DNA of 42,553 nucleotides, from IMG/VR virus record IMGVR_UViG_3300047481_003086, positions 1 to 42,553 of that record. One strand, written 5' to 3'. The DNA is from a virus. Of the stretch, positions 1-42,553 are shown in pieces. A program made the translations under genes and the position numbers. The notes under the pieces are model-generated. The model saw only the letters and a list, made by a program, of their open reading frames with translations. It had not been told where the DNA came from and made no database searches. Each line of letters opens with the position of its first letter. Position 1 is the stretch's first letter.

Positions 1-513
1 ATGACTGATAAAGATGTAACGGTGTTTCTCGACATGGATGGTGTTCTCTGCACATTTGAAGAGGATTTCATCAGATTGACCGGTAAACACCCTGATGTAT
101 ATGAAGAAGAGTTTGGCGAAAAGAAATACTGGAATTTCATTCTTGACCAAGGTTCAAGTTTTTGGGAGAAACTGACTCCTACCCCAGATATGGAAGAACT
201 TAAATCATATGTGTTCTCACATTTCCTGAGAATTGGTATCTTAAGCAGCTCAAGCAAGAAAAACCACGGGTCAAATGTGGTTAAACAGGGTAAGCTGAAG
301 TGGTTAAAAAATCATGGATTCTTAGACAAGATACCGAACAACAATGTAATAATCGTTGATTCAGCTCAAGATAAAAAACGTCATGCTTGGAACAACAAAA
401 TTTTGGTGGATGATTATGATAAGAATGTAAAGTCTTGGGTCGGTGCAGGAGGAATCGGGATCTTACACAAGTCCGCTAGGAATTCTATAAAAGAACTATC
501 ACGCTATGCTTAA
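1..513 (+). CDS. HAD-superfamily 5'(3')-deoxyribonucleotidase-like protein
   Basis: Probably removes phosphate from (deoxy)nucleoside monophosphates in the cytoplasm and so adjusts the nucleotide pool. The N-terminus carries the HAD motif I DMDGVLCTF (Asp11 nucleophile, Asp13 acid/base). Mid-protein ILSSSSK fits motif II, and ILVDDYDKN near residue 136 fits the acidic motif IV. At 170 aa it is the usual size for the NT5C/phage nucleotidase family. The window begins exactly at its ATG, so its upstream signals cannot be seen. It overlaps the next gene by 8 bases, so the two are translationally coupled. Substrate preference is inferred from the family; a general HAD phosphatase is possible. Confidence 0.82.
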   Translation: MTDKDVTVFLDMDGVLCTFEEDFIRLTGKHPDVYEEEFGEKKYWNFILDQGSSFWEKLTPTPDMEELKSYVFSHFLRIGILSSSSKKNHGSNVVKQGKLKWLKNHGFLDKIPNNNVIIVDSAQDKKRHAWNNKILVDDYDKNVKSWVGAGGIGILHKSARNSIKELSRYA

Positions 514-1204
514 CCAACGGGTCTATAATCCAAAACTAAACCCAGCTATCTGGGATGAATCTGGCAACATCCACCCGGATGTTGCAGCACACCTGTTGAA
601 GATAGGCAAGGACTTCTATGCTGATGTAGAGCTTAAAGCTAAGCTCCAGGACGTAATTTTACTAGGCAGTTCAGCTAACTATAATTGGACCCCAGATAGC
701 GACATTGATATACATTTGGTCATAGACACAGATGAACTAGGGATGCCTGACGAGGAAACCACCGCAAACTACTTGGATGCTTTAAAATCTAAGTGGAACT
801 CTGACCACAATATCACCGTTAAGGGTCATAAAGTGGAAACATACATCCAAGACGTTGAGCACAAGACCCATGCCACGGGAATCTTTTCTTTATTAAAGAA
901 TCAGTGGTTGGTTAAACCCGTCCGGGAGAAGGTAGAATTGGATAGAGATTTGATAAAAAAGATGTTCGGAGAATACATCGGCAAGATAAACAAAGTAATA
1001 CAATCTCCCTCACCCGAAAAACTTAAAGCACTACTTGACGATATTTATCAAATGAGACAGAAAGGGCTTGACTCAAAGGGAGAATTAAGCACAGAAAATC
1101 TCGTCTTTAAACTTATCAGAAGTAAGGGGTATCTCGAAAAAATCCGTGAACTCAAGATTAAAATTTATGATAAGGGTGTAAGCTTGAATGAACGTCGAAA
1201 ATGA
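506..1204 (+). CDS. Pol-beta-superfamily nucleotidyltransferase
   Basis: A 232-aa protein with the signature of the Pol-beta-like nucleotidyltransferase fold: LLGSSANYNW (residues 52-61) followed by PDSDIDIHL, in which Asp66 and Asp68 are the expected metal-binding carboxylates. Such enzymes transfer a nucleotide from NTP to a protein, RNA or small molecule; the acceptor here is unknown. The C-terminal half is helical and charged. The ATG lies inside the end of the preceding nucleotidase gene, so both probably belong to one operon. It could be a MNT-like AMP-transferase or an antibiotic-type nucleotidyltransferase relative; the sequence does not decide. Confidence 0.75.
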   Translation: MLNQRVYNPKLNPAIWDESGNIHPDVAAHLLKIGKDFYADVELKAKLQDVILLGSSANYNWTPDSDIDIHLVIDTDELGMPDEETTANYLDALKSKWNSDHNITVKGHKVETYIQDVEHKTHATGIFSLLKNQWLVKPVREKVELDRDLIKKMFGEYIGKINKVIQSPSPEKLKALLDDIYQMRQKGLDSKGELSTENLVFKLIRSKGYLEKIRELKIKIYDKGVSLNERRK

Positions 1205-1262
1205 GAGACATAACAAAAACGTCGGTTTTCTTTATTTCTTATCTTTTTTTTGAAACGGTGTA

Positions 1263-1270
1263 TATTTATA
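1263..1270 (+). promoter_or_regulatory. ATATTTATA late-type motif before tail tube gene
   Basis: TATTTATA lies 30 bases before the tail tube start and is followed by a good ribosome binding site (AAGGAA, about 8 bases from the ATG). The same word precedes other likely late genes in this window. It is the reverse complement of the T4 late promoter TATAAATA. Confidence 0.6.
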
Positions 1271-1300
1271 ATTGACATTCTAATATAAGGAAACACACAT

Positions 1301-1795
1301 ATGGCTGACTTACTACAATCAAACGAGATCTTCTACTCAAGTTTTGAGCCGAAGGTTCAGAACAGATTTATCATGTATCTCGACGGAATCCCATCATTCC
1401 TAATCAAGAAGTGTGACCGACCAAAGCCAAACTCCGTGAAGAAAGTTTTGGACCATATCAATCTCCAGCGTTACTACAAGGGTAAGACCGTATGGGACCC
1501 AATCACCATCGCTCTCTACGACCCAATCGCTCCGTCCGGTGCTCAAGCAGTCATGGAATGGGTTCGCTTACACCACGAGTCAGTGACCGGTCGCGACGGA
1601 TATGCCGATTTCTACAAGAAGGATGTCACCATCAATGTGTTAGGCCCAGTCGGAGACAAGGTCGAGGAATGGACGCTCAAGGGCGCATGGATCAGCGGAG
1701 CCACAAACTTCGGAACACTGGAATGGTCAAACGACGGCGACCATATTCCGATTGAAATGGAACTCACTTACGATTACGCAATTTTACAGTTCTAA
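1301..1795 (+). CDS. Tail tube protein (T4 gp19-like)
   Basis: A 164-aa major tail tube subunit of a contractile tail. Features of the gp19 family include an N-terminal FEPKVQNRFIMYLDGIPSFL segment, a central domain with HHESVTGRDG, and a C-terminal strand region ending near the stop with YDYAILQF. Length matches T4 gp19 (163 aa). Subunits stack as hexameric rings through which DNA passes. It sits upstream of the chaperone and tape measure genes, as expected in a tail module. The start has a clear AAGGAA ribosome binding site. A late-type motif lies upstream and a hairpin terminator downstream, so it may be made as a separate abundant transcript. Confidence 0.92.
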   Translation: MADLLQSNEIFYSSFEPKVQNRFIMYLDGIPSFLIKKCDRPKPNSVKKVLDHINLQRYYKGKTVWDPITIALYDPIAPSGAQAVMEWVRLHHESVTGRDGYADFYKKDVTINVLGPVGDKVEEWTLKGAWISGATNFGTLEWSNDGDHIPIEMELTYDYAILQF

Positions 1796-1813
1796 TCGAA
1801 CAAAATCTTTCAG

Positions 1814-1846
1814 AAACCTCCAACCTCACGGTATGGAGGTTTTTGA
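1814..1846 (+). terminator. Intrinsic terminator after tail tube gene
   Basis: AAACCTCC and GGAGGTTT form an 8-bp stem around a 13-base loop, followed by a short T run (five Ts in all). It lies 19 bases after the tail tube stop and before the next late-type motif. Confidence 0.65.
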
Positions 1847-1887
1847 TGTCCCAACACAATATCTTACATCCTTCTTTAAATTTTTGA

Positions 1888-1895
1888 TATTTATA
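1888..1895 (+). promoter_or_regulatory. ATATTTATA late-type motif, 6 bases before an ATG
   Basis: The context is GATATTTATAG. It ends only 6 bases before the ATG at 1902, so a promoter here would give a leaderless or nearly leaderless mRNA. Confidence 0.55.
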
Positions 1896-1901
1896 GTTCA
1901 T

Positions 1902-2297
1902 ATGAATAAACTGAATCTAAAATCCCTAATAAAGTCTATTATCAAAGAATCTATAACAGAGGCCAATCGAGGAAATTTTAATATCCAATCGACAGTAGCT
2001 AAAGAATTGGGTGCTTTTAAAAAGGTGGTATCTTTAATAGATAGAAAAATAAGAGATTCATTGATAGGAAAACCAATGACAGGAGAGAAGGTATCTGGAG
2101 GAGATCCCTATGACAGAAACGCCCGCAGAAAATCAAAATCCACAACAATAAAAGACGTAAATGTAGAAATAAGCTGGAAATCTAAGAAAGAGTTTGGGTC
2201 GGCGGACAAAAATTCTGACAACCACCTTTATCTATATGTTTATGCTAAATCCGACGATGTGGATGCCGGAGAAGTAATATTTAGCGATTATGTATAA
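1902..2297 (+). CDS. Unknown late protein with capsid-targeting-like N-terminus
   Basis: A 131-aa basic protein not recognised as any family. The ATG at 1902 is preferred over the upstream in-frame start at 1752, which lies inside the tail tube gene and upstream of the hairpin terminator. The first 16 residues (LKSLIKSIIKE) form an amphipathic helix ending in I-K-E (residues 14-16). This matches the I/L-x-E pattern that the T4 gp21 protease cleaves in head proteins that carry a capsid-targeting sequence. A related peptide occurs in the products at 2300 and 25456. The rest is lysine- and serine-rich. A late-type motif lies directly upstream, and the nucleotidyltransferase gene follows after 2 bases. 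Packaging into the head is an inference. Confidence 0.65.
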   Translation: MNKLNLKSLIKSIIKESITEANRGNFNIQSTVAKELGAFKKVVSLIDRKIRDSLIGKPMTGEKVSGGDPYDRNARRKSKSTTIKDVNVEISWKSKKEFGSADKNSDNHLYLYVYAKSDDVDAGEVIFSDYV

Positions 2298-2299
2298 TA

Positions 2300-3169
2300 A
2301 TGAAAGTCTTTGCTATATACCCAGGTCGATTCCACCCTTTTCATAAAGGGCATAAAGGTGTATACGATTGGTTATCTGCAAAATTCGGACAAGAATCGGT
2401 TTACATTACAATGACTGGAGTTACCGACCCAATAAAATCTCCGTTCACATTTGAGGAACGGAAGAAGATGGTTGGGTTGACCGGTGTAGACCCGACCCAT
2501 GTAATTCAAGTCACAAATAATTACAATTTAGCTCCTCTTGTAAATCAGTTACCGATTGACATCAACAAGGACGCAATATTCTTCACCGTATCACAGAAGG
2601 ATATGTCTGACGACCCACGATTTAAAAGTTTCACCAAGAAAGACGGTTCTCCATCATACCTTCAGCTTCTACCCAAGGATTCAAAGGAAATCAAACCCGC
2701 GATAACACATGGGTATTTAATTGTGGCTCCAACGACTACATTTAAGGTTTTAGGTAAAGACGCAAGTTCTGCATCTGAACTCAGGAGCGACTTCATCGGA
2801 CTAGACGATGAGAGTAAAAAGAGGTTTGTGACAGACTTGTTCGGTAAATTCGATCAAGAGGTTTACGACATTATGAACAGTAAATTAAACCGTCAACTTA
2901 AAGAGATGATTAAGCGGATAATAAAGGAAGACTTCGACTCCGATATATTGGGCCTTACCAAGAAACGGGATACGATGGATTACGAAATTGAGAAACTACG
3001 TCTCAAGAAATCTCTCCTTGCAATGAAAACTCATGTTGAAAACATGAAAACGATAGAACAGAATGGTGGGGATATAGAGAATGCAAAGAAACAGTTGGAT
3101 GCCATGAAAAAAGATGTGGATGTTGCTAAGAAGAGGGTATCTGCTGCGGGAATAAAACGGACTGCTTAA
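2300..3169 (+). CDS. Cytidylyltransferase-fold nucleotidyltransferase (NadM-like) with coiled-coil tail
   Basis: The N-terminal domain (about 1-190) has the two hallmark motifs of the HxGH nucleotidyltransferase superfamily: YPGRFHPFHKGH at residues 7-18 and SSASELR at 156-162. These enzymes join AMP or CMP to a small phosphate; the best-known phage members are NMN adenylyltransferases for NAD recycling, so an NAD role is the leading guess. Residues 197-212 contain MIKRIIKED, resembling the N-terminal peptides of the products at 1902 and 25456. After it comes a charged helical, probably coiled-coil segment to residue 289. The gene follows the 1902 gene by 2 bases and lies inside the tail block, which is odd for a metabolic enzyme. 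The substrate is not proven. Confidence 0.8.
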   Translation: MKVFAIYPGRFHPFHKGHKGVYDWLSAKFGQESVYITMTGVTDPIKSPFTFEERKKMVGLTGVDPTHVIQVTNNYNLAPLVNQLPIDINKDAIFFTVSQKDMSDDPRFKSFTKKDGSPSYLQLLPKDSKEIKPAITHGYLIVAPTTTFKVLGKDASSASELRSDFIGLDDESKKRFVTDLFGKFDQEVYDIMNSKLNRQLKEMIKRIIKEDFDSDILGLTKKRDTMDYEIEKLRLKKSLLAMKTHVENMKTIEQNGGDIENAKKQLDAMKKDVDVAKKRVSAAGIKRTA

Positions 3170-3224
3170 TCATAATAAAAAAACAAAAAATCCCACCCAT
3201 AGACTATGTATAGTCAAATAGTTT

Positions 3225-4073
3225 ATGGATAACACCGACCAAACAATCTCTATTAAGAGGCCAGTTTCAACCAACGACAACGCAGTTAAACTTGCTCCGA
3301 AACAATCGGAAAAACCCAAGTATCCTTCCGAAGTCATAGGGCTTCCAAGCGACGGATACTTCTATTCCGATTCGACGCCGTTACAACAAGGAACGGTCGA
3401 GATAAAGTATATGACTGCCCGCGAGGAAGATATACTTACTTCTCAGAACCTAATCAAAAAAGGTGTAGTGTTGGAAAAACTTCTTGAGAGCCTCATTTTA
3501 TCTCCGGGCGTAAAAGTTGACGACCTCTTGATTGGTGACAAAAATGCTTTGTTCATCGCATCCAGACGATTGGCTTACGGTGATAGTTACGGCCCGCTCG
3601 ACATGAAGTGTCCTAAGTGTGGCAAGGATAATAAGTGCACGATTGACTTATCACTGATTAAGAACAAGGAATTTGATTTTTCAAAATACGAAAAGGGGAC
3701 AAATCGGTTTGAATTTAAATTGCCTGCGAGTAAGAAGGTTGTCACATACAAACTCTTGACTCATAAGGATGAACAGTCTATTGAACAGGAGATAGCCAGT
3801 GTTAATAAGGCCACAAAATCAGGAACTTCTCCAGAAGTAACCACTCGTCTAAAGAGGATGATAACCGCTATAGATGGTGACGATGACCGCCAAACAATCA
3901 TCAAGTTTATCGACACAGAACTTCTATCCCGTGACAGTTTAGCGTTAAGGAATCAAGTTAAAGATAATACACCGGATATTGACATGGCTTTCGATTTTGT
4001 TTGTTCCGAGTGTTCTCACGAAGAAAGAGTGGGTGTGCCGATGGAGGTATCTTTCTTTTGGCCTAACACCTGA
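3225..4073 (+). CDS. Tail/baseplate assembly chaperone (T4 gp26-like), zero-frame product
   Basis: A 282-aa protein resembling the T4 gp26 baseplate-assembly family. It has LPSDGYFY near residue 40, the REEDILTS block near 66-73 and the DLLIGDKNALFIASRRLAYG block around 100-119. Two Cys pairs, CPKC (129/132) and CSEC (260/263), probably bind zinc. It lies just upstream of the tape measure gene, the usual place of tail assembly chaperones. The zero frame ends at TGA 4071-4073. A +1 slip at 4056-4059 would extend it by about 70 residues (see next entries). No late motif precedes it directly, so it may be read through from 1888. Confidence 0.8.
   Translation: MDNTDQTISIKRPVSTNDNAVKLAPKQSEKPKYPSEVIGLPSDGYFYSDSTPLQQGTVEIKYMTAREEDILTSQNLIKKGVVLEKLLESLILSPGVKVDDLLIGDKNALFIASRRLAYGDSYGPLDMKCPKCGKDNKCTIDLSLIKNKEFDFSKYEKGTNRFEFKLPASKKVVTYKLLTHKDEQSIEQEIASVNKATKSGTSPEVTTRLKRMITAIDGDDDRQTIIKFIDTELLSRDSLALRNQVKDNTPDIDMAFDFVCSECSHEERVGVPMEVSFFWPNT
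4056..4059 (+). promoter_or_regulatory. Predicted +1 ribosomal frameshift site (TTT-T)
   Basis: In the zero frame the codons read TTC TTT TGG. A Phe tRNA in the P site on TTT (4056-4058) can slip one base forward and still pair with TTT (4057-4059), after which reading continues at GGC (4060) in the +1 frame. The zero-frame stop is four codons downstream. Chaperone genes directly before the tape measure gene commonly use such shifts. Confidence 0.6.
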
Positions 4074-4269
4074 ATACCAAGTAGCCCTTCATAAACAAAT
4101 CTTTGAACTGAGTTATTTCAGCCAAGGTGCGGTAAATGTGTCCATCGCCTACGATATACCCATCCACCTTAGAAACTTCTATTACAAGCAGTTGTCAGAG
4201 ATTAAAACCAGAGAAAATAAGCAATCTCAACCGGAACCCTCAAGCAAGAAGATTGCTAGACCGTTTTAA
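4060..4269 (+). CDS. Frameshift extension of tail assembly chaperone
   Basis: The +1 frame after the slip site stays open for 69 codons with protein-like content: GLTPEYQVALHKQIFEL, then IPIHLRNFYYKQLSEIK and a polar tail ending IARPF. The frame is also open upstream from 3979, but that part reads as an out-of-frame shadow of the chaperone and no plausible start codon lies between 4060 and the conserved segment. Fusion to the 3225 product by a +1 shift is therefore the simplest reading. The layout matches lambda gpG/gpGT-type chaperones. The fused product would be about 347 aa. An undetected internal start is the alternative. Confidence 0.6.
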   Translation, partial: GLTPEYQVALHKQIFELSYFSQGAVNVSIAYDIPIHLRNFYYKQLSEIKTRENKQSQPEPSSKKIARPF

Positions 4270-4330
4270 TCGGTGATAAGTATCCACCTATTTTCTATAA
4301 AACATAACCGATAAAAGTTGGGTTAGTCTA

Positions 4331-4338
4331 TATTTATA
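4331..4338 (+). promoter_or_regulatory. ATATTTATA late-type motif before tape measure gene
   Basis: CTATATTTATAGGG ends 11 bases before the tape measure ATG. It sits in the 80-base gap after the chaperone extension. Confidence 0.6.
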
Positions 4339-4349
4339 GGGTATAATCT

Positions 4350-6827
4350 ATGGCAGACACCGCAACAGATACAGAGAAAAGTTCAGCAAAGACAGCTGAA
4401 CACATTAATAAACAACGTGAAGCCATGCGCGATGTGGTTGATATGGCACGGAGGCTCTCTGTAGAATACGATGAACACACCGGAGCAGTCGGTTCCATAG
4501 TCAAAGATTTAACCAAGATAGAAAAACTTCAAGCACATATAAAGAACTTAGCATCCGAATCAAGGTCTATTGAGCTAAATATGGCAAATATCTTCAGAGA
4601 TCAAGTTTCTCTTGAGAAAGATTCTGACAATAGTTTACAGAATTCGATTAGTTTACGAACAAAGATATTGGATATTGAGGATAAAATATCGAAAGCGAAG
4701 TCAAAAGAAGCTAAAAAACTCGGAAAGGATAAAGTTGATTTAGAGAAACGACTCACCACGGAGAATTTGTATAGAAAGAATATAGAAGAAAGAATAAAGT
4801 TGAATTTAAAAGAATTTAATAACTCTAAGGAAATGCTAGAAAACGGCCGTCGCGAAACATCAATCCTTGATAAGAAATTAAATAATCATAAACTCATAAA
4901 AACTGTTTCGGAGAAGATTGGAATTTCCACGGCTATAAACACCTTCAAGACCGGCGCGTGGATTAAACTTTTAGAAGAAGCTTGGCAGATTTTTAGAAAA
5001 ATGGACGATGCTTTATTCTCTGTTAGAAAACATTTAGGAACATTTCGTGGTGAATCTAAGGAAATAGAAAACACAACAAAATCGCTGGCGATGGATTTCG
5101 CAGGAGTGGGTGTGACGTTTGAGATAGCAGCGACCACAATGAATTCGATTGTAGATGACTTTGGCAGACTGTCATCGCATACGAAAAACATGGCTGCCAC
5201 GGTAGCCACGTTTTCATCACAACTCGGAATCTCGGAGAAAACATCCACCGGGCTATTGAAAAATCTGGCTCAAGTTTCGGGAAAAACATCAGACTCAATG
5301 GAGGGTATGATAGGATTTACAAAGTCTCTGTCAAACGCAGCGGGTGTATCTTTACCAAAGGTTATGGAAGATATAGCCGGCGCATCAGATTCCGTCCGAG
5401 CAAATTTTCGTGGAAACACAACGGAACTAATCAAGGCCACCGTCGAAGCCAGGAGACTCGGATTGAGCCTTGAAAGCATGGGAAAAACTTCGGAATCACT
5501 CCTAGACTTCAACTCATCTGTAAATGCGGAAATGGAGGCAAGCGTTTTGTTAGGAAAAAACTTAAATCTCAATGCTGCTCGCAGAGCAGCATTCAGCGGT
5601 GACTTGGTTAAACAAAATGAGGAAATTCTCAAAGTTTTAAAATCCGTAGGAGATTTTGAGAAATTGAATGCGTTCCAGAAAAAATCCTTGGCAGCAGCTT
5701 TAGGGAAGAGTGTAGAAGAACTACAGTCTATGAACCAACGAGAACAAGAAAGATTGTGGATTCTACAAAAGGGAACTAAAGAACAGAAGCAATTATTGGC
5801 TGACTATGAAAAGCAAAAGAAGCTCCGAGAGGGGGAGGCTAAAGATCTAGGAAAGATAGCAGAAGATCGGATTAAGCAGGAAAATCACCAGCAAAGGGTA
5901 AACGCTTTACAACAACAGTTTCATAAATTGATAATGGAACTGTCGGGGCCAATACTAGATGCGATTGAACCGTTAATGGCACTCGCGGTTAAATGGATGC
6001 CTACGATATTTGAAGGATTTTCTAAACTGTTAATTCCCGCGACAATCTTATTTACGGTTTTTAAGTTAATATCCAGTCCAATAGACACCATTCTTTTGAA
6101 ATTGATGATGTGGAGCAAATATTTTGACAAGTTTATGTTATTTGTCGGAAATCTAGCCAGCCGCATGGCTTTTCTTGGGAAAGCTGTGGCATGGGTCGCC
6201 ACGGTATTCGGTAAGTGGCTGAACCCTATAGGATGGGTAATAACAGCATTTCAATTAATATACAGTTTATTTAAGAGGTTCTCAGATATAGAATTCGTTA
6301 AAGGAGACTGGACTGGAAATATATGGAAAGGTATCGAAGCAATAGGTGGTGCTTTATATGACACTTTAATAAAGCCGTTTGTTGACGTATACGACTGGAT
6401 AAAAAAGAAGTTAATGGGGAATTCTCCATCCGAAATAGGAACCGGAATAGTAAACGGTTTAATTGCGGTAGGTTCCATGATATTGAAGGCACTGACATAT
6501 CCATTCACATCCGCATTCACATTTATAACCGAACTGTTCGGAAAAATTCCTGAATTTATAACAAGCGTCTTTAAACGTGGTTTTGATTTCGTGACCAAAC
6601 TTCCTGGGATGGGGTTGTTGACTAAAGCGATAGACACTTTCAGTGGAAATAAAACTGCGGATGTAAATCAGAAGGTTGAAACCGTCCAAACAAAACAAGA
6701 CGACACCAACCGACTAATTTTGGAAAAGTTAACAGAACTAACAAACTTGATGAAATCCGGTGGAATCGCAATTAATATGGATGGAAGACGTGTTAGTGAA
6801 GCACTAGCACACGCATCCTCACGATAA
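4350..6827 (+). CDS. Tail tape measure protein
   Basis: An 825-aa protein with the composition expected of a tape measure. Residues 1-180 are charged heptad-rich helices (coiled coil), followed by a long helical middle with repeated Ser/Ala/Gly segments (about 230-400). Further coiled coil leads into hydrophobic segments around 530-640, such as WMPTIFEGFSKLLIPATILF, that may cross the membrane during DNA entry. It ends with a charged coiled coil. It follows the frameshifted chaperone and precedes the baseplate genes. As a rule of thumb, 1.5 angstrom per residue predicts a tail of roughly 120 nm at most. No lysozyme or peptidase motif was seen. Confidence 0.85.
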   Translation: MADTATDTEKSSAKTAEHINKQREAMRDVVDMARRLSVEYDEHTGAVGSIVKDLTKIEKLQAHIKNLASESRSIELNMANIFRDQVSLEKDSDNSLQNSISLRTKILDIEDKISKAKSKEAKKLGKDKVDLEKRLTTENLYRKNIEERIKLNLKEFNNSKEMLENGRRETSILDKKLNNHKLIKTVSEKIGISTAINTFKTGAWIKLLEEAWQIFRKMDDALFSVRKHLGTFRGESKEIENTTKSLAMDFAGVGVTFEIAATTMNSIVDDFGRLSSHTKNMAATVATFSSQLGISEKTSTGLLKNLAQVSGKTSDSMEGMIGFTKSLSNAAGVSLPKVMEDIAGASDSVRANFRGNTTELIKATVEARRLGLSLESMGKTSESLLDFNSSVNAEMEASVLLGKNLNLNAARRAAFSGDLVKQNEEILKVLKSVGDFEKLNAFQKKSLAAALGKSVEELQSMNQREQERLWILQKGTKEQKQLLADYEKQKKLREGEAKDLGKIAEDRIKQENHQQRVNALQQQFHKLIMELSGPILDAIEPLMALAVKWMPTIFEGFSKLLIPATILFTVFKLISSPIDTILLKLMMWSKYFDKFMLFVGNLASRMAFLGKAVAWVATVFGKWLNPIGWVITAFQLIYSLFKRFSDIEFVKGDWTGNIWKGIEAIGGALYDTLIKPFVDVYDWIKKKLMGNSPSEIGTGIVNGLIAVGSMILKALTYPFTSAFTFITELFGKIPEFITSVFKRGFDFVTKLPGMGLLTKAIDTFSGNKTADVNQKVETVQTKQDDTNRLILEKLTELTNLMKSGGIAINMDGRRVSEALAHASSR

Positions 6828-6834
6828 CGTATCT

Positions 6835-8970
6835 ATGCCAAACCCAACTCCACACGTAGGTAAAATTCAAGAATTGTATGATGCCAACAGTCGTAACATC
6901 TACTCTCGTCCAAGTCCATACACCGAGAACTCCGGAGTATTCTCATTTGGCCCTCGTCAACCATTTGTTTATACAAAGATAGACGATGGTAAAAAAGGAT
7001 TAAACCGGATGAAACGGTTTGATAGTCAAGCGTTCCCATTTGTCAGCAGTTTAATCGACACAAAAAGGATTGCAAAGTTCATGGTCACGGGTAACGGATT
7101 GGTATTCCTCACGAAGCAATTCTTTCTCCAAAAGAATCAAGCGTTCAATGAGACGCGGGTGTATAATCCACTAAGTCCGATTCTAGCCTCGTCAACCAGA
7201 TTAAATCCGTTCTCAGACAAGAATCCATCTAGGTTCATAGACACGTCAGGCGGACCAATGGGAATATTGAAATCTCTCATTGGCCTCCCAAGTAAGACGG
7301 TGCCTGCACCACCAGGAACTGTTGGATTGGGTGCCTTGTCAGAACAAAATAAAGCATCATCAAAAGGATTGATTAGAGCTCATACCGCTATAAATGGATA
7401 TTCAAGGATGGACCCGTCCTCAAAATCCGGAGGAACGTCTTTACTAGCAAGTTTAAAGAGTTTGTTTTCTTTCAAGCCTCAAAAGCAACCTACTAACGCA
7501 AGTTTCCGTGCAGATGAGGGTGGGTATGGGATTCAATTAAAGCCAGGTGCTGGAAAATATGACTATTTCGACAAAGATGGTTCTCCTGTAAAATGGGGTG
7601 AAGACTATTACATGAGGTTTGAGGCGGGAAAAAACAACGGAAACGCCAAAACAAACATTAAGAAAAAGGGCGAATCTTCCACTACGACATCCAATCGCAA
7701 GAAGAGCCTGTTGAGAATTTTCGGAAAATCAATCCCACGCTCTGCGACTTACTATGGTGCAGAGGTCGGTTATGAAGAGAAAGAGATTAATGGATATATC
7801 CGATATGGTGAGAATGTAGGTAGAGACAGAATAAAGGCTGAAGGCGGTTCTCCAACTTACAAATTCTCTGACATAATTTCAATTTATAAACTCTATACAT
7901 CACCAACGAAGGAGATAAAGAGTGAAAGCAAGTTCAATGACAAAACTGCCCAGTCTCTCAAGACTGTGGAGGATAGTCTCAAGAAACTGATTCGTGGCAT
8001 TGAATCAGCCGGATATAAGTTCTCTCCGTTGAACGATGATGATTTGATGGTGAAACAATTCTCCCATTCAACATTGTCTGGAATGGATGAAATAACAGGA
8101 TTTACTAAAGACCCAAACTCCACGTCTACTGCGACGAATTACAACGGGTCATACGAGAGAGATACTAGAAACAGCGTTAGACACATAGACAGAGTGAAGG
8201 GGTTCTCTGGAACAAACAGAAAAGACAAGATAAATTCTCTAACAATTCTCGACAAGGATGGAGTTGATTTCATCACATCGAAGTCCAGAACAAAAAATTC
8301 TGACAAAGACGGTAACGATGTGGTTAGTAAATATAACCCTTATAAAGATGATCAGATAGCTTTCTATTTTCACGACCTCGTAAATGATAAATACATACCA
8401 TTTCGTGCCACCGTAAAGGGTTTGAACGAACAACTTTCATCCAACTGGTCCGACATTTCGTATATAGGAAGAGCTGATAAGTTATTCAACTACATAGGAT
8501 TTACACGGTCTATAAACTTCTCATTTTCAATCTCCGCAATGAGCTTGACCGAACTTCTCCCTATGTGGGTGAGGATAAACTACCTTGCAACGATGGTGAA
8601 ACCATCCAAATACACCAGCACGGACGCTGGCGAGGCATACATAATTCCGCCGATGACAACTATAACCATTGGTGATCTTTATAAAGAACATCCATTTGTT
8701 TTAAAGACTGTAAGCATAACTATACCAGAAGATGCGTTGTGGGAGACGACTCCTGAAAACAACGATTCATCAGATTGGTCATATTTAAATGGTAAAATTG
8801 TTTACGAAAACTCTAAACGCAAGGGATTATTCGCACAGTTTCCGCGCGAATGTGAAATCGCCATCACCGGTGAACTACTTGAAAAAGAGCAACCGAGAGT
8901 TGGTCGATCAAACTTCGGAGGAATCAACGATAGTGGAAGATTCTCTGATAGACTCAAAACCATTATTTAA
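6835..8970 (+). CDS. Baseplate/tail structural protein
   Basis: A 711-aa protein beginning 8 bases after the tape measure gene. Residues about 1-110 include a hydrophobic stretch (FMVTGNGLVFLTKQFFL). The middle (150-480) is long, polar and lysine-rich with no motif recognised. The C-terminal region (about 520-680) has the pattern seen in phage tube-cap and baseplate proteins: IPFRATVKGLNEQLSSNWSD, then IGRADKLFNYIGFTRSINF and TITIGDLYKEHPFVLKTVSI. It precedes the LysM and hub genes, as in contractile injection systems. A role at the tube-baseplate junction (like T4 gp48/gp54) is inferred from position and the C-terminal pattern; the exact counterpart is not settled. Confidence 0.7.
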   Translation: MPNPTPHVGKIQELYDANSRNIYSRPSPYTENSGVFSFGPRQPFVYTKIDDGKKGLNRMKRFDSQAFPFVSSLIDTKRIAKFMVTGNGLVFLTKQFFLQKNQAFNETRVYNPLSPILASSTRLNPFSDKNPSRFIDTSGGPMGILKSLIGLPSKTVPAPPGTVGLGALSEQNKASSKGLIRAHTAINGYSRMDPSSKSGGTSLLASLKSLFSFKPQKQPTNASFRADEGGYGIQLKPGAGKYDYFDKDGSPVKWGEDYYMRFEAGKNNGNAKTNIKKKGESSTTTSNRKKSLLRIFGKSIPRSATYYGAEVGYEEKEINGYIRYGENVGRDRIKAEGGSPTYKFSDIISIYKLYTSPTKEIKSESKFNDKTAQSLKTVEDSLKKLIRGIESAGYKFSPLNDDDLMVKQFSHSTLSGMDEITGFTKDPNSTSTATNYNGSYERDTRNSVRHIDRVKGFSGTNRKDKINSLTILDKDGVDFITSKSRTKNSDKDGNDVVSKYNPYKDDQIAFYFHDLVNDKYIPFRATVKGLNEQLSSNWSDISYIGRADKLFNYIGFTRSINFSFSISAMSLTELLPMWVRINYLATMVKPSKYTSTDAGEAYIIPPMTTITIGDLYKEHPFVLKTVSITIPEDALWETTPENNDSSDWSYLNGKIVYENSKRKGLFAQFPRECEIAITGELLEKEQPRVGRSNFGGINDSGRFSDRLKTII

Positions 8971-8976
8971 TAGATT

Positions 8977-9276
8977 ATGACACGATACAATCCACAGAAT
9001 AATGTGAAAACCCGTTTCGACGGAAGGCGGTTTTTGGGAACTCGTCTCTATCCAACTATCACGGAATCGGATTCCGATGTGTTATACATAACAAATGACA
9101 CGGACTATTTGGATACACTCGCGCATAGATTTTACAAAGACAAGAGTTTGTGGTGGATAATAGCTTTGGCGAATAACTTAGGAAACGGTCGCCTCTCTAT
9201 CACCGGAGGTTTGCAGTTAAGAATACCTATGAGAATCGAGGAGATTGTTTCCAGATACAACAGAATAAATAGTTAA
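8977..9276 (+). CDS. LysM-like baseplate wedge protein (T4 gp53-like)
   Basis: A 99-aa protein whose second half is a clear LysM-like fold: DYLDTLAHRFYKDKSLWWII, then ALANNL and the closing LQLRIPMR. Small LysM proteins of this kind (T4 gp53, Afp7, P2 gpX) hold the baseplate inner ring around the hub. It lies between two large baseplate genes with 6-base and 1-base gaps, so all three are probably one transcript. In this family the fold is used for protein contacts, not cell-wall binding. Confidence 0.8.
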   Translation: MTRYNPQNNVKTRFDGRRFLGTRLYPTITESDSDVLYITNDTDYLDTLAHRFYKDKSLWWIIALANNLGNGRLSITGGLQLRIPMRIEEIVSRYNRINS

Positions 9277-9277
9277 T

Positions 9278-11680
9278 ATGCCCAACGTATTGTTACCTCC
9301 GTTTTCATCAATCCCTATCCCTGAGTATATGCGAAAGGAGTTCCGTAGAAGATCCGGAACGTATGGATTGAATCCGTCTCTAGCTTCGTCGGGCAGTGTA
9401 AGTGAATATAGAGGGCAGTCAACTTCCTGGATTCGCGTTGCTTCCAATGGTATGAACGGTGAACACTCGGGATTTATTATGAAATCTACAAACGGTGTAG
9501 CCGATTCTTATGGAAGGGGTACAAATACAGTTTCCTTGTTATACGATAGAGAGAATATAGACAACACTATTCTAGGGTTAGATTACAATGGTTTTCCACA
9601 CGTCATACAAAATAGGGAACCGAGAACTTTACAGAAATATAGACCAACACTAGGAGTAGAGAGTATAGAAGTAGATATTAGAAAAAACGTCTACAGAGCT
9701 GCTTTTATAAAGTGGAAGTGTTACACCGTAGAACAGTTGGATTATATGATACCGTTTTTAATGACACCATACACCACGATTTTTCTCGAATGGGGGTGGA
9801 ACAATTTTAATCCAAACAGTCTGGTTCCTCTCGGAACACTTGGAAATGTTGCGTTGGTAGATGAAAATGGGAACCTAGAAACTGACGCAGATGATTTTGC
9901 AGTGGATCCGGGGAAAGGAATGTTAGGCTTTTACACGAACCCAACTCTGTTTGAAGATTCTCTGGAAAAATCGGAGGGGAGGTATGATGGAATGATTGGT
10001 CACATAATAAACTACGATTACACATTCAATCCGTCTGAAATGTGTTTTAACTGCACGACTGAGATAGCATCTAACAGCAAATTTTATTTTGGCCTCGCGA
10101 TGGGAAGTTCTACAAACGAACCGGATTCTAGTAAAACCGACAAGTTCACTCAAAAAACCAAAGAAAATTTCTTTTCCGTAGACTTGTATTCCATTATGAT
10201 GTCTTACCTATATAGGCTCCGAGATAATGGACAGATTATACACTCTGACAAAATTGATAACAAAAAGAATCCTATTGATAAGAGGATATTCGATATATTG
10301 AAAGGGAGACTTTTTTCACCTAATCTATATGGAAGACAGGAAGGCGGATGGGCCGCCTCCAAGACGGAGGGTTCTCCGTTGTATATAACGATGGGGTGTT
10401 TAGTGGACCTTCTAAACTACAACAACAGATTCTTGAAGACTCCGTATAAAATAAACATACGTGATACACGTATATGTGCTCATCCAAACTTAATATCTTG
10501 TTCGGATAAGTTTCTCATACCGAACACGACGGCTCCATATTTTAGCCCAGAAACAATATCTGACCCACAGGGAAGGGGTAGAATACCCAAGTCGGAGGTT
10601 CCTATATTCTCAAAACCATCGAAGAACAACGTAGCAGACGGACTTATGTCCAAGGTTTTGTTTAACACTCATCGGCAGGACTTGAATAGAATTATAAGCC
10701 ACTGGAGGATAACTTATGATGCAAAAAACGAAGCGGAATATCAGTTTCCAAGTTCCGATAATCAATACAGTGGGAAATTGGAAAATGTTTACATCAATTT
10801 TGACTTCATAAGGGACCAGTTAAAATCTACCCCAGATATTCGTGACTTTCTAAAAAGCATCTGCCAGGTGTTAAACGACAACATACCTATCTGGAGTTTA
10901 GAGATCGTGGATTGGAACGGAGATTTAAGTATCAGAGATGCCAATTACTTCGATAAAGGTCAGTTAGATTCACTGAAAGAATCCTTTGGTATAGATGCCA
11001 ACGATACGGTTGTCTATAATTTCGACGCGTTCAGTCAAAATTCCATTCTTAAAGAGTTTGGGTTTGGGGTTAAACTATCTGATGCTGTCGCGAATATGGT
11101 GATTAACCAGGTGAACAATCAAATATCCAATGAACCTGGTGTGGTGGTAAATCAAAGATTGACATTCCCAAAATCAAATGATGTCATTTTAAGTGAACTG
11201 GAGACACAATCATTGGGAGCATCGACTGTAGTTCCAATTCAACTCACTGAAGCAGACGCGGCAGCTCGGCGTGCTGCCTTCGACAAGGATGGTGAGGCGA
11301 TAAAAAATATCACTGAGAAATCTATCACGTTCACAAAAAATTTAGGCGGAGAAAAAAAACAAGTCTCACGGTTAATCATGCCTGACGCTTCTGGGAAAGC
11401 AAAAGTTTCTCAGCTTCTTAATGATGAAAGTGAGATATTTTCTCAATTTAACACTCCACCTATTCCTGGTGTAAAAGTGGAATTCTCGATGCTCGGAATA
11501 GCAGGATTCAGAACGTTCCAGATAATAGGTGTTAAGAATTTGCCAAAACCATATGATAACGGAAAAGTGGTGTTTCAAATAATGGAGGTCAAACACAGTG
11601 TAGGTTCTGATGGGTGGGTGACCAGAGTTGTTGCTTTGATACGTCCGTTAAAATCATTAGAAACCACATTGAAGATATGA
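9278..11680 (+). CDS. Baseplate hub-like structural protein
   Basis: An 800-aa protein starting one base after the LysM gene, the position taken by VgrG/gp27-type hub proteins in contractile systems. Recognisable parts are VEQLDYMIPFLMTPYTTIFL with EWGWNNF near residue 170, which resembles hub-domain segments of T4-like phages. The C-terminal block FRTFQIIGVKNLPKPYDNG leads to FQIMEVKHSVGSDGWVTRVV, a pattern common at the end of hub and late-control-D-like proteins. The middle is long with no motif seen. It forms an ATGA overlap with the next gene. The hub assignment is mainly from context and the C-terminal pattern. Confidence 0.7.
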   Translation: MPNVLLPPFSSIPIPEYMRKEFRRRSGTYGLNPSLASSGSVSEYRGQSTSWIRVASNGMNGEHSGFIMKSTNGVADSYGRGTNTVSLLYDRENIDNTILGLDYNGFPHVIQNREPRTLQKYRPTLGVESIEVDIRKNVYRAAFIKWKCYTVEQLDYMIPFLMTPYTTIFLEWGWNNFNPNSLVPLGTLGNVALVDENGNLETDADDFAVDPGKGMLGFYTNPTLFEDSLEKSEGRYDGMIGHIINYDYTFNPSEMCFNCTTEIASNSKFYFGLAMGSSTNEPDSSKTDKFTQKTKENFFSVDLYSIMMSYLYRLRDNGQIIHSDKIDNKKNPIDKRIFDILKGRLFSPNLYGRQEGGWAASKTEGSPLYITMGCLVDLLNYNNRFLKTPYKINIRDTRICAHPNLISCSDKFLIPNTTAPYFSPETISDPQGRGRIPKSEVPIFSKPSKNNVADGLMSKVLFNTHRQDLNRIISHWRITYDAKNEAEYQFPSSDNQYSGKLENVYINFDFIRDQLKSTPDIRDFLKSICQVLNDNIPIWSLEIVDWNGDLSIRDANYFDKGQLDSLKESFGIDANDTVVYNFDAFSQNSILKEFGFGVKLSDAVANMVINQVNNQISNEPGVVVNQRLTFPKSNDVILSELETQSLGASTVVPIQLTEADAAARRAAFDKDGEAIKNITEKSITFTKNLGGEKKQVSRLIMPDASGKAKVSQLLNDESEIFSQFNTPPIPGVKVEFSMLGIAGFRTFQIIGVKNLPKPYDNGKVVFQIMEVKHSVGSDGWVTRVVALIRPLKSLETTLKI

Positions 11681-12024
11681 AAAAAGATATATTGGCGGAA
11701 TATTCCAAACTAAATCCAGCTAATTCCATTTTTGTTTTTGCTGAAGAGTTTCTTCCAAAACCATCCCCCGACGATTATTCCGACGGTGGAATAAACAGAT
11801 ATTTTGTTAGGAAGATTAACGAATCTTCTATTATAGAAGTTGACCGCCAGAATTACAAATCTACTACCCCCATGCTTTATGAGAAGGCTGAACTATGGTG
11901 GTTGATAAGCGGTTATCTTGAAGAAGTCGTGTCAAAAAATAAGAAAACATTAAAAGCCTCCCGTGATATAATGCCCGGCCTTGAAAAGAAACTGATAAAC
12001 CCATATCAGTTTTTCAAACATTGA
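11677..12024 (+). CDS. Unknown protein at end of tail block
   Basis: A 115-aa protein of unknown function. The ATG at 11677 overlaps the hub gene stop (ATGA) and is preferred over an in-frame start at 11614 inside the hub gene. The sequence is soluble, with Trp-rich KAELWWLISGYLEEV near residue 74, similar in flavour to small wedge proteins that end baseplate operons. No membrane segment or catalytic motif is visible. Position suggests a small tail or baseplate accessory protein. Confidence 0.6.
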   Translation: MKKDILAEYSKLNPANSIFVFAEEFLPKPSPDDYSDGGINRYFVRKINESSIIEVDRQNYKSTTPMLYEKAELWWLISGYLEEVVSKNKKTLKASRDIMPGLEKKLINPYQFFKH

Positions 12025-12068
12025 AACAAGTTGACTAACGGTTGAATTGATATAACATCCTTGATAAG

Positions 12069-13439
12069 ATGGTTATAGTCGATTCATCAACATACAAAAG
12101 CTTTATCCACGATGTTCGTGGAAACGAAGTTTTTATAGATTATGTTTTAAGGAAGAACGCCATCCATACCGCAGACAACAAACCGTCGGTGGTGTTCGTG
12201 AAGAATATCAAAAGTGATGTTACATACGTAATAAACGTAGACCATCAAGATTTCAAACCACTAAATGTTGATGTATTCAAATTAGTTGACCTCGTAATCC
12301 AATTGACGTCGGAGGTTTTTGTTGTAGACAAAAAGAAGTTCTTGAACCTCTTCAAGAACAAAAATGTGAAAGACATATTGATATTCGACTTTCAAAGGGG
12401 GTATGAAATAACCGACCTCAAGGAACTGCGGACCAATTGCCACACATCCCTCCAGCATCAGTTCGGTGAAAATTATGTAGATTTGAATCTTGTCATACCG
12501 ATGTCAAAACACGTCGAACAGTTCGAGACAGTTTACAAGTTTTTCAGTGAAAGTTTTCAAGAATTTGAACTCGACTATTCGTTTGAAAAAATGAATGGTG
12601 TTATAACCGAAACTTTAAGTGAGGTAGAGTGTAACGGCATACACATTGACACTGAACTATTCAACACCCACTTTAGTTCTCGTGGTTTGGTTGAAACGGG
12701 GACAACCGTGTTTTCCGAGTATAACCTCTTCACCTCAACCGGCAGACCAAGCAACAGGTTCGCAAAGGTGAATTACGCGGCTCTTAATAAAGATAATGGG
12801 TGTAGAACCGCATTCACCTCAAGATTTGGTGAAAATGGGGTTTTATTGGGTTTGGATTATAGAGCTTACCATCCTCATATAGTAGCTAACTTAATCAATT
12901 TTAAATTAGAGTTGGATACGGATGTCTATGAGTTTCTTGGGAAGTCGTATTTCCACAAGGATATTTTGACACCAGAAGAGATAAAGTTGTCAAAAAACCA
13001 GACATTTCAGAACTTCTACGGTGGTATAAAGGACGAATATCTCGGTATCGACTTCTTCAAGAAGGTCCACGAATACGTCACTCATAGGTGGCAATTCTTT
13101 GAAAAGAATGGGTATGTCGAAACTCCTGTGTTCAAACGGAGAATAACAGAACACCATATATCAGACCCAAATCCAAACAAACTGTTCAATTATCTTCTCC
13201 AAGCAGCAGAAACCGAGTTTTCGATACAGAGCATAAGCAGAATAAACGACTTCTTGAGAAACCGTGAGTCAAAGGTCGTTTTATACACCTACGACTCAAT
13301 ATTGGTGGATATGTCTAAGAACGATGGCATGGATTCCGTTCGGAGTATAAAAAGCACAATGGTCGATAATCAGTTCCCAGTAAAGTGTTACGTGGGTAAA
13401 AATTATAATGATTTATGTGAAATTCAAATCAAGGCGTGA
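12069..13439 (+). CDS. Divergent family A DNA polymerase without visible exonuclease domain
   Basis: A 456-aa protein whose residues about 170-420 match the family A polymerase palm and fingers. STGRPS (223-228) aligns with the TGRLS motif of Pol I. DYRAYHPHIVANL begins at catalytic Asp263 (motif A). K309, F313, Y317 and G318 keep the exact spacing of the Pol I O helix (motif B). YTYDSI with Asp409 is motif C. Oddities: the Pol I steric-gate Glu (Asp263+5) is His268, and the HDE of motif C is YDS. The first 170 residues show no 3'-5' exonuclease motifs. It may be the replicative enzyme or an accessory polymerase. The ATG at 12069 has no good ribosome binding site. Confidence 0.8.
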   Translation: MVIVDSSTYKSFIHDVRGNEVFIDYVLRKNAIHTADNKPSVVFVKNIKSDVTYVINVDHQDFKPLNVDVFKLVDLVIQLTSEVFVVDKKKFLNLFKNKNVKDILIFDFQRGYEITDLKELRTNCHTSLQHQFGENYVDLNLVIPMSKHVEQFETVYKFFSESFQEFELDYSFEKMNGVITETLSEVECNGIHIDTELFNTHFSSRGLVETGTTVFSEYNLFTSTGRPSNRFAKVNYAALNKDNGCRTAFTSRFGENGVLLGLDYRAYHPHIVANLINFKLELDTDVYEFLGKSYFHKDILTPEEIKLSKNQTFQNFYGGIKDEYLGIDFFKKVHEYVTHRWQFFEKNGYVETPVFKRRITEHHISDPNPNKLFNYLLQAAETEFSIQSISRINDFLRNRESKVVLYTYDSILVDMSKNDGMDSVRSIKSTMVDNQFPVKCYVGKNYNDLCEIQIKA

Positions 13440-13447
13440 TATTTATA
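13440..13447 (+). promoter_or_regulatory. ATATTTATA late-type motif overlapping polymerase stop
   Basis: GATATTTATATCA begins at the last bases of the polymerase gene stop region and ends 7 bases before the ATG at 13455, which has a GGAGGAG run just inside the coding region. It suggests that the 13455 gene is switched on separately from the polymerase. Confidence 0.55.
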
Positions 13448-13454
13448 TCACATA

Positions 13455-15035
13455 ATGGAGGAGAATCCGTTTCTAAAATCATTATTATCTGAATGGAGTG
13501 CTAAATCACCGACGGGCGTAATAGACGTCAGAGATTTGGATAGTATTCAATCCATACTAGAACAACTTTCTTTGGGGCCTGAATTTATATCCGAATTCCT
13601 CCAAAATTACAACTCAGTGGTGAATGAATTGACTATTCGTGACGACCAAGGAAAAGACCTAACCCTCACACTCAAAAAGATATTCATAGAGAAGTTAAGG
13701 GTGATTAATCCTGAGTGGGCTTCAAAACTGACCGAAGGTGACGAGATTGTTCGTCAGCCCTCCACCGTAACCGATGGAGAAAAAATCAAAATTACCCGTA
13801 GTTCATTGGTAAGGACTGACCAACCGGGAGACACGTCATGGTTAATACCAAGTCTTCCTGGCGTGGTGTTTTACATAGATTTTTCCATAGACGTAAACGG
13901 TGTTCTAAAGCGGTCTTCAAAACAATCTGAAAAGTTGTTATCCACCGACACCGAGGCTTTACATGAATGTTTCTTCGTCGTTGCCCTTGCATCTCAAATT
14001 GATTCACAAGGAAACTCCAGTGGACTTGCTTCGGTGAATTCTCTAAGACCTCTCATCGAACTCATAAATTCGACTAGAATTCTTATAAAAGACAAAGAGA
14101 AAATTCACCACGTCTTTTCATCCAGAATTGGGAATGAACCATTTTCGTCAGAAGTGAATCTCAGAAAGGTTGATGCACAGAAATGTGCTGAAGCTGCCTA
14201 CAAGAAAATATCTGAACTCTATCACTCCCCTACATTCGACTACGTGACCCGTGTTTTCGAGGGATCCGATGGAAAGAAAGTTGTCGCCGACGCATCCATT
14301 AAAGTTGCTGGGGAGATATTAAGCATTTCACTGAAATACAAAAAGGGTCAACTGAACAATCTGAAAGCGACGACTGTATTGGATAGTTTATTCGGCATTG
14401 ATGTTCATGGAAAGTCGCTCATGGATTCGGTTTACGAGTTTGACCAAACGAAGATTGACCAGTTATTACAGTATTTCGTCCTTGGTATAAACACCCATCT
14501 TCCACCAAAGAACAGCAAATTCTTCATAGACAATAAAGGATTGACGTATCCGGCTTTCAAGAAACTTGTTTCAAAGAACGAATATTATCCATTAGCATAT
14601 ACAACTGTTGCTACGGAACTTGTGAAAACAAAGCCGGAAGCAGCGGATTTTGTGGACAAATACAAGAAGCTTAAATCGGCAAATCTCACCGCAACAATCA
14701 CTCGTTACATAGAGTCTAACAAGACTCCTAAAAACAATTTCACCAAGTTCTTGACATATATTCTCAGATGTGAACCAGAGAAGAGTTATATGTATGTCGG
14801 GGATAGTGGAAAGTCGATATACACGATACCGTCTCAAGCAACTCTCGTAACGAAAGAAATTAACGTAAAAGTCGAACCAAAACCAGCAGTGGATTATTCA
14901 TCTCACGTCACAGTTTTTGTCAAAGAGGAACTCGCTTTCGAGTTTGATATGAATTTCAGATGGACAAAATCACAGTGGGTTGGTGATATGAGTCAAGTGG
15001 GAAGAAACCTGAAAGCATACGAAATAGATTGGTGA
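13455..15035 (+). CDS. Unknown 526-aa protein, possible nuclease-like core
   Basis: Function not recognised. The protein is soluble, with no membrane segment. Residues about 275-300 read VVADASIKVAGEILSISLKY followed by a Gln/Asn-rich stretch. This resembles the D-x(n)-x-S-L-K strands of some PD-(D/E)xK nucleases, but the match is weak and no full active site can be traced. A late-type motif lies directly upstream, so it may be a late or virion protein despite its position between polymerase and SSB. It is followed after 3 bases by the proline-rich 15039 gene and is probably cotranscribed with it. Confidence 0.6.
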   Translation: MEENPFLKSLLSEWSAKSPTGVIDVRDLDSIQSILEQLSLGPEFISEFLQNYNSVVNELTIRDDQGKDLTLTLKKIFIEKLRVINPEWASKLTEGDEIVRQPSTVTDGEKIKITRSSLVRTDQPGDTSWLIPSLPGVVFYIDFSIDVNGVLKRSSKQSEKLLSTDTEALHECFFVVALASQIDSQGNSSGLASVNSLRPLIELINSTRILIKDKEKIHHVFSSRIGNEPFSSEVNLRKVDAQKCAEAAYKKISELYHSPTFDYVTRVFEGSDGKKVVADASIKVAGEILSISLKYKKGQLNNLKATTVLDSLFGIDVHGKSLMDSVYEFDQTKIDQLLQYFVLGINTHLPPKNSKFFIDNKGLTYPAFKKLVSKNEYYPLAYTTVATELVKTKPEAADFVDKYKKLKSANLTATITRYIESNKTPKNNFTKFLTYILRCEPEKSYMYVGDSGKSIYTIPSQATLVTKEINVKVEPKPAVDYSSHVTVFVKEELAFEFDMNFRWTKSQWVGDMSQVGRNLKAYEIDW

Positions 15036-15038
15036 AAT

Positions 15039-15776
15039 ATGAAGACTATCGAAAAATTTATAAACCAAATATCATTGGATGAACGCATCACAGATGGTAT
15101 CTTCAATCCCGAACTTGAGGAACACCTAAACGTATTTCAAGACCACCTTGAAAAGATGGGAGTATCGGCTGACGAAGCGCTTGAGGTAAGAAACCGGATG
15201 ATGGAGGGAAAGTTTCCAGAACGTCAAGCATACAACGCCAATGGAATCTTGGTTACATTTCCGACACCTGAGTATAAACAACGGGCCATTAAACGTGGAA
15301 CTCACTTTGAGAAAAACCCAAAACAAAAACAACCCAATGTAAGTTTTGACGACGCAGGTGCTTCACCGGAACCTAAAAAGGACGCGGAGCCTAAGCCGGA
15401 ACCGAAACCAGAGCCAAAGCCGGAACCGAAACCAGAGCCAAAGCCGGAACCGAAACCAGAGCCAAAGCCGGAACCGAAACCGGAGCCAGTTGAACCCCCA
15501 AAACCACAACTTCCATCCCCAACGGAGGGTGTCCCCGTTTTGGTTCTTCCTCCGGGAGAATTGAAAAAGCGTGAAGATGCTATAATCAAACAATCCCAAG
15601 AGGATTATGTAGAGAAGATTTTAGCAAACGAATCCACGAAAGTTAGATTCACATTAGATGAAGCGAGAACTAACAATTTCTACAATAAGGGATTTCGTTG
15701 GTATGATTCATCGGGGAATTTTGTAGGAGTCATGTGTTACGAAGAAAAGTCGAAGACGTGCTTCATAATCGGATAA
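15039..15776 (+). CDS. Unknown protein with (EPKP)n proline-rich linker
   Basis: A 245-aa protein in three parts. A helical N-terminal domain (about 1-95) starts MKTIEKFINQ, slightly reminiscent of T4 internal-protein leaders (MKTYQEFI). A rigid Glu-Pro-Lys-Pro repeat linker spans about 108-150, encoded by 24-base tandem repeats. A C-terminal domain of about 75 residues carries FRWYDSSGNFVGVMCYEE and ends CFIIG. Such linkers usually act as extended spacers, as in TonB. Function is unknown. It lies between the 13455 gene and the conserved small 15778 gene with 1-3 base gaps. A structural or tethering role is only a guess. Confidence 0.6.
   Translation: MKTIEKFINQISLDERITDGIFNPELEEHLNVFQDHLEKMGVSADEALEVRNRMMEGKFPERQAYNANGILVTFPTPEYKQRAIKRGTHFEKNPKQKQPNVSFDDAGASPEPKKDAEPKPEPKPEPKPEPKPEPKPEPKPEPKPEPKPEPVEPPKPQLPSPTEGVPVLVLPPGELKKREDAIIKQSQEDYVEKILANESTKVRFTLDEARTNNFYNKGFRWYDSSGNFVGVMCYEEKSKTCFIIG
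15396..15487 (+). repeat. 24-base tandem repeat encoding EPKP units
   Basis: Three perfect copies of a 24-base unit (15396-15419, 15420-15443, 15444-15467) and a fourth partial copy with one change. Each encodes two Glu-Pro-Lys-Pro units. Copy number is likely to vary by slippage or recombination. Confidence 0.9.
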
Positions 15777-15777
15777 A

Positions 15778-16170
15778 ATGAGAACACAACTGCTTTGCAC
15801 GTTTTCAGAAAAGTCTGAGTGTTCGTCGCTCCTAGAACAAATACTCGATTGTTACAAACTCTCCGATGGAAAATTTTTCGTCTTTGAGGATTGCAAAAAT
15901 CCGCTGGTTTTGATGGTTACTTACAACGTCTTGATTGTTGATGGTGGATTGAGTAAGTTCCCCGCCACCATTTCAATTCATCGTAAAAAACAAACCAATA
16001 CTCTATACACGCTGAACGCCATGAATAAAATTATCATGGAAGAGAATGGCGGTGTGCTAGACAAAAGTTTTCAGTTGGATTGGGAGATTTATCGAAACTG
16101 TCTTATCATAACATCCGAGTCAGGATATAGAATAATTGACCTACGGTTGATTGATATAATACGTAGATAA
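15778..16170 (+). CDS. Conserved small phage protein of unknown function
   Basis: A 130-aa protein beginning MRTQLLCTFSEK with TISIHRKKQTNTLYTLNAMN in the centre. From memory, proteins of this pattern occur in T4-like marine phages near recombination genes; no function is known to me. It is mainly beta-strand in character, without membrane segment or catalytic motif. It sits 1 base after the 15039 gene and upstream of the SSB gene. Its last codons contain a TGATATAAT extended -10-like element that could drive the SSB gene. Confidence 0.65.
   Translation: MRTQLLCTFSEKSECSSLLEQILDCYKLSDGKFFVFEDCKNPLVLMVTYNVLIVDGGLSKFPATISIHRKKQTNTLYTLNAMNKIIMEENGGVLDKSFQLDWEIYRNCLIITSESGYRIIDLRLIDIIRR
16152..16160 (+). 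promoter_or_regulatory. Possible extended -10 promoter for SSB gene
   Basis: TGATATAAT matches the TGnTATAAT extended -10 pattern. No good -35 lies at the right distance. A start near 16167 would give a leader of about 135 bases before the SSB gene. A second weaker candidate is TTGACT at 16264-16269. Confidence 0.4.
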
Positions 16171-16243
16171 TTTCGAGTTAAAATAACTTTTCTTTGTAAG
16201 AAACGTCGTGTAGAGTGATAGTTATTAGGTGATAGGAAATGAA

Positions 16244-16260
16244 TTAACTACTGTAGTTAA
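16244..16260 (+). promoter_or_regulatory. Hairpin in SSB leader
   Basis: TTAACTA-CTG-TAGTTAA forms a perfect 7-bp stem with a 3-base loop, followed by an A/T-rich unstructured stretch running to the ATG, with no Shine-Dalgarno sequence. T4 gp32 represses its own translation through a structured element plus unstructured A/T-rich leader, so a similar role is plausible. The 133-base gap (16171-16303) holds nothing else recognised. Confidence 0.4.
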
Positions 16261-16303
16261 CGATTGACTTATTTACTAATTAACAACTAAAAAACTAAAC
16301 ATT

Positions 16304-17146
16304 ATGGCGTTAAACCTTGATCGCATCAAGAGTCGTTTGAGCTCTCTCTCAAACACAAATTCAAAATCAACCCTCATTTGGAAGCCAAGTCCAGGAAAGC
16401 AGGTTGTTCGTATTGTTCCCTATAAGTTCAATGTCGAAAACCCTTTCATTGAATTGAAGTTCCACTATGGGCTTAACGGTAAGACCTACCTTTCCCCAGA
16501 CAGTTTCAACCGTCCTGACCCGATTGTTGAGTTTAGCAATAAGCTCAAGAAGTCCGGAGACAAGGAAGAGTGGAAGTTTGGTAAGAAGATTGAACCGAAG
16601 ATGAGAACGTTCGTCCCGGTCCTCGTTCGTGGTGAAGAGGGCCAAGGCGTCCGCTTCTGGGGATTCGGTAAAAACGTTTACCAAGAGATTCTCTCCATCA
16701 TTTCCGACCCCGATTACGGTGATATTACCGACGTCTCGAACGGTCGTGATATTGTGGTCGAGTTCAAGACTGCTGAGGAAACTGGCAAGTCTTTCCCTGA
16801 GACATCTATCCGTGTCAAACCTAACACTTCTACCGCCGTTCCTCCGGCCGAGAAGGATTTGATTGCTAAACTTTCAAATCAGACAAACATCCTTGAACTC
16901 TTCCCAGAACTCAGTTATGACGAGTTGAAGGGCGTCATGGAGGCTTGGTTACATAGTTCAGAGAACAGTGAAGAATCGGCGTCGCCAAGTGCGACTGCTT
17001 CTTCTGAAACGAAGGCTTCGCTCGAAGAGTCTGCTGCACCAAAAGTAGCAACAACCGCAGCTCCAGCAAAGTCTCCTTCGGCCGTAGCATCCAAGGCAAA
17101 TACGGATGACGTGTCGAAAGCGTTTGACAATCTGTTCAACTCGTAA
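16304..17146 (+). CDS. Single-stranded DNA-binding protein (T4 gp32-like)
   Basis: A 280-aa protein that coats single-stranded DNA in replication and recombination. The N-terminal LDRIKSRLSSL region corresponds to the cooperativity domain, and WKPSPGKQVVRIVPYKFN opens the OB-fold core. The core continues to about residue 205 with GEEGQGVRFWGFGKNVYQEI. A Ser/Ala/Thr-rich linker (about 220-265) leads to a short C-terminal tail, DDVSKAFDNLFNS, the expected protein-contact segment. The Cys/His zinc motif of T4 gp32 is not evident. It lies directly before the RecA-like gene, and a strong terminator follows. Arg codons are mainly CGY, in keeping with high expression. Confidence 0.88.
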   Translation: MALNLDRIKSRLSSLSNTNSKSTLIWKPSPGKQVVRIVPYKFNVENPFIELKFHYGLNGKTYLSPDSFNRPDPIVEFSNKLKKSGDKEEWKFGKKIEPKMRTFVPVLVRGEEGQGVRFWGFGKNVYQEILSIISDPDYGDITDVSNGRDIVVEFKTAEETGKSFPETSIRVKPNTSTAVPPAEKDLIAKLSNQTNILELFPELSYDELKGVMEAWLHSSENSEESASPSATASSETKASLEESAAPKVATTAAPAKSPSAVASKANTDDVSKAFDNLFNS

Positions 17147-17162
17147 TAAATTACATGAAACA

Positions 17163-17194
17163 CGGGGAGGGGAAGTTTCTCCCCTCCCCGTTTT
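17163..17194 (+). terminator. Strong intrinsic terminator after SSB gene
   Basis: An 11-bp GC-rich stem (CGGGGAGGGGA paired with TCCCCTCCCCG) around a 6-base loop, followed by TTTT. It separates the SSB transcript from the RecA-like gene. Confidence 0.88.
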
Positions 17195-17213
17195 CGTATA
17201 AACACATAAATTT

Positions 17214-18371
17214 ATGGCAAAAACAAAAAGCACAACAAAAGTAGAATTCGACGCGAAGGGTCGTAGAGACGATCTTCTCGTGGACCTCCAAACGGAGATA
17301 AATAAGTCGTCCAAAGAAGGGAAACAGGCATTCTTCCTTGACGAGCAGGACGATCCTTCAACTGTAAGCGAGTGGATTTCAACCGGTTCCTCAACTTTAG
17401 ATTTGGCAATAAGCAATCGCCCTAACGGTGGGTTGCCTGTAGGTAGAATGGTTGAGTTTAACGGACTTGAGGGAACGGGTAAGAGTCTCGTTTCCGCACA
17501 CATCGTAGCCGACACCCAGAAAAAGGGAGGCGTAGCAGTGGTGATTGACACCGAGAACGCAGCTGCACCTGAGTTTTGGGCAAGTCTAGGAGTGGATTTA
17601 AAGAATCTCCTATACATCCAATCAGATACAGTCGAAGACGTATTTGAAAAGATGGAGAACATCATCGCGGTGGTCAGAAAATCCAACAAGAAGAGGATTC
17701 TCACTATCATTGTCGATTCGGTTGCAGGCGTTTCTACTAAAGCTGAATTGGAGAGCGACCACGGAAAAGATGGTTGGTCAACCGGCAAGGCTATCATCAT
17801 AGGAAAGGCCATGAGAAAAATCACAAGCATGGTAGGACGACAGCAGGTTCTTATCGTCTTCACAAACCAACTCAGGCAAAACCTAAACGCAGCGATGTTC
17901 GGAGATAAGTGGATTGTTTCCGGTGGAAAAGCTCTGGCATTCCATTGTTCAGTTCGCGTCCGACTAGCTAACGCTGGTATGTTAAAACGTGGAACGATGG
18001 TCATCGGAAACAAGTGTAAAGCGAAAGTGGTCAAGAACAGAATGGGTCCGCCTCAACGAGTTGCTGAGTTTGACATCTATCACGACAGCGGAATCGCTGA
18101 CTTCGGAAGTTGGTTGGAGGTTATGAAGGTTCACGACATTGTTAAATACAGTGCTCCAAATTACACATACCATCAAGATGTTGGTGACGCCGTGAAGTTC
18201 ACAGCGAAGGAATTCGTTGGACTTATGCGGGAAAATGCGGTTCTAAAGGACGAGTTGTATAACAAGATTTGCAACGCTGTCATTATGAAGTATAAAGACC
18301 CTAACTCAAATATTGTCGAAGATGCGACAGTGGACGAGAATGAAGATGGGGTAGTTTCATCCGACGAATAA
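17214..18371 (+). CDS. RecA/UvsX-like recombinase
   Basis: A 385-aa ATP-dependent strand-exchange protein. Walker A is GLEGTGKS (84-91) and Walker B is RILTIIVDSV with Asp168. VFTNQLRQN is the RecA motif before DNA-binding loop 2, and GGKALAFHCSVRVRL follows. The N-terminal 50 residues are lysine-rich, and the C-terminus is acidic. It acts with the upstream SSB and the downstream RNase H and helicase in recombination-dependent replication. The protein reads as closely to bacterial RecA as to T4 UvsX, so the symbol is left open. It ends one base before the next gene. Confidence 0.9.
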   Translation: MAKTKSTTKVEFDAKGRRDDLLVDLQTEINKSSKEGKQAFFLDEQDDPSTVSEWISTGSSTLDLAISNRPNGGLPVGRMVEFNGLEGTGKSLVSAHIVADTQKKGGVAVVIDTENAAAPEFWASLGVDLKNLLYIQSDTVEDVFEKMENIIAVVRKSNKKRILTIIVDSVAGVSTKAELESDHGKDGWSTGKAIIIGKAMRKITSMVGRQQVLIVFTNQLRQNLNAAMFGDKWIVSGGKALAFHCSVRVRLANAGMLKRGTMVIGNKCKAKVVKNRMGPPQRVAEFDIYHDSGIADFGSWLEVMKVHDIVKYSAPNYTYHQDVGDAVKFTAKEFVGLMRENAVLKDELYNKICNAVIMKYKDPNSNIVEDATVDENEDGVVSSDE

Positions 18372-18372
18372 T

Positions 18373-19449
18373 ATGGACCCACTGAACACTGACGACAAGA
18401 AGAGGTTGTATTCTTTATTTTCAAACGTAAAGGACGACATGACCGGCAAGGTCTTGGATAAGAAGGACACATCGGATGTCTTAATTATTGACGCTCTAAA
18501 TTTGTTCATCCGTGTTTGGTCGGTTTCTCCATATATGAATGAAGACGGTATTCACACGGGTGGCGTCTCCGGGTTCCTAAAGAGCCTCGGAGCCGCCATC
18601 CGTCTCCTTTCTCCAACAAAATGTATTTTGGTATTCGATGGAAACGGTGGAAGCTTGAAACGCAGGAAGATTTATCCTGAGTATAAAAACAAACGGAGGA
18701 CTAAGGTTCGGTTGAATAGAACCTACGTTGACAACTGTTCCAACGATGATGAAGAGAAGAACCTAAAGAAACAGTTAATAAGAACGGTAAATTATCTGGA
18801 CTATTTGCCATTGACTGTAATGGCGGTCGATAATGTGGAAGCCGACGATGTGATTGCATATCTGGCCTTAGATAAGTTTAAAGACAGTTCCATAACCATC
18901 ATGTCGTCCGACAAGGATTTCCTCCAGTTGGCGAGCGATAGAATCAAGATTTGGAGCCCGGTTAAGAAGAAGCTGTATGGTTGCGCTGAACTTCTGACGG
19001 AGTATGGCATAAGCTGTCAGAACTTCATAAACTATAGAATTTTGGAGGGCGATACGAGCGACAATATCAGTGGTATTCCTGGCGCAGGGTTAAAGACCAT
19101 AATCAAGTGTTTTCCGATTTTCACTGACCCTAAACGATATACAACGGATGAAATATGTAATTACGCTGACACACATAAGGGCCGATACAAGTTATATGAC
19201 ACAATCTTGGAAAACAAATCCATCCTTGAGCGTAATTATGCTTTAATGCAATTGAATGTAAGCGAGATGCAGGGATTCACCCAATTAAGAGTGAACGAGA
19301 TCATAGATGCTAACGTCGCCCGATTAAATCGGTTTGAATTTAGCAAGCTCGTGACGGAAGATAAGATATGGAACAACATTCCCAACTACCAAATATGGCT
19401 GTCTGAAAACTTTGGAAAGTTGGACAATTTTGTTAAAGTAGTGAAGTAA
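18373..19449 (+). CDS. 5'-3' exonuclease / flap endonuclease (T4 RNase H-like)
   Basis: A 358-aa FEN-superfamily nuclease that removes RNA primers and 5' flaps. It shows LIIDALNLFIRVW (first metal Asp), LVFDGNGGSLKRRKIYPEYK, NVEADDVIAYLA and TIMSSDKDFLQL with the acidic cluster. The GDTSDNISGIPGAGLKT helix-hairpin-helix contacts DNA. Size is close to T4 RNase H (305 aa) with some extension. It starts one base after the RecA-like gene and is probably cotranscribed with it. Downstream lie an orphan late-type motif and the minus-strand island. Confidence 0.9.
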   Translation: MDPLNTDDKKRLYSLFSNVKDDMTGKVLDKKDTSDVLIIDALNLFIRVWSVSPYMNEDGIHTGGVSGFLKSLGAAIRLLSPTKCILVFDGNGGSLKRRKIYPEYKNKRRTKVRLNRTYVDNCSNDDEEKNLKKQLIRTVNYLDYLPLTVMAVDNVEADDVIAYLALDKFKDSSITIMSSDKDFLQLASDRIKIWSPVKKKLYGCAELLTEYGISCQNFINYRILEGDTSDNISGIPGAGLKTIIKCFPIFTDPKRYTTDEICNYADTHKGRYKLYDTILENKSILERNYALMQLNVSEMQGFTQLRVNEIIDANVARLNRFEFSKLVTEDKIWNNIPNYQIWLSENFGKLDNFVKVVK

Positions 19450-19454
19450 GGATA

Positions 19455-19462
19455 TATTTATA
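19455..19462 (+). promoter_or_regulatory. Orphan ATATTTATA motif
   Basis: GATATATTTATAC is followed by TTGGAGG, a good ribosome binding site, but no plus-strand start codon or reading frame follows. It runs instead into the terminator of the minus-strand gene. It may be a relic of a displaced late gene. Confidence 0.4.
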
Positions 19463-19489
19463 CTTGGAGGCTATACAACCGTCGGCAAC

Positions 19490-19520
19490 AAAAAGGCCCG
19501 CTCATCACTGAGCGGGCCTT
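19490..19520 (-). terminator. Intrinsic terminator of minus-strand gene
   Basis: AAGGCCCGCTC and GAGCGGGCCTT form a perfect 11-bp stem with a 6-base loop. On the minus strand the stem is followed by a T run, so it ends the minus-strand gene. The plus direction has no T run. Confidence 0.88.
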
Positions 19521-19537
19521 CCGATTTCAATTGTCAA

Positions 19538-20365
19538 TTACTCTATCCAACCACTCGGCGGCTTCGCATACTTTGGGAAACTTTTAGGAAAAGCCACTTG
19601 ATTCATCTTTGGTTGTATAACACCCATGTCAATCAACGCCTCTCTCGAAGCATAGTAAATCTCAAATCGTTGGGTTTTAGTCCCACGAGTGAATTCCGTG
19701 CTTGTGACCTTACTCTCCTTCGCCTTCCCCCAACCAGACCCCATATCAAATGAACGAAGAACGTTGGATGTGTTGCTGTAGTTGACCGCTGTGCCAGCAC
19801 TAAGACTATTACAGGAGACCGTTTTCGACATCCCCGATGAATAATCCGCGTCTAATCCACAACTATCTGCTGTGGTGGTGTATTGTTGGTCCATCCATTT
19901 TAACGGAGCACCAGTTCCACCGTCTCGTTGATTATAGAAACCATTGTTAGTGGTCGTGATAACCCAATCTGCATAAGGTTGGTGTTCGTCATATACAACC
20001 ACTCCGATGACTCCACAATTCACAACCGAACCGTCTTTTTTAGATTTAGCATAAGACTGTGATTTCTTCACAAACTTAAACGCTCCAACCTTTTCATCGT
20101 TGTATCTAAATCCCTTGATTCTGCAAGCAGAATAGCCAGCAATGACATAACCAGAGTCTTCGGTTGAGGCCTGTTCTCCGGTTAATACATTCAAACCATC
20201 TACACTTGTAACGGCTAGAATTCGGGATGAACCGTGGTTTTTTATTGAGATTTCGTATTCGCTACCCTCTTTGGCTTCGACATACACTTTTCCGTCTTTG
20301 TGGTGCTTGGCGACGGAGTTTCCATTTACGAGGATTGTTACCTCGGACAATGCATAGTTTAACAT
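19538..20365 (-). CDS. Unknown minus-strand protein, isolated cargo-like gene
   Basis: A 275-aa protein. The ATG at 20365 is preferred, because it has a purine-rich AAAGAGAAAGA upstream, over an in-frame start at 20428. The sequence is Gly/Ser/Tyr-rich and beta-like. Key segments are NHGSSRILAVTSVDGLNV, EDSGYVIAGYS and NCGVIGVVVYDE. From memory, similar proteins of unknown function occur in bacteria and viruses; I cannot name a family. The C-terminal part (about 210-270) is FTRGTKTQRFEIYYASR and a Pro/Lys-rich end. It is one of only two minus-strand genes here and has its own terminator. It is flanked by a short direct repeat, so it looks like an inserted moron. An enzyme role is not visible; a surface or structural role is possible. 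Confidence 0.75.
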   Translation of the reverse strand: MLNYALSEVTILVNGNSVAKHHKDGKVYVEAKEGSEYEISIKNHGSSRILAVTSVDGLNVLTGEQASTEDSGYVIAGYSACRIKGFRYNDEKVGAFKFVKKSQSYAKSKKDGSVVNCGVIGVVVYDEHQPYADWVITTTNNGFYNQRDGGTGAPLKWMDQQYTTTADSCGLDADYSSGMSKTVSCNSLSAGTAVNYSNTSNVLRSFDMGSGWGKAKESKVTSTEFTRGTKTQRFEIYYASREALIDMGVIQPKMNQVAFPKSFPKYAKPPSGWIE

Positions 20366-20479
20366 AATTTTATCTTTCTCTTTACGAAAGCTGGTCATAC
20401 ACCAGATTCCAGATATAAGTATGGGCAAAAAGTTAAAACAATTTGTGTTTTATTTGTTATAGAGTTATTGTCAATTGAC

Positions 20480-21862
20480 ATGGATACACAAATCATCGAC
20501 AACCTAAAAAAATACGGCGCAGAGTTTCAGTTGAAGTGCATATCGAGCCTCCTCAGCGACAAGTCATTCTTAGAAAGAATTTCTGACATAGTAGACCCGC
20601 AGAGTTTCGAGTCGGACGCCCATCAGTGGATAGTTAAGACCATTATCGAGTATTTTATGAAATACAAAGACATTCCGACGTTGAATGTCTTCAAGGTTCA
20701 AGTTGACACAATCGAGGTCGAAACCTTGAAAAGAGCCGCCGTCGAACAGTTGAAGTTCGTATATCAGAAGATCAGCGACAGCGACATCAACTTCGTTAAG
20801 GAACAGTATTTGGAATTCTGTAAGAATCAAAAGATGAAGAGCGCTATTATGGATAGCGTGGATTTGATTAAACAGGGAGAATACGATAAAATCTCTCATG
20901 TAGTTCAAGATGCACTTAAAGCCGGTATGGAACGAAACGTCGGTCACACGTATATGACAGATATTGATTCTCGTATGAGTGTCATGGCGAGAAATACCAC
21001 CAAAACGAATTGGGTAGAAATTGATTCAATCATGGATGGTGGATTGGCGCCAGGAGAACTCGGTGTCATAACGGCCTGTGCCGGTAGCGGAAAGAGTTGG
21101 GTCTTGGCCAAGATTGGGACCGAGACGATGAAACAAGGAAAAAACGTCGTTCACTTCACACTCGAACTTAACGAGAACTATGTTGGTCTTAGATACGATG
21201 CTTGTTTCACGGGAATTGATTTCCAAAACGTCCGTAAGAACATCGACATCGTTAAAGCGAAGATTTCTCAAGTTCCTGGAAAGCTCATCATAAAATACTT
21301 TCCAATCAAAACCGTCTCCGCCCATAATTTAAAACTCCACATCGAAAGAATACAGATGCTTGGAACAAAGGTTGACTTGGTGATTGTTGACTACGCTGAC
21401 ATATTGAGGCCAAGTCAGTCCGACAAGAACAGTAACAGTTATAGTGAAGCCGGTGGTATCTATGAAGAACTCCGTGGTGTCGCCGGAGAACTACAGATTC
21501 CGATATGGACTGCATCTCAGAGCAACAGAGCTGCCATGGACGAAGATATTATTCAGGCGAACAACATTTCGGACAGTTACCGGAAGATAATGACTGCTGA
21601 CTTCGTTATGAGTCTTTCACGTAAAGTAAACGATAAAGTCAGTAACACTGCTAGGTTCCATATAATCAAAAACCGTTTCGGACCGGACGGAATGACATTC
21701 CCAAGTAGAATGAATGCGGGATGTGGAGACATTCAAATATTCTCCGAATCTTCGAGAGAAGGTCTTGCTGCCATGGGAGAGATGAACGAGGGCGAGAACA
21801 TCGTCAAGAAGATGATCTCTAATAAGTGGAAATCACATATGGGAGACAACGATAACGAATAA
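20480..21862 (+). CDS. Replicative DNA helicase (DnaB / T4 gp41-like)
   Basis: A 460-aa hexameric helicase. The N-terminal helical domain (about 1-150) is followed by a RecA-like motor. Walker A is ACAGSGKS (199-206), HFTLEL lies near 225-230 as in DnaB motif H1a, and Walker B is LVIVDYADIL (Asp304). TASQSNRA carries the polar sensor residue, and FHIIKNRFGPDG holds the KNR(F/Y)G motif of DnaB helicases, which includes the arginine finger. The ATG at 20480 is chosen over a TTG at 20468. It directly abuts the palindrome GTCAATTGAC, and no Shine-Dalgarno sequence is visible. Partners are the RecA-like, SSB and RNase H products. Confidence 0.9.
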   Translation: MDTQIIDNLKKYGAEFQLKCISSLLSDKSFLERISDIVDPQSFESDAHQWIVKTIIEYFMKYKDIPTLNVFKVQVDTIEVETLKRAAVEQLKFVYQKISDSDINFVKEQYLEFCKNQKMKSAIMDSVDLIKQGEYDKISHVVQDALKAGMERNVGHTYMTDIDSRMSVMARNTTKTNWVEIDSIMDGGLAPGELGVITACAGSGKSWVLAKIGTETMKQGKNVVHFTLELNENYVGLRYDACFTGIDFQNVRKNIDIVKAKISQVPGKLIIKYFPIKTVSAHNLKLHIERIQMLGTKVDLVIVDYADILRPSQSDKNSNSYSEAGGIYEELRGVAGELQIPIWTASQSNRAAMDEDIIQANNISDSYRKIMTADFVMSLSRKVNDKVSNTARFHIIKNRFGPDGMTFPSRMNAGCGDIQIFSESSREGLAAMGEMNEGENIVKKMISNKWKSHMGDNDNE

Positions 21863-21977
21863 ATACTATCAAACTGCTTTCACAAAATGAGAACTTTTTT
21901 TGCTAAAAGTTTCTAACAAAGTGGAAGCAATAGTATATTGAACAATAATTATTTCTCACAAAGGATTTTTAGTTACT

Positions 21978-23951
21978 ATGACCGAGATTATTACGAAGGA
22001 ATTTTTAGACAAATACAGGAAATTACAACCGAATTGGGGATTTAACGAACTTGGATACGTTGTTTACAAAAGAACATATTCAAGAACAAAGCCGGATGGA
22101 ACAAGTGAAGAGTGGTTTGAGACTGTCGCGAGATGTATAAACGGTGCGCAGAAAATTGGAGCATCATATACAAAGAAAGAAGCGGAGACACTCTACGATT
22201 TAGTTTTCAATCTGAAATGCAACTTTGCAGGCAGAATGCTTTGGCAGTTAGGCACATCCACAGTTGACAGATTTGGAGCTAATAGTTTATTGAACTGTTG
22301 GTATGTTTCCATGAAAGAACCAAAGGCATTCACGTTTCTTTTTGAAAACCTGATGCTAGGTGGTGGAGTGGGATATAGTATTCGTCGTGAAGACGTTCAC
22401 GAACTCCCCAAGATACACAAGTCAGTATCCGTCACGCACTTGAATACAAAGGATGCTGATTTTATCGTTCCCGACACGAGAGAAGGTTGGGTGAAGTTAT
22501 TAGACTACACATTGGAAGCGTTCTACAAGAACGGCAAGTCTTTCACCTATTCTACAATTTTGATTCGAGGTGCCGGTGAGAAGATAAGTGGCTTCGGTGG
22601 AAAAGCATCCGGTCCAGCAATTCTTGTAGAGGGTATAAGAAAAATCGCGTCGATATTTCAATCCAGGGAGGGAAAGAAATTAAGAAGCGTCGATGTGTTG
22701 GATATTTGTAACATAATCGGAAGTGTTGTCGTAGCTGGAAACGTTCGCAGGTCTGCTGAAATTGCATTGGGGGATCCTGATGACGTTCTATACCTCAGAG
22801 CTAAAAACTGGAACACCGGAACAATACCAAATTGGCGAGCGATGTCTAACAACACGATTTACGCCGACGACTATGAACACATAATGCCGGAAGTTTGGGA
22901 GAACGGATATGTCGTCAATCCAGTCTTGAAGACTGCAAATGGAGAACCATATGGATTTTTCAACCTACCACTCTCTCAAAAATTTGGAAGAATTTCCGAT
23001 GGACCTATGAAGTCGTCTAACATATATCCTACCGACTTTGATAATGTGGTCGGAACGAATCCGTGTGGAGAAATATCCCTCGCAGATTATGAATGTTGTA
23101 ATTTGTGCGAACTTTATTTGAATAATATCGAATCTGAGGAGGAATTGTTCACTGCTGCCAAACTTTTATACAAGGCACAAAAAGCCATAGCAGCTCTTCC
23201 GTTCATCCACGAGGAGACGAATAAGATCGTCCATAAAAATATGAGGTTGGGTTTGGGAGTAACGGGAATCTGTCAATCTCTTGATAAAGTTAAATGGTTG
23301 GATAGTTGTTACGTGAATCTTAGAAAGTTTGATAAAGAGTGGAGTAAGGAAAGGGGTTTCCCAGAGAGTATAAAATTGACTACGATAAAACCGTCGGGAA
23401 CTCTGTCAATATTAGGTGGGTCAACTCCTGGAATCCACCCAGCATACAGCAAACATTATTTCAGAACCATCCGCGTTGCTAGCTCAGATAAACTCGTGAA
23501 GGCTTGTAGGGATGCAGGATACAGAACGGAGTTTTTATTAGAACTTGATGGTAAAGAAAATCACGACACGGTTGTTATATATTTCCCATGTGTGACGCCT
23601 GATGGAGCGGTCTTAGCAAAAGATATGTCGGTCTTTAAACAGCTTGAAATGGTGAAAGAATTACAGAGTGTGTGGAGTGACAACGCGGTAAGTGTAACTG
23701 CATATTACAAACCAGAGGAACTCGAATCCCTCAAAGAGTGGTTAAAGGTTAACTACGAGAAGAACATAAAAAGTGTAAGTTTTCTACTTCATAAAGACCA
23801 CGGATTCAAACAGGCACCTTACATAGAAATAACTGAACAAGAGTATCTTGAAGCAAAAAAACATCTCAAACACATTGTCGTAAACGAGACGTCGGTATCA
23901 GAAATGATTCAGGGGATCGAATGCGACGGCGGCGCCTGCCCAATTCGTTAA
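21978..23951 (+). CDS. Adenosylcobalamin-dependent ribonucleotide reductase (class II, monomeric type)
   Basis: A 657-aa enzyme that makes deoxyribonucleotides using B12 instead of a diferric partner protein. Catalytic residues can be placed by comparison with the Lactobacillus ribonucleoside-triphosphate reductase. Cys363 in NPCGEI is the thiyl radical site and Glu365 its partner. Cys107 (SLLNCWYV) and Cys374 form the redox pair, and the C-terminal ECDGGACPIR supplies the re-reducing Cys649/Cys654. PSGTLSILGGSTPGIHPAYS is the phosphate-binding region. It is shorter than the 739-aa Lactobacillus enzyme. It has an AAGGA ribosome binding site and a 115-base upstream gap containing only a weak TATATT -10-like element. 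Triphosphate substrate is inferred from the family. Confidence 0.9.
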   Translation: MTEIITKEFLDKYRKLQPNWGFNELGYVVYKRTYSRTKPDGTSEEWFETVARCINGAQKIGASYTKKEAETLYDLVFNLKCNFAGRMLWQLGTSTVDRFGANSLLNCWYVSMKEPKAFTFLFENLMLGGGVGYSIRREDVHELPKIHKSVSVTHLNTKDADFIVPDTREGWVKLLDYTLEAFYKNGKSFTYSTILIRGAGEKISGFGGKASGPAILVEGIRKIASIFQSREGKKLRSVDVLDICNIIGSVVVAGNVRRSAEIALGDPDDVLYLRAKNWNTGTIPNWRAMSNNTIYADDYEHIMPEVWENGYVVNPVLKTANGEPYGFFNLPLSQKFGRISDGPMKSSNIYPTDFDNVVGTNPCGEISLADYECCNLCELYLNNIESEEELFTAAKLLYKAQKAIAALPFIHEETNKIVHKNMRLGLGVTGICQSLDKVKWLDSCYVNLRKFDKEWSKERGFPESIKLTTIKPSGTLSILGGSTPGIHPAYSKHYFRTIRVASSDKLVKACRDAGYRTEFLLELDGKENHDTVVIYFPCVTPDGAVLAKDMSVFKQLEMVKELQSVWSDNAVSVTAYYKPEELESLKEWLKVNYEKNIKSVSFLLHKDHGFKQAPYIEITEQEYLEAKKHLKHIVVNETSVSEMIQGIECDGGACPIR

Positions 23952-23981
23952 GTTAAACTGGTCGTTTTCAAAGAATGTCGA

Positions 23982-23989
23982 TATTTATT
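23982..23989 (+). promoter_or_regulatory. Variant late-type motif (TATTTATT) before PAS gene
   Basis: CGATATTTATTATAG ends 13 bases before the ATG at 24003. It differs from the common word at the last base. Confidence 0.5.
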
Positions 23990-24002
23990 ATAGAATATCA
24001 AT

Positions 24003-24608
24003 ATGCCAGACATTGACCTCGAAATAATTGTTTCAGCACTAACTATCATAGGTATTTTGGCCAAAGCTGGATGGTGGTCGTTCAAGTGGCTTCGTGAACA
24101 GTATAAGACTGTAATGAGGGTTCATGGTCAAGTGGACCTCATATTCAAAGAGTTGACCCCCAACGGCGGAGGCTCCATAAAAGATAAAGTAAATTTGATG
24201 GCAAAGGAGATAACTGCAAATACGCAGATGACGGAACAAATATTTTACCGTCAGAGATGGATGATGGACCATAGGCAGGAAGCTATATTTGAGGCTCAAG
24301 ATACCGGAGAGATTTCATGGGTAAATAAACCATACTGTAACCTCACTGGCCGAGACTCTACCGACCTGTTGGGACATAATTGGAAAAACACCATTCACGA
24401 AGAAGACCGTGAAAGAGTTGTGTCAAATTGGGAGGCTTGCATCAAAGACGCCCGGCAGTTTGAAGACGAGTATCGAATCATAGTTGCTAACGGCAACACA
24501 ATAAAAGTATTCTGTTCCGCTTCTCACGTTCAAGGACACGGATACCTTGGTAGTATTCAACTAGCTACCGCATCAAGAGGTTCCGAACCGATGGGACATA
24601 AATCCTAA
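24003..24608 (+). CDS. Membrane-anchored PAS-domain protein
   Basis: A 201-aa protein with one N-terminal membrane segment (about 6-28, IIVSALTIIGILAKAGWWSF) and a linker with ELTPNGGGSIKDKVN. A PAS fold covers about 90-195: EAIFEAQDTGEISWVNKPYC, LTGRDSTDLLGHNWKN, IHEEDRERVV, then FEDEYRI. There is no kinase, cyclase or other output domain. PAS domains bind small ligands or form signalling dimers. The architecture (one N-terminal helix and a soluble domain, about 200 aa) is similar in outline to T4 holin T, whose soluble domain receives the lysis signal, so a lysis-timing or membrane-sensing role is conceivable. The late-type motif upstream would suit late expression. Function is unproven. 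Confidence 0.8.
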   Translation: MPDIDLEIIVSALTIIGILAKAGWWSFKWLREQYKTVMRVHGQVDLIFKELTPNGGGSIKDKVNLMAKEITANTQMTEQIFYRQRWMMDHRQEAIFEAQDTGEISWVNKPYCNLTGRDSTDLLGHNWKNTIHEEDRERVVSNWEACIKDARQFEDEYRIIVANGNTIKVFCSASHVQGHGYLGSIQLATASRGSEPMGHKS

Positions 24609-24648
24609 AAAAAGTTGTAATCTGACCCCATCCATGTAATATGGTTGC

Positions 24649-25440
24649 ATGGAAGTTCCTCCACGAAATTCGGAAGCACCGTTTGATTCATCTAAAGTCT
24701 ATTTGAGACAGATTTCAAAGAGTGTAGCCAAAGACATAATTGTAAAGAATCACTACACCCACAAGTGGAGTCTATGTCAGGTGGCGTATGGAGTATTCTA
24801 CAAGACTAATGAATGTAGCGAACACTTTACCGGAACCGAAGATAAGTTGATAGGATGTTTAATATACGGCCAGCCAGTCGGAAGAAGTGCAGCAGCGTCA
24901 CTATCGGATTCTTTACGGATAGATGAAGTTTTTGAACTAACCAGACTTTTCATTCACGACGGTTTTGGACGGAATATAGAAAGTTATAGCATAGTCCAAT
25001 CGTTCAAACTCCTCAACCGAGAGTTCCCTAAAATAAAGGCGGTGTTAAGTTACGCAGACGGAGAACAAGGCCATGTCGGAGTGATATACCAAGCAACCGG
25101 GTTTCTGTATCAAGGAAACTCGTCCCTCGCCTTGATGCCCAATTATAGTTTAAGTTTGAAGGGGCCACCAAACTATGAATGGATGCATAGTAGGTCGGTT
25201 ACGTCAAGATGGGGAAGTTGTAATATAGACCACTTAAAGCGATGTATAGGAAAGACCTTTTATAGAAAGAAGGAATCGACAAAACATAGGTATGTGATTT
25301 TTATAGGTTCTCGTGTGGAGAAGAAGAAACTCACAAAATCTCTTAAACATCCGATATTACCGTATCCCAAGTCTTGTCACCATGTTGATGAAATAGAAGA
25401 AATTGTAGTGGAAAATAATGCAACCGAAACCTTTTTTTAA
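24649..25440 (+). CDS. Mom-like DNA adenine modification protein (GNAT fold)
   Basis: A 263-aa protein resembling the Mom family of phage Mu, which adds a carbamoylmethyl-type group to adenine N6 and protects phage DNA from restriction. Supporting segments are IVKNHYTHKW with SLCQVAYGVFY at the N-terminus, LIGCLIYGQPVGRSAAAS, DEVFELTRLFIHDGFGRN, and AVLSYADGEQGHVGVIYQAT followed by GFLYQG. These are the acetyltransferase-like core. A basic C-terminal tail with KKESTKHRY and Cys/His near the end may bind DNA. It begins 40 bases after the PAS gene, without a clear promoter. The cofactor and exact modification are not predictable from sequence alone. Confidence 0.75.
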   Translation: MEVPPRNSEAPFDSSKVYLRQISKSVAKDIIVKNHYTHKWSLCQVAYGVFYKTNECSEHFTGTEDKLIGCLIYGQPVGRSAAASLSDSLRIDEVFELTRLFIHDGFGRNIESYSIVQSFKLLNREFPKIKAVLSYADGEQGHVGVIYQATGFLYQGNSSLALMPNYSLSLKGPPNYEWMHSRSVTSRWGSCNIDHLKRCIGKTFYRKKESTKHRYVIFIGSRVEKKKLTKSLKHPILPYPKSCHHVDEIEEIVVENNATETFF

Positions 25441-25443
25441 AGA

Positions 25444-25451
25444 TATTTATA
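25444..25451 (+). promoter_or_regulatory. ATATTTATA late-type motif, 4 bases before an ATG
   Basis: AGATATTTATAGGATATG places the motif only 4 bases from the start codon. The AGGA between them could also serve as a short ribosome binding site. Confidence 0.55.
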
Positions 25452-25455
25452 GGAT

Positions 25456-26526
25456 ATGAAGCTCAAACTGTCCGAATTGAAGAAAATTATCCGTGAAAAT
25501 GTTGATGCAGTTATCCGTGAAAAATTCGGCCACGGAGAAGTAGACCCGTCCGGACAAGGTGAATCGGCGGTCAATGCTTTGTTCGAGAAGGGAAGCATGG
25601 TTGTTGCTTTCTCTGAAATAGAAGACTTGTCGTATGAGATGGAAAAGGACGTAGACCGTGCCGAAGCTCTGTATGAGAAACTTGTGGAGTATGCACGTGA
25701 GGCCGCTCCGGAGTTGGGATATTTGCCCGACGCTCGTGGAGAGTTCTTTGTAAAACGGAATACCACACAGAAGTTTGCGAAAGATTATCCCCAGTTAAAG
25801 AAACCTGCTGTTAAGGCTGACGACGACGGATTTGTTGGAAACACAGAACTTCAAGAATCGAAACTTTCCATCTTGAAGAAGATTATAAAAGAGGCTATTG
25901 AAGAAGTAAAGTCTGAGGATTCTAAGTCAATCGAAGAGTCGATGAAAGCGGTTCTTAGAATGCTTAAAGAACAGAATAAGTCGCTGTCTTTACGTAAGAA
26001 CCGTGCTGGAAACTTTGAAGTCGGCGGATGTTCCCCTACACAAATCGAAATCCGTCCAATGATGAAAGACGCATTTGATGTCATTTTCATCAAAAATGGA
26101 ACCGACCGTGAGAAGAAGATGAACCTCGATTTAAAGGGTGTAAAGGATTATTTGAAGGAGAAGTTGGACGACAAGAAATTGGATTACAAACAAACCGCCT
26201 TCAACAAAGCGGCTTCTCAGGTTGAAGATGAAACCAAAAAGACAACCGGTTTGCCCGACAGCAAGATTAAAGATTTGAAAAAAGTCGGTGACACGAAGAA
26301 AGACGACCTCGATTTCAACAAGAAAGAAGTTGAAAAAGAAGCCGACCTTCCCGACCAGCCCCTCGCTGAAGTTGGAGAAGTGAAGGGTCAATCATCCCAC
26401 GACAGCGACTCTGGTAAAGCAAAGTATACGTTTCCAAAACAAGATAAAGAAGAGAAAAAGCACGTTTTGAAGGGTGGCAAGGGTAAAGAGTTGAAACTGC
26501 CAGAGAAGAAGATAAAAAAGAAGTGA
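25456..26526 (+). CDS. Lysine-rich possible head-packaged protein with repeated I-x-E leader peptide
   Basis: A 356-aa, highly charged protein with no recognised domain. The N-terminus MKLKLSELKKIIREN carries I-R-E at 12-14, and a near copy, ESKLSILKKIIKEAIEE, recurs with I-K-E at 144-146. The product at 2300 has a similar internal peptide and that at 1902 a similar N-terminus. This is the form of T4 capsid-targeting leaders and gp21 cleavage sites. Residues 15-130 and 150-250 may be two small domains. The last 100 residues are Lys/Asp/Glu-rich and disordered, ending in a basic KKIKKK tail that could bind DNA. Late-type motif directly upstream. An internal head or scaffold role is an inference. 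Confidence 0.7.
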   Translation: MKLKLSELKKIIRENVDAVIREKFGHGEVDPSGQGESAVNALFEKGSMVVAFSEIEDLSYEMEKDVDRAEALYEKLVEYAREAAPELGYLPDARGEFFVKRNTTQKFAKDYPQLKKPAVKADDDGFVGNTELQESKLSILKKIIKEAIEEVKSEDSKSIEESMKAVLRMLKEQNKSLSLRKNRAGNFEVGGCSPTQIEIRPMMKDAFDVIFIKNGTDREKKMNLDLKGVKDYLKEKLDDKKLDYKQTAFNKAASQVEDETKKTTGLPDSKIKDLKKVGDTKKDDLDFNKKEVEKEADLPDQPLAEVGEVKGQSSHDSDSGKAKYTFPKQDKEEKKHVLKGGKGKELKLPEKKIKKK

Positions 26527-26543
26527 GTTATTTTAATTAGGGG

Positions 26544-26571
26544 TTGACTCTACCGAATATCGTGATAGACT
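26544..26571 (+). promoter_or_regulatory. Sigma70-like promoter before AAA+ gene
   Basis: TTGACT, 16-base spacer, TAGACT. The -10 ends 7 bases before the ATG at 26579, so the mRNA would be nearly leaderless. Confidence 0.55.
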
Positions 26572-26578
26572 GTATCAA

Positions 26579-27547
26579 ATGAAACAGTCTGACGACATTA
26601 AAAAGAAACTCTCCAAGTGTAGTTCCCTTATTCCACCATCGCTTATAATAAGCGACTTGAAGTGGAAATACCTATGTAGGAGTGTTTTACGTGGAAAGAA
26701 TGTTTTAGTGGTAGGTCCGACTGGATGTGGAAAAACGTTGGCTGCCAAGAGTGTTGCCAAAGCACTGGCCTCTGATGAACAGTTCTTCTATTTCAATCTC
26801 GGCAGCACACAAGATTCCAGAAGTTCCCTCATTGGAAATACACACTTCGATAAATCCACAGGAACAATTTTTAACGAATCCACCTTCGTCACAGCAATCC
26901 GAACCCCCGGTGCAATAATTCTGTTGGATGAAATTTCTCGTGCTCATCCAGATGCATGGAACATCCTTATGACGGTATTGGATGATTTACAGAGATATTT
27001 GAGGTTGGATGAAAAGCGTGACAGCGAGGTTGTCCATGTCGCCGATGGTGTCACCTTCATCGCAACGGCTAACATAGGAAACGAATACACTTCCACGAAA
27101 ATAATGGATAGGGCGTTATTGAACCGATTTAGTGTAAAGATTGAAATGGAACCGTTGGACGCCGAAAATGAATTCAATCTGTTAAAATCTAGGTTTGACA
27201 TAACTGACGACTCTCTTCTCGAAACGCTTAAACATATGGTGGAGATTGCCGGTCACACAAGAAAGGCTCTAAAACAAGAGGATTCGTCCTTGACGAATTT
27301 CCTTTCAACTCGTGACACGGTTGAGATGGCTGAATTGTTGACTGACGGTTTTAGCCTTTTGGAAATTGCGGAGAACGTAATATATCCGAACTTTGAACAA
27401 GAGGGTGGTGCCGACAGTGAACGGACGTATATAAAACAACTGGTCCAAAAATATGTGGTAGACCCTAACCTACCGAAAAATCTGTTCAAGACGCCGCCTG
27501 CAAAAACCGGAACTCCATCCGCACCGACGAGTAAGGTGCCATTCTGA
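26579..27547 (+). CDS. MoxR/CobS-type AAA+ ATPase
   Basis: A 322-aa AAA+ ATPase. Walker A is GPTGCGKT (46-53), Walker B is GAIILLDEIS (Asp117, Glu118), sensor 1 is FIATAN (Asn165), and ALLNRF carries the arginine finger. MoxR-family ATPases work with a von Willebrand A partner as a metal-insertion or remodelling chaperone. The gene directly downstream is exactly such a partner, one base away. In phages this pair is often labelled CobS/CobT after cobaltochelatase. The C-terminal Pro/Thr-rich tail is flexible. The specific target is unknown. Confidence 0.85.
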   Translation: MKQSDDIKKKLSKCSSLIPPSLIISDLKWKYLCRSVLRGKNVLVVGPTGCGKTLAAKSVAKALASDEQFFYFNLGSTQDSRSSLIGNTHFDKSTGTIFNESTFVTAIRTPGAIILLDEISRAHPDAWNILMTVLDDLQRYLRLDEKRDSEVVHVADGVTFIATANIGNEYTSTKIMDRALLNRFSVKIEMEPLDAENEFNLLKSRFDITDDSLLETLKHMVEIAGHTRKALKQEDSSLTNFLSTRDTVEMAELLTDGFSLLEIAENVIYPNFEQEGGADSERTYIKQLVQKYVVDPNLPKNLFKTPPAKTGTPSAPTSKVPF

Positions 27548-27548
27548 T

Positions 27549-29633
27549 ATGGAACCAACAGTCTATTCCGATTTTTGGATGGGTGATGACGGCATCAAAC
27601 AAGATGAACCCGCAGAGTATTTACACCTAATCCGTCTTGCTCAATACAGAAAAGCCATAAGCAACTTTGTAAACATTTTGACCGGACGAAACATTCCCGT
27701 CCACTTCAATGTTAAAGACAAAAATGCCACCGATGGTGAAATCGTCTATCTTTCACCTAATATAAAGCAAAAAAAGGATTTTGACGTTGCGGTGGGGTTG
27801 TCTCTCCATGAAGGTGCCCATATAGTCCATAGTGATTTCTTGATACTAAAAACTCTCTGGCAAAGAACTCCCCGTAAGCTATACGACCTGGCGGTCAAGA
27901 AGAATATAACAAAATCCCGTGTAGCAGCTTTGGTAAAAACCATGCTTAATTACGTGGAGGATAGGTTCATAGATTCTCTGATTTATAGGGATGCTCCTGG
28001 TTACAGAGGATATTACATTTCATTGTATGACAGGTATTTTAACCTAGAAGACAACTCGACAGCGTTGAAGTCAAACGTCTATAGGTTTCCCAGCCTTTCA
28101 GCGTATGAGTTTCGTATCATAAACTTCACAAACCCTGCAACAGATTTGTCAGCTTTGCCTGGCCTTGAAGAGATTTACAATCTGATTGATATACCAACGG
28201 TTCTTAGACTCAAAACTCCAAATGATAGATTCTTGGTAGCTGTAGACATCTGTGAGATAATACTGAAAAATTTAGGAAAACAAAAGGGTGAATCCGCTGG
28301 AAAAAACTCAAAACCTGCCACCGGCGCTCCCGGCCCCTCGGACGGAAAATCTAACGGTGACAGTTCATCTCCGCCACCGGAGGAACCATCTGAACCCGAA
28401 GATTCAACGAAACCGTCTGAAAAGCCCGAGGAGAAGCCCGGTGATGAAGAACCTAAAAAAGACGACATAGGTGGGTCTGACGCAGAAAACACGGTCACTG
28501 ATAAAGATGCGGCTAAAAGTGAGGACGATTTAGAATCTGGCACCGGTGATACATCCGGTGTAAACATTGATAAGTTAAACAAAGTCGTTGATCGCCAAAA
28601 AGCGTTTATTAACGGTGAACTAAAGAAACCCATATTGAATGACGCAGATAGTCAAACGGTATCTTCGATTGATAAGAGCGGCATGGTTTTAATACGTGTT
28701 GGAAAATCGTTATCAAAACAGTCTGATTTCAAAGGAATCGAATGTGTGTTAGTCAAAGAACTGACCAACGAACTGTTGGAAGATGCTGCCTTTCCAATGT
28801 TTACGTTCAAACTCAATTCTCCTTCACCTCACGAACCAGCTGTGCGTGCAGGATTAGTGATGGGCAGATTGTTAGGAAAGCGTTTACAGATACGTGACGA
28901 AGTAAGATCCACAAAGTATAATAGACAACCATCCGGTAAAATAGATAGAAGGCTTCTATCGGAACTTGGTCACGACATCTATAACGTATTTTATACAACC
29001 AAGGTAGACAAATTTAATGAAATATCAATTCATATTTCAGTTGACGCCAGCAGTTCAATGGCTGGAAAGAAGTGGTCTAAGACACTCACCAGCGTAGTTG
29101 CTATATGCAAAGCGGCGTCTATGATTTCTAATATAAAGGTGTCAGTGAGCTTCAGAACTACCCTACGGACGTCCTCCGGAGAGGTTCCTTATGTGGTAAT
29201 GGCCTACGATTCCACGAAAGACTCAATCACCAAGGTAATAACTCAATTCAAGTATCTTTCCCCCAATAATACCACTCCTGAGGGTTTGGCGTTTGAGGCT
29301 ATTTTAACAAACTTGCCGCAACCAAAAATCGGTGAGGATAGATATTTTCTTAACTTCTCGGACGGTCAACCGTGCTTCCAAGGGAGCAGAGATGGTAAAA
29401 TACTGTATATCGGTGCCCCAGCGGTAGAACACACACGCATTCAAGTTTCGGAGATAAGGAGGCTTGGATACAAGATACTGTCATACTTCATAGAATCCGA
29501 CCAGGCCGAGTTATCCGAAGAACTGAAAAAGGATTTTAGAAAAATGTATGGGAAAGATGCCGCATTCGTAGATGTAAATAATGTGGTGAAAATCTCAAAC
29601 ACAATGAATGCCATGTTTTTGAAAAAAGACTGA
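27549..29633 (+). CDS. VWA-domain protein (CobT-like partner) with HExxH-like motif
   Basis: A 694-aa protein. The N-terminal domain (about 1-240) contains LSLHEGAHIVHSDF, in which His87, Glu88 and His91 form an HExxH zinc-protease-like motif. An acidic Pro/Glu/Asp/Ser linker (about 245-340) follows, then a helical region. The C-terminal VWA domain begins about 490 with the metal-adhesion motif DASSS, then TTPEGLAF and FSDG, which complete the MIDAS site. The layout resembles CobT, the VWA partner of the CobS ATPase, and the ATPase gene is directly upstream. Whether the protease motif is active, and what the complex acts on, cannot be told from sequence. Confidence 0.82.
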   Translation: MEPTVYSDFWMGDDGIKQDEPAEYLHLIRLAQYRKAISNFVNILTGRNIPVHFNVKDKNATDGEIVYLSPNIKQKKDFDVAVGLSLHEGAHIVHSDFLILKTLWQRTPRKLYDLAVKKNITKSRVAALVKTMLNYVEDRFIDSLIYRDAPGYRGYYISLYDRYFNLEDNSTALKSNVYRFPSLSAYEFRIINFTNPATDLSALPGLEEIYNLIDIPTVLRLKTPNDRFLVAVDICEIILKNLGKQKGESAGKNSKPATGAPGPSDGKSNGDSSSPPPEEPSEPEDSTKPSEKPEEKPGDEEPKKDDIGGSDAENTVTDKDAAKSEDDLESGTGDTSGVNIDKLNKVVDRQKAFINGELKKPILNDADSQTVSSIDKSGMVLIRVGKSLSKQSDFKGIECVLVKELTNELLEDAAFPMFTFKLNSPSPHEPAVRAGLVMGRLLGKRLQIRDEVRSTKYNRQPSGKIDRRLLSELGHDIYNVFYTTKVDKFNEISIHISVDASSSMAGKKWSKTLTSVVAICKAASMISNIKVSVSFRTTLRTSSGEVPYVVMAYDSTKDSITKVITQFKYLSPNNTTPEGLAFEAILTNLPQPKIGEDRYFLNFSDGQPCFQGSRDGKILYIGAPAVEHTRIQVSEIRRLGYKILSYFIESDQAELSEELKKDFRKMYGKDAAFVDVNNVVKISNTMNAMFLKKD

Positions 29634-29651
29634 TCTTTTTAAGTTTACTGG

Positions 29652-29679
29652 TTGACATAAAACTTTCTTATGATAAGAT
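29652..29679 (+). promoter_or_regulatory. Strong sigma70-like promoter
   Basis: TTGACA, 16-base spacer, TAAGAT. The expected start gives a leader of about 20 bases, A-rich and without a Shine-Dalgarno sequence, before the ATG at 29705. Confidence 0.8.
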
Positions 29680-29704
29680 TAGGTCGTAGGTAAAAAACAA
29701 AATT

Positions 29705-30127
29705 ATGAAACAAACAAACCAAACCGATACAACCACCTCAACGACACCCTCAACGACACCCTCAACCAAGACTGGTCGCAAGAACAGAACCAAGTTGGAG
29801 GTCACGTTGCCTAAGAGTGGTTTTTATACAAATGAGTCTCTCTACAAGGAATTCAATTCCGGGTTCGTTCCTATCACTCTGAGAGTTCGCGTCAAGAAGT
29901 TCGTCGCCACCGGTAAGATTGTCGAAGTCGGAACGCTCCATCAGCCAAAGGGCCGCCCATCCATTATCATGGCGACCACTCCCGTTAGCAAGGACACGTG
30001 GGCAGCCATCAATGCTGCTGGTGTGTTGTTGAACGAGAAGTATTCCGTGAACGTCGTTTCCATCGGCGCTCAGACCGAGGCCGCACCTGCTGAAACCGTC
30101 GCTTCCGCTGAGGCAGTGGTCGCCTAA
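29705..30127 (+). CDS. Small protein with strong promoter, unknown function
   Basis: A 140-aa protein. The N-terminal 25 residues are Thr/Ser/Pro-rich, partly from a short tandem repeat (CCTCAACGACAC units near 29738-29765). A basic core follows with RKNRTKLEVTLPKSGFYTN, FVPITLRVRVKKFVATGKIV and a Gly-rich HQPKGRPS. The end is Ala-rich. No family is recognised; the basic beta-rich core could bind nucleic acid. A near-consensus promoter and its own terminator make it a separate, probably abundant transcript. It could be an early host-takeover protein, but there is no direct evidence. Confidence 0.65.
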   Translation: MKQTNQTDTTTSTTPSTTPSTKTGRKNRTKLEVTLPKSGFYTNESLYKEFNSGFVPITLRVRVKKFVATGKIVEVGTLHQPKGRPSIIMATTPVSKDTWAAINAAGVLLNEKYSVNVVSIGAQTEAAPAETVASAEAVVA

Positions 30128-30152
30128 TCTAACACCAAATAACGAGAGAAGA

Positions 30153-30178
30153 GGGGCACATCAGTGTCCCTTTCTTTT
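30153..30178 (+). terminator. Intrinsic terminator after 29705 gene
   Basis: GGGGCAC and GTGTCCC form a 7-bp stem with one G-U pair and a 4-base loop, followed by TTTCTTTTTT. The stem overlaps the stop codon of the minus-strand 30161 gene. Confidence 0.75.
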
Positions 30179-30394
30179 TTCGTAAATCTTCCCAATCTTT
30201 ATAAAATCTGTGTCGAGAGTGTAATAGTTTATCCGTATGGAAGGACTTAGGTTTTTTATCACCGCCGCCACACGATTTTTACTTCCACGAATCAAGGGAA
30301 CGTCCAATTCAGAGTCAAACAATACACAGTTCGTAGCGTCTATTTCTATATAATGAAACAGAGTTTCTTTTACATTGATTTTCTTGAATGTCAT
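30161..30394 (-). CDS. Small minus-strand protein, unknown
   Basis: A 77-aa reading frame in the only space between two plus-strand genes. The product looks protein-like (IEIDATNCVLFDSELDVPL, then RGSKNRVAAVIKNLS) and basic at the end (YEKRKGH), with no family recognised. The ATG lacks a ribosome binding site and would be divergent to the next gene at 30412. If it is not a gene, the 260 bases hold nothing else but the terminator. Moderate confidence only. Confidence 0.5.
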   Translation of the reverse strand: MTFKKINVKETLFHYIEIDATNCVLFDSELDVPLIRGSKNRVAAVIKNLSPSIRINYYTLDTDFIKIGKIYEKRKGH

Positions 30395-30411
30395 GGTATC
30401 GTAGAATACAT

Positions 30412-31593
30412 ATGAGTTCTCCTAACGATTTTTTCGACGTAATTGAATTCGATTACGAACTAGAGAAGAAAAGGTTCGTAGATAACATGAATTTGTTAAA
30501 GTCTATGGATGTCCGTGAACAGACATTCTATAAGAAGTGGTATGAACTACAAACTTACAGAAGCTTAGTAGCAAATTCGTCTATAACGAAGTCGAAAATT
30601 TGGGTTCCAAACGATATACAAGACGAGAAGGAGACTGTTAATCAGTTGGAATCCATGAATCCAACCATTGAACTTGTCACCAACTCCACGGAGAACGATT
30701 GGTTAATGCTGAGGCTTTTCTGTCACACGATGGAGTTCAGCCAAACGCCGGGAAGGTTTTTAAAACTAATCATACACGATGGAACACCTGAACGACGATT
30801 GTTGGGTGGGATTTCCATATCAAGCGACGTCATAGCCATAACTGACAGAGATAATTACATTGGATGGACTTCCGACGATAGGCTCAAGGGTGACAAGAGA
30901 ATCAACAATAGTGCGATTGGAAGCTGCATTATGTCTACACAACCCTTTGGATACAATTTCTTGGGTGGAAAACTTTCGGCTTGTTTGGTCACGACCGATG
31001 TTGTAAGAGACGCCTGGAAGAACGGATATAACAATGTAATGGCGGGCATGACCACCACGAGTTTATACGGAAGTTACAGTATGTATAATAGTCTGAAGTG
31101 GTGGCATAAATGTGGAACAAGTGCTGGAAAGATGCCCATAAAACCGGATGACACGGTTTATGAAGTCTGGCACCACTGGTTACAGGAAAATAAACCCCAT
31201 GAGTATGCTGAGATGATGAAGCAGAAGGATGGAGTATCCGGCCCCGTGACAGGAGCGAAACAGAGGGTAATATCCAAGATATTCTCTCAGTTAAAGATGA
31301 AGACGTCGGATTACGTCCACGGATTTGAACGGGGAACATACTACAGTTCCTTCTATGAAAATACCAGAGAATTTCTTTGTAACAAGATTAAAGAGTCGGA
31401 TTTGAGAATGAAACCGCTCTACGCATCTGGGAAAACTTCCATATTAGATTGGTGGAGGCCCAAGGCCATAGACCGATACAAGAAGCTTAGAGCGGAGTCA
31501 AATTTAAAGGGTGACATTCTCTATTACAATGATATGATCGGGATGGAATATAAAGAAGCCAAGGAGAAATACTTAAATGAAGTCGGAAGATAA
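30412..31593 (+). CDS. DruA-family (DUF4338-like) protein
   Basis: A 393-aa protein. The ATG at 30412 avoids overlap with the minus-strand gene; an in-frame ATG lies at 30388. Diagnostic segments are RRLLGGISISSDVIAITDRD, IGWTSDDR, RINNSAIGSCIMSTQPFGYN, LGGKLSACLVTTDVV and TTTSLYGSYSMYNSLKWW. This is the GNAT-like core I associate with DUF4338, the family of Druantia DruA, which phages also carry. The C-terminal third (HERGTYYSSF-like segment FERGTYYSSFYENTREFL, then ILDWWRPKAI) is shared with phage members. The biochemical role is not known; a DNA-end or modification role is a guess. It overlaps the next gene by 17 bases. Confidence 0.7.
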   Translation: MSSPNDFFDVIEFDYELEKKRFVDNMNLLKSMDVREQTFYKKWYELQTYRSLVANSSITKSKIWVPNDIQDEKETVNQLESMNPTIELVTNSTENDWLMLRLFCHTMEFSQTPGRFLKLIIHDGTPERRLLGGISISSDVIAITDRDNYIGWTSDDRLKGDKRINNSAIGSCIMSTQPFGYNFLGGKLSACLVTTDVVRDAWKNGYNNVMAGMTTTSLYGSYSMYNSLKWWHKCGTSAGKMPIKPDDTVYEVWHHWLQENKPHEYAEMMKQKDGVSGPVTGAKQRVISKIFSQLKMKTSDYVHGFERGTYYSSFYENTREFLCNKIKESDLRMKPLYASGKTSILDWWRPKAIDRYKKLRAESNLKGDILYYNDMIGMEYKEAKEKYLNEVGR

Positions 31594-31981
31594 AAAGCAA
31601 ATCAAAATACCCGACGTTGGTGATGACACGACGTTGTTCTTGACAAAAAATGGATACCGATTAGCGCAAGGATATAATCGTGTAGTTTTTGGAGGGCGAG
31701 GAGCCTATGTTGAGTTTCAACCGAAACACGTATTTCACACAAACATCCACATACCAGAAAATCAATTGTTTAGGTTAAGCGACCCCCGAATCTATTACAT
31801 AGAGTTTAGAAGCGGTGATGAATCGAACGTGAAGGTTTATTATCAAATGAGAAGCGTAGCGTATGCCGACTACAAAATAGGTATGTTTTACATATGTCCG
31901 ACGCAACTCAAACTTCTCGATGGGGCTAGTGTGTTAAATCGGTCAACTGAAAATGAAAGAAGCGTAGACTTTTTTGAATAA
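31577..31981 (+). CDS. Unknown protein between DruA-like and MBL genes
   Basis: A 134-aa soluble, mostly beta protein with no recognised family. Segments include VVFGGRGAYVEFQPKHVF, IYYIEFRSGDESNVKVYYQM and FYICPTQLKLL. It overlaps the DruA-family gene by 17 bases and is followed by the MBL gene after 2 bases, so it is translated from the same mRNA as both. Context is the only clue: a partner of one of these two proteins. Confidence 0.6.
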   Translation: MKSEDKKQIKIPDVGDDTTLFLTKNGYRLAQGYNRVVFGGRGAYVEFQPKHVFHTNIHIPENQLFRLSDPRIYYIEFRSGDESNVKVYYQMRSVAYADYKIGMFYICPTQLKLLDGASVLNRSTENERSVDFFE

Positions 31982-31983
31982 TT

Positions 31984-32841
31984 ATGAAAACCATACAACT
32001 AGAAGACAGCGCGAAGGTTCCCACGTTAGACCAAATAAAGAAACACAGTGAGGACGGGTTAGTCCTGTGCTTCGCTGGTGTTGGTAATGCGTGGGCTAGA
32101 AAAAACGCCAACACGAGTTTGATTGTAGCGAAATACGGTAAGACAATATTGGTTGACTTAGGAACCAGTGTTCCTGTCTCATTGGAGTCACGCGGGGTGA
32201 GTATGTTAGATTTCGACTACTATCATTTTACCCATTCTCACGCCGACCACGTAGGCGCAGTCGAAGAACTTCTTCTAAAGTTGAGGTATATTAAGAAGAA
32301 GAAGGCAAAGGTGATTATCACACACGAATATCAACAGACGCTTTGGAACGAGACTTTGAAGGGTGGGTGTGAGATAAATGAAGACGGACTTTTGCGATTC
32401 ACGGATTTGATAGATGTAGTCCGACCTAATTGGGAATCGTGCCAACCGAGAGAGAAGTATCACATCAAACTTGACGGAATTTTGGATTTTGAGATTTTTA
32501 GAACATTCCATGTTCCGGGAGACGTAAACAGTTGGGAAAAAGCATTTTGGTCCACGGGATTACAATTGGACGGGAAGGTTGTATTTACAGCCGATACTCG
32601 ATTCGATTTGAGTATCTTTGAACATCTGGATTTTAGTTCGGTTGAAGCCATATTCCATGACTGTCAGTTATCCGGCCCAGGTTCAGTTCACGCAACGTAT
32701 GAAGAACTTTCTCGACTTCTACCGTCATACAAGGAAAGAATGTATCTTACACACTACGGAGACAATTTTGATAAATTCTCTCCTGAGAAAGACGAGTTCG
32801 CTGGATTTGCTAAACCGTGGGTTTTGTATAAATTCGACTAA
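31984..32841 (+). CDS. Metallo-beta-lactamase-fold hydrolase
   Basis: A 285-aa MBL-fold enzyme with a two-metal site. THSHADH (His84, His86, Asp88, His89) is the core motif, FHVPGD supplies a further His, VFTADTRFD a bridging Asp, and MYLTHYGDN the last His. The family includes RNase Z and cyclic-nucleotide phosphodiesterases. Phages use one branch (Apyc1) to destroy cyclic mononucleotide alarm signals of the Pycsar defence. The sequence alone does not tell RNA processing from cyclic-nucleotide hydrolysis. It follows the DruA-like and 31577 genes in one probable operon and precedes a strong promoter. Confidence 0.82.
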   Translation: MKTIQLEDSAKVPTLDQIKKHSEDGLVLCFAGVGNAWARKNANTSLIVAKYGKTILVDLGTSVPVSLESRGVSMLDFDYYHFTHSHADHVGAVEELLLKLRYIKKKKAKVIITHEYQQTLWNETLKGGCEINEDGLLRFTDLIDVVRPNWESCQPREKYHIKLDGILDFEIFRTFHVPGDVNSWEKAFWSTGLQLDGKVVFTADTRFDLSIFEHLDFSSVEAIFHDCQLSGPGSVHATYEELSRLLPSYKERMYLTHYGDNFDKFSPEKDEFAGFAKPWVLYKFD

Positions 32842-32869
32842 TATAAGAAACAAAATCGTAGAAATGTTG

Positions 32870-32898
32870 TTGACAGTTAATAACTCTGGTGGTAAAGT
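32870..32898 (+). promoter_or_regulatory. Strong sigma70-like promoter
   Basis: TTGACA, 17-base spacer, TAAAGT, near consensus. The leader would be about 58 bases, ending in an A/C-rich stretch with no Shine-Dalgarno sequence before the ATG at 32963. The 121-base gap 32842-32962 holds nothing else seen. Confidence 0.82.
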
Positions 32899-32962
32899 CT
32901 TAAACATAAGTTCGATATAACACTGTTGTTAGAGTCGAAACAAAAAAACAAACACAAAACAT

Positions 32963-33178
32963 ATGATCGCACGTAAAAACAAGAAAAACCGCACAGCATT
33001 CGTCTATGATACCGTTGGCAATTTTGAAGCCTTCGTTTCCCAGACATTCCGTGGAGCCAAACAGGGAAGTCAATTGACCCTTCGCACTGAAACCGACCGC
33101 GTTGACATCTCCGGCCGCGAACTCCGCGTCCTTCGTAACGTATTGACCAAGGCGAACGCATTGGCAGCTCGCGCCTAA
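32963..33178 (+). CDS. Small basic protein, probably highly expressed
   Basis: A 71-aa protein rich in Arg, Lys and Ala, with GNFEAFVSQTFRGAKQGSQL in the centre and a helical ELRVLRNVLTKANAL end. Not recognised. All Arg codons are CGT or CGC, unlike the AGA/AGG-rich neighbours, as expected for strong translation. It has its own near-consensus promoter and a possible terminator. A nucleic-acid-binding or host-takeover role fits its charge, but this is inference. Confidence 0.7.
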   Translation: MIARKNKKNRTAFVYDTVGNFEAFVSQTFRGAKQGSQLTLRTETDRVDISGRELRVLRNVLTKANALAARA

Positions 33179-33185
33179 CCAAATT

Positions 33186-33230
33186 CCCACGATTGATTAA
33201 ACGAATTTCAATTTCGGTGATCGTGGGTTT
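33186..33230 (+). terminator. Possible terminator with long loop
   Basis: CCCACGAT and ATCGTGGG form an 8-bp stem, but the loop is 26 bases, followed by TTT only. It lies just after the 32963 gene and overlaps the start of the next small frame. Confidence 0.4.
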
Positions 33231-33483
33231 GGCGTGTTGGTTGTTTCCAAAATGTATGCCGGTAATCTTCGGATTGTCGGCATACATCTTTTTTGCATAT
33301 AAATCCTCGGTGGAGGCAAACCTGATAAATCAAGACGAGAACAATAAAATTTTCCGAAGGGATATAAGTTCTTTGAATCAGCACATCAACGTGATACAGT
33401 CGTCTCTTAACAAGACATCCGCTCTGAATAGATATGGCAAAACCAAAAAAGAAAAGTTCGACAGAAGACGCTCCCAAGTATAA
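33193..33483 (+). CDS. Possible small membrane protein
   Basis: Up to 96 aa. The frame opens at TTG 33193, and a GTG at 33217 is an alternative start. Residues about 5-37 are hydrophobic (SVIVGLACWLF, then CMPVIFGLSAYIFFAY) and could make one or two membrane helices. A polar coiled-coil-like part (LINQDENNKIFRRDI) and a basic end follow. It overlaps the clamp-loader gene by 50 bases, and its start lies in the terminator hairpin, so it may be spurious. Confidence 0.45.
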   Translation: MIKRISISVIVGLACWLFPKCMPVIFGLSAYIFFAYKSSVEANLINQDENNKIFRRDISSLNQHINVIQSSLNKTSALNRYGKTKKEKFDRRRSQV

Positions 33484-33922
33484 GTCTCTATTCGACCATA
33501 TCAATCAGATAAGGAACGTAAAAAGCCCCAAGTATTTCGACTCCCTCACCGATGGAGACAAAAAATCCTTCAATCATTACATGATATGTAGGTTTTTGAG
33601 CATGGATAGTTCGTGCATCAACGAAGTCTCGTATCTTACCAAGATTTTTGATAAAATGGATAGTAAATCGTTTTACAAAGTTGCGTGTGCGTTGGTAAGT
33701 CCTGTAAAATACACACCATACATAAAGAGCAAAAACAAGAAATTTAATCCCACTCTTGTAGGATATATCTCCTCTAAATATGAAGTGAGCAGGTCAGATG
33801 CAAATGATTATTGCAAAACGTTGGTGTCAATAGAAGGTGGGATCGAAGAACTCGCCGAGATATGTAGGGGATATGGTTTGTCGGATAAAGAAATAGAAAA
33901 GATTTTGAATGATGAAGACTAA
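33434..33922 (+). CDS. Sliding-clamp loader small subunit (T4 gp62-like)
   Basis: A 162-aa protein resembling gp62, the non-ATPase subunit that with gp44 loads the sliding clamp. After a Lys-rich start it has HYMICRFLSMDSSCINEVSY, FYKVACALVSPVKYTPYIK, and LVGYISSKYEVSRSDANDYC. The last matches the LLAKRYQVNTNDAINY segment of T4 gp62. The end is acidic. The large subunit and clamp genes are not in this window. It overlaps the kinase gene by 14 bases. Confidence 0.68.
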   Translation: MAKPKKKSSTEDAPKYKSLFDHINQIRNVKSPKYFDSLTDGDKKSFNHYMICRFLSMDSSCINEVSYLTKIFDKMDSKSFYKVACALVSPVKYTPYIKSKNKKFNPTLVGYISSKYEVSRSDANDYCKTLVSIEGGIEELAEICRGYGLSDKEIEKILNDED

Positions 33923-34526
33923 ATACATAGGAATTTCCGGTGTCGCTAGAGTTGGAAAGAACTTATTCTGTGACATCGCGAGTGACATCTTAAAAGAAGA
34001 ATACGGAAAACGGTCGGAAACTTTCGCCTTGGCCACGTATCTCAAACGTGACTGTGAACCATTTTTGAAGGAAAAGTTCGGTCTAAACGTCTGGTCGGAA
34101 GTCACCGAGGAGAAAACCATTTTTAGACCATTTCTAATATGGTATGGTGGCGTTAAGAGAAACTGGTCAAAAGGTAGGTGCTGGATAGATATGTTAGACC
34201 CTGAGATTCGTGCCAGTAAAGCTGATGTATGCTTTGTCAGCGACGTCCGATTTGCTAAATATGCAAACGACGAAGCATTCTGGATTCAGTCGGAGTTATC
34301 CGGTAAACTCGTTCACTTGTCAAGATATAAAGGTTATCCCGGCAGCGAGTTGAGAGATTATACGCCGCCCGCATCAACTGATGAAAGCGAAAACGACCCG
34401 ATGTTAAAACGTATTTCGGATGCATCCTTAGAGTGGAAAGACTCTGGTTGTAAAACCCATGAAGACGCCAGAAAAAACTTGACTCTAAGAGAGAATGTCC
34501 GCCAGATATTATACAAGGTTTTGTGA
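33909..34526 (+). CDS. Deoxynucleoside monophosphate kinase-like protein (T4 gp1-like)
   Basis: A 205-aa P-loop kinase that phosphorylates dNMPs for DNA synthesis. The P-loop is GVARVGKN (11-18), followed by LFCDIASDIL as in T4 gp1. The Trp-rich IWYGGVKRNW with CWIDML and DVCFVSDVRF complete the fold. Start is ATGATG at 33909, overlapping the clamp-loader gene. It ends with TGA inside the GTGA start of the next gene. Substrate range is inferred from T4 gp1. Confidence 0.8.
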   Translation: MMKTKYIGISGVARVGKNLFCDIASDILKEEYGKRSETFALATYLKRDCEPFLKEKFGLNVWSEVTEEKTIFRPFLIWYGGVKRNWSKGRCWIDMLDPEIRASKADVCFVSDVRFAKYANDEAFWIQSELSGKLVHLSRYKGYPGSELRDYTPPASTDESENDPMLKRISDASLEWKDSGCKTHEDARKNLTLRENVRQILYKVL

Positions 34527-35290
34527 AAGAGAATCTATACAATAATGGAGACACGTTTTTTGACATAGAGAAGTCTAAACTGCAAATCCAACTTATACAA
34601 TGCACTACGCCTGTGCAAAATAAGCTATTTCGTGATACCATAAATAAACACCACTCGTATGTAAAATACAAAGATTCTCCGACGAGGAATCTTAGATACT
34701 TGGTCTACGAAGGCGTGAGTGGAAATCACGTAGGAGCCGTGGGATTGAGCAGTGCCACAATTGCGGTGGCTTGCCGAGATGCATTTGTTGGGTGGAACAA
34801 TGAAACTAAGATGCGTCACCTAAACGAAGTCGCTAACAATAGTAGATTTTGCTTAATAAGAGACAACATCACCATAAAGAATGTGGCAAGTATGTGTCTT
34901 CGCCAGCTGCGCGAAGTTGGTGCAGTGGACTGGAAGAATCGTTACAACGACAGATTAATACTGCTTGAGACGTTTGTTCAGCCCGACAGAGATGTTTCAT
35001 TAGACGGACACGTATCGAGAAACGGCAGTTGTTATAGAAGTGATAACTGGGTCGAGGTCGGAATGACATCTGGTGCAAGTATCCAAAAGTCTCCGTTATT
35101 GTTATGGGCGAAGGAGAAGGGAGAAAGAGGAAGGCTTGCCAGAGAAAACAAAGAGGAGTGTCTAAAGATATATGGAAAGTATCTTGGAGAACACAATGGT
35201 AGCGGATATAAAGTAACTGAAAGTAAGAAAAAAATTGTGTTTGTAAGACCTCTGGTCCATAATTGGAAAACCTTATTGAACCATGAGTGA
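34523..35290 (+). CDS. DruA-family (DUF4338) protein, second copy
   Basis: A 255-aa protein started by GTG in a GTGA overlap with the kinase gene. It matches the short, canonical DUF4338 pattern: CTTPVQNKLFRDTINKHH near the N-terminus, VGAVGLSSATIAVACRDAFV, GWNNE, VANNSRFCLI, RLILLETFVQP and CYRSDNWVEVGMTSG. The family includes DruA of the Druantia anti-phage system. This copy is nearer the canonical family than the 30412 product. Its C-terminal lysine-rich tail is followed by an 8-base overlap with the glycosyltransferase gene. Function in a phage is unknown; an enzyme acting on DNA is plausible. Confidence 0.78.
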   Translation: MKENLYNNGDTFFDIEKSKLQIQLIQCTTPVQNKLFRDTINKHHSYVKYKDSPTRNLRYLVYEGVSGNHVGAVGLSSATIAVACRDAFVGWNNETKMRHLNEVANNSRFCLIRDNITIKNVASMCLRQLREVGAVDWKNRYNDRLILLETFVQPDRDVSLDGHVSRNGSCYRSDNWVEVGMTSGASIQKSPLLLWAKEKGERGRLARENKEECLKIYGKYLGEHNGSGYKVTESKKKIVFVRPLVHNWKTLLNHE

Positions 35291-36611
35291 TTTTTTTGAA
35301 TACGACAATCCGGAGGTAGAGTGTAAATATAGAATTTTGGTGTGGCCAAACATAACCTACTCCGAGGATTTGGAGAAGGATTCCTACGTGGTAGTGTTGT
35401 CAAACGTCATTCGTGAAGTCAACAAGATGGTTCCGGGAATATTTTGGTCTATAGTCACACCAAAAGAAGTCAAGAGTTTGAAATTCCCAAACACAGAACA
35501 ACTCATATTGGATTTTCCGACGTATCCAAATTCGATGAGGATAAATTTCGACTTCAAGAAAGTGATGAACCTTGTCGATTGGCGGAAAAACGATTACGAC
35601 ATCATTTACAGCCATTTGCCAGAACACACGCTTCAACTTTCAAACCTCTTCAACAACCAGACTAATATACGTCCCAAGTTTTTGGGATACTGTCATTGGT
35701 ATGAAGTAGAGGAAAACACTGCCTACGAGAAGAACGTGTTTATGAACAACATCGCGGGAACTCTTGAAATGCAAGAGTGTGGGGTGAACTCGAACTGGCT
35801 GAAGAACCTCATTCTAAAGAAGGCTTCCAAATTCTACTCTGATTCTGTGTTGAAAGACTTGGAGAGAATAATTCAGCCTCACTATCTCGGAACGGATGTA
35901 GATTTCGGAAACAATACGAACTTGATTCATAAATCCATTCTTTTCAACCACCGACCAAATGAGTATACGGGTTGGAATGAGTTTTTGAAATCAATGGATA
36001 AGTTATACGAAACTCGTCAAGACTTCACTGTGTATGTGACTCTTGCGGAAGTCGAACGGCCCTACATCAAGAAAGTGTGCCTCAATCGTAAAGACTACAC
36101 GAATTTCTTAAAACAGATGCACGTTGGAGTTGGGTTCTTCAAAGACTACAGCGCATGGTCTATTTCCGCTACGGATGGGATGAGCCGTGGACTTCCATAT
36201 CTTCTGCCTAAAAGACTTTGTTATCCCGAAATGGTTGGTGAGGATTATCCGTTGTTCTTCACAACCGACGCAGACTTTCTTTCAAAAATTGGAACCATTC
36301 TCGACGACCCTACCTTTAGAAAGACCCATACGGAAACTCTAAAATCCGTGGTTACAGACCTCTCGTGGAATAACACGGTCAAGGAGTGGTTTGGTGGGTG
36401 GAATGTCTTTGAGTTCGACAAACTCACCAAGGATACTCCTAGATACAATGATATTTTAAAATTGATAAAGACCAAAGGGTTTGTGTCAAAAGAAACCTTG
36501 ATGGATTTCCTCGGTTGGGGTGTCAATATCTCCATGTCTCCTTATAGAAATAGACTCCGAGACGAACCAAATATAACCCTCTTAAAGTCCGGTTATCAAT
36601 ATAATAATTGA
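35283..36611 (+). CDS. GT-B-fold glycosyltransferase
   Basis: A 442-aa protein with two Rossmann-like halves. The N-terminal half reads YRILVWPNITYSEDLEKDSY, then YDIIYSHLPEHTLQL. The C-terminal half has MHVGVGFFKDYSAWSISATD, GMSRGLPYLLPKRL and CYPEMVG, the donor-binding region of GT4-like enzymes. The last 60 residues form a small extra domain, perhaps helix-turn-helix-like (KGFVSKETLMDFLGWG). It probably transfers a sugar to phage DNA, a virion protein or a host glycan. It overlaps the DruA-family gene by 8 bases and starts the glycosyltransferase-rich region. Confidence 0.75.
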   Translation: MSDFFEYDNPEVECKYRILVWPNITYSEDLEKDSYVVVLSNVIREVNKMVPGIFWSIVTPKEVKSLKFPNTEQLILDFPTYPNSMRINFDFKKVMNLVDWRKNDYDIIYSHLPEHTLQLSNLFNNQTNIRPKFLGYCHWYEVEENTAYEKNVFMNNIAGTLEMQECGVNSNWLKNLILKKASKFYSDSVLKDLERIIQPHYLGTDVDFGNNTNLIHKSILFNHRPNEYTGWNEFLKSMDKLYETRQDFTVYVTLAEVERPYIKKVCLNRKDYTNFLKQMHVGVGFFKDYSAWSISATDGMSRGLPYLLPKRLCYPEMVGEDYPLFFTTDADFLSKIGTILDDPTFRKTHTETLKSVVTDLSWNNTVKEWFGGWNVFEFDKLTKDTPRYNDILKLIKTKGFVSKETLMDFLGWGVNISMSPYRNRLRDEPNITLLKSGYQYNN

Positions 36612-36615
36612 TAAT

Positions 36616-36640
36616 CTAATCTTTTCTAATCTTTTCTAAT
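36616..36640 (+). repeat. Two and a half 10-base direct repeats, possible operator
   Basis: CTAATCTTTT repeats at 36616-36625 and 36626-36635, then a partial CTAAT. Repeats one helical turn apart just upstream of a ribbon-helix-helix gene are a common operator form. Confidence 0.55.
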
Positions 36641-36664
36641 GTAGACCAATATGTATGGTGCATA

Positions 36665-36844
36665 ATGGTTACAGAAGAAGAAAAAACTTCAATACAAGTC
36701 TCGGTTTCAATCCGAGATCTTCTTCGGGAATTTTGTGACGAAAACGGATTCAAAATGAATCGTTTCGTCGAAAAAGCCATCCTACAAGCCATCTCAGGAA
36801 GTTACAGAATATCAAATTATGAAAATGACAAAAGCACAAGCTGA
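36665..36844 (+). CDS. Ribbon-helix-helix DNA-binding protein
   Basis: A 59-aa frame beginning ATGGTTACAGAAGAAGAA. The product shows the ribbon-helix-helix pattern: an acidic start, the strand TSIQVSVSIRDLL, then helix FCDENGFKMNRFVEKAI. Arc/MetJ-type dimers insert the strand in the DNA major groove. It overlaps the next gene by 26 bases, and its upstream gap holds the direct repeats at 36616. It is a likely autoregulator of this gene cluster. Not recognised by name. Confidence 0.72.
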   Translation: MVTEEEKTSIQVSVSIRDLLREFCDENGFKMNRFVEKAILQAISGSYRISNYENDKSTS

Positions 36845-37004
36845 AGCGAAGGTCTACGAACTAACCGAATCTCTTCTCATAACTAAGCGAGATCAAAAAG
36901 ACGTTAATTCTGGTTACAAGGAAAAGATTAAGGACATCGAGTCTGAGATTAAAGCCATAATCGAAGAATATGACTCAACAGGTTCGGCACCAGCAAAACC
37001 ATAA
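36819..37004 (+). CDS. Small coiled-coil protein, unknown
   Basis: A 61-aa charged, helical protein (KAQAEAKVYELTESLL, then KEKIKDIESEIKAIIEEY) with a short Gly/Pro tail. It overlaps the ribbon-helix-helix gene and is followed by the glycosyltransferase half after 6 bases. Possible partner of either; no motif seen. Confidence 0.6.
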   Translation: MKMTKAQAEAKVYELTESLLITKRDQKDVNSGYKEKIKDIESEIKAIIEEYDSTGSAPAKP

Positions 37005-37010
37005 TTATCT

Positions 37011-37565
37011 ATGAAAAAGAAAAAGATACTACTCTTATCAGACGACCTCCGAATGTTTAGTGGCGTCGCGTGCCAGTCTCGTGAAATTGTTTTGAACACT
37101 ATCCATCACTATGATTGGGTTCAAATTGCAGGTGCTATCCATCACCCAGAGGCCAACAAGATAGTTGATATGTCACAGGCGGCAGCGGAATACGCGAAGA
37201 CTAAGAAGGAAGAAACATATCTTAAACTTTATCCGGTTGATGGATACGGTAACGAAGATATGTTGCTGTCAGTTATGGATATGGAAAAGCCGGATGCTTT
37301 GATGCACTTCACCGACCCTCGTTTTTGGGGATGGTTGTATCAGATTGAGAGAAAGATTAGACAGAAGATTCCATTGACGTATCTAAATATTTGGGATGAC
37401 CTACCATATCCAATGTGGAACCGGCCATTTTATGAGAGCTGTGACTCATTGTTCAGCATCAGCAAGCAGACCATGAACATCAACAAGTGGGTATTGGGGC
37501 CCGAAAACTGTCGTTTAATCGAAGGTGATCTTGACAAGGACGGAAATTTGGTTAAACTCCAATAA
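37011..37565 (+). CDS. Glycosyltransferase N-terminal half (split gene)
   Basis: A 184-aa protein equal to the acceptor-side Rossmann domain of a GT-B enzyme: KILLLSDDLRMFSGVACQSR, ALMHFTDPRFWGWLYQIERK, LTYLNIWDDLPYPMWNRPFY and SLFSISKQTMNIN. It stops after DLDKDGNLVKLQ. In other T4-like phages, as I recall, proteins of this pattern continue directly into a donor-binding half like that encoded at 38414. Here 848 bases and three small genes separate the halves. On its own it lacks the sugar-nucleotide site, so activity needs the other half. It may be a two-subunit enzyme or a broken gene. Confidence 0.78.
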   Translation: MKKKKILLLSDDLRMFSGVACQSREIVLNTIHHYDWVQIAGAIHHPEANKIVDMSQAAAEYAKTKKEETYLKLYPVDGYGNEDMLLSVMDMEKPDALMHFTDPRFWGWLYQIERKIRQKIPLTYLNIWDDLPYPMWNRPFYESCDSLFSISKQTMNINKWVLGPENCRLIEGDLDKDGNLVKLQ

Positions 37566-37568
37566 GTT

Positions 37569-37916
37569 ATGGAAACCATTGCAGAAAAAAACCTAAAATC
37601 AGTTATAGAACTCTACACTTGTTCGAGACAAGTCGGACATACCACCGCCGTAGTCGCCGCTGCTGAGGCTTGTGGTGCCGTAGTCGTGGTTCATAATGAG
37701 AGGATGAGAAGTCACATCGAAGATATGTCAGAGGAATATATCTCTACTGTATCCATAGATTCTCTGGACAAGTTGAGGGGTGTTTCTAAAGCAGTGGTGT
37801 TTGATAACGCGGCCATATTAGTCTTGGCCCAAGACTCTCTTCAAGAGATAAATAGACTTAATAGAATAATCTCAAAACTAAAACAGAACATTCAGTTTCA
37901 GTTGGACCAGGTCTGA
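37569..37916 (+). CDS. Small protein with degenerate P-loop, in glycosyltransferase split
   Basis: A 115-aa protein with CSRQVGHTTAVVAAAEAC near residue 18, which resembles a Walker A region (G-H-T-T in place of GKT/S). It also has VVVVHNERM and a Walker B-like KAVVFDNAAIL. The catalytic Lys is replaced by His, so ATP binding is uncertain. The coiled end reads QEINRLNRIISKLKQNI. Not identified. It lies 3 bases after the glycosyltransferase N-half. Confidence 0.6.
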   Translation: METIAEKNLKSVIELYTCSRQVGHTTAVVAAAEACGAVVVVHNERMRSHIEDMSEEYISTVSIDSLDKLRGVSKAVVFDNAAILVLAQDSLQEINRLNRIISKLKQNIQFQLDQV

Positions 37917-37920
37917 ACCT

Positions 37921-38088
37921 ATGAAAAAACACTCTGTAGAAATGACTATAACCGATTCGTGTGGAAAAAAGTTGACGGGAACAATGGAATCTGACGCAAT
38001 TTCCAAATTAAAGGAACTTCATGGATTGGATGGAACATCTGAGATGTATGAGGTTTTGATGGAAGAATTAAATTCAAACGAAAAGTAA
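37921..38088 (+). CDS. Small unknown protein, 55 aa
   Basis: A 55-aa frame starting ATG 37921 and stopping at TAA 38086-38088. It reads KKHSVEMTITDSCGKKLTGT followed by a helical acidic part (SKLKELHGLDGTSEMYEVL). It packs between two small genes with 3-4 base gaps, which supports it as real. No family is recognised. Confidence 0.6.
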   Translation: MKKHSVEMTITDSCGKKLTGTMESDAISKLKELHGLDGTSEMYEVLMEELNSNEK

Positions 38089-38091
38089 AAT

Positions 38092-38409
38092 ATGCCACTA
38101 ATAGAATCTACACTTAAACGTCTGATGGGAACCAAAGAAGAAGTATCGGGTTGGTTCGACCGAGCGCGTGAGTCGTATGCCAAAACGATGTTTACCAAAT
38201 CAACCGCATTGGACGACACCGAACTAGGTTCTCCCTACGCACAGTTGGACCAGATAAATGGTCAGGAGAAAAAACAAGGATTGGTCTTTTACATGACCGC
38301 AAAAAAGAAGTCTGACGACTTTCTTCCCGGACGAATTCCTGATATAGAGGTGAGACTAGAATCCGTATTCGTATCGTTGCTTGAAACATCTATACCGAAC
38401 CCAGAATAA
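38092..38409 (+). CDS. Small unknown protein, 105 aa
   Basis: A 105-aa soluble protein. Its first helix STLKRLMGTKEEVSGWFDRA leads to ESYAKTMFTKSTALDD, then YAQLDQINGQEKKQGLVFYM. Not recognised. It is the last of the three small genes between the glycosyltransferase halves. The gap to the next ATG is 4 bases. Confidence 0.6.
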   Translation: MPLIESTLKRLMGTKEEVSGWFDRARESYAKTMFTKSTALDDTELGSPYAQLDQINGQEKKQGLVFYMTAKKKSDDFLPGRIPDIEVRLESVFVSLLETSIPNPE

Positions 38410-38413
38410 ATTT

Positions 38414-39394
38414 ATGCCAATCAAAGGAAAACATCTACTACATTATTTGCCACACGGAATTAACGGCACGGTTTTTAAACCGTTGCCAGATAACGACCCG
38501 TCGGTGGTTAAACTTCGCAAGAACGTCTTCAAAGACAAGGAATATGATTTCATGTTCTTTTATAACAGCCGAAACATAAATCGGAAGAGAACGGCCAACA
38601 TCATGTTGGCCTTCAGAACATTCTGTGACAATCTCCCGAAGGAGAAATCCGACAAGTGTATTTTGGTATTACATACCGAAAAGGTGTTGGATGCTGGAAC
38701 AGATTTGAACGCGTGCGGCGAAGCGTTCCTCACGGGAATCAACCACATTGTTCTTGAAAACAGATATTCTCCGGAAGAAATGAATATCCTCTACAACATG
38801 GCCGATGTGACAATTAACGTGAGTTCAAATGAAGGTTTCGGTCTTAGCGTAGCTGAGTCAATTATGAGTGGAACTCCTGTGATTGTAAATGTCACCGGAG
38901 GACTTCAAGACCAAATCGGTCAAGTGGACGACGAGGGGAAGCCGGTGGAATTCTCCAGAGACTTTGGCTCCAATAACGTCCGTAAGTATTCACGTCATGG
39001 AATTTGGGCAAAACCAGTCTGGCCCGTAACACGAGTTATACAGGGTTCCCCGCCGACACCATACATCTTCGATGACTTGTGTAAGTGGGAAGACGTAGCC
39101 GACGCCATGATGTATTGGTATACCGCCGGAAAGACGAAGTGCTCAGAATGCGGAGCCGTGGGGAGAGAGTGGGCACTCGGCGAAGGTGGACTCAACCATC
39201 TAAACCTGGCCGACCAGTTTATAAAGGCCATGGATTTCACGTTAGAAAACTTCACTCCACGTTCGAGGTTCAGTCTTCATACCGATTCCGAATATGTGGG
39301 TCACAAGATGCCAGGTAATAGCATGGGATGTGATATTCCAAAGATAGATGTTGATAAAATACACAACGAGTTGAGAGAGAGTAAAATAACTTGA
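38414..39394 (+). CDS. Glycosyltransferase C-terminal half (split gene)
   Basis: A 326-aa protein. The ATG at 38414 is chosen; an in-frame TTG at 38381 lies in the previous gene. It is the donor-binding half of a GT4-type enzyme: LPHGINGTVFKPLPDND, YDFMFFYNSRNINRKRTANI, the SNEGFGLSVAESIMSGTPV motif (E-x7-E donor site) and NVTGGLQDQIG. The C-terminus includes a Cys pair (KCSECGAVG). It matches the end of the 37011 product: the N-half ends GNLVKLQ and this half begins just before LPHGIN. Both halves look intact at the residue level, suggesting selection. Confidence 0.82.
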   Translation: MPIKGKHLLHYLPHGINGTVFKPLPDNDPSVVKLRKNVFKDKEYDFMFFYNSRNINRKRTANIMLAFRTFCDNLPKEKSDKCILVLHTEKVLDAGTDLNACGEAFLTGINHIVLENRYSPEEMNILYNMADVTINVSSNEGFGLSVAESIMSGTPVIVNVTGGLQDQIGQVDDEGKPVEFSRDFGSNNVRKYSRHGIWAKPVWPVTRVIQGSPPTPYIFDDLCKWEDVADAMMYWYTAGKTKCSECGAVGREWALGEGGLNHLNLADQFIKAMDFTLENFTPRSRFSLHTDSEYVGHKMPGNSMGCDIPKIDVDKIHNELRESKIT

Positions 39395-39425
39395 ATCCAA
39401 CACATTAGTTGGTAATATATCACAG

Positions 39426-40091
39426 ATGATACTACAAGTTTTAAAGAATGACACGTTTCTGGTCGAACCGTTATTACCTACTCGTGGGACAGAGAAATCC
39501 ACTGGGTATGACATAAAGGCCATATCTGAACCAGAAATAGTCGGTGTGAAAGATGCCGATAAAGAGTATTACTCTGAATATTACTCCTCGATAGATTATA
39601 TCCAATATAGGACTGGGTTGTTTGTTTCACCAAAATCCTCCACGAGCTTTACTCCGTTTGGAAACGATGTCGTTGAGTATGACATTCTATTGATGCCTAG
39701 GTCATCTATATCAAAATACAATTTATCCCTTGCAAATTCCGTGGGCCTCATAGACACTGATTATAGAAACGAAATCTTAGTTAGATTCAACTATATTTGG
39801 CAGCCGGAAGATTACACCGTCATCAATGGTAGGATTTTTGGAAAACCAAATCTTTCTAAAATCTACAAACGTGGAGACGCGGTGGCTCAGATTAAAGTCA
39901 CCGTGGTTGAGAGGGTAACTTTTCATCTAACCGATTCGTTAGATTCTACCACTCGGACCGGAGGATTTGGGAGCACTGATTCCAGTGCAAAGGAAACATT
40001 GCTCGAAAAGTTTAACTTAAAAACGCAAGAGTCAGCCGTATCTAAGAGATATTTGGACAACATCAAAGAAAGAGAAAAACAGTTTATATGA
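39426..40091 (+). CDS. dut: dUTPase (dUTP nucleotidohydrolase)
   Basis: A 221-aa trimeric-type dUTPase that removes dUTP and supplies dUMP. All five motifs are visible in order: STGYDIKA, MPRSSIS, GLIDTDYRNEI, KRGDAVAQ, and RTGGFGSTDSS near the end. A roughly 55-residue insertion (VGVKDADKEYYSEYYSS region) lies between motifs 1 and 2. A C-terminal helical tail beyond motif 5 (FNLKTQESAVSKRYLDN) is longer than in most dUTPases. It ends overlapping the next glycosyltransferase gene by 4 bases. Confidence 0.92.
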   Translation: MILQVLKNDTFLVEPLLPTRGTEKSTGYDIKAISEPEIVGVKDADKEYYSEYYSSIDYIQYRTGLFVSPKSSTSFTPFGNDVVEYDILLMPRSSISKYNLSLANSVGLIDTDYRNEILVRFNYIWQPEDYTVINGRIFGKPNLSKIYKRGDAVAQIKVTVVERVTFHLTDSLDSTTRTGGFGSTDSSAKETLLEKFNLKTQESAVSKRYLDNIKEREKQFI

Positions 40092-41413
40092 ACAAACCAT
40101 TATGTATTTTACAGTCAGCATTATTCACCCGTAGTGGATACGGTGAATGGTCATTAGCGATGGCTAAATCGTTGCTTAGATACGGTAAGTTGGATTTGAA
40201 GATCGTCCCTACTCGTTGGGGAGGATGTCCGTCCAAGACGTCGCTTTCCGACATGGAGACTCCTGAGGACATCGAATTGTTTAATCGTATTCTTCGACAG
40301 CCGTTACAAAAGCAGCCGGAAGTATTCATTCAAATGACTATTCCAAACGAATATCAGGCCCCCGCAAAGGTGAATATTGGTATGACCGCTGGAATTGAAA
40401 CCACAGTTCCACCGGGAGAGTGGATAGAGGGGATGAACCGGATGACGGCGAATTTCGTTTTATCCAATTTCGTCAAGGATGTGTTTCAAAAAACGGTATT
40501 GACAAAACAAAACCCAAATGGGACGAAAGAAGAGATTAAACTGAAGAAACCCATCGAAGTAGTCAACTGGGGCGCAGACACATCCATCTATAAAAAGACG
40601 GACGAGAAGTGTCCAACCTTAGATTCAGAACTTTCTGCGGTAAAGGAAGATTTTTGCTTTTTATTCGTAGGACAGTGGACGCACAGCAATGGATTGTTCA
40701 GTGACAGAAAAGACATCGGAATGTTGATTAAGACGTTCTGTGAAGCCTTCGCGAATCAGAAGAACAAGCCTGCTCTCATACTTAAAACCAGTGGAGTAGC
40801 GTTCTCTCAGGTAGATAAACACGAGTGTCTACGGAGGATAAACGCTATTAAGGCCACTGTCCAGGGTGACCTTCCAAACGTGTATCTTCTTCACGGAGAA
40901 TTGTCCGATGTCGAAATGAACGCACTATTCAATCACGAGAAGGTCAAGTGCCACGTAAGCTTCACTCACGGTGAGGGCTACGGCCATCCACTTTTACTGG
41001 CCTCTTTGAGCGGTAAACCGATAATGGCGTCGGATTGGAGTGGACATTTGGATTTCTTGAACAGAGACAATTCCTATCTTCTCCCAGGAGAAATCAAACC
41101 GGTCAGAGGAGATTCTGTAAATCAGTGGATAATCAGAGAATCGTCTTGGTTCCATGTAAACTATGAGAAAGCCAAGGAAAAGTTGAGAGGAATGGTCACG
41201 AACTATGACAAACTAACTGAGAAAGCACTCGTAGCAAGCATAGTAAACAAAGATAAGTTCAGCAAGGAAGCGATAGACGTCCAATTCCATGCTATGTTGG
41301 ATAAATACATTCCGGAGTTTCCAACTACTAGCCAGATTGTTCTTCCGAAGTTGAAAAAACTTGAACTTCCTACGTTGAAGAAGATAGAATTGCCAACTTT
41401 GAAGAAAGTGTAA
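40088..41413 (+). CDS. GT4-family glycosyltransferase with repeat tail
   Basis: A 441-aa GT-B enzyme. The N-terminal domain reads CILQSALFTRSGYGEWSLAM (acceptor Gly-rich loop), then FIQMTIPNEYQAPAKVNIG and GIETTVPPGEWIEGMN. The C-terminal domain has HVSFTHGEGYGHPLLLASLS and GKPIMASDWSGHLDFLN, the donor-binding E-x7-like region. The last 23 residues are three short copies of LPxLKK(L/I)E, a Leu-Pro-Lys tail that may dock to a partner. It overlaps dUTPase by 4 bases and precedes the GT2 gene by 1 base. The sugar and acceptor are unknown. Confidence 0.82.
   Translation: MNKPLCILQSALFTRSGYGEWSLAMAKSLLRYGKLDLKIVPTRWGGCPSKTSLSDMETPEDIELFNRILRQPLQKQPEVFIQMTIPNEYQAPAKVNIGMTAGIETTVPPGEWIEGMNRMTANFVLSNFVKDVFQKTVLTKQNPNGTKEEIKLKKPIEVVNWGADTSIYKKTDEKCPTLDSELSAVKEDFCFLFVGQWTHSNGLFSDRKDIGMLIKTFCEAFANQKNKPALILKTSGVAFSQVDKHECLRRINAIKATVQGDLPNVYLLHGELSDVEMNALFNHEKVKCHVSFTHGEGYGHPLLLASLSGKPIMASDWSGHLDFLNRDNSYLLPGEIKPVRGDSVNQWIIRESSWFHVNYEKAKEKLRGMVTNYDKLTEKALVASIVNKDKFSKEAIDVQFHAMLDKYIPEFPTTSQIVLPKLKKLELPTLKKIELPTLKKV
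41342..41410 (+). repeat. Three-copy 24-base repeat at glycosyltransferase C-terminus
   Basis: Three imperfect 24-base units encode LPKLKKLE, LPTLKKIE and LPTLKKV at the very end of the protein. Copies differ at synonymous and a few other sites. Confidence 0.7.
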
Positions 41414-41414
41414 A

Positions 41415-42086
41415 ATGAATGATGTCATAATATCTTATCTGGTTACGTGTAAGAACGAAGGGGAACAGCTTAGGGATCTTTTACGAGTTCTATCGAATTA
41501 CAGTCTGGGTTGTGAGTGCGTCATCCTCGATGATTACACTGACCACGAACTCACCCGAGCGGTGCTTAACGAAACTAAGAACGACCCGTTTTTTAGAATA
41601 GAATTACACCACCTAAATAAGAATTATTCGGAACACAAGAATTACGGAAAGTCTCTCTGTAGAGGCAAATGGGTGTTTCAGATTGACGCCGATGAAATTC
41701 CTTCCGAGACATTGCTCCAGAATTTGCAGGAAATACTCCTTTCAAATGAAAGTGTGGAATTGTTTTGGCTTCCACGGATAAACAACTTCATCGGAGTGAC
41801 CGACGCCCATGCGAAGCAGTGGGGATGGAATATAAACAATCCTAATAAGTGGGTAAACTGGAACAACGGAGATTATCAAGGTAGACTTTTCAAAAATCTC
41901 CCTCACTTGGAGTGGAAGCGACCGCTGCACGAAAAAATAGAAGGGTTCAGGGTAGAATCTTGGTTTCCGAAAGAAGAAGACTTCGCGTTGATTCACACGA
42001 AGACAATAGAGAAACAGATAGAGACTAATTTGGGTTACAACAAAAATTTCAGTGAAGAGTTGAATAAGGGGCATAACCTAAAATGA
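41415..42086 (+). CDS. GT2-family glycosyltransferase
   Basis: A 223-aa GT-A enzyme of family 2. It shows the N-terminal strand IISYLVTCKNEGEQLRDLL, then ECVILDDYTDHE, GKWVFQIDADEIPS with the metal-binding D-A-D, and a Trp-rich NNPNKWVNWNNGDYQGRLF acceptor part with LHEKIEG. Such small enzymes often lack the membrane anchor of host GT2s and act on soluble acceptors. It is coupled to the GT4 gene by a 1-base gap and to the DUF5662 gene by a 4-base overlap. Substrate unknown. Confidence 0.85.
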   Translation: MNDVIISYLVTCKNEGEQLRDLLRVLSNYSLGCECVILDDYTDHELTRAVLNETKNDPFFRIELHHLNKNYSEHKNYGKSLCRGKWVFQIDADEIPSETLLQNLQEILLSNESVELFWLPRINNFIGVTDAHAKQWGWNINNPNKWVNWNNGDYQGRLFKNLPHLEWKRPLHEKIEGFRVESWFPKEEDFALIHTKTIEKQIETNLGYNKNFSEELNKGHNLK

Positions 42087-42553
42087 ACGACAACAAGGTG
42101 AGATATTTACAAGAGACTCGTTGCCACGTCCGATCCGTGCAACTGTATCTAAGCGAGTTCTCAGGAGAGCTTTACCGCAGGGGAATCCTTCACGACAATT
42201 CAAAGTTTTATGAACCAGAGTTGACGGGATTTTCTGAAAACATAGACAACGTTCCGAATATTGTTTATGGGAGCGAAGAACACTCCAGGAAATTGCTGGA
42301 GATGAAGCCTATTATAGATGTTCATCACGAAGAAAACCGACACCACCCGGAACACTGGGATAACGGTGTGGATGATATGTCATTGTTGGATATAATCGAG
42401 ATGTTGATTGATTGGAAGTGTGCATCGCAACGATACAAAGATGGAAGCCTACGAAAGTCGGTAGACATAAATTGTGAAAAATATAACATATCCCCACAAC
42501 TCAAAAAGATACTCTTGAATACGATTCGAGATCATTTCCCGGAGGACGCGTGA
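42083..42553 (+). CDS. DUF5662-family protein, HD-like
   Basis: A 156-aa protein reaching the last base of the window with its own TGA stop, so it is complete. GILHDNSKFYEPELTGF near residue 34 and VHHEENRHHPEHWDNGVDDM near 80 carry the His/Asp pattern of this phage-encoded family, resembling an HD-type metal site. DIIEMLIDWKCASQR follows. The natural substrate of the family is not known to me; nucleotide hydrolysis is a reasonable guess. Confidence 0.78.
   Translation: MNDNKVRYLQETRCHVRSVQLYLSEFSGELYRRGILHDNSKFYEPELTGFSENIDNVPNIVYGSEEHSRKLLEMKPIIDVHHEENRHHPEHWDNGVDDMSLLDIIEMLIDWKCASQRYKDGSLRKSVDINCEKYNISPQLKKILLNTIRDHFPEDA

Follow-up and report, generated by a model that had tools for sequence, protein, structure and literature searches.

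The window studied here, a stretch of 42,553 nucleotides of viral DNA (IMG/VR record IMGVR_UViG_3300047481_003086), very probably encodes a gp26-family tail assembly chaperone, of which +1 frameshifting yields two forms. Such a frameshift on a gp26-type tail chaperone, as put forward in the original prediction, is by far the best reading of a conserved slip site and frame relation and of in-frame fusions present in one relative, L300, and in T4 gp51. What the sequences themselves show are both frames and their relation, the conserved slip site, the location ahead of the tape measure gene and the fusions in L300 and T4 gp51; from these we infer slippage as such, how often and by which tRNA step it occurs, and the role as a chaperone. 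Most ribosomes would synthesise the short gp26-like protein and terminate at 4073. In a minority of them peptidyl-tRNA-Phe would occupy UUU (4056-4058) in the P site with UGG in the A site; it would then move by +1 onto the overlapping UUU and GLTPEYQ... would be read up to 4269. The long form would thus comprise the short form and an extra helical domain of about 69 residues. If lambda gpG/gpGT is taken as a guide, the short form may coat the tape measure protein while the rarer long form may recruit tail tube subunits.

The window locus and its two frames

The layout expected for the locus (Table 1) is clearly borne out: the gp26-like frame is an ORF ending at 4073, the +1 frame with GLTPEYQ... 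stays open from 4060 to a TAA ending at 4269, TTT-T is found at 4056-4059 four codons ahead of the zero-frame stop, and the ORF of the tape measure protein starts at 4350. The 3' end of the gp26-like ORF reads TCT TTC TTT TGG CCT AAC ACC TGA. Its product matches PF12322 (T4 baseplate protein) with an E value of 9.4e-17 and 61.9 bits, compared to a curated cut-off of 24.5, as well as phrog_150 (baseplate hub; E 6e-17). It is the single PF12322/gp26 copy in the window record, which is possibly a fragment. The second part, i.e. the +1 extension, gives no match to Pfam and PHROG at E values up to 1.

Table 1. Coordinates of the features of the window locus and of the two gp26-type ORFs of L300
Feature	Position	Strand	Remarks
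Deoxyribonucleotidase-like gene	window 1-513		adjoining or inside the tail module, near the tail tube gene
Nucleotidyltransferase-like gene	window 506-1204		adjoining or inside the tail module, near the tail tube gene
Tail tube protein gene (gp19-like), upstream	1301..1795	+	phrog_4542 E 4.7e-21; PF06841 below cut-off
Cytidylyltransferase-like gene	window 2300-3169		adjoining or inside the tail module, near the tail tube gene
gp26-like putative tail assembly chaperone, short form	3225..4073	+	282 aa, zero frame, ends ...SFFWPNT*
Slip region TTC TTT TGG	4053..4061	+	shift most likely on TTT-T, 4056-4059
Zero-frame stop TGA	4071..4073	+	four codons past the FF pair
+1-frame extension	4060..4269	+	69 codons and TAA (4267-4269); predicted C-terminal domain of the long form, GLTPEYQ...
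Tail tape measure protein gene, directly downstream	4350..6827	+	825 aa; phrog_167 E 6.6e-12, phrog_991 E 1.7e-10
L300 short gp26 ORF	open stretch 1980-2846		ends NFFWPNVSDN, no extension
L300 fused ORF	open stretch 2855-3772		gp26-like part and second domain in one frame; p1 E 2.9e-35, p2 E 2e-24

Among sequenced phages, Listeria phage LIS04 has, as observed for the window, the tail tube gene upstream and the tape measure gene directly downstream. The order is sheath, "tail completion protein", gp26 and tape measure in Flavobacterium phage immuto, and sheath, tube, gp26 and "putative tail protein" in Bacillus phage SP-15. In the -1 jumbo phages and Rhodothermus phage RM378 the stretch examined contains no annotated tape measure gene behind the pair; hence, the position ahead of the tape measure gene is not family-wide. 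We would like to note that none of five public annotations (L160, L161, L164, L251 and L254) contains a joined CDS: the second domain is annotated as a short or separate hypothetical protein in immuto, Microcystis phage Mel-JY01 and SP-15, and is missing in LIS04 and PA5oct.

The second frame and the slip site among relatives

Scans of IMG/VR with each of the two parts yielded 211 and 84 relatives, from which the best 80 of each were kept, resulting in 159 loci. In the 155 sequences of these first scans which harbour both parts (window included) the second part lies in the +1 frame in 151 cases and in the -1 frame in four. Further scans (one of them represented by the best 80 of 170 relatives) and phage records enlarged the set to 251 sequences. 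A gp26 match is present in 250 of these, the exception at that threshold being the T4 stretch (L167); the gp26 stop lies inside 246 sequences, and 245 show an HMM match of the second part, with 214 matches in the +1 frame (213 at E <1e-3) and 31 in the -1 frame (26 at E <1e-3). Six weak second parts (L163, L165, L166, L169, L170 and L171; E 0.003 to 6) were assigned by position and reading rather than by HMM. A profile search with the first part alone (best 80 of at least 595), together with 16 GTDB contigs, added 95 loci, and here the second part is found in 93 of the 94 loci containing a stop, 92 times in the +1 and once in the -1 frame. Two of the GTDB contigs, binned as Woesearchaeota (L269) and Thaumarchaeota (L276), carry the gene with the usual overlap and are probably misbinned phage contigs. 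IMG/VR scans with the SP-15, XacN1 and Atu_ph07 proteins returned only these proteins themselves or nothing.

All sets pooled, with the window included and partly made up of best-80 lists, comprise 338 loci with 241 distinct junctions and 179 clusters (90% identity). Of the loci, 306 have the second domain in the +1 frame, 32 in the -1 frame and none in frame 0; the clusters split into 165 with +1 and 14 with -1. Since the scans share loci and one set was selected with the second part, fairer figures are provided by the clusters and by the 93 of 94 loci. Left out of the counts were L066 (no p2 match, the locus ending about 24 bases past the gp26 match), L284, which has no stop in the locus, and four stop-less sequences of the enlarged set, while L300 was counted apart from the 338 loci. 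In-frame fusion as the usual state of the two domains is ruled out (0 of 338 loci), its sole case being the second gene of L300. A comparison of homologues, proposed as a check on whether they fuse the frames or keep the slip site, reveals that slip site and frame relation are kept in 241 distinct junctions, mostly in the +1 direction. Most of the loci stem from metagenome assemblies, which might raise the suspicion of an assembly or sequencing error or of a decayed gene. Yet, the overlapping second frame recurs in all these junctions and also in phage isolates with sequenced genomes (e.g. immuto, Mel-JY01, SP-15 and LIS04), and a decayed gene is at odds with protein-level constraint in the second frame, so that the probability of such an artefact appears negligible. 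This constraint is visible in the substitutions of the second domain, which amount to 4,702, 3,230 and 10,616 at codon positions 1, 2 and 3, respectively (403 non-independent pairs of 70-92% identity). Judged from these codon patterns the second domain is conserved as a protein, and the sensible protein content anticipated for the +1 frame is confirmed by the excess of third-position substitutions across relatives.

The shift is located at the Phe-Phe pair ending gp26 (xFFWP or FFYP) or, in members with CTT|T, at Phe-Leu. Alignment A1 (27 rows) shows no variation at either F277 or F278. Among the 165 +1 clusters the second codon and the following base are TTT|T in 151, CTT|T in nine and TTT|C in three, the remaining two being read as slips within the same T/C stretch. 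In a first set of 104 clusters, wherever the second residue is Phe, its codon is TTT in 88 of 88 +1 clusters compared to 709 of 927 other Phe codons of the same genes, a bias with a binomial probability of 5.7e-11 if related clusters are treated as independent. This set includes 13 -1 clusters, of which 12 have TTC TTC as the pair, compared to 53/174 TTC, again with related clusters treated as independent. The sites of all 14 -1 clusters are A AAT TTC (10), T TTT TTC (3) and T TTT TTT (1), the first of them belonging to a marine -1 clade and the latter two to jumbo phage and megaphage relatives. Within the marine -1 clade the base ahead of AAT stays A though its codon specifies Thr, Ala or Val. 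These differing sites of the -1 loci would fit -1 slippage. The distance from the FF pair to the stop is four codons in 73 and six codons in 23 of 104 clusters. A conserved slippery sequence, by which frameshifted chaperones of the G/GT type are recognised, is hence present at the overlap.

The junctions of individual phages, among them 8 inspected of 64 phage records, extend this picture. Those with +1 are TTT TTT TGG in Mel-JY01 and RM378, TTT CTT TGG in immuto, TTT TTT CAC in SP-15, TTC TTT CGT in Streptococcus phage GXN1, TTT CTA TTC in LR756508 and TTT TTT AGT in LIS04, the last being interpreted as slippage at its first TTT. The -1 members are XacN1, LR756511 (595-kb), RAS14, Phosso, PA5oct, Atu_ph07, XaC1, 121Q and CBB. 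Ten of the junctions, i.e. those of LIS04, RM378, Slicko01 and the seven -1 members from RAS14 to CBB, were read by eye. In the distant relative Slicko01, an Alishewanella phage (L260), no clear slip site was found; the first ORF ends without Phe-Phe and the +1 frame is open.

In most +1 clusters the A-site codon is UGG or UAC, and slippage of the P-site tRNA by +1 would allow good re-pairing in the main contexts UUU-U, CUU-U and UUU-C. Alternatively, transcriptional slippage on a T run could join the frames, as many relatives contain seven T in a row. The run of the window, however, comprises only four (TTCTTTTGG), the CTT|T members and GXN1 have three T at most, as does the marine -1 clade, and to our knowledge T runs this short do not cause polymerase slippage. 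With four or three T being presumably too few, we regard this explanation as highly improbable. Ribosomal slippage by -2 would reach the same frame and add one residue; that a -2 slip leads into the +1 frame is stated in an excerpt of PMC5009743, and the runs of seven T would permit re-pairing. Against this, a -2 slip would place tRNA-Phe on UCU in the window and tRNA-Leu on UUC in the CTT|T members, whereas +1 gives UUU in both, which renders it very unlikely.

A conserved stimulator of frameshifting was not found by analysing downstream folding and Shine-Dalgarno-like motifs in 104 clusters. The window does contain GGAGG 5' of its slip site, but only 3 of 91 +1 clusters and 0 of 13 -1 clusters show an SD-like 5-mer, and the candidate was rejected. 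Downstream RNA structure gives no strong signal, neither in +1 clusters (mean z -0.51 for 60 nt, n=91; -0.91 for 90 nt, n=90) nor in the 13 -1 clusters (mean z -0.98 and -1.29). Folding of the 60 nt upstream is slightly stronger than that of shuffled sequences (mean z -1.03; below -2 in 21 of 91).

It may further be argued that the second ORF specifies an independent small protein, translated from its own start codon or by reinitiation after the gp26 stop. The +1 frame of the window indeed offers TTG 3979, TTG 3997 and GTG 4033 as possible upstream starts, in contrast to the claim that this frame has no plausible start of its own, and for the window by itself a separate start is possible. Across the family the claim fares better: in 64 of 104 clusters the second frame is devoid of ATG, GTG and TTG between the stop preceding it and nucleotide 45 of the domain, although a rarer codon (e.g. 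ATT or CTG) is present in 62 of these 64. Some possible start exists in the other 40, with ATG in 7 of the 104 clusters and a start preceded by an SD-like 4-mer in 8, all of the latter being TTG. In 44 of 91 +1 clusters the alternative frame is closed at most five codons upstream of the shift point. Homologues with a separate start, named beforehand as the finding that would speak against a frameshift, are not general: TAATG overlapping the gp26 stop is seen in two megaphage loci (L163 and L171). Since both also have an open -1 frame and the -1 heptamer T TTT TTC, a fusion and a separately started C-domain are both possible there, as far as their sequences indicate. On the whole, conservation is seen for the slip codons but not for the starts, and the relatives avoiding the overlap (L300 and T4 gp51) make a fusion instead of a small protein. 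We therefore consider a separate protein unlikely and favour +1 frameshifting at the Phe-Phe pair.

Tandem copies, in-frame fusions and predicted folds

Of particular interest for the two-form reading is L300, which harbours two tandem gp26-type ORFs, both passing PF12322 (Table 1). Among 352 loci no other has two gp26-type ORFs, and no other combines both domains in a single ORF; L300 is also the sole locus of the 94 in the first-part-only set without a +1 or -1 second part. A long ORF from 3817 is in the position of the tape measure gene, an assignment made by position alone.

T4 likewise possesses two PF12322 genes, with matches covering residues 1-206 of 208 in gp26 and 1-201 of 249 in gp51. 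When PF12322 was run over 23 records, 21 gave matches, two in T4 and one in each of the other 20; immuto and Mel-JY01 gave none at that threshold and their gp26 was found by tblastn. Alignment A1 run over eight further records detected one copy in seven and two in the record of L300. As to a second PF12322 gene with an in-frame C-domain in the manner of T4, both the window record and the 173,817-base record holding L001 contain a single copy.

An alignment of the gp51 family (7 sequences) to eight jumbo phages with their frames joined has P 7.4e-7 and runs through the shifted part. Eight second parts read by eye entered the profile comparison, RM378 and Slicko01 not being used. The second domains of the marine group score 55.7 against those of the jumbo/Gram-positive/megaphage group (40 column shuffles gave 13.6 at best), and the C-part of gp51 scores 26.1 against the latter group (at best 13.8 in 40 shuffles). 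When matched directly to the marine domain, the C-part of T4 gp51 gives no significant score (0.39), and the family profile gives weak matches to the single T4 gp26 or gp51 sequences. T4 thus resembles the family in that both proteins belong to PF12322 and gp51 consists of an N-domain and a C-part aligning with the frameshifted domain of jumbo relatives. It differs in having two separate genes which are not directly ahead of the tape measure gene, and its gp51 C-part is tied to the domain of the window via those of the jumbo phages, the direct match not being significant. We would like to add that T4 gp26 still ends in EFFELL (TTC TTT GAG; minus strand of L167, about 4303-4330), possibly a remnant of an ancestral Phe-Phe junction.

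Structure prediction gave models with a pLDDT of 86.4 for the short form and of 80.3 for the +1-frame domain, the latter with three predicted helices. In a comparison of the short form with 351 chains (VIA) the top two were the HK97 tail chaperone 2ob9 and YqbN (3klu), which we take to be a tail chaperone relative; both reach Z 5.4, a chance arrangement being possible at Z under 8. Foldseek gave weak E values of 2.5 or worse for these two and no PDB match of the short form at E <0.001. The fold likeness of the modelled short form to the HK97 chaperone and YqbN is hence no more than suggestive. A fold search with the C-domain gave no match, which has no bearing either way. The position ahead of the tape measure gene, the two putative forms and the arrangements in T4 and L300 point to a tail assembly chaperone role. 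The chaperone had also been called zinc-containing; zinc pairs are no defining trait of the family, the first CxxC pair being missing in 17 of the 27 rows of A1.

Known tail chaperones and the probable history of shift direction

The slip quartet of the CTT|T members (immuto, L197 and others) is the same as in the E. coli release factor 2 gene prfB, which shifts by +1 at CUU-U. In contrast to prfB, the gp26 family has neither a stop codon in the A site nor a conserved SD-like stimulator. Among tail chaperones, the frameshifted type is widely conserved in long-tailed phages; a shift of -2 is reported for Mu. Excerpts of PMC5009743 give shifts of -1, -2 or +1 in different phages and name T4 as the exception. 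The +1 direction, which had been called unusual, is not unprecedented, a +1 shift being very likely in HSTV-2 (same excerpts). Lambda gpG/gpGT (-1) shares with the window locus a short and a rarer C-extended form and overlapping frames ahead of the tape measure gene; neither gpG nor gpGT is part of the mature virion (excerpt of PMC5009743). Differences are the +1 direction of the window, its PF12322 proteins and the longer N-part (282 aa), the two systems being likened by features other than a direct comparison with the gpG sequence. The chaperone of Vandenendeviridae and Andersonviridae (-1, GTTTTT; excerpt of PMC12846349) also has a T-rich slip site ending the short-form gene ahead of the tape measure gene, yet it shifts by -1 and is likened by its site, not by PF12322 kinship. 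The heptamer UUUUUUC of the putative -1 shift of SPP1 gp17.5/gp17.5* (excerpt of PMC6316719) is found in most -1 jumbo phage and megaphage members, SPP1 being a siphophage likened by heptamer and not by protein family.

The original prediction had further regarded gp26 as the T4-type counterpart of gpG/gpGT. The chaperone reading is supported by our analysis. T4-like tail chaperone genes made without frameshifting are said to have been described by Vladimirov et al. in 2022; with these genes published then, the idea of gp26 as the gpG-like counterpart is probably not new. The same authors are credited with one short and one long fused gene in T4-like phages in an excerpt of PMC10885494, and with poly-T -1 signals in T4-like TAC-N genes in an excerpt of PMC12846349, which also mentions a conserved -1 site in Vandenendeviridae. 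The general kind is thus known, and some -1 members of the gp26 family may have been published. A +1 member of the gp26 family, changes of direction at one site and the duplication in L300 were not found in the literature searched, the scope of which did not include the text of Vladimirov et al. 2022; these three appear to be new.

To follow the shift direction, a gp26 tree was calculated without the slip columns from 52 rows kept of 113, RM378 being left out due to its long branch. On this tree the direction label needs three changes, two of which are forced by well-supported branches, and none of 200 bootstrap trees allows a single change. The marine -1 clade (100/99) is nested in a 38-row group (100/99) which is otherwise +1. 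A quick tree of all 113 rows also needs three changes with one forced, and carries a warning of long branches that meet. The gp26 trees are unrooted and give no order in time for the two directions.

Taken together, we think it rather probable that the gp26 family is one chaperone lineage which kept its two forms but not its decoding rule. A near-invariant Phe-Phe pair would have seen no fewer than two changes of direction, with +1 occurring at UUU-U or CUU-U and -1 at A AAU UUC, U UUU UUC or U UUU UUU. Duplication and in-frame fusion would have freed a minimum of two lineages, L300 and the T4-type, from frameshifting. For public records, the analysis corrects the annotation of a C-domain which in those inspected is truncated, labelled hypothetical or absent. 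A single site and a single product obtained with +1, with -1 and with no frameshift would constitute a large natural series, on which the sequence rules of bacterial +1 slippage are testable using homologous proteins. The window locus and its relatives link the T4 exception to the frameshifting rule: if the proposed history is true, T4, the stated exception to frameshifting in tail chaperones, would descend from a frameshifting ancestor.
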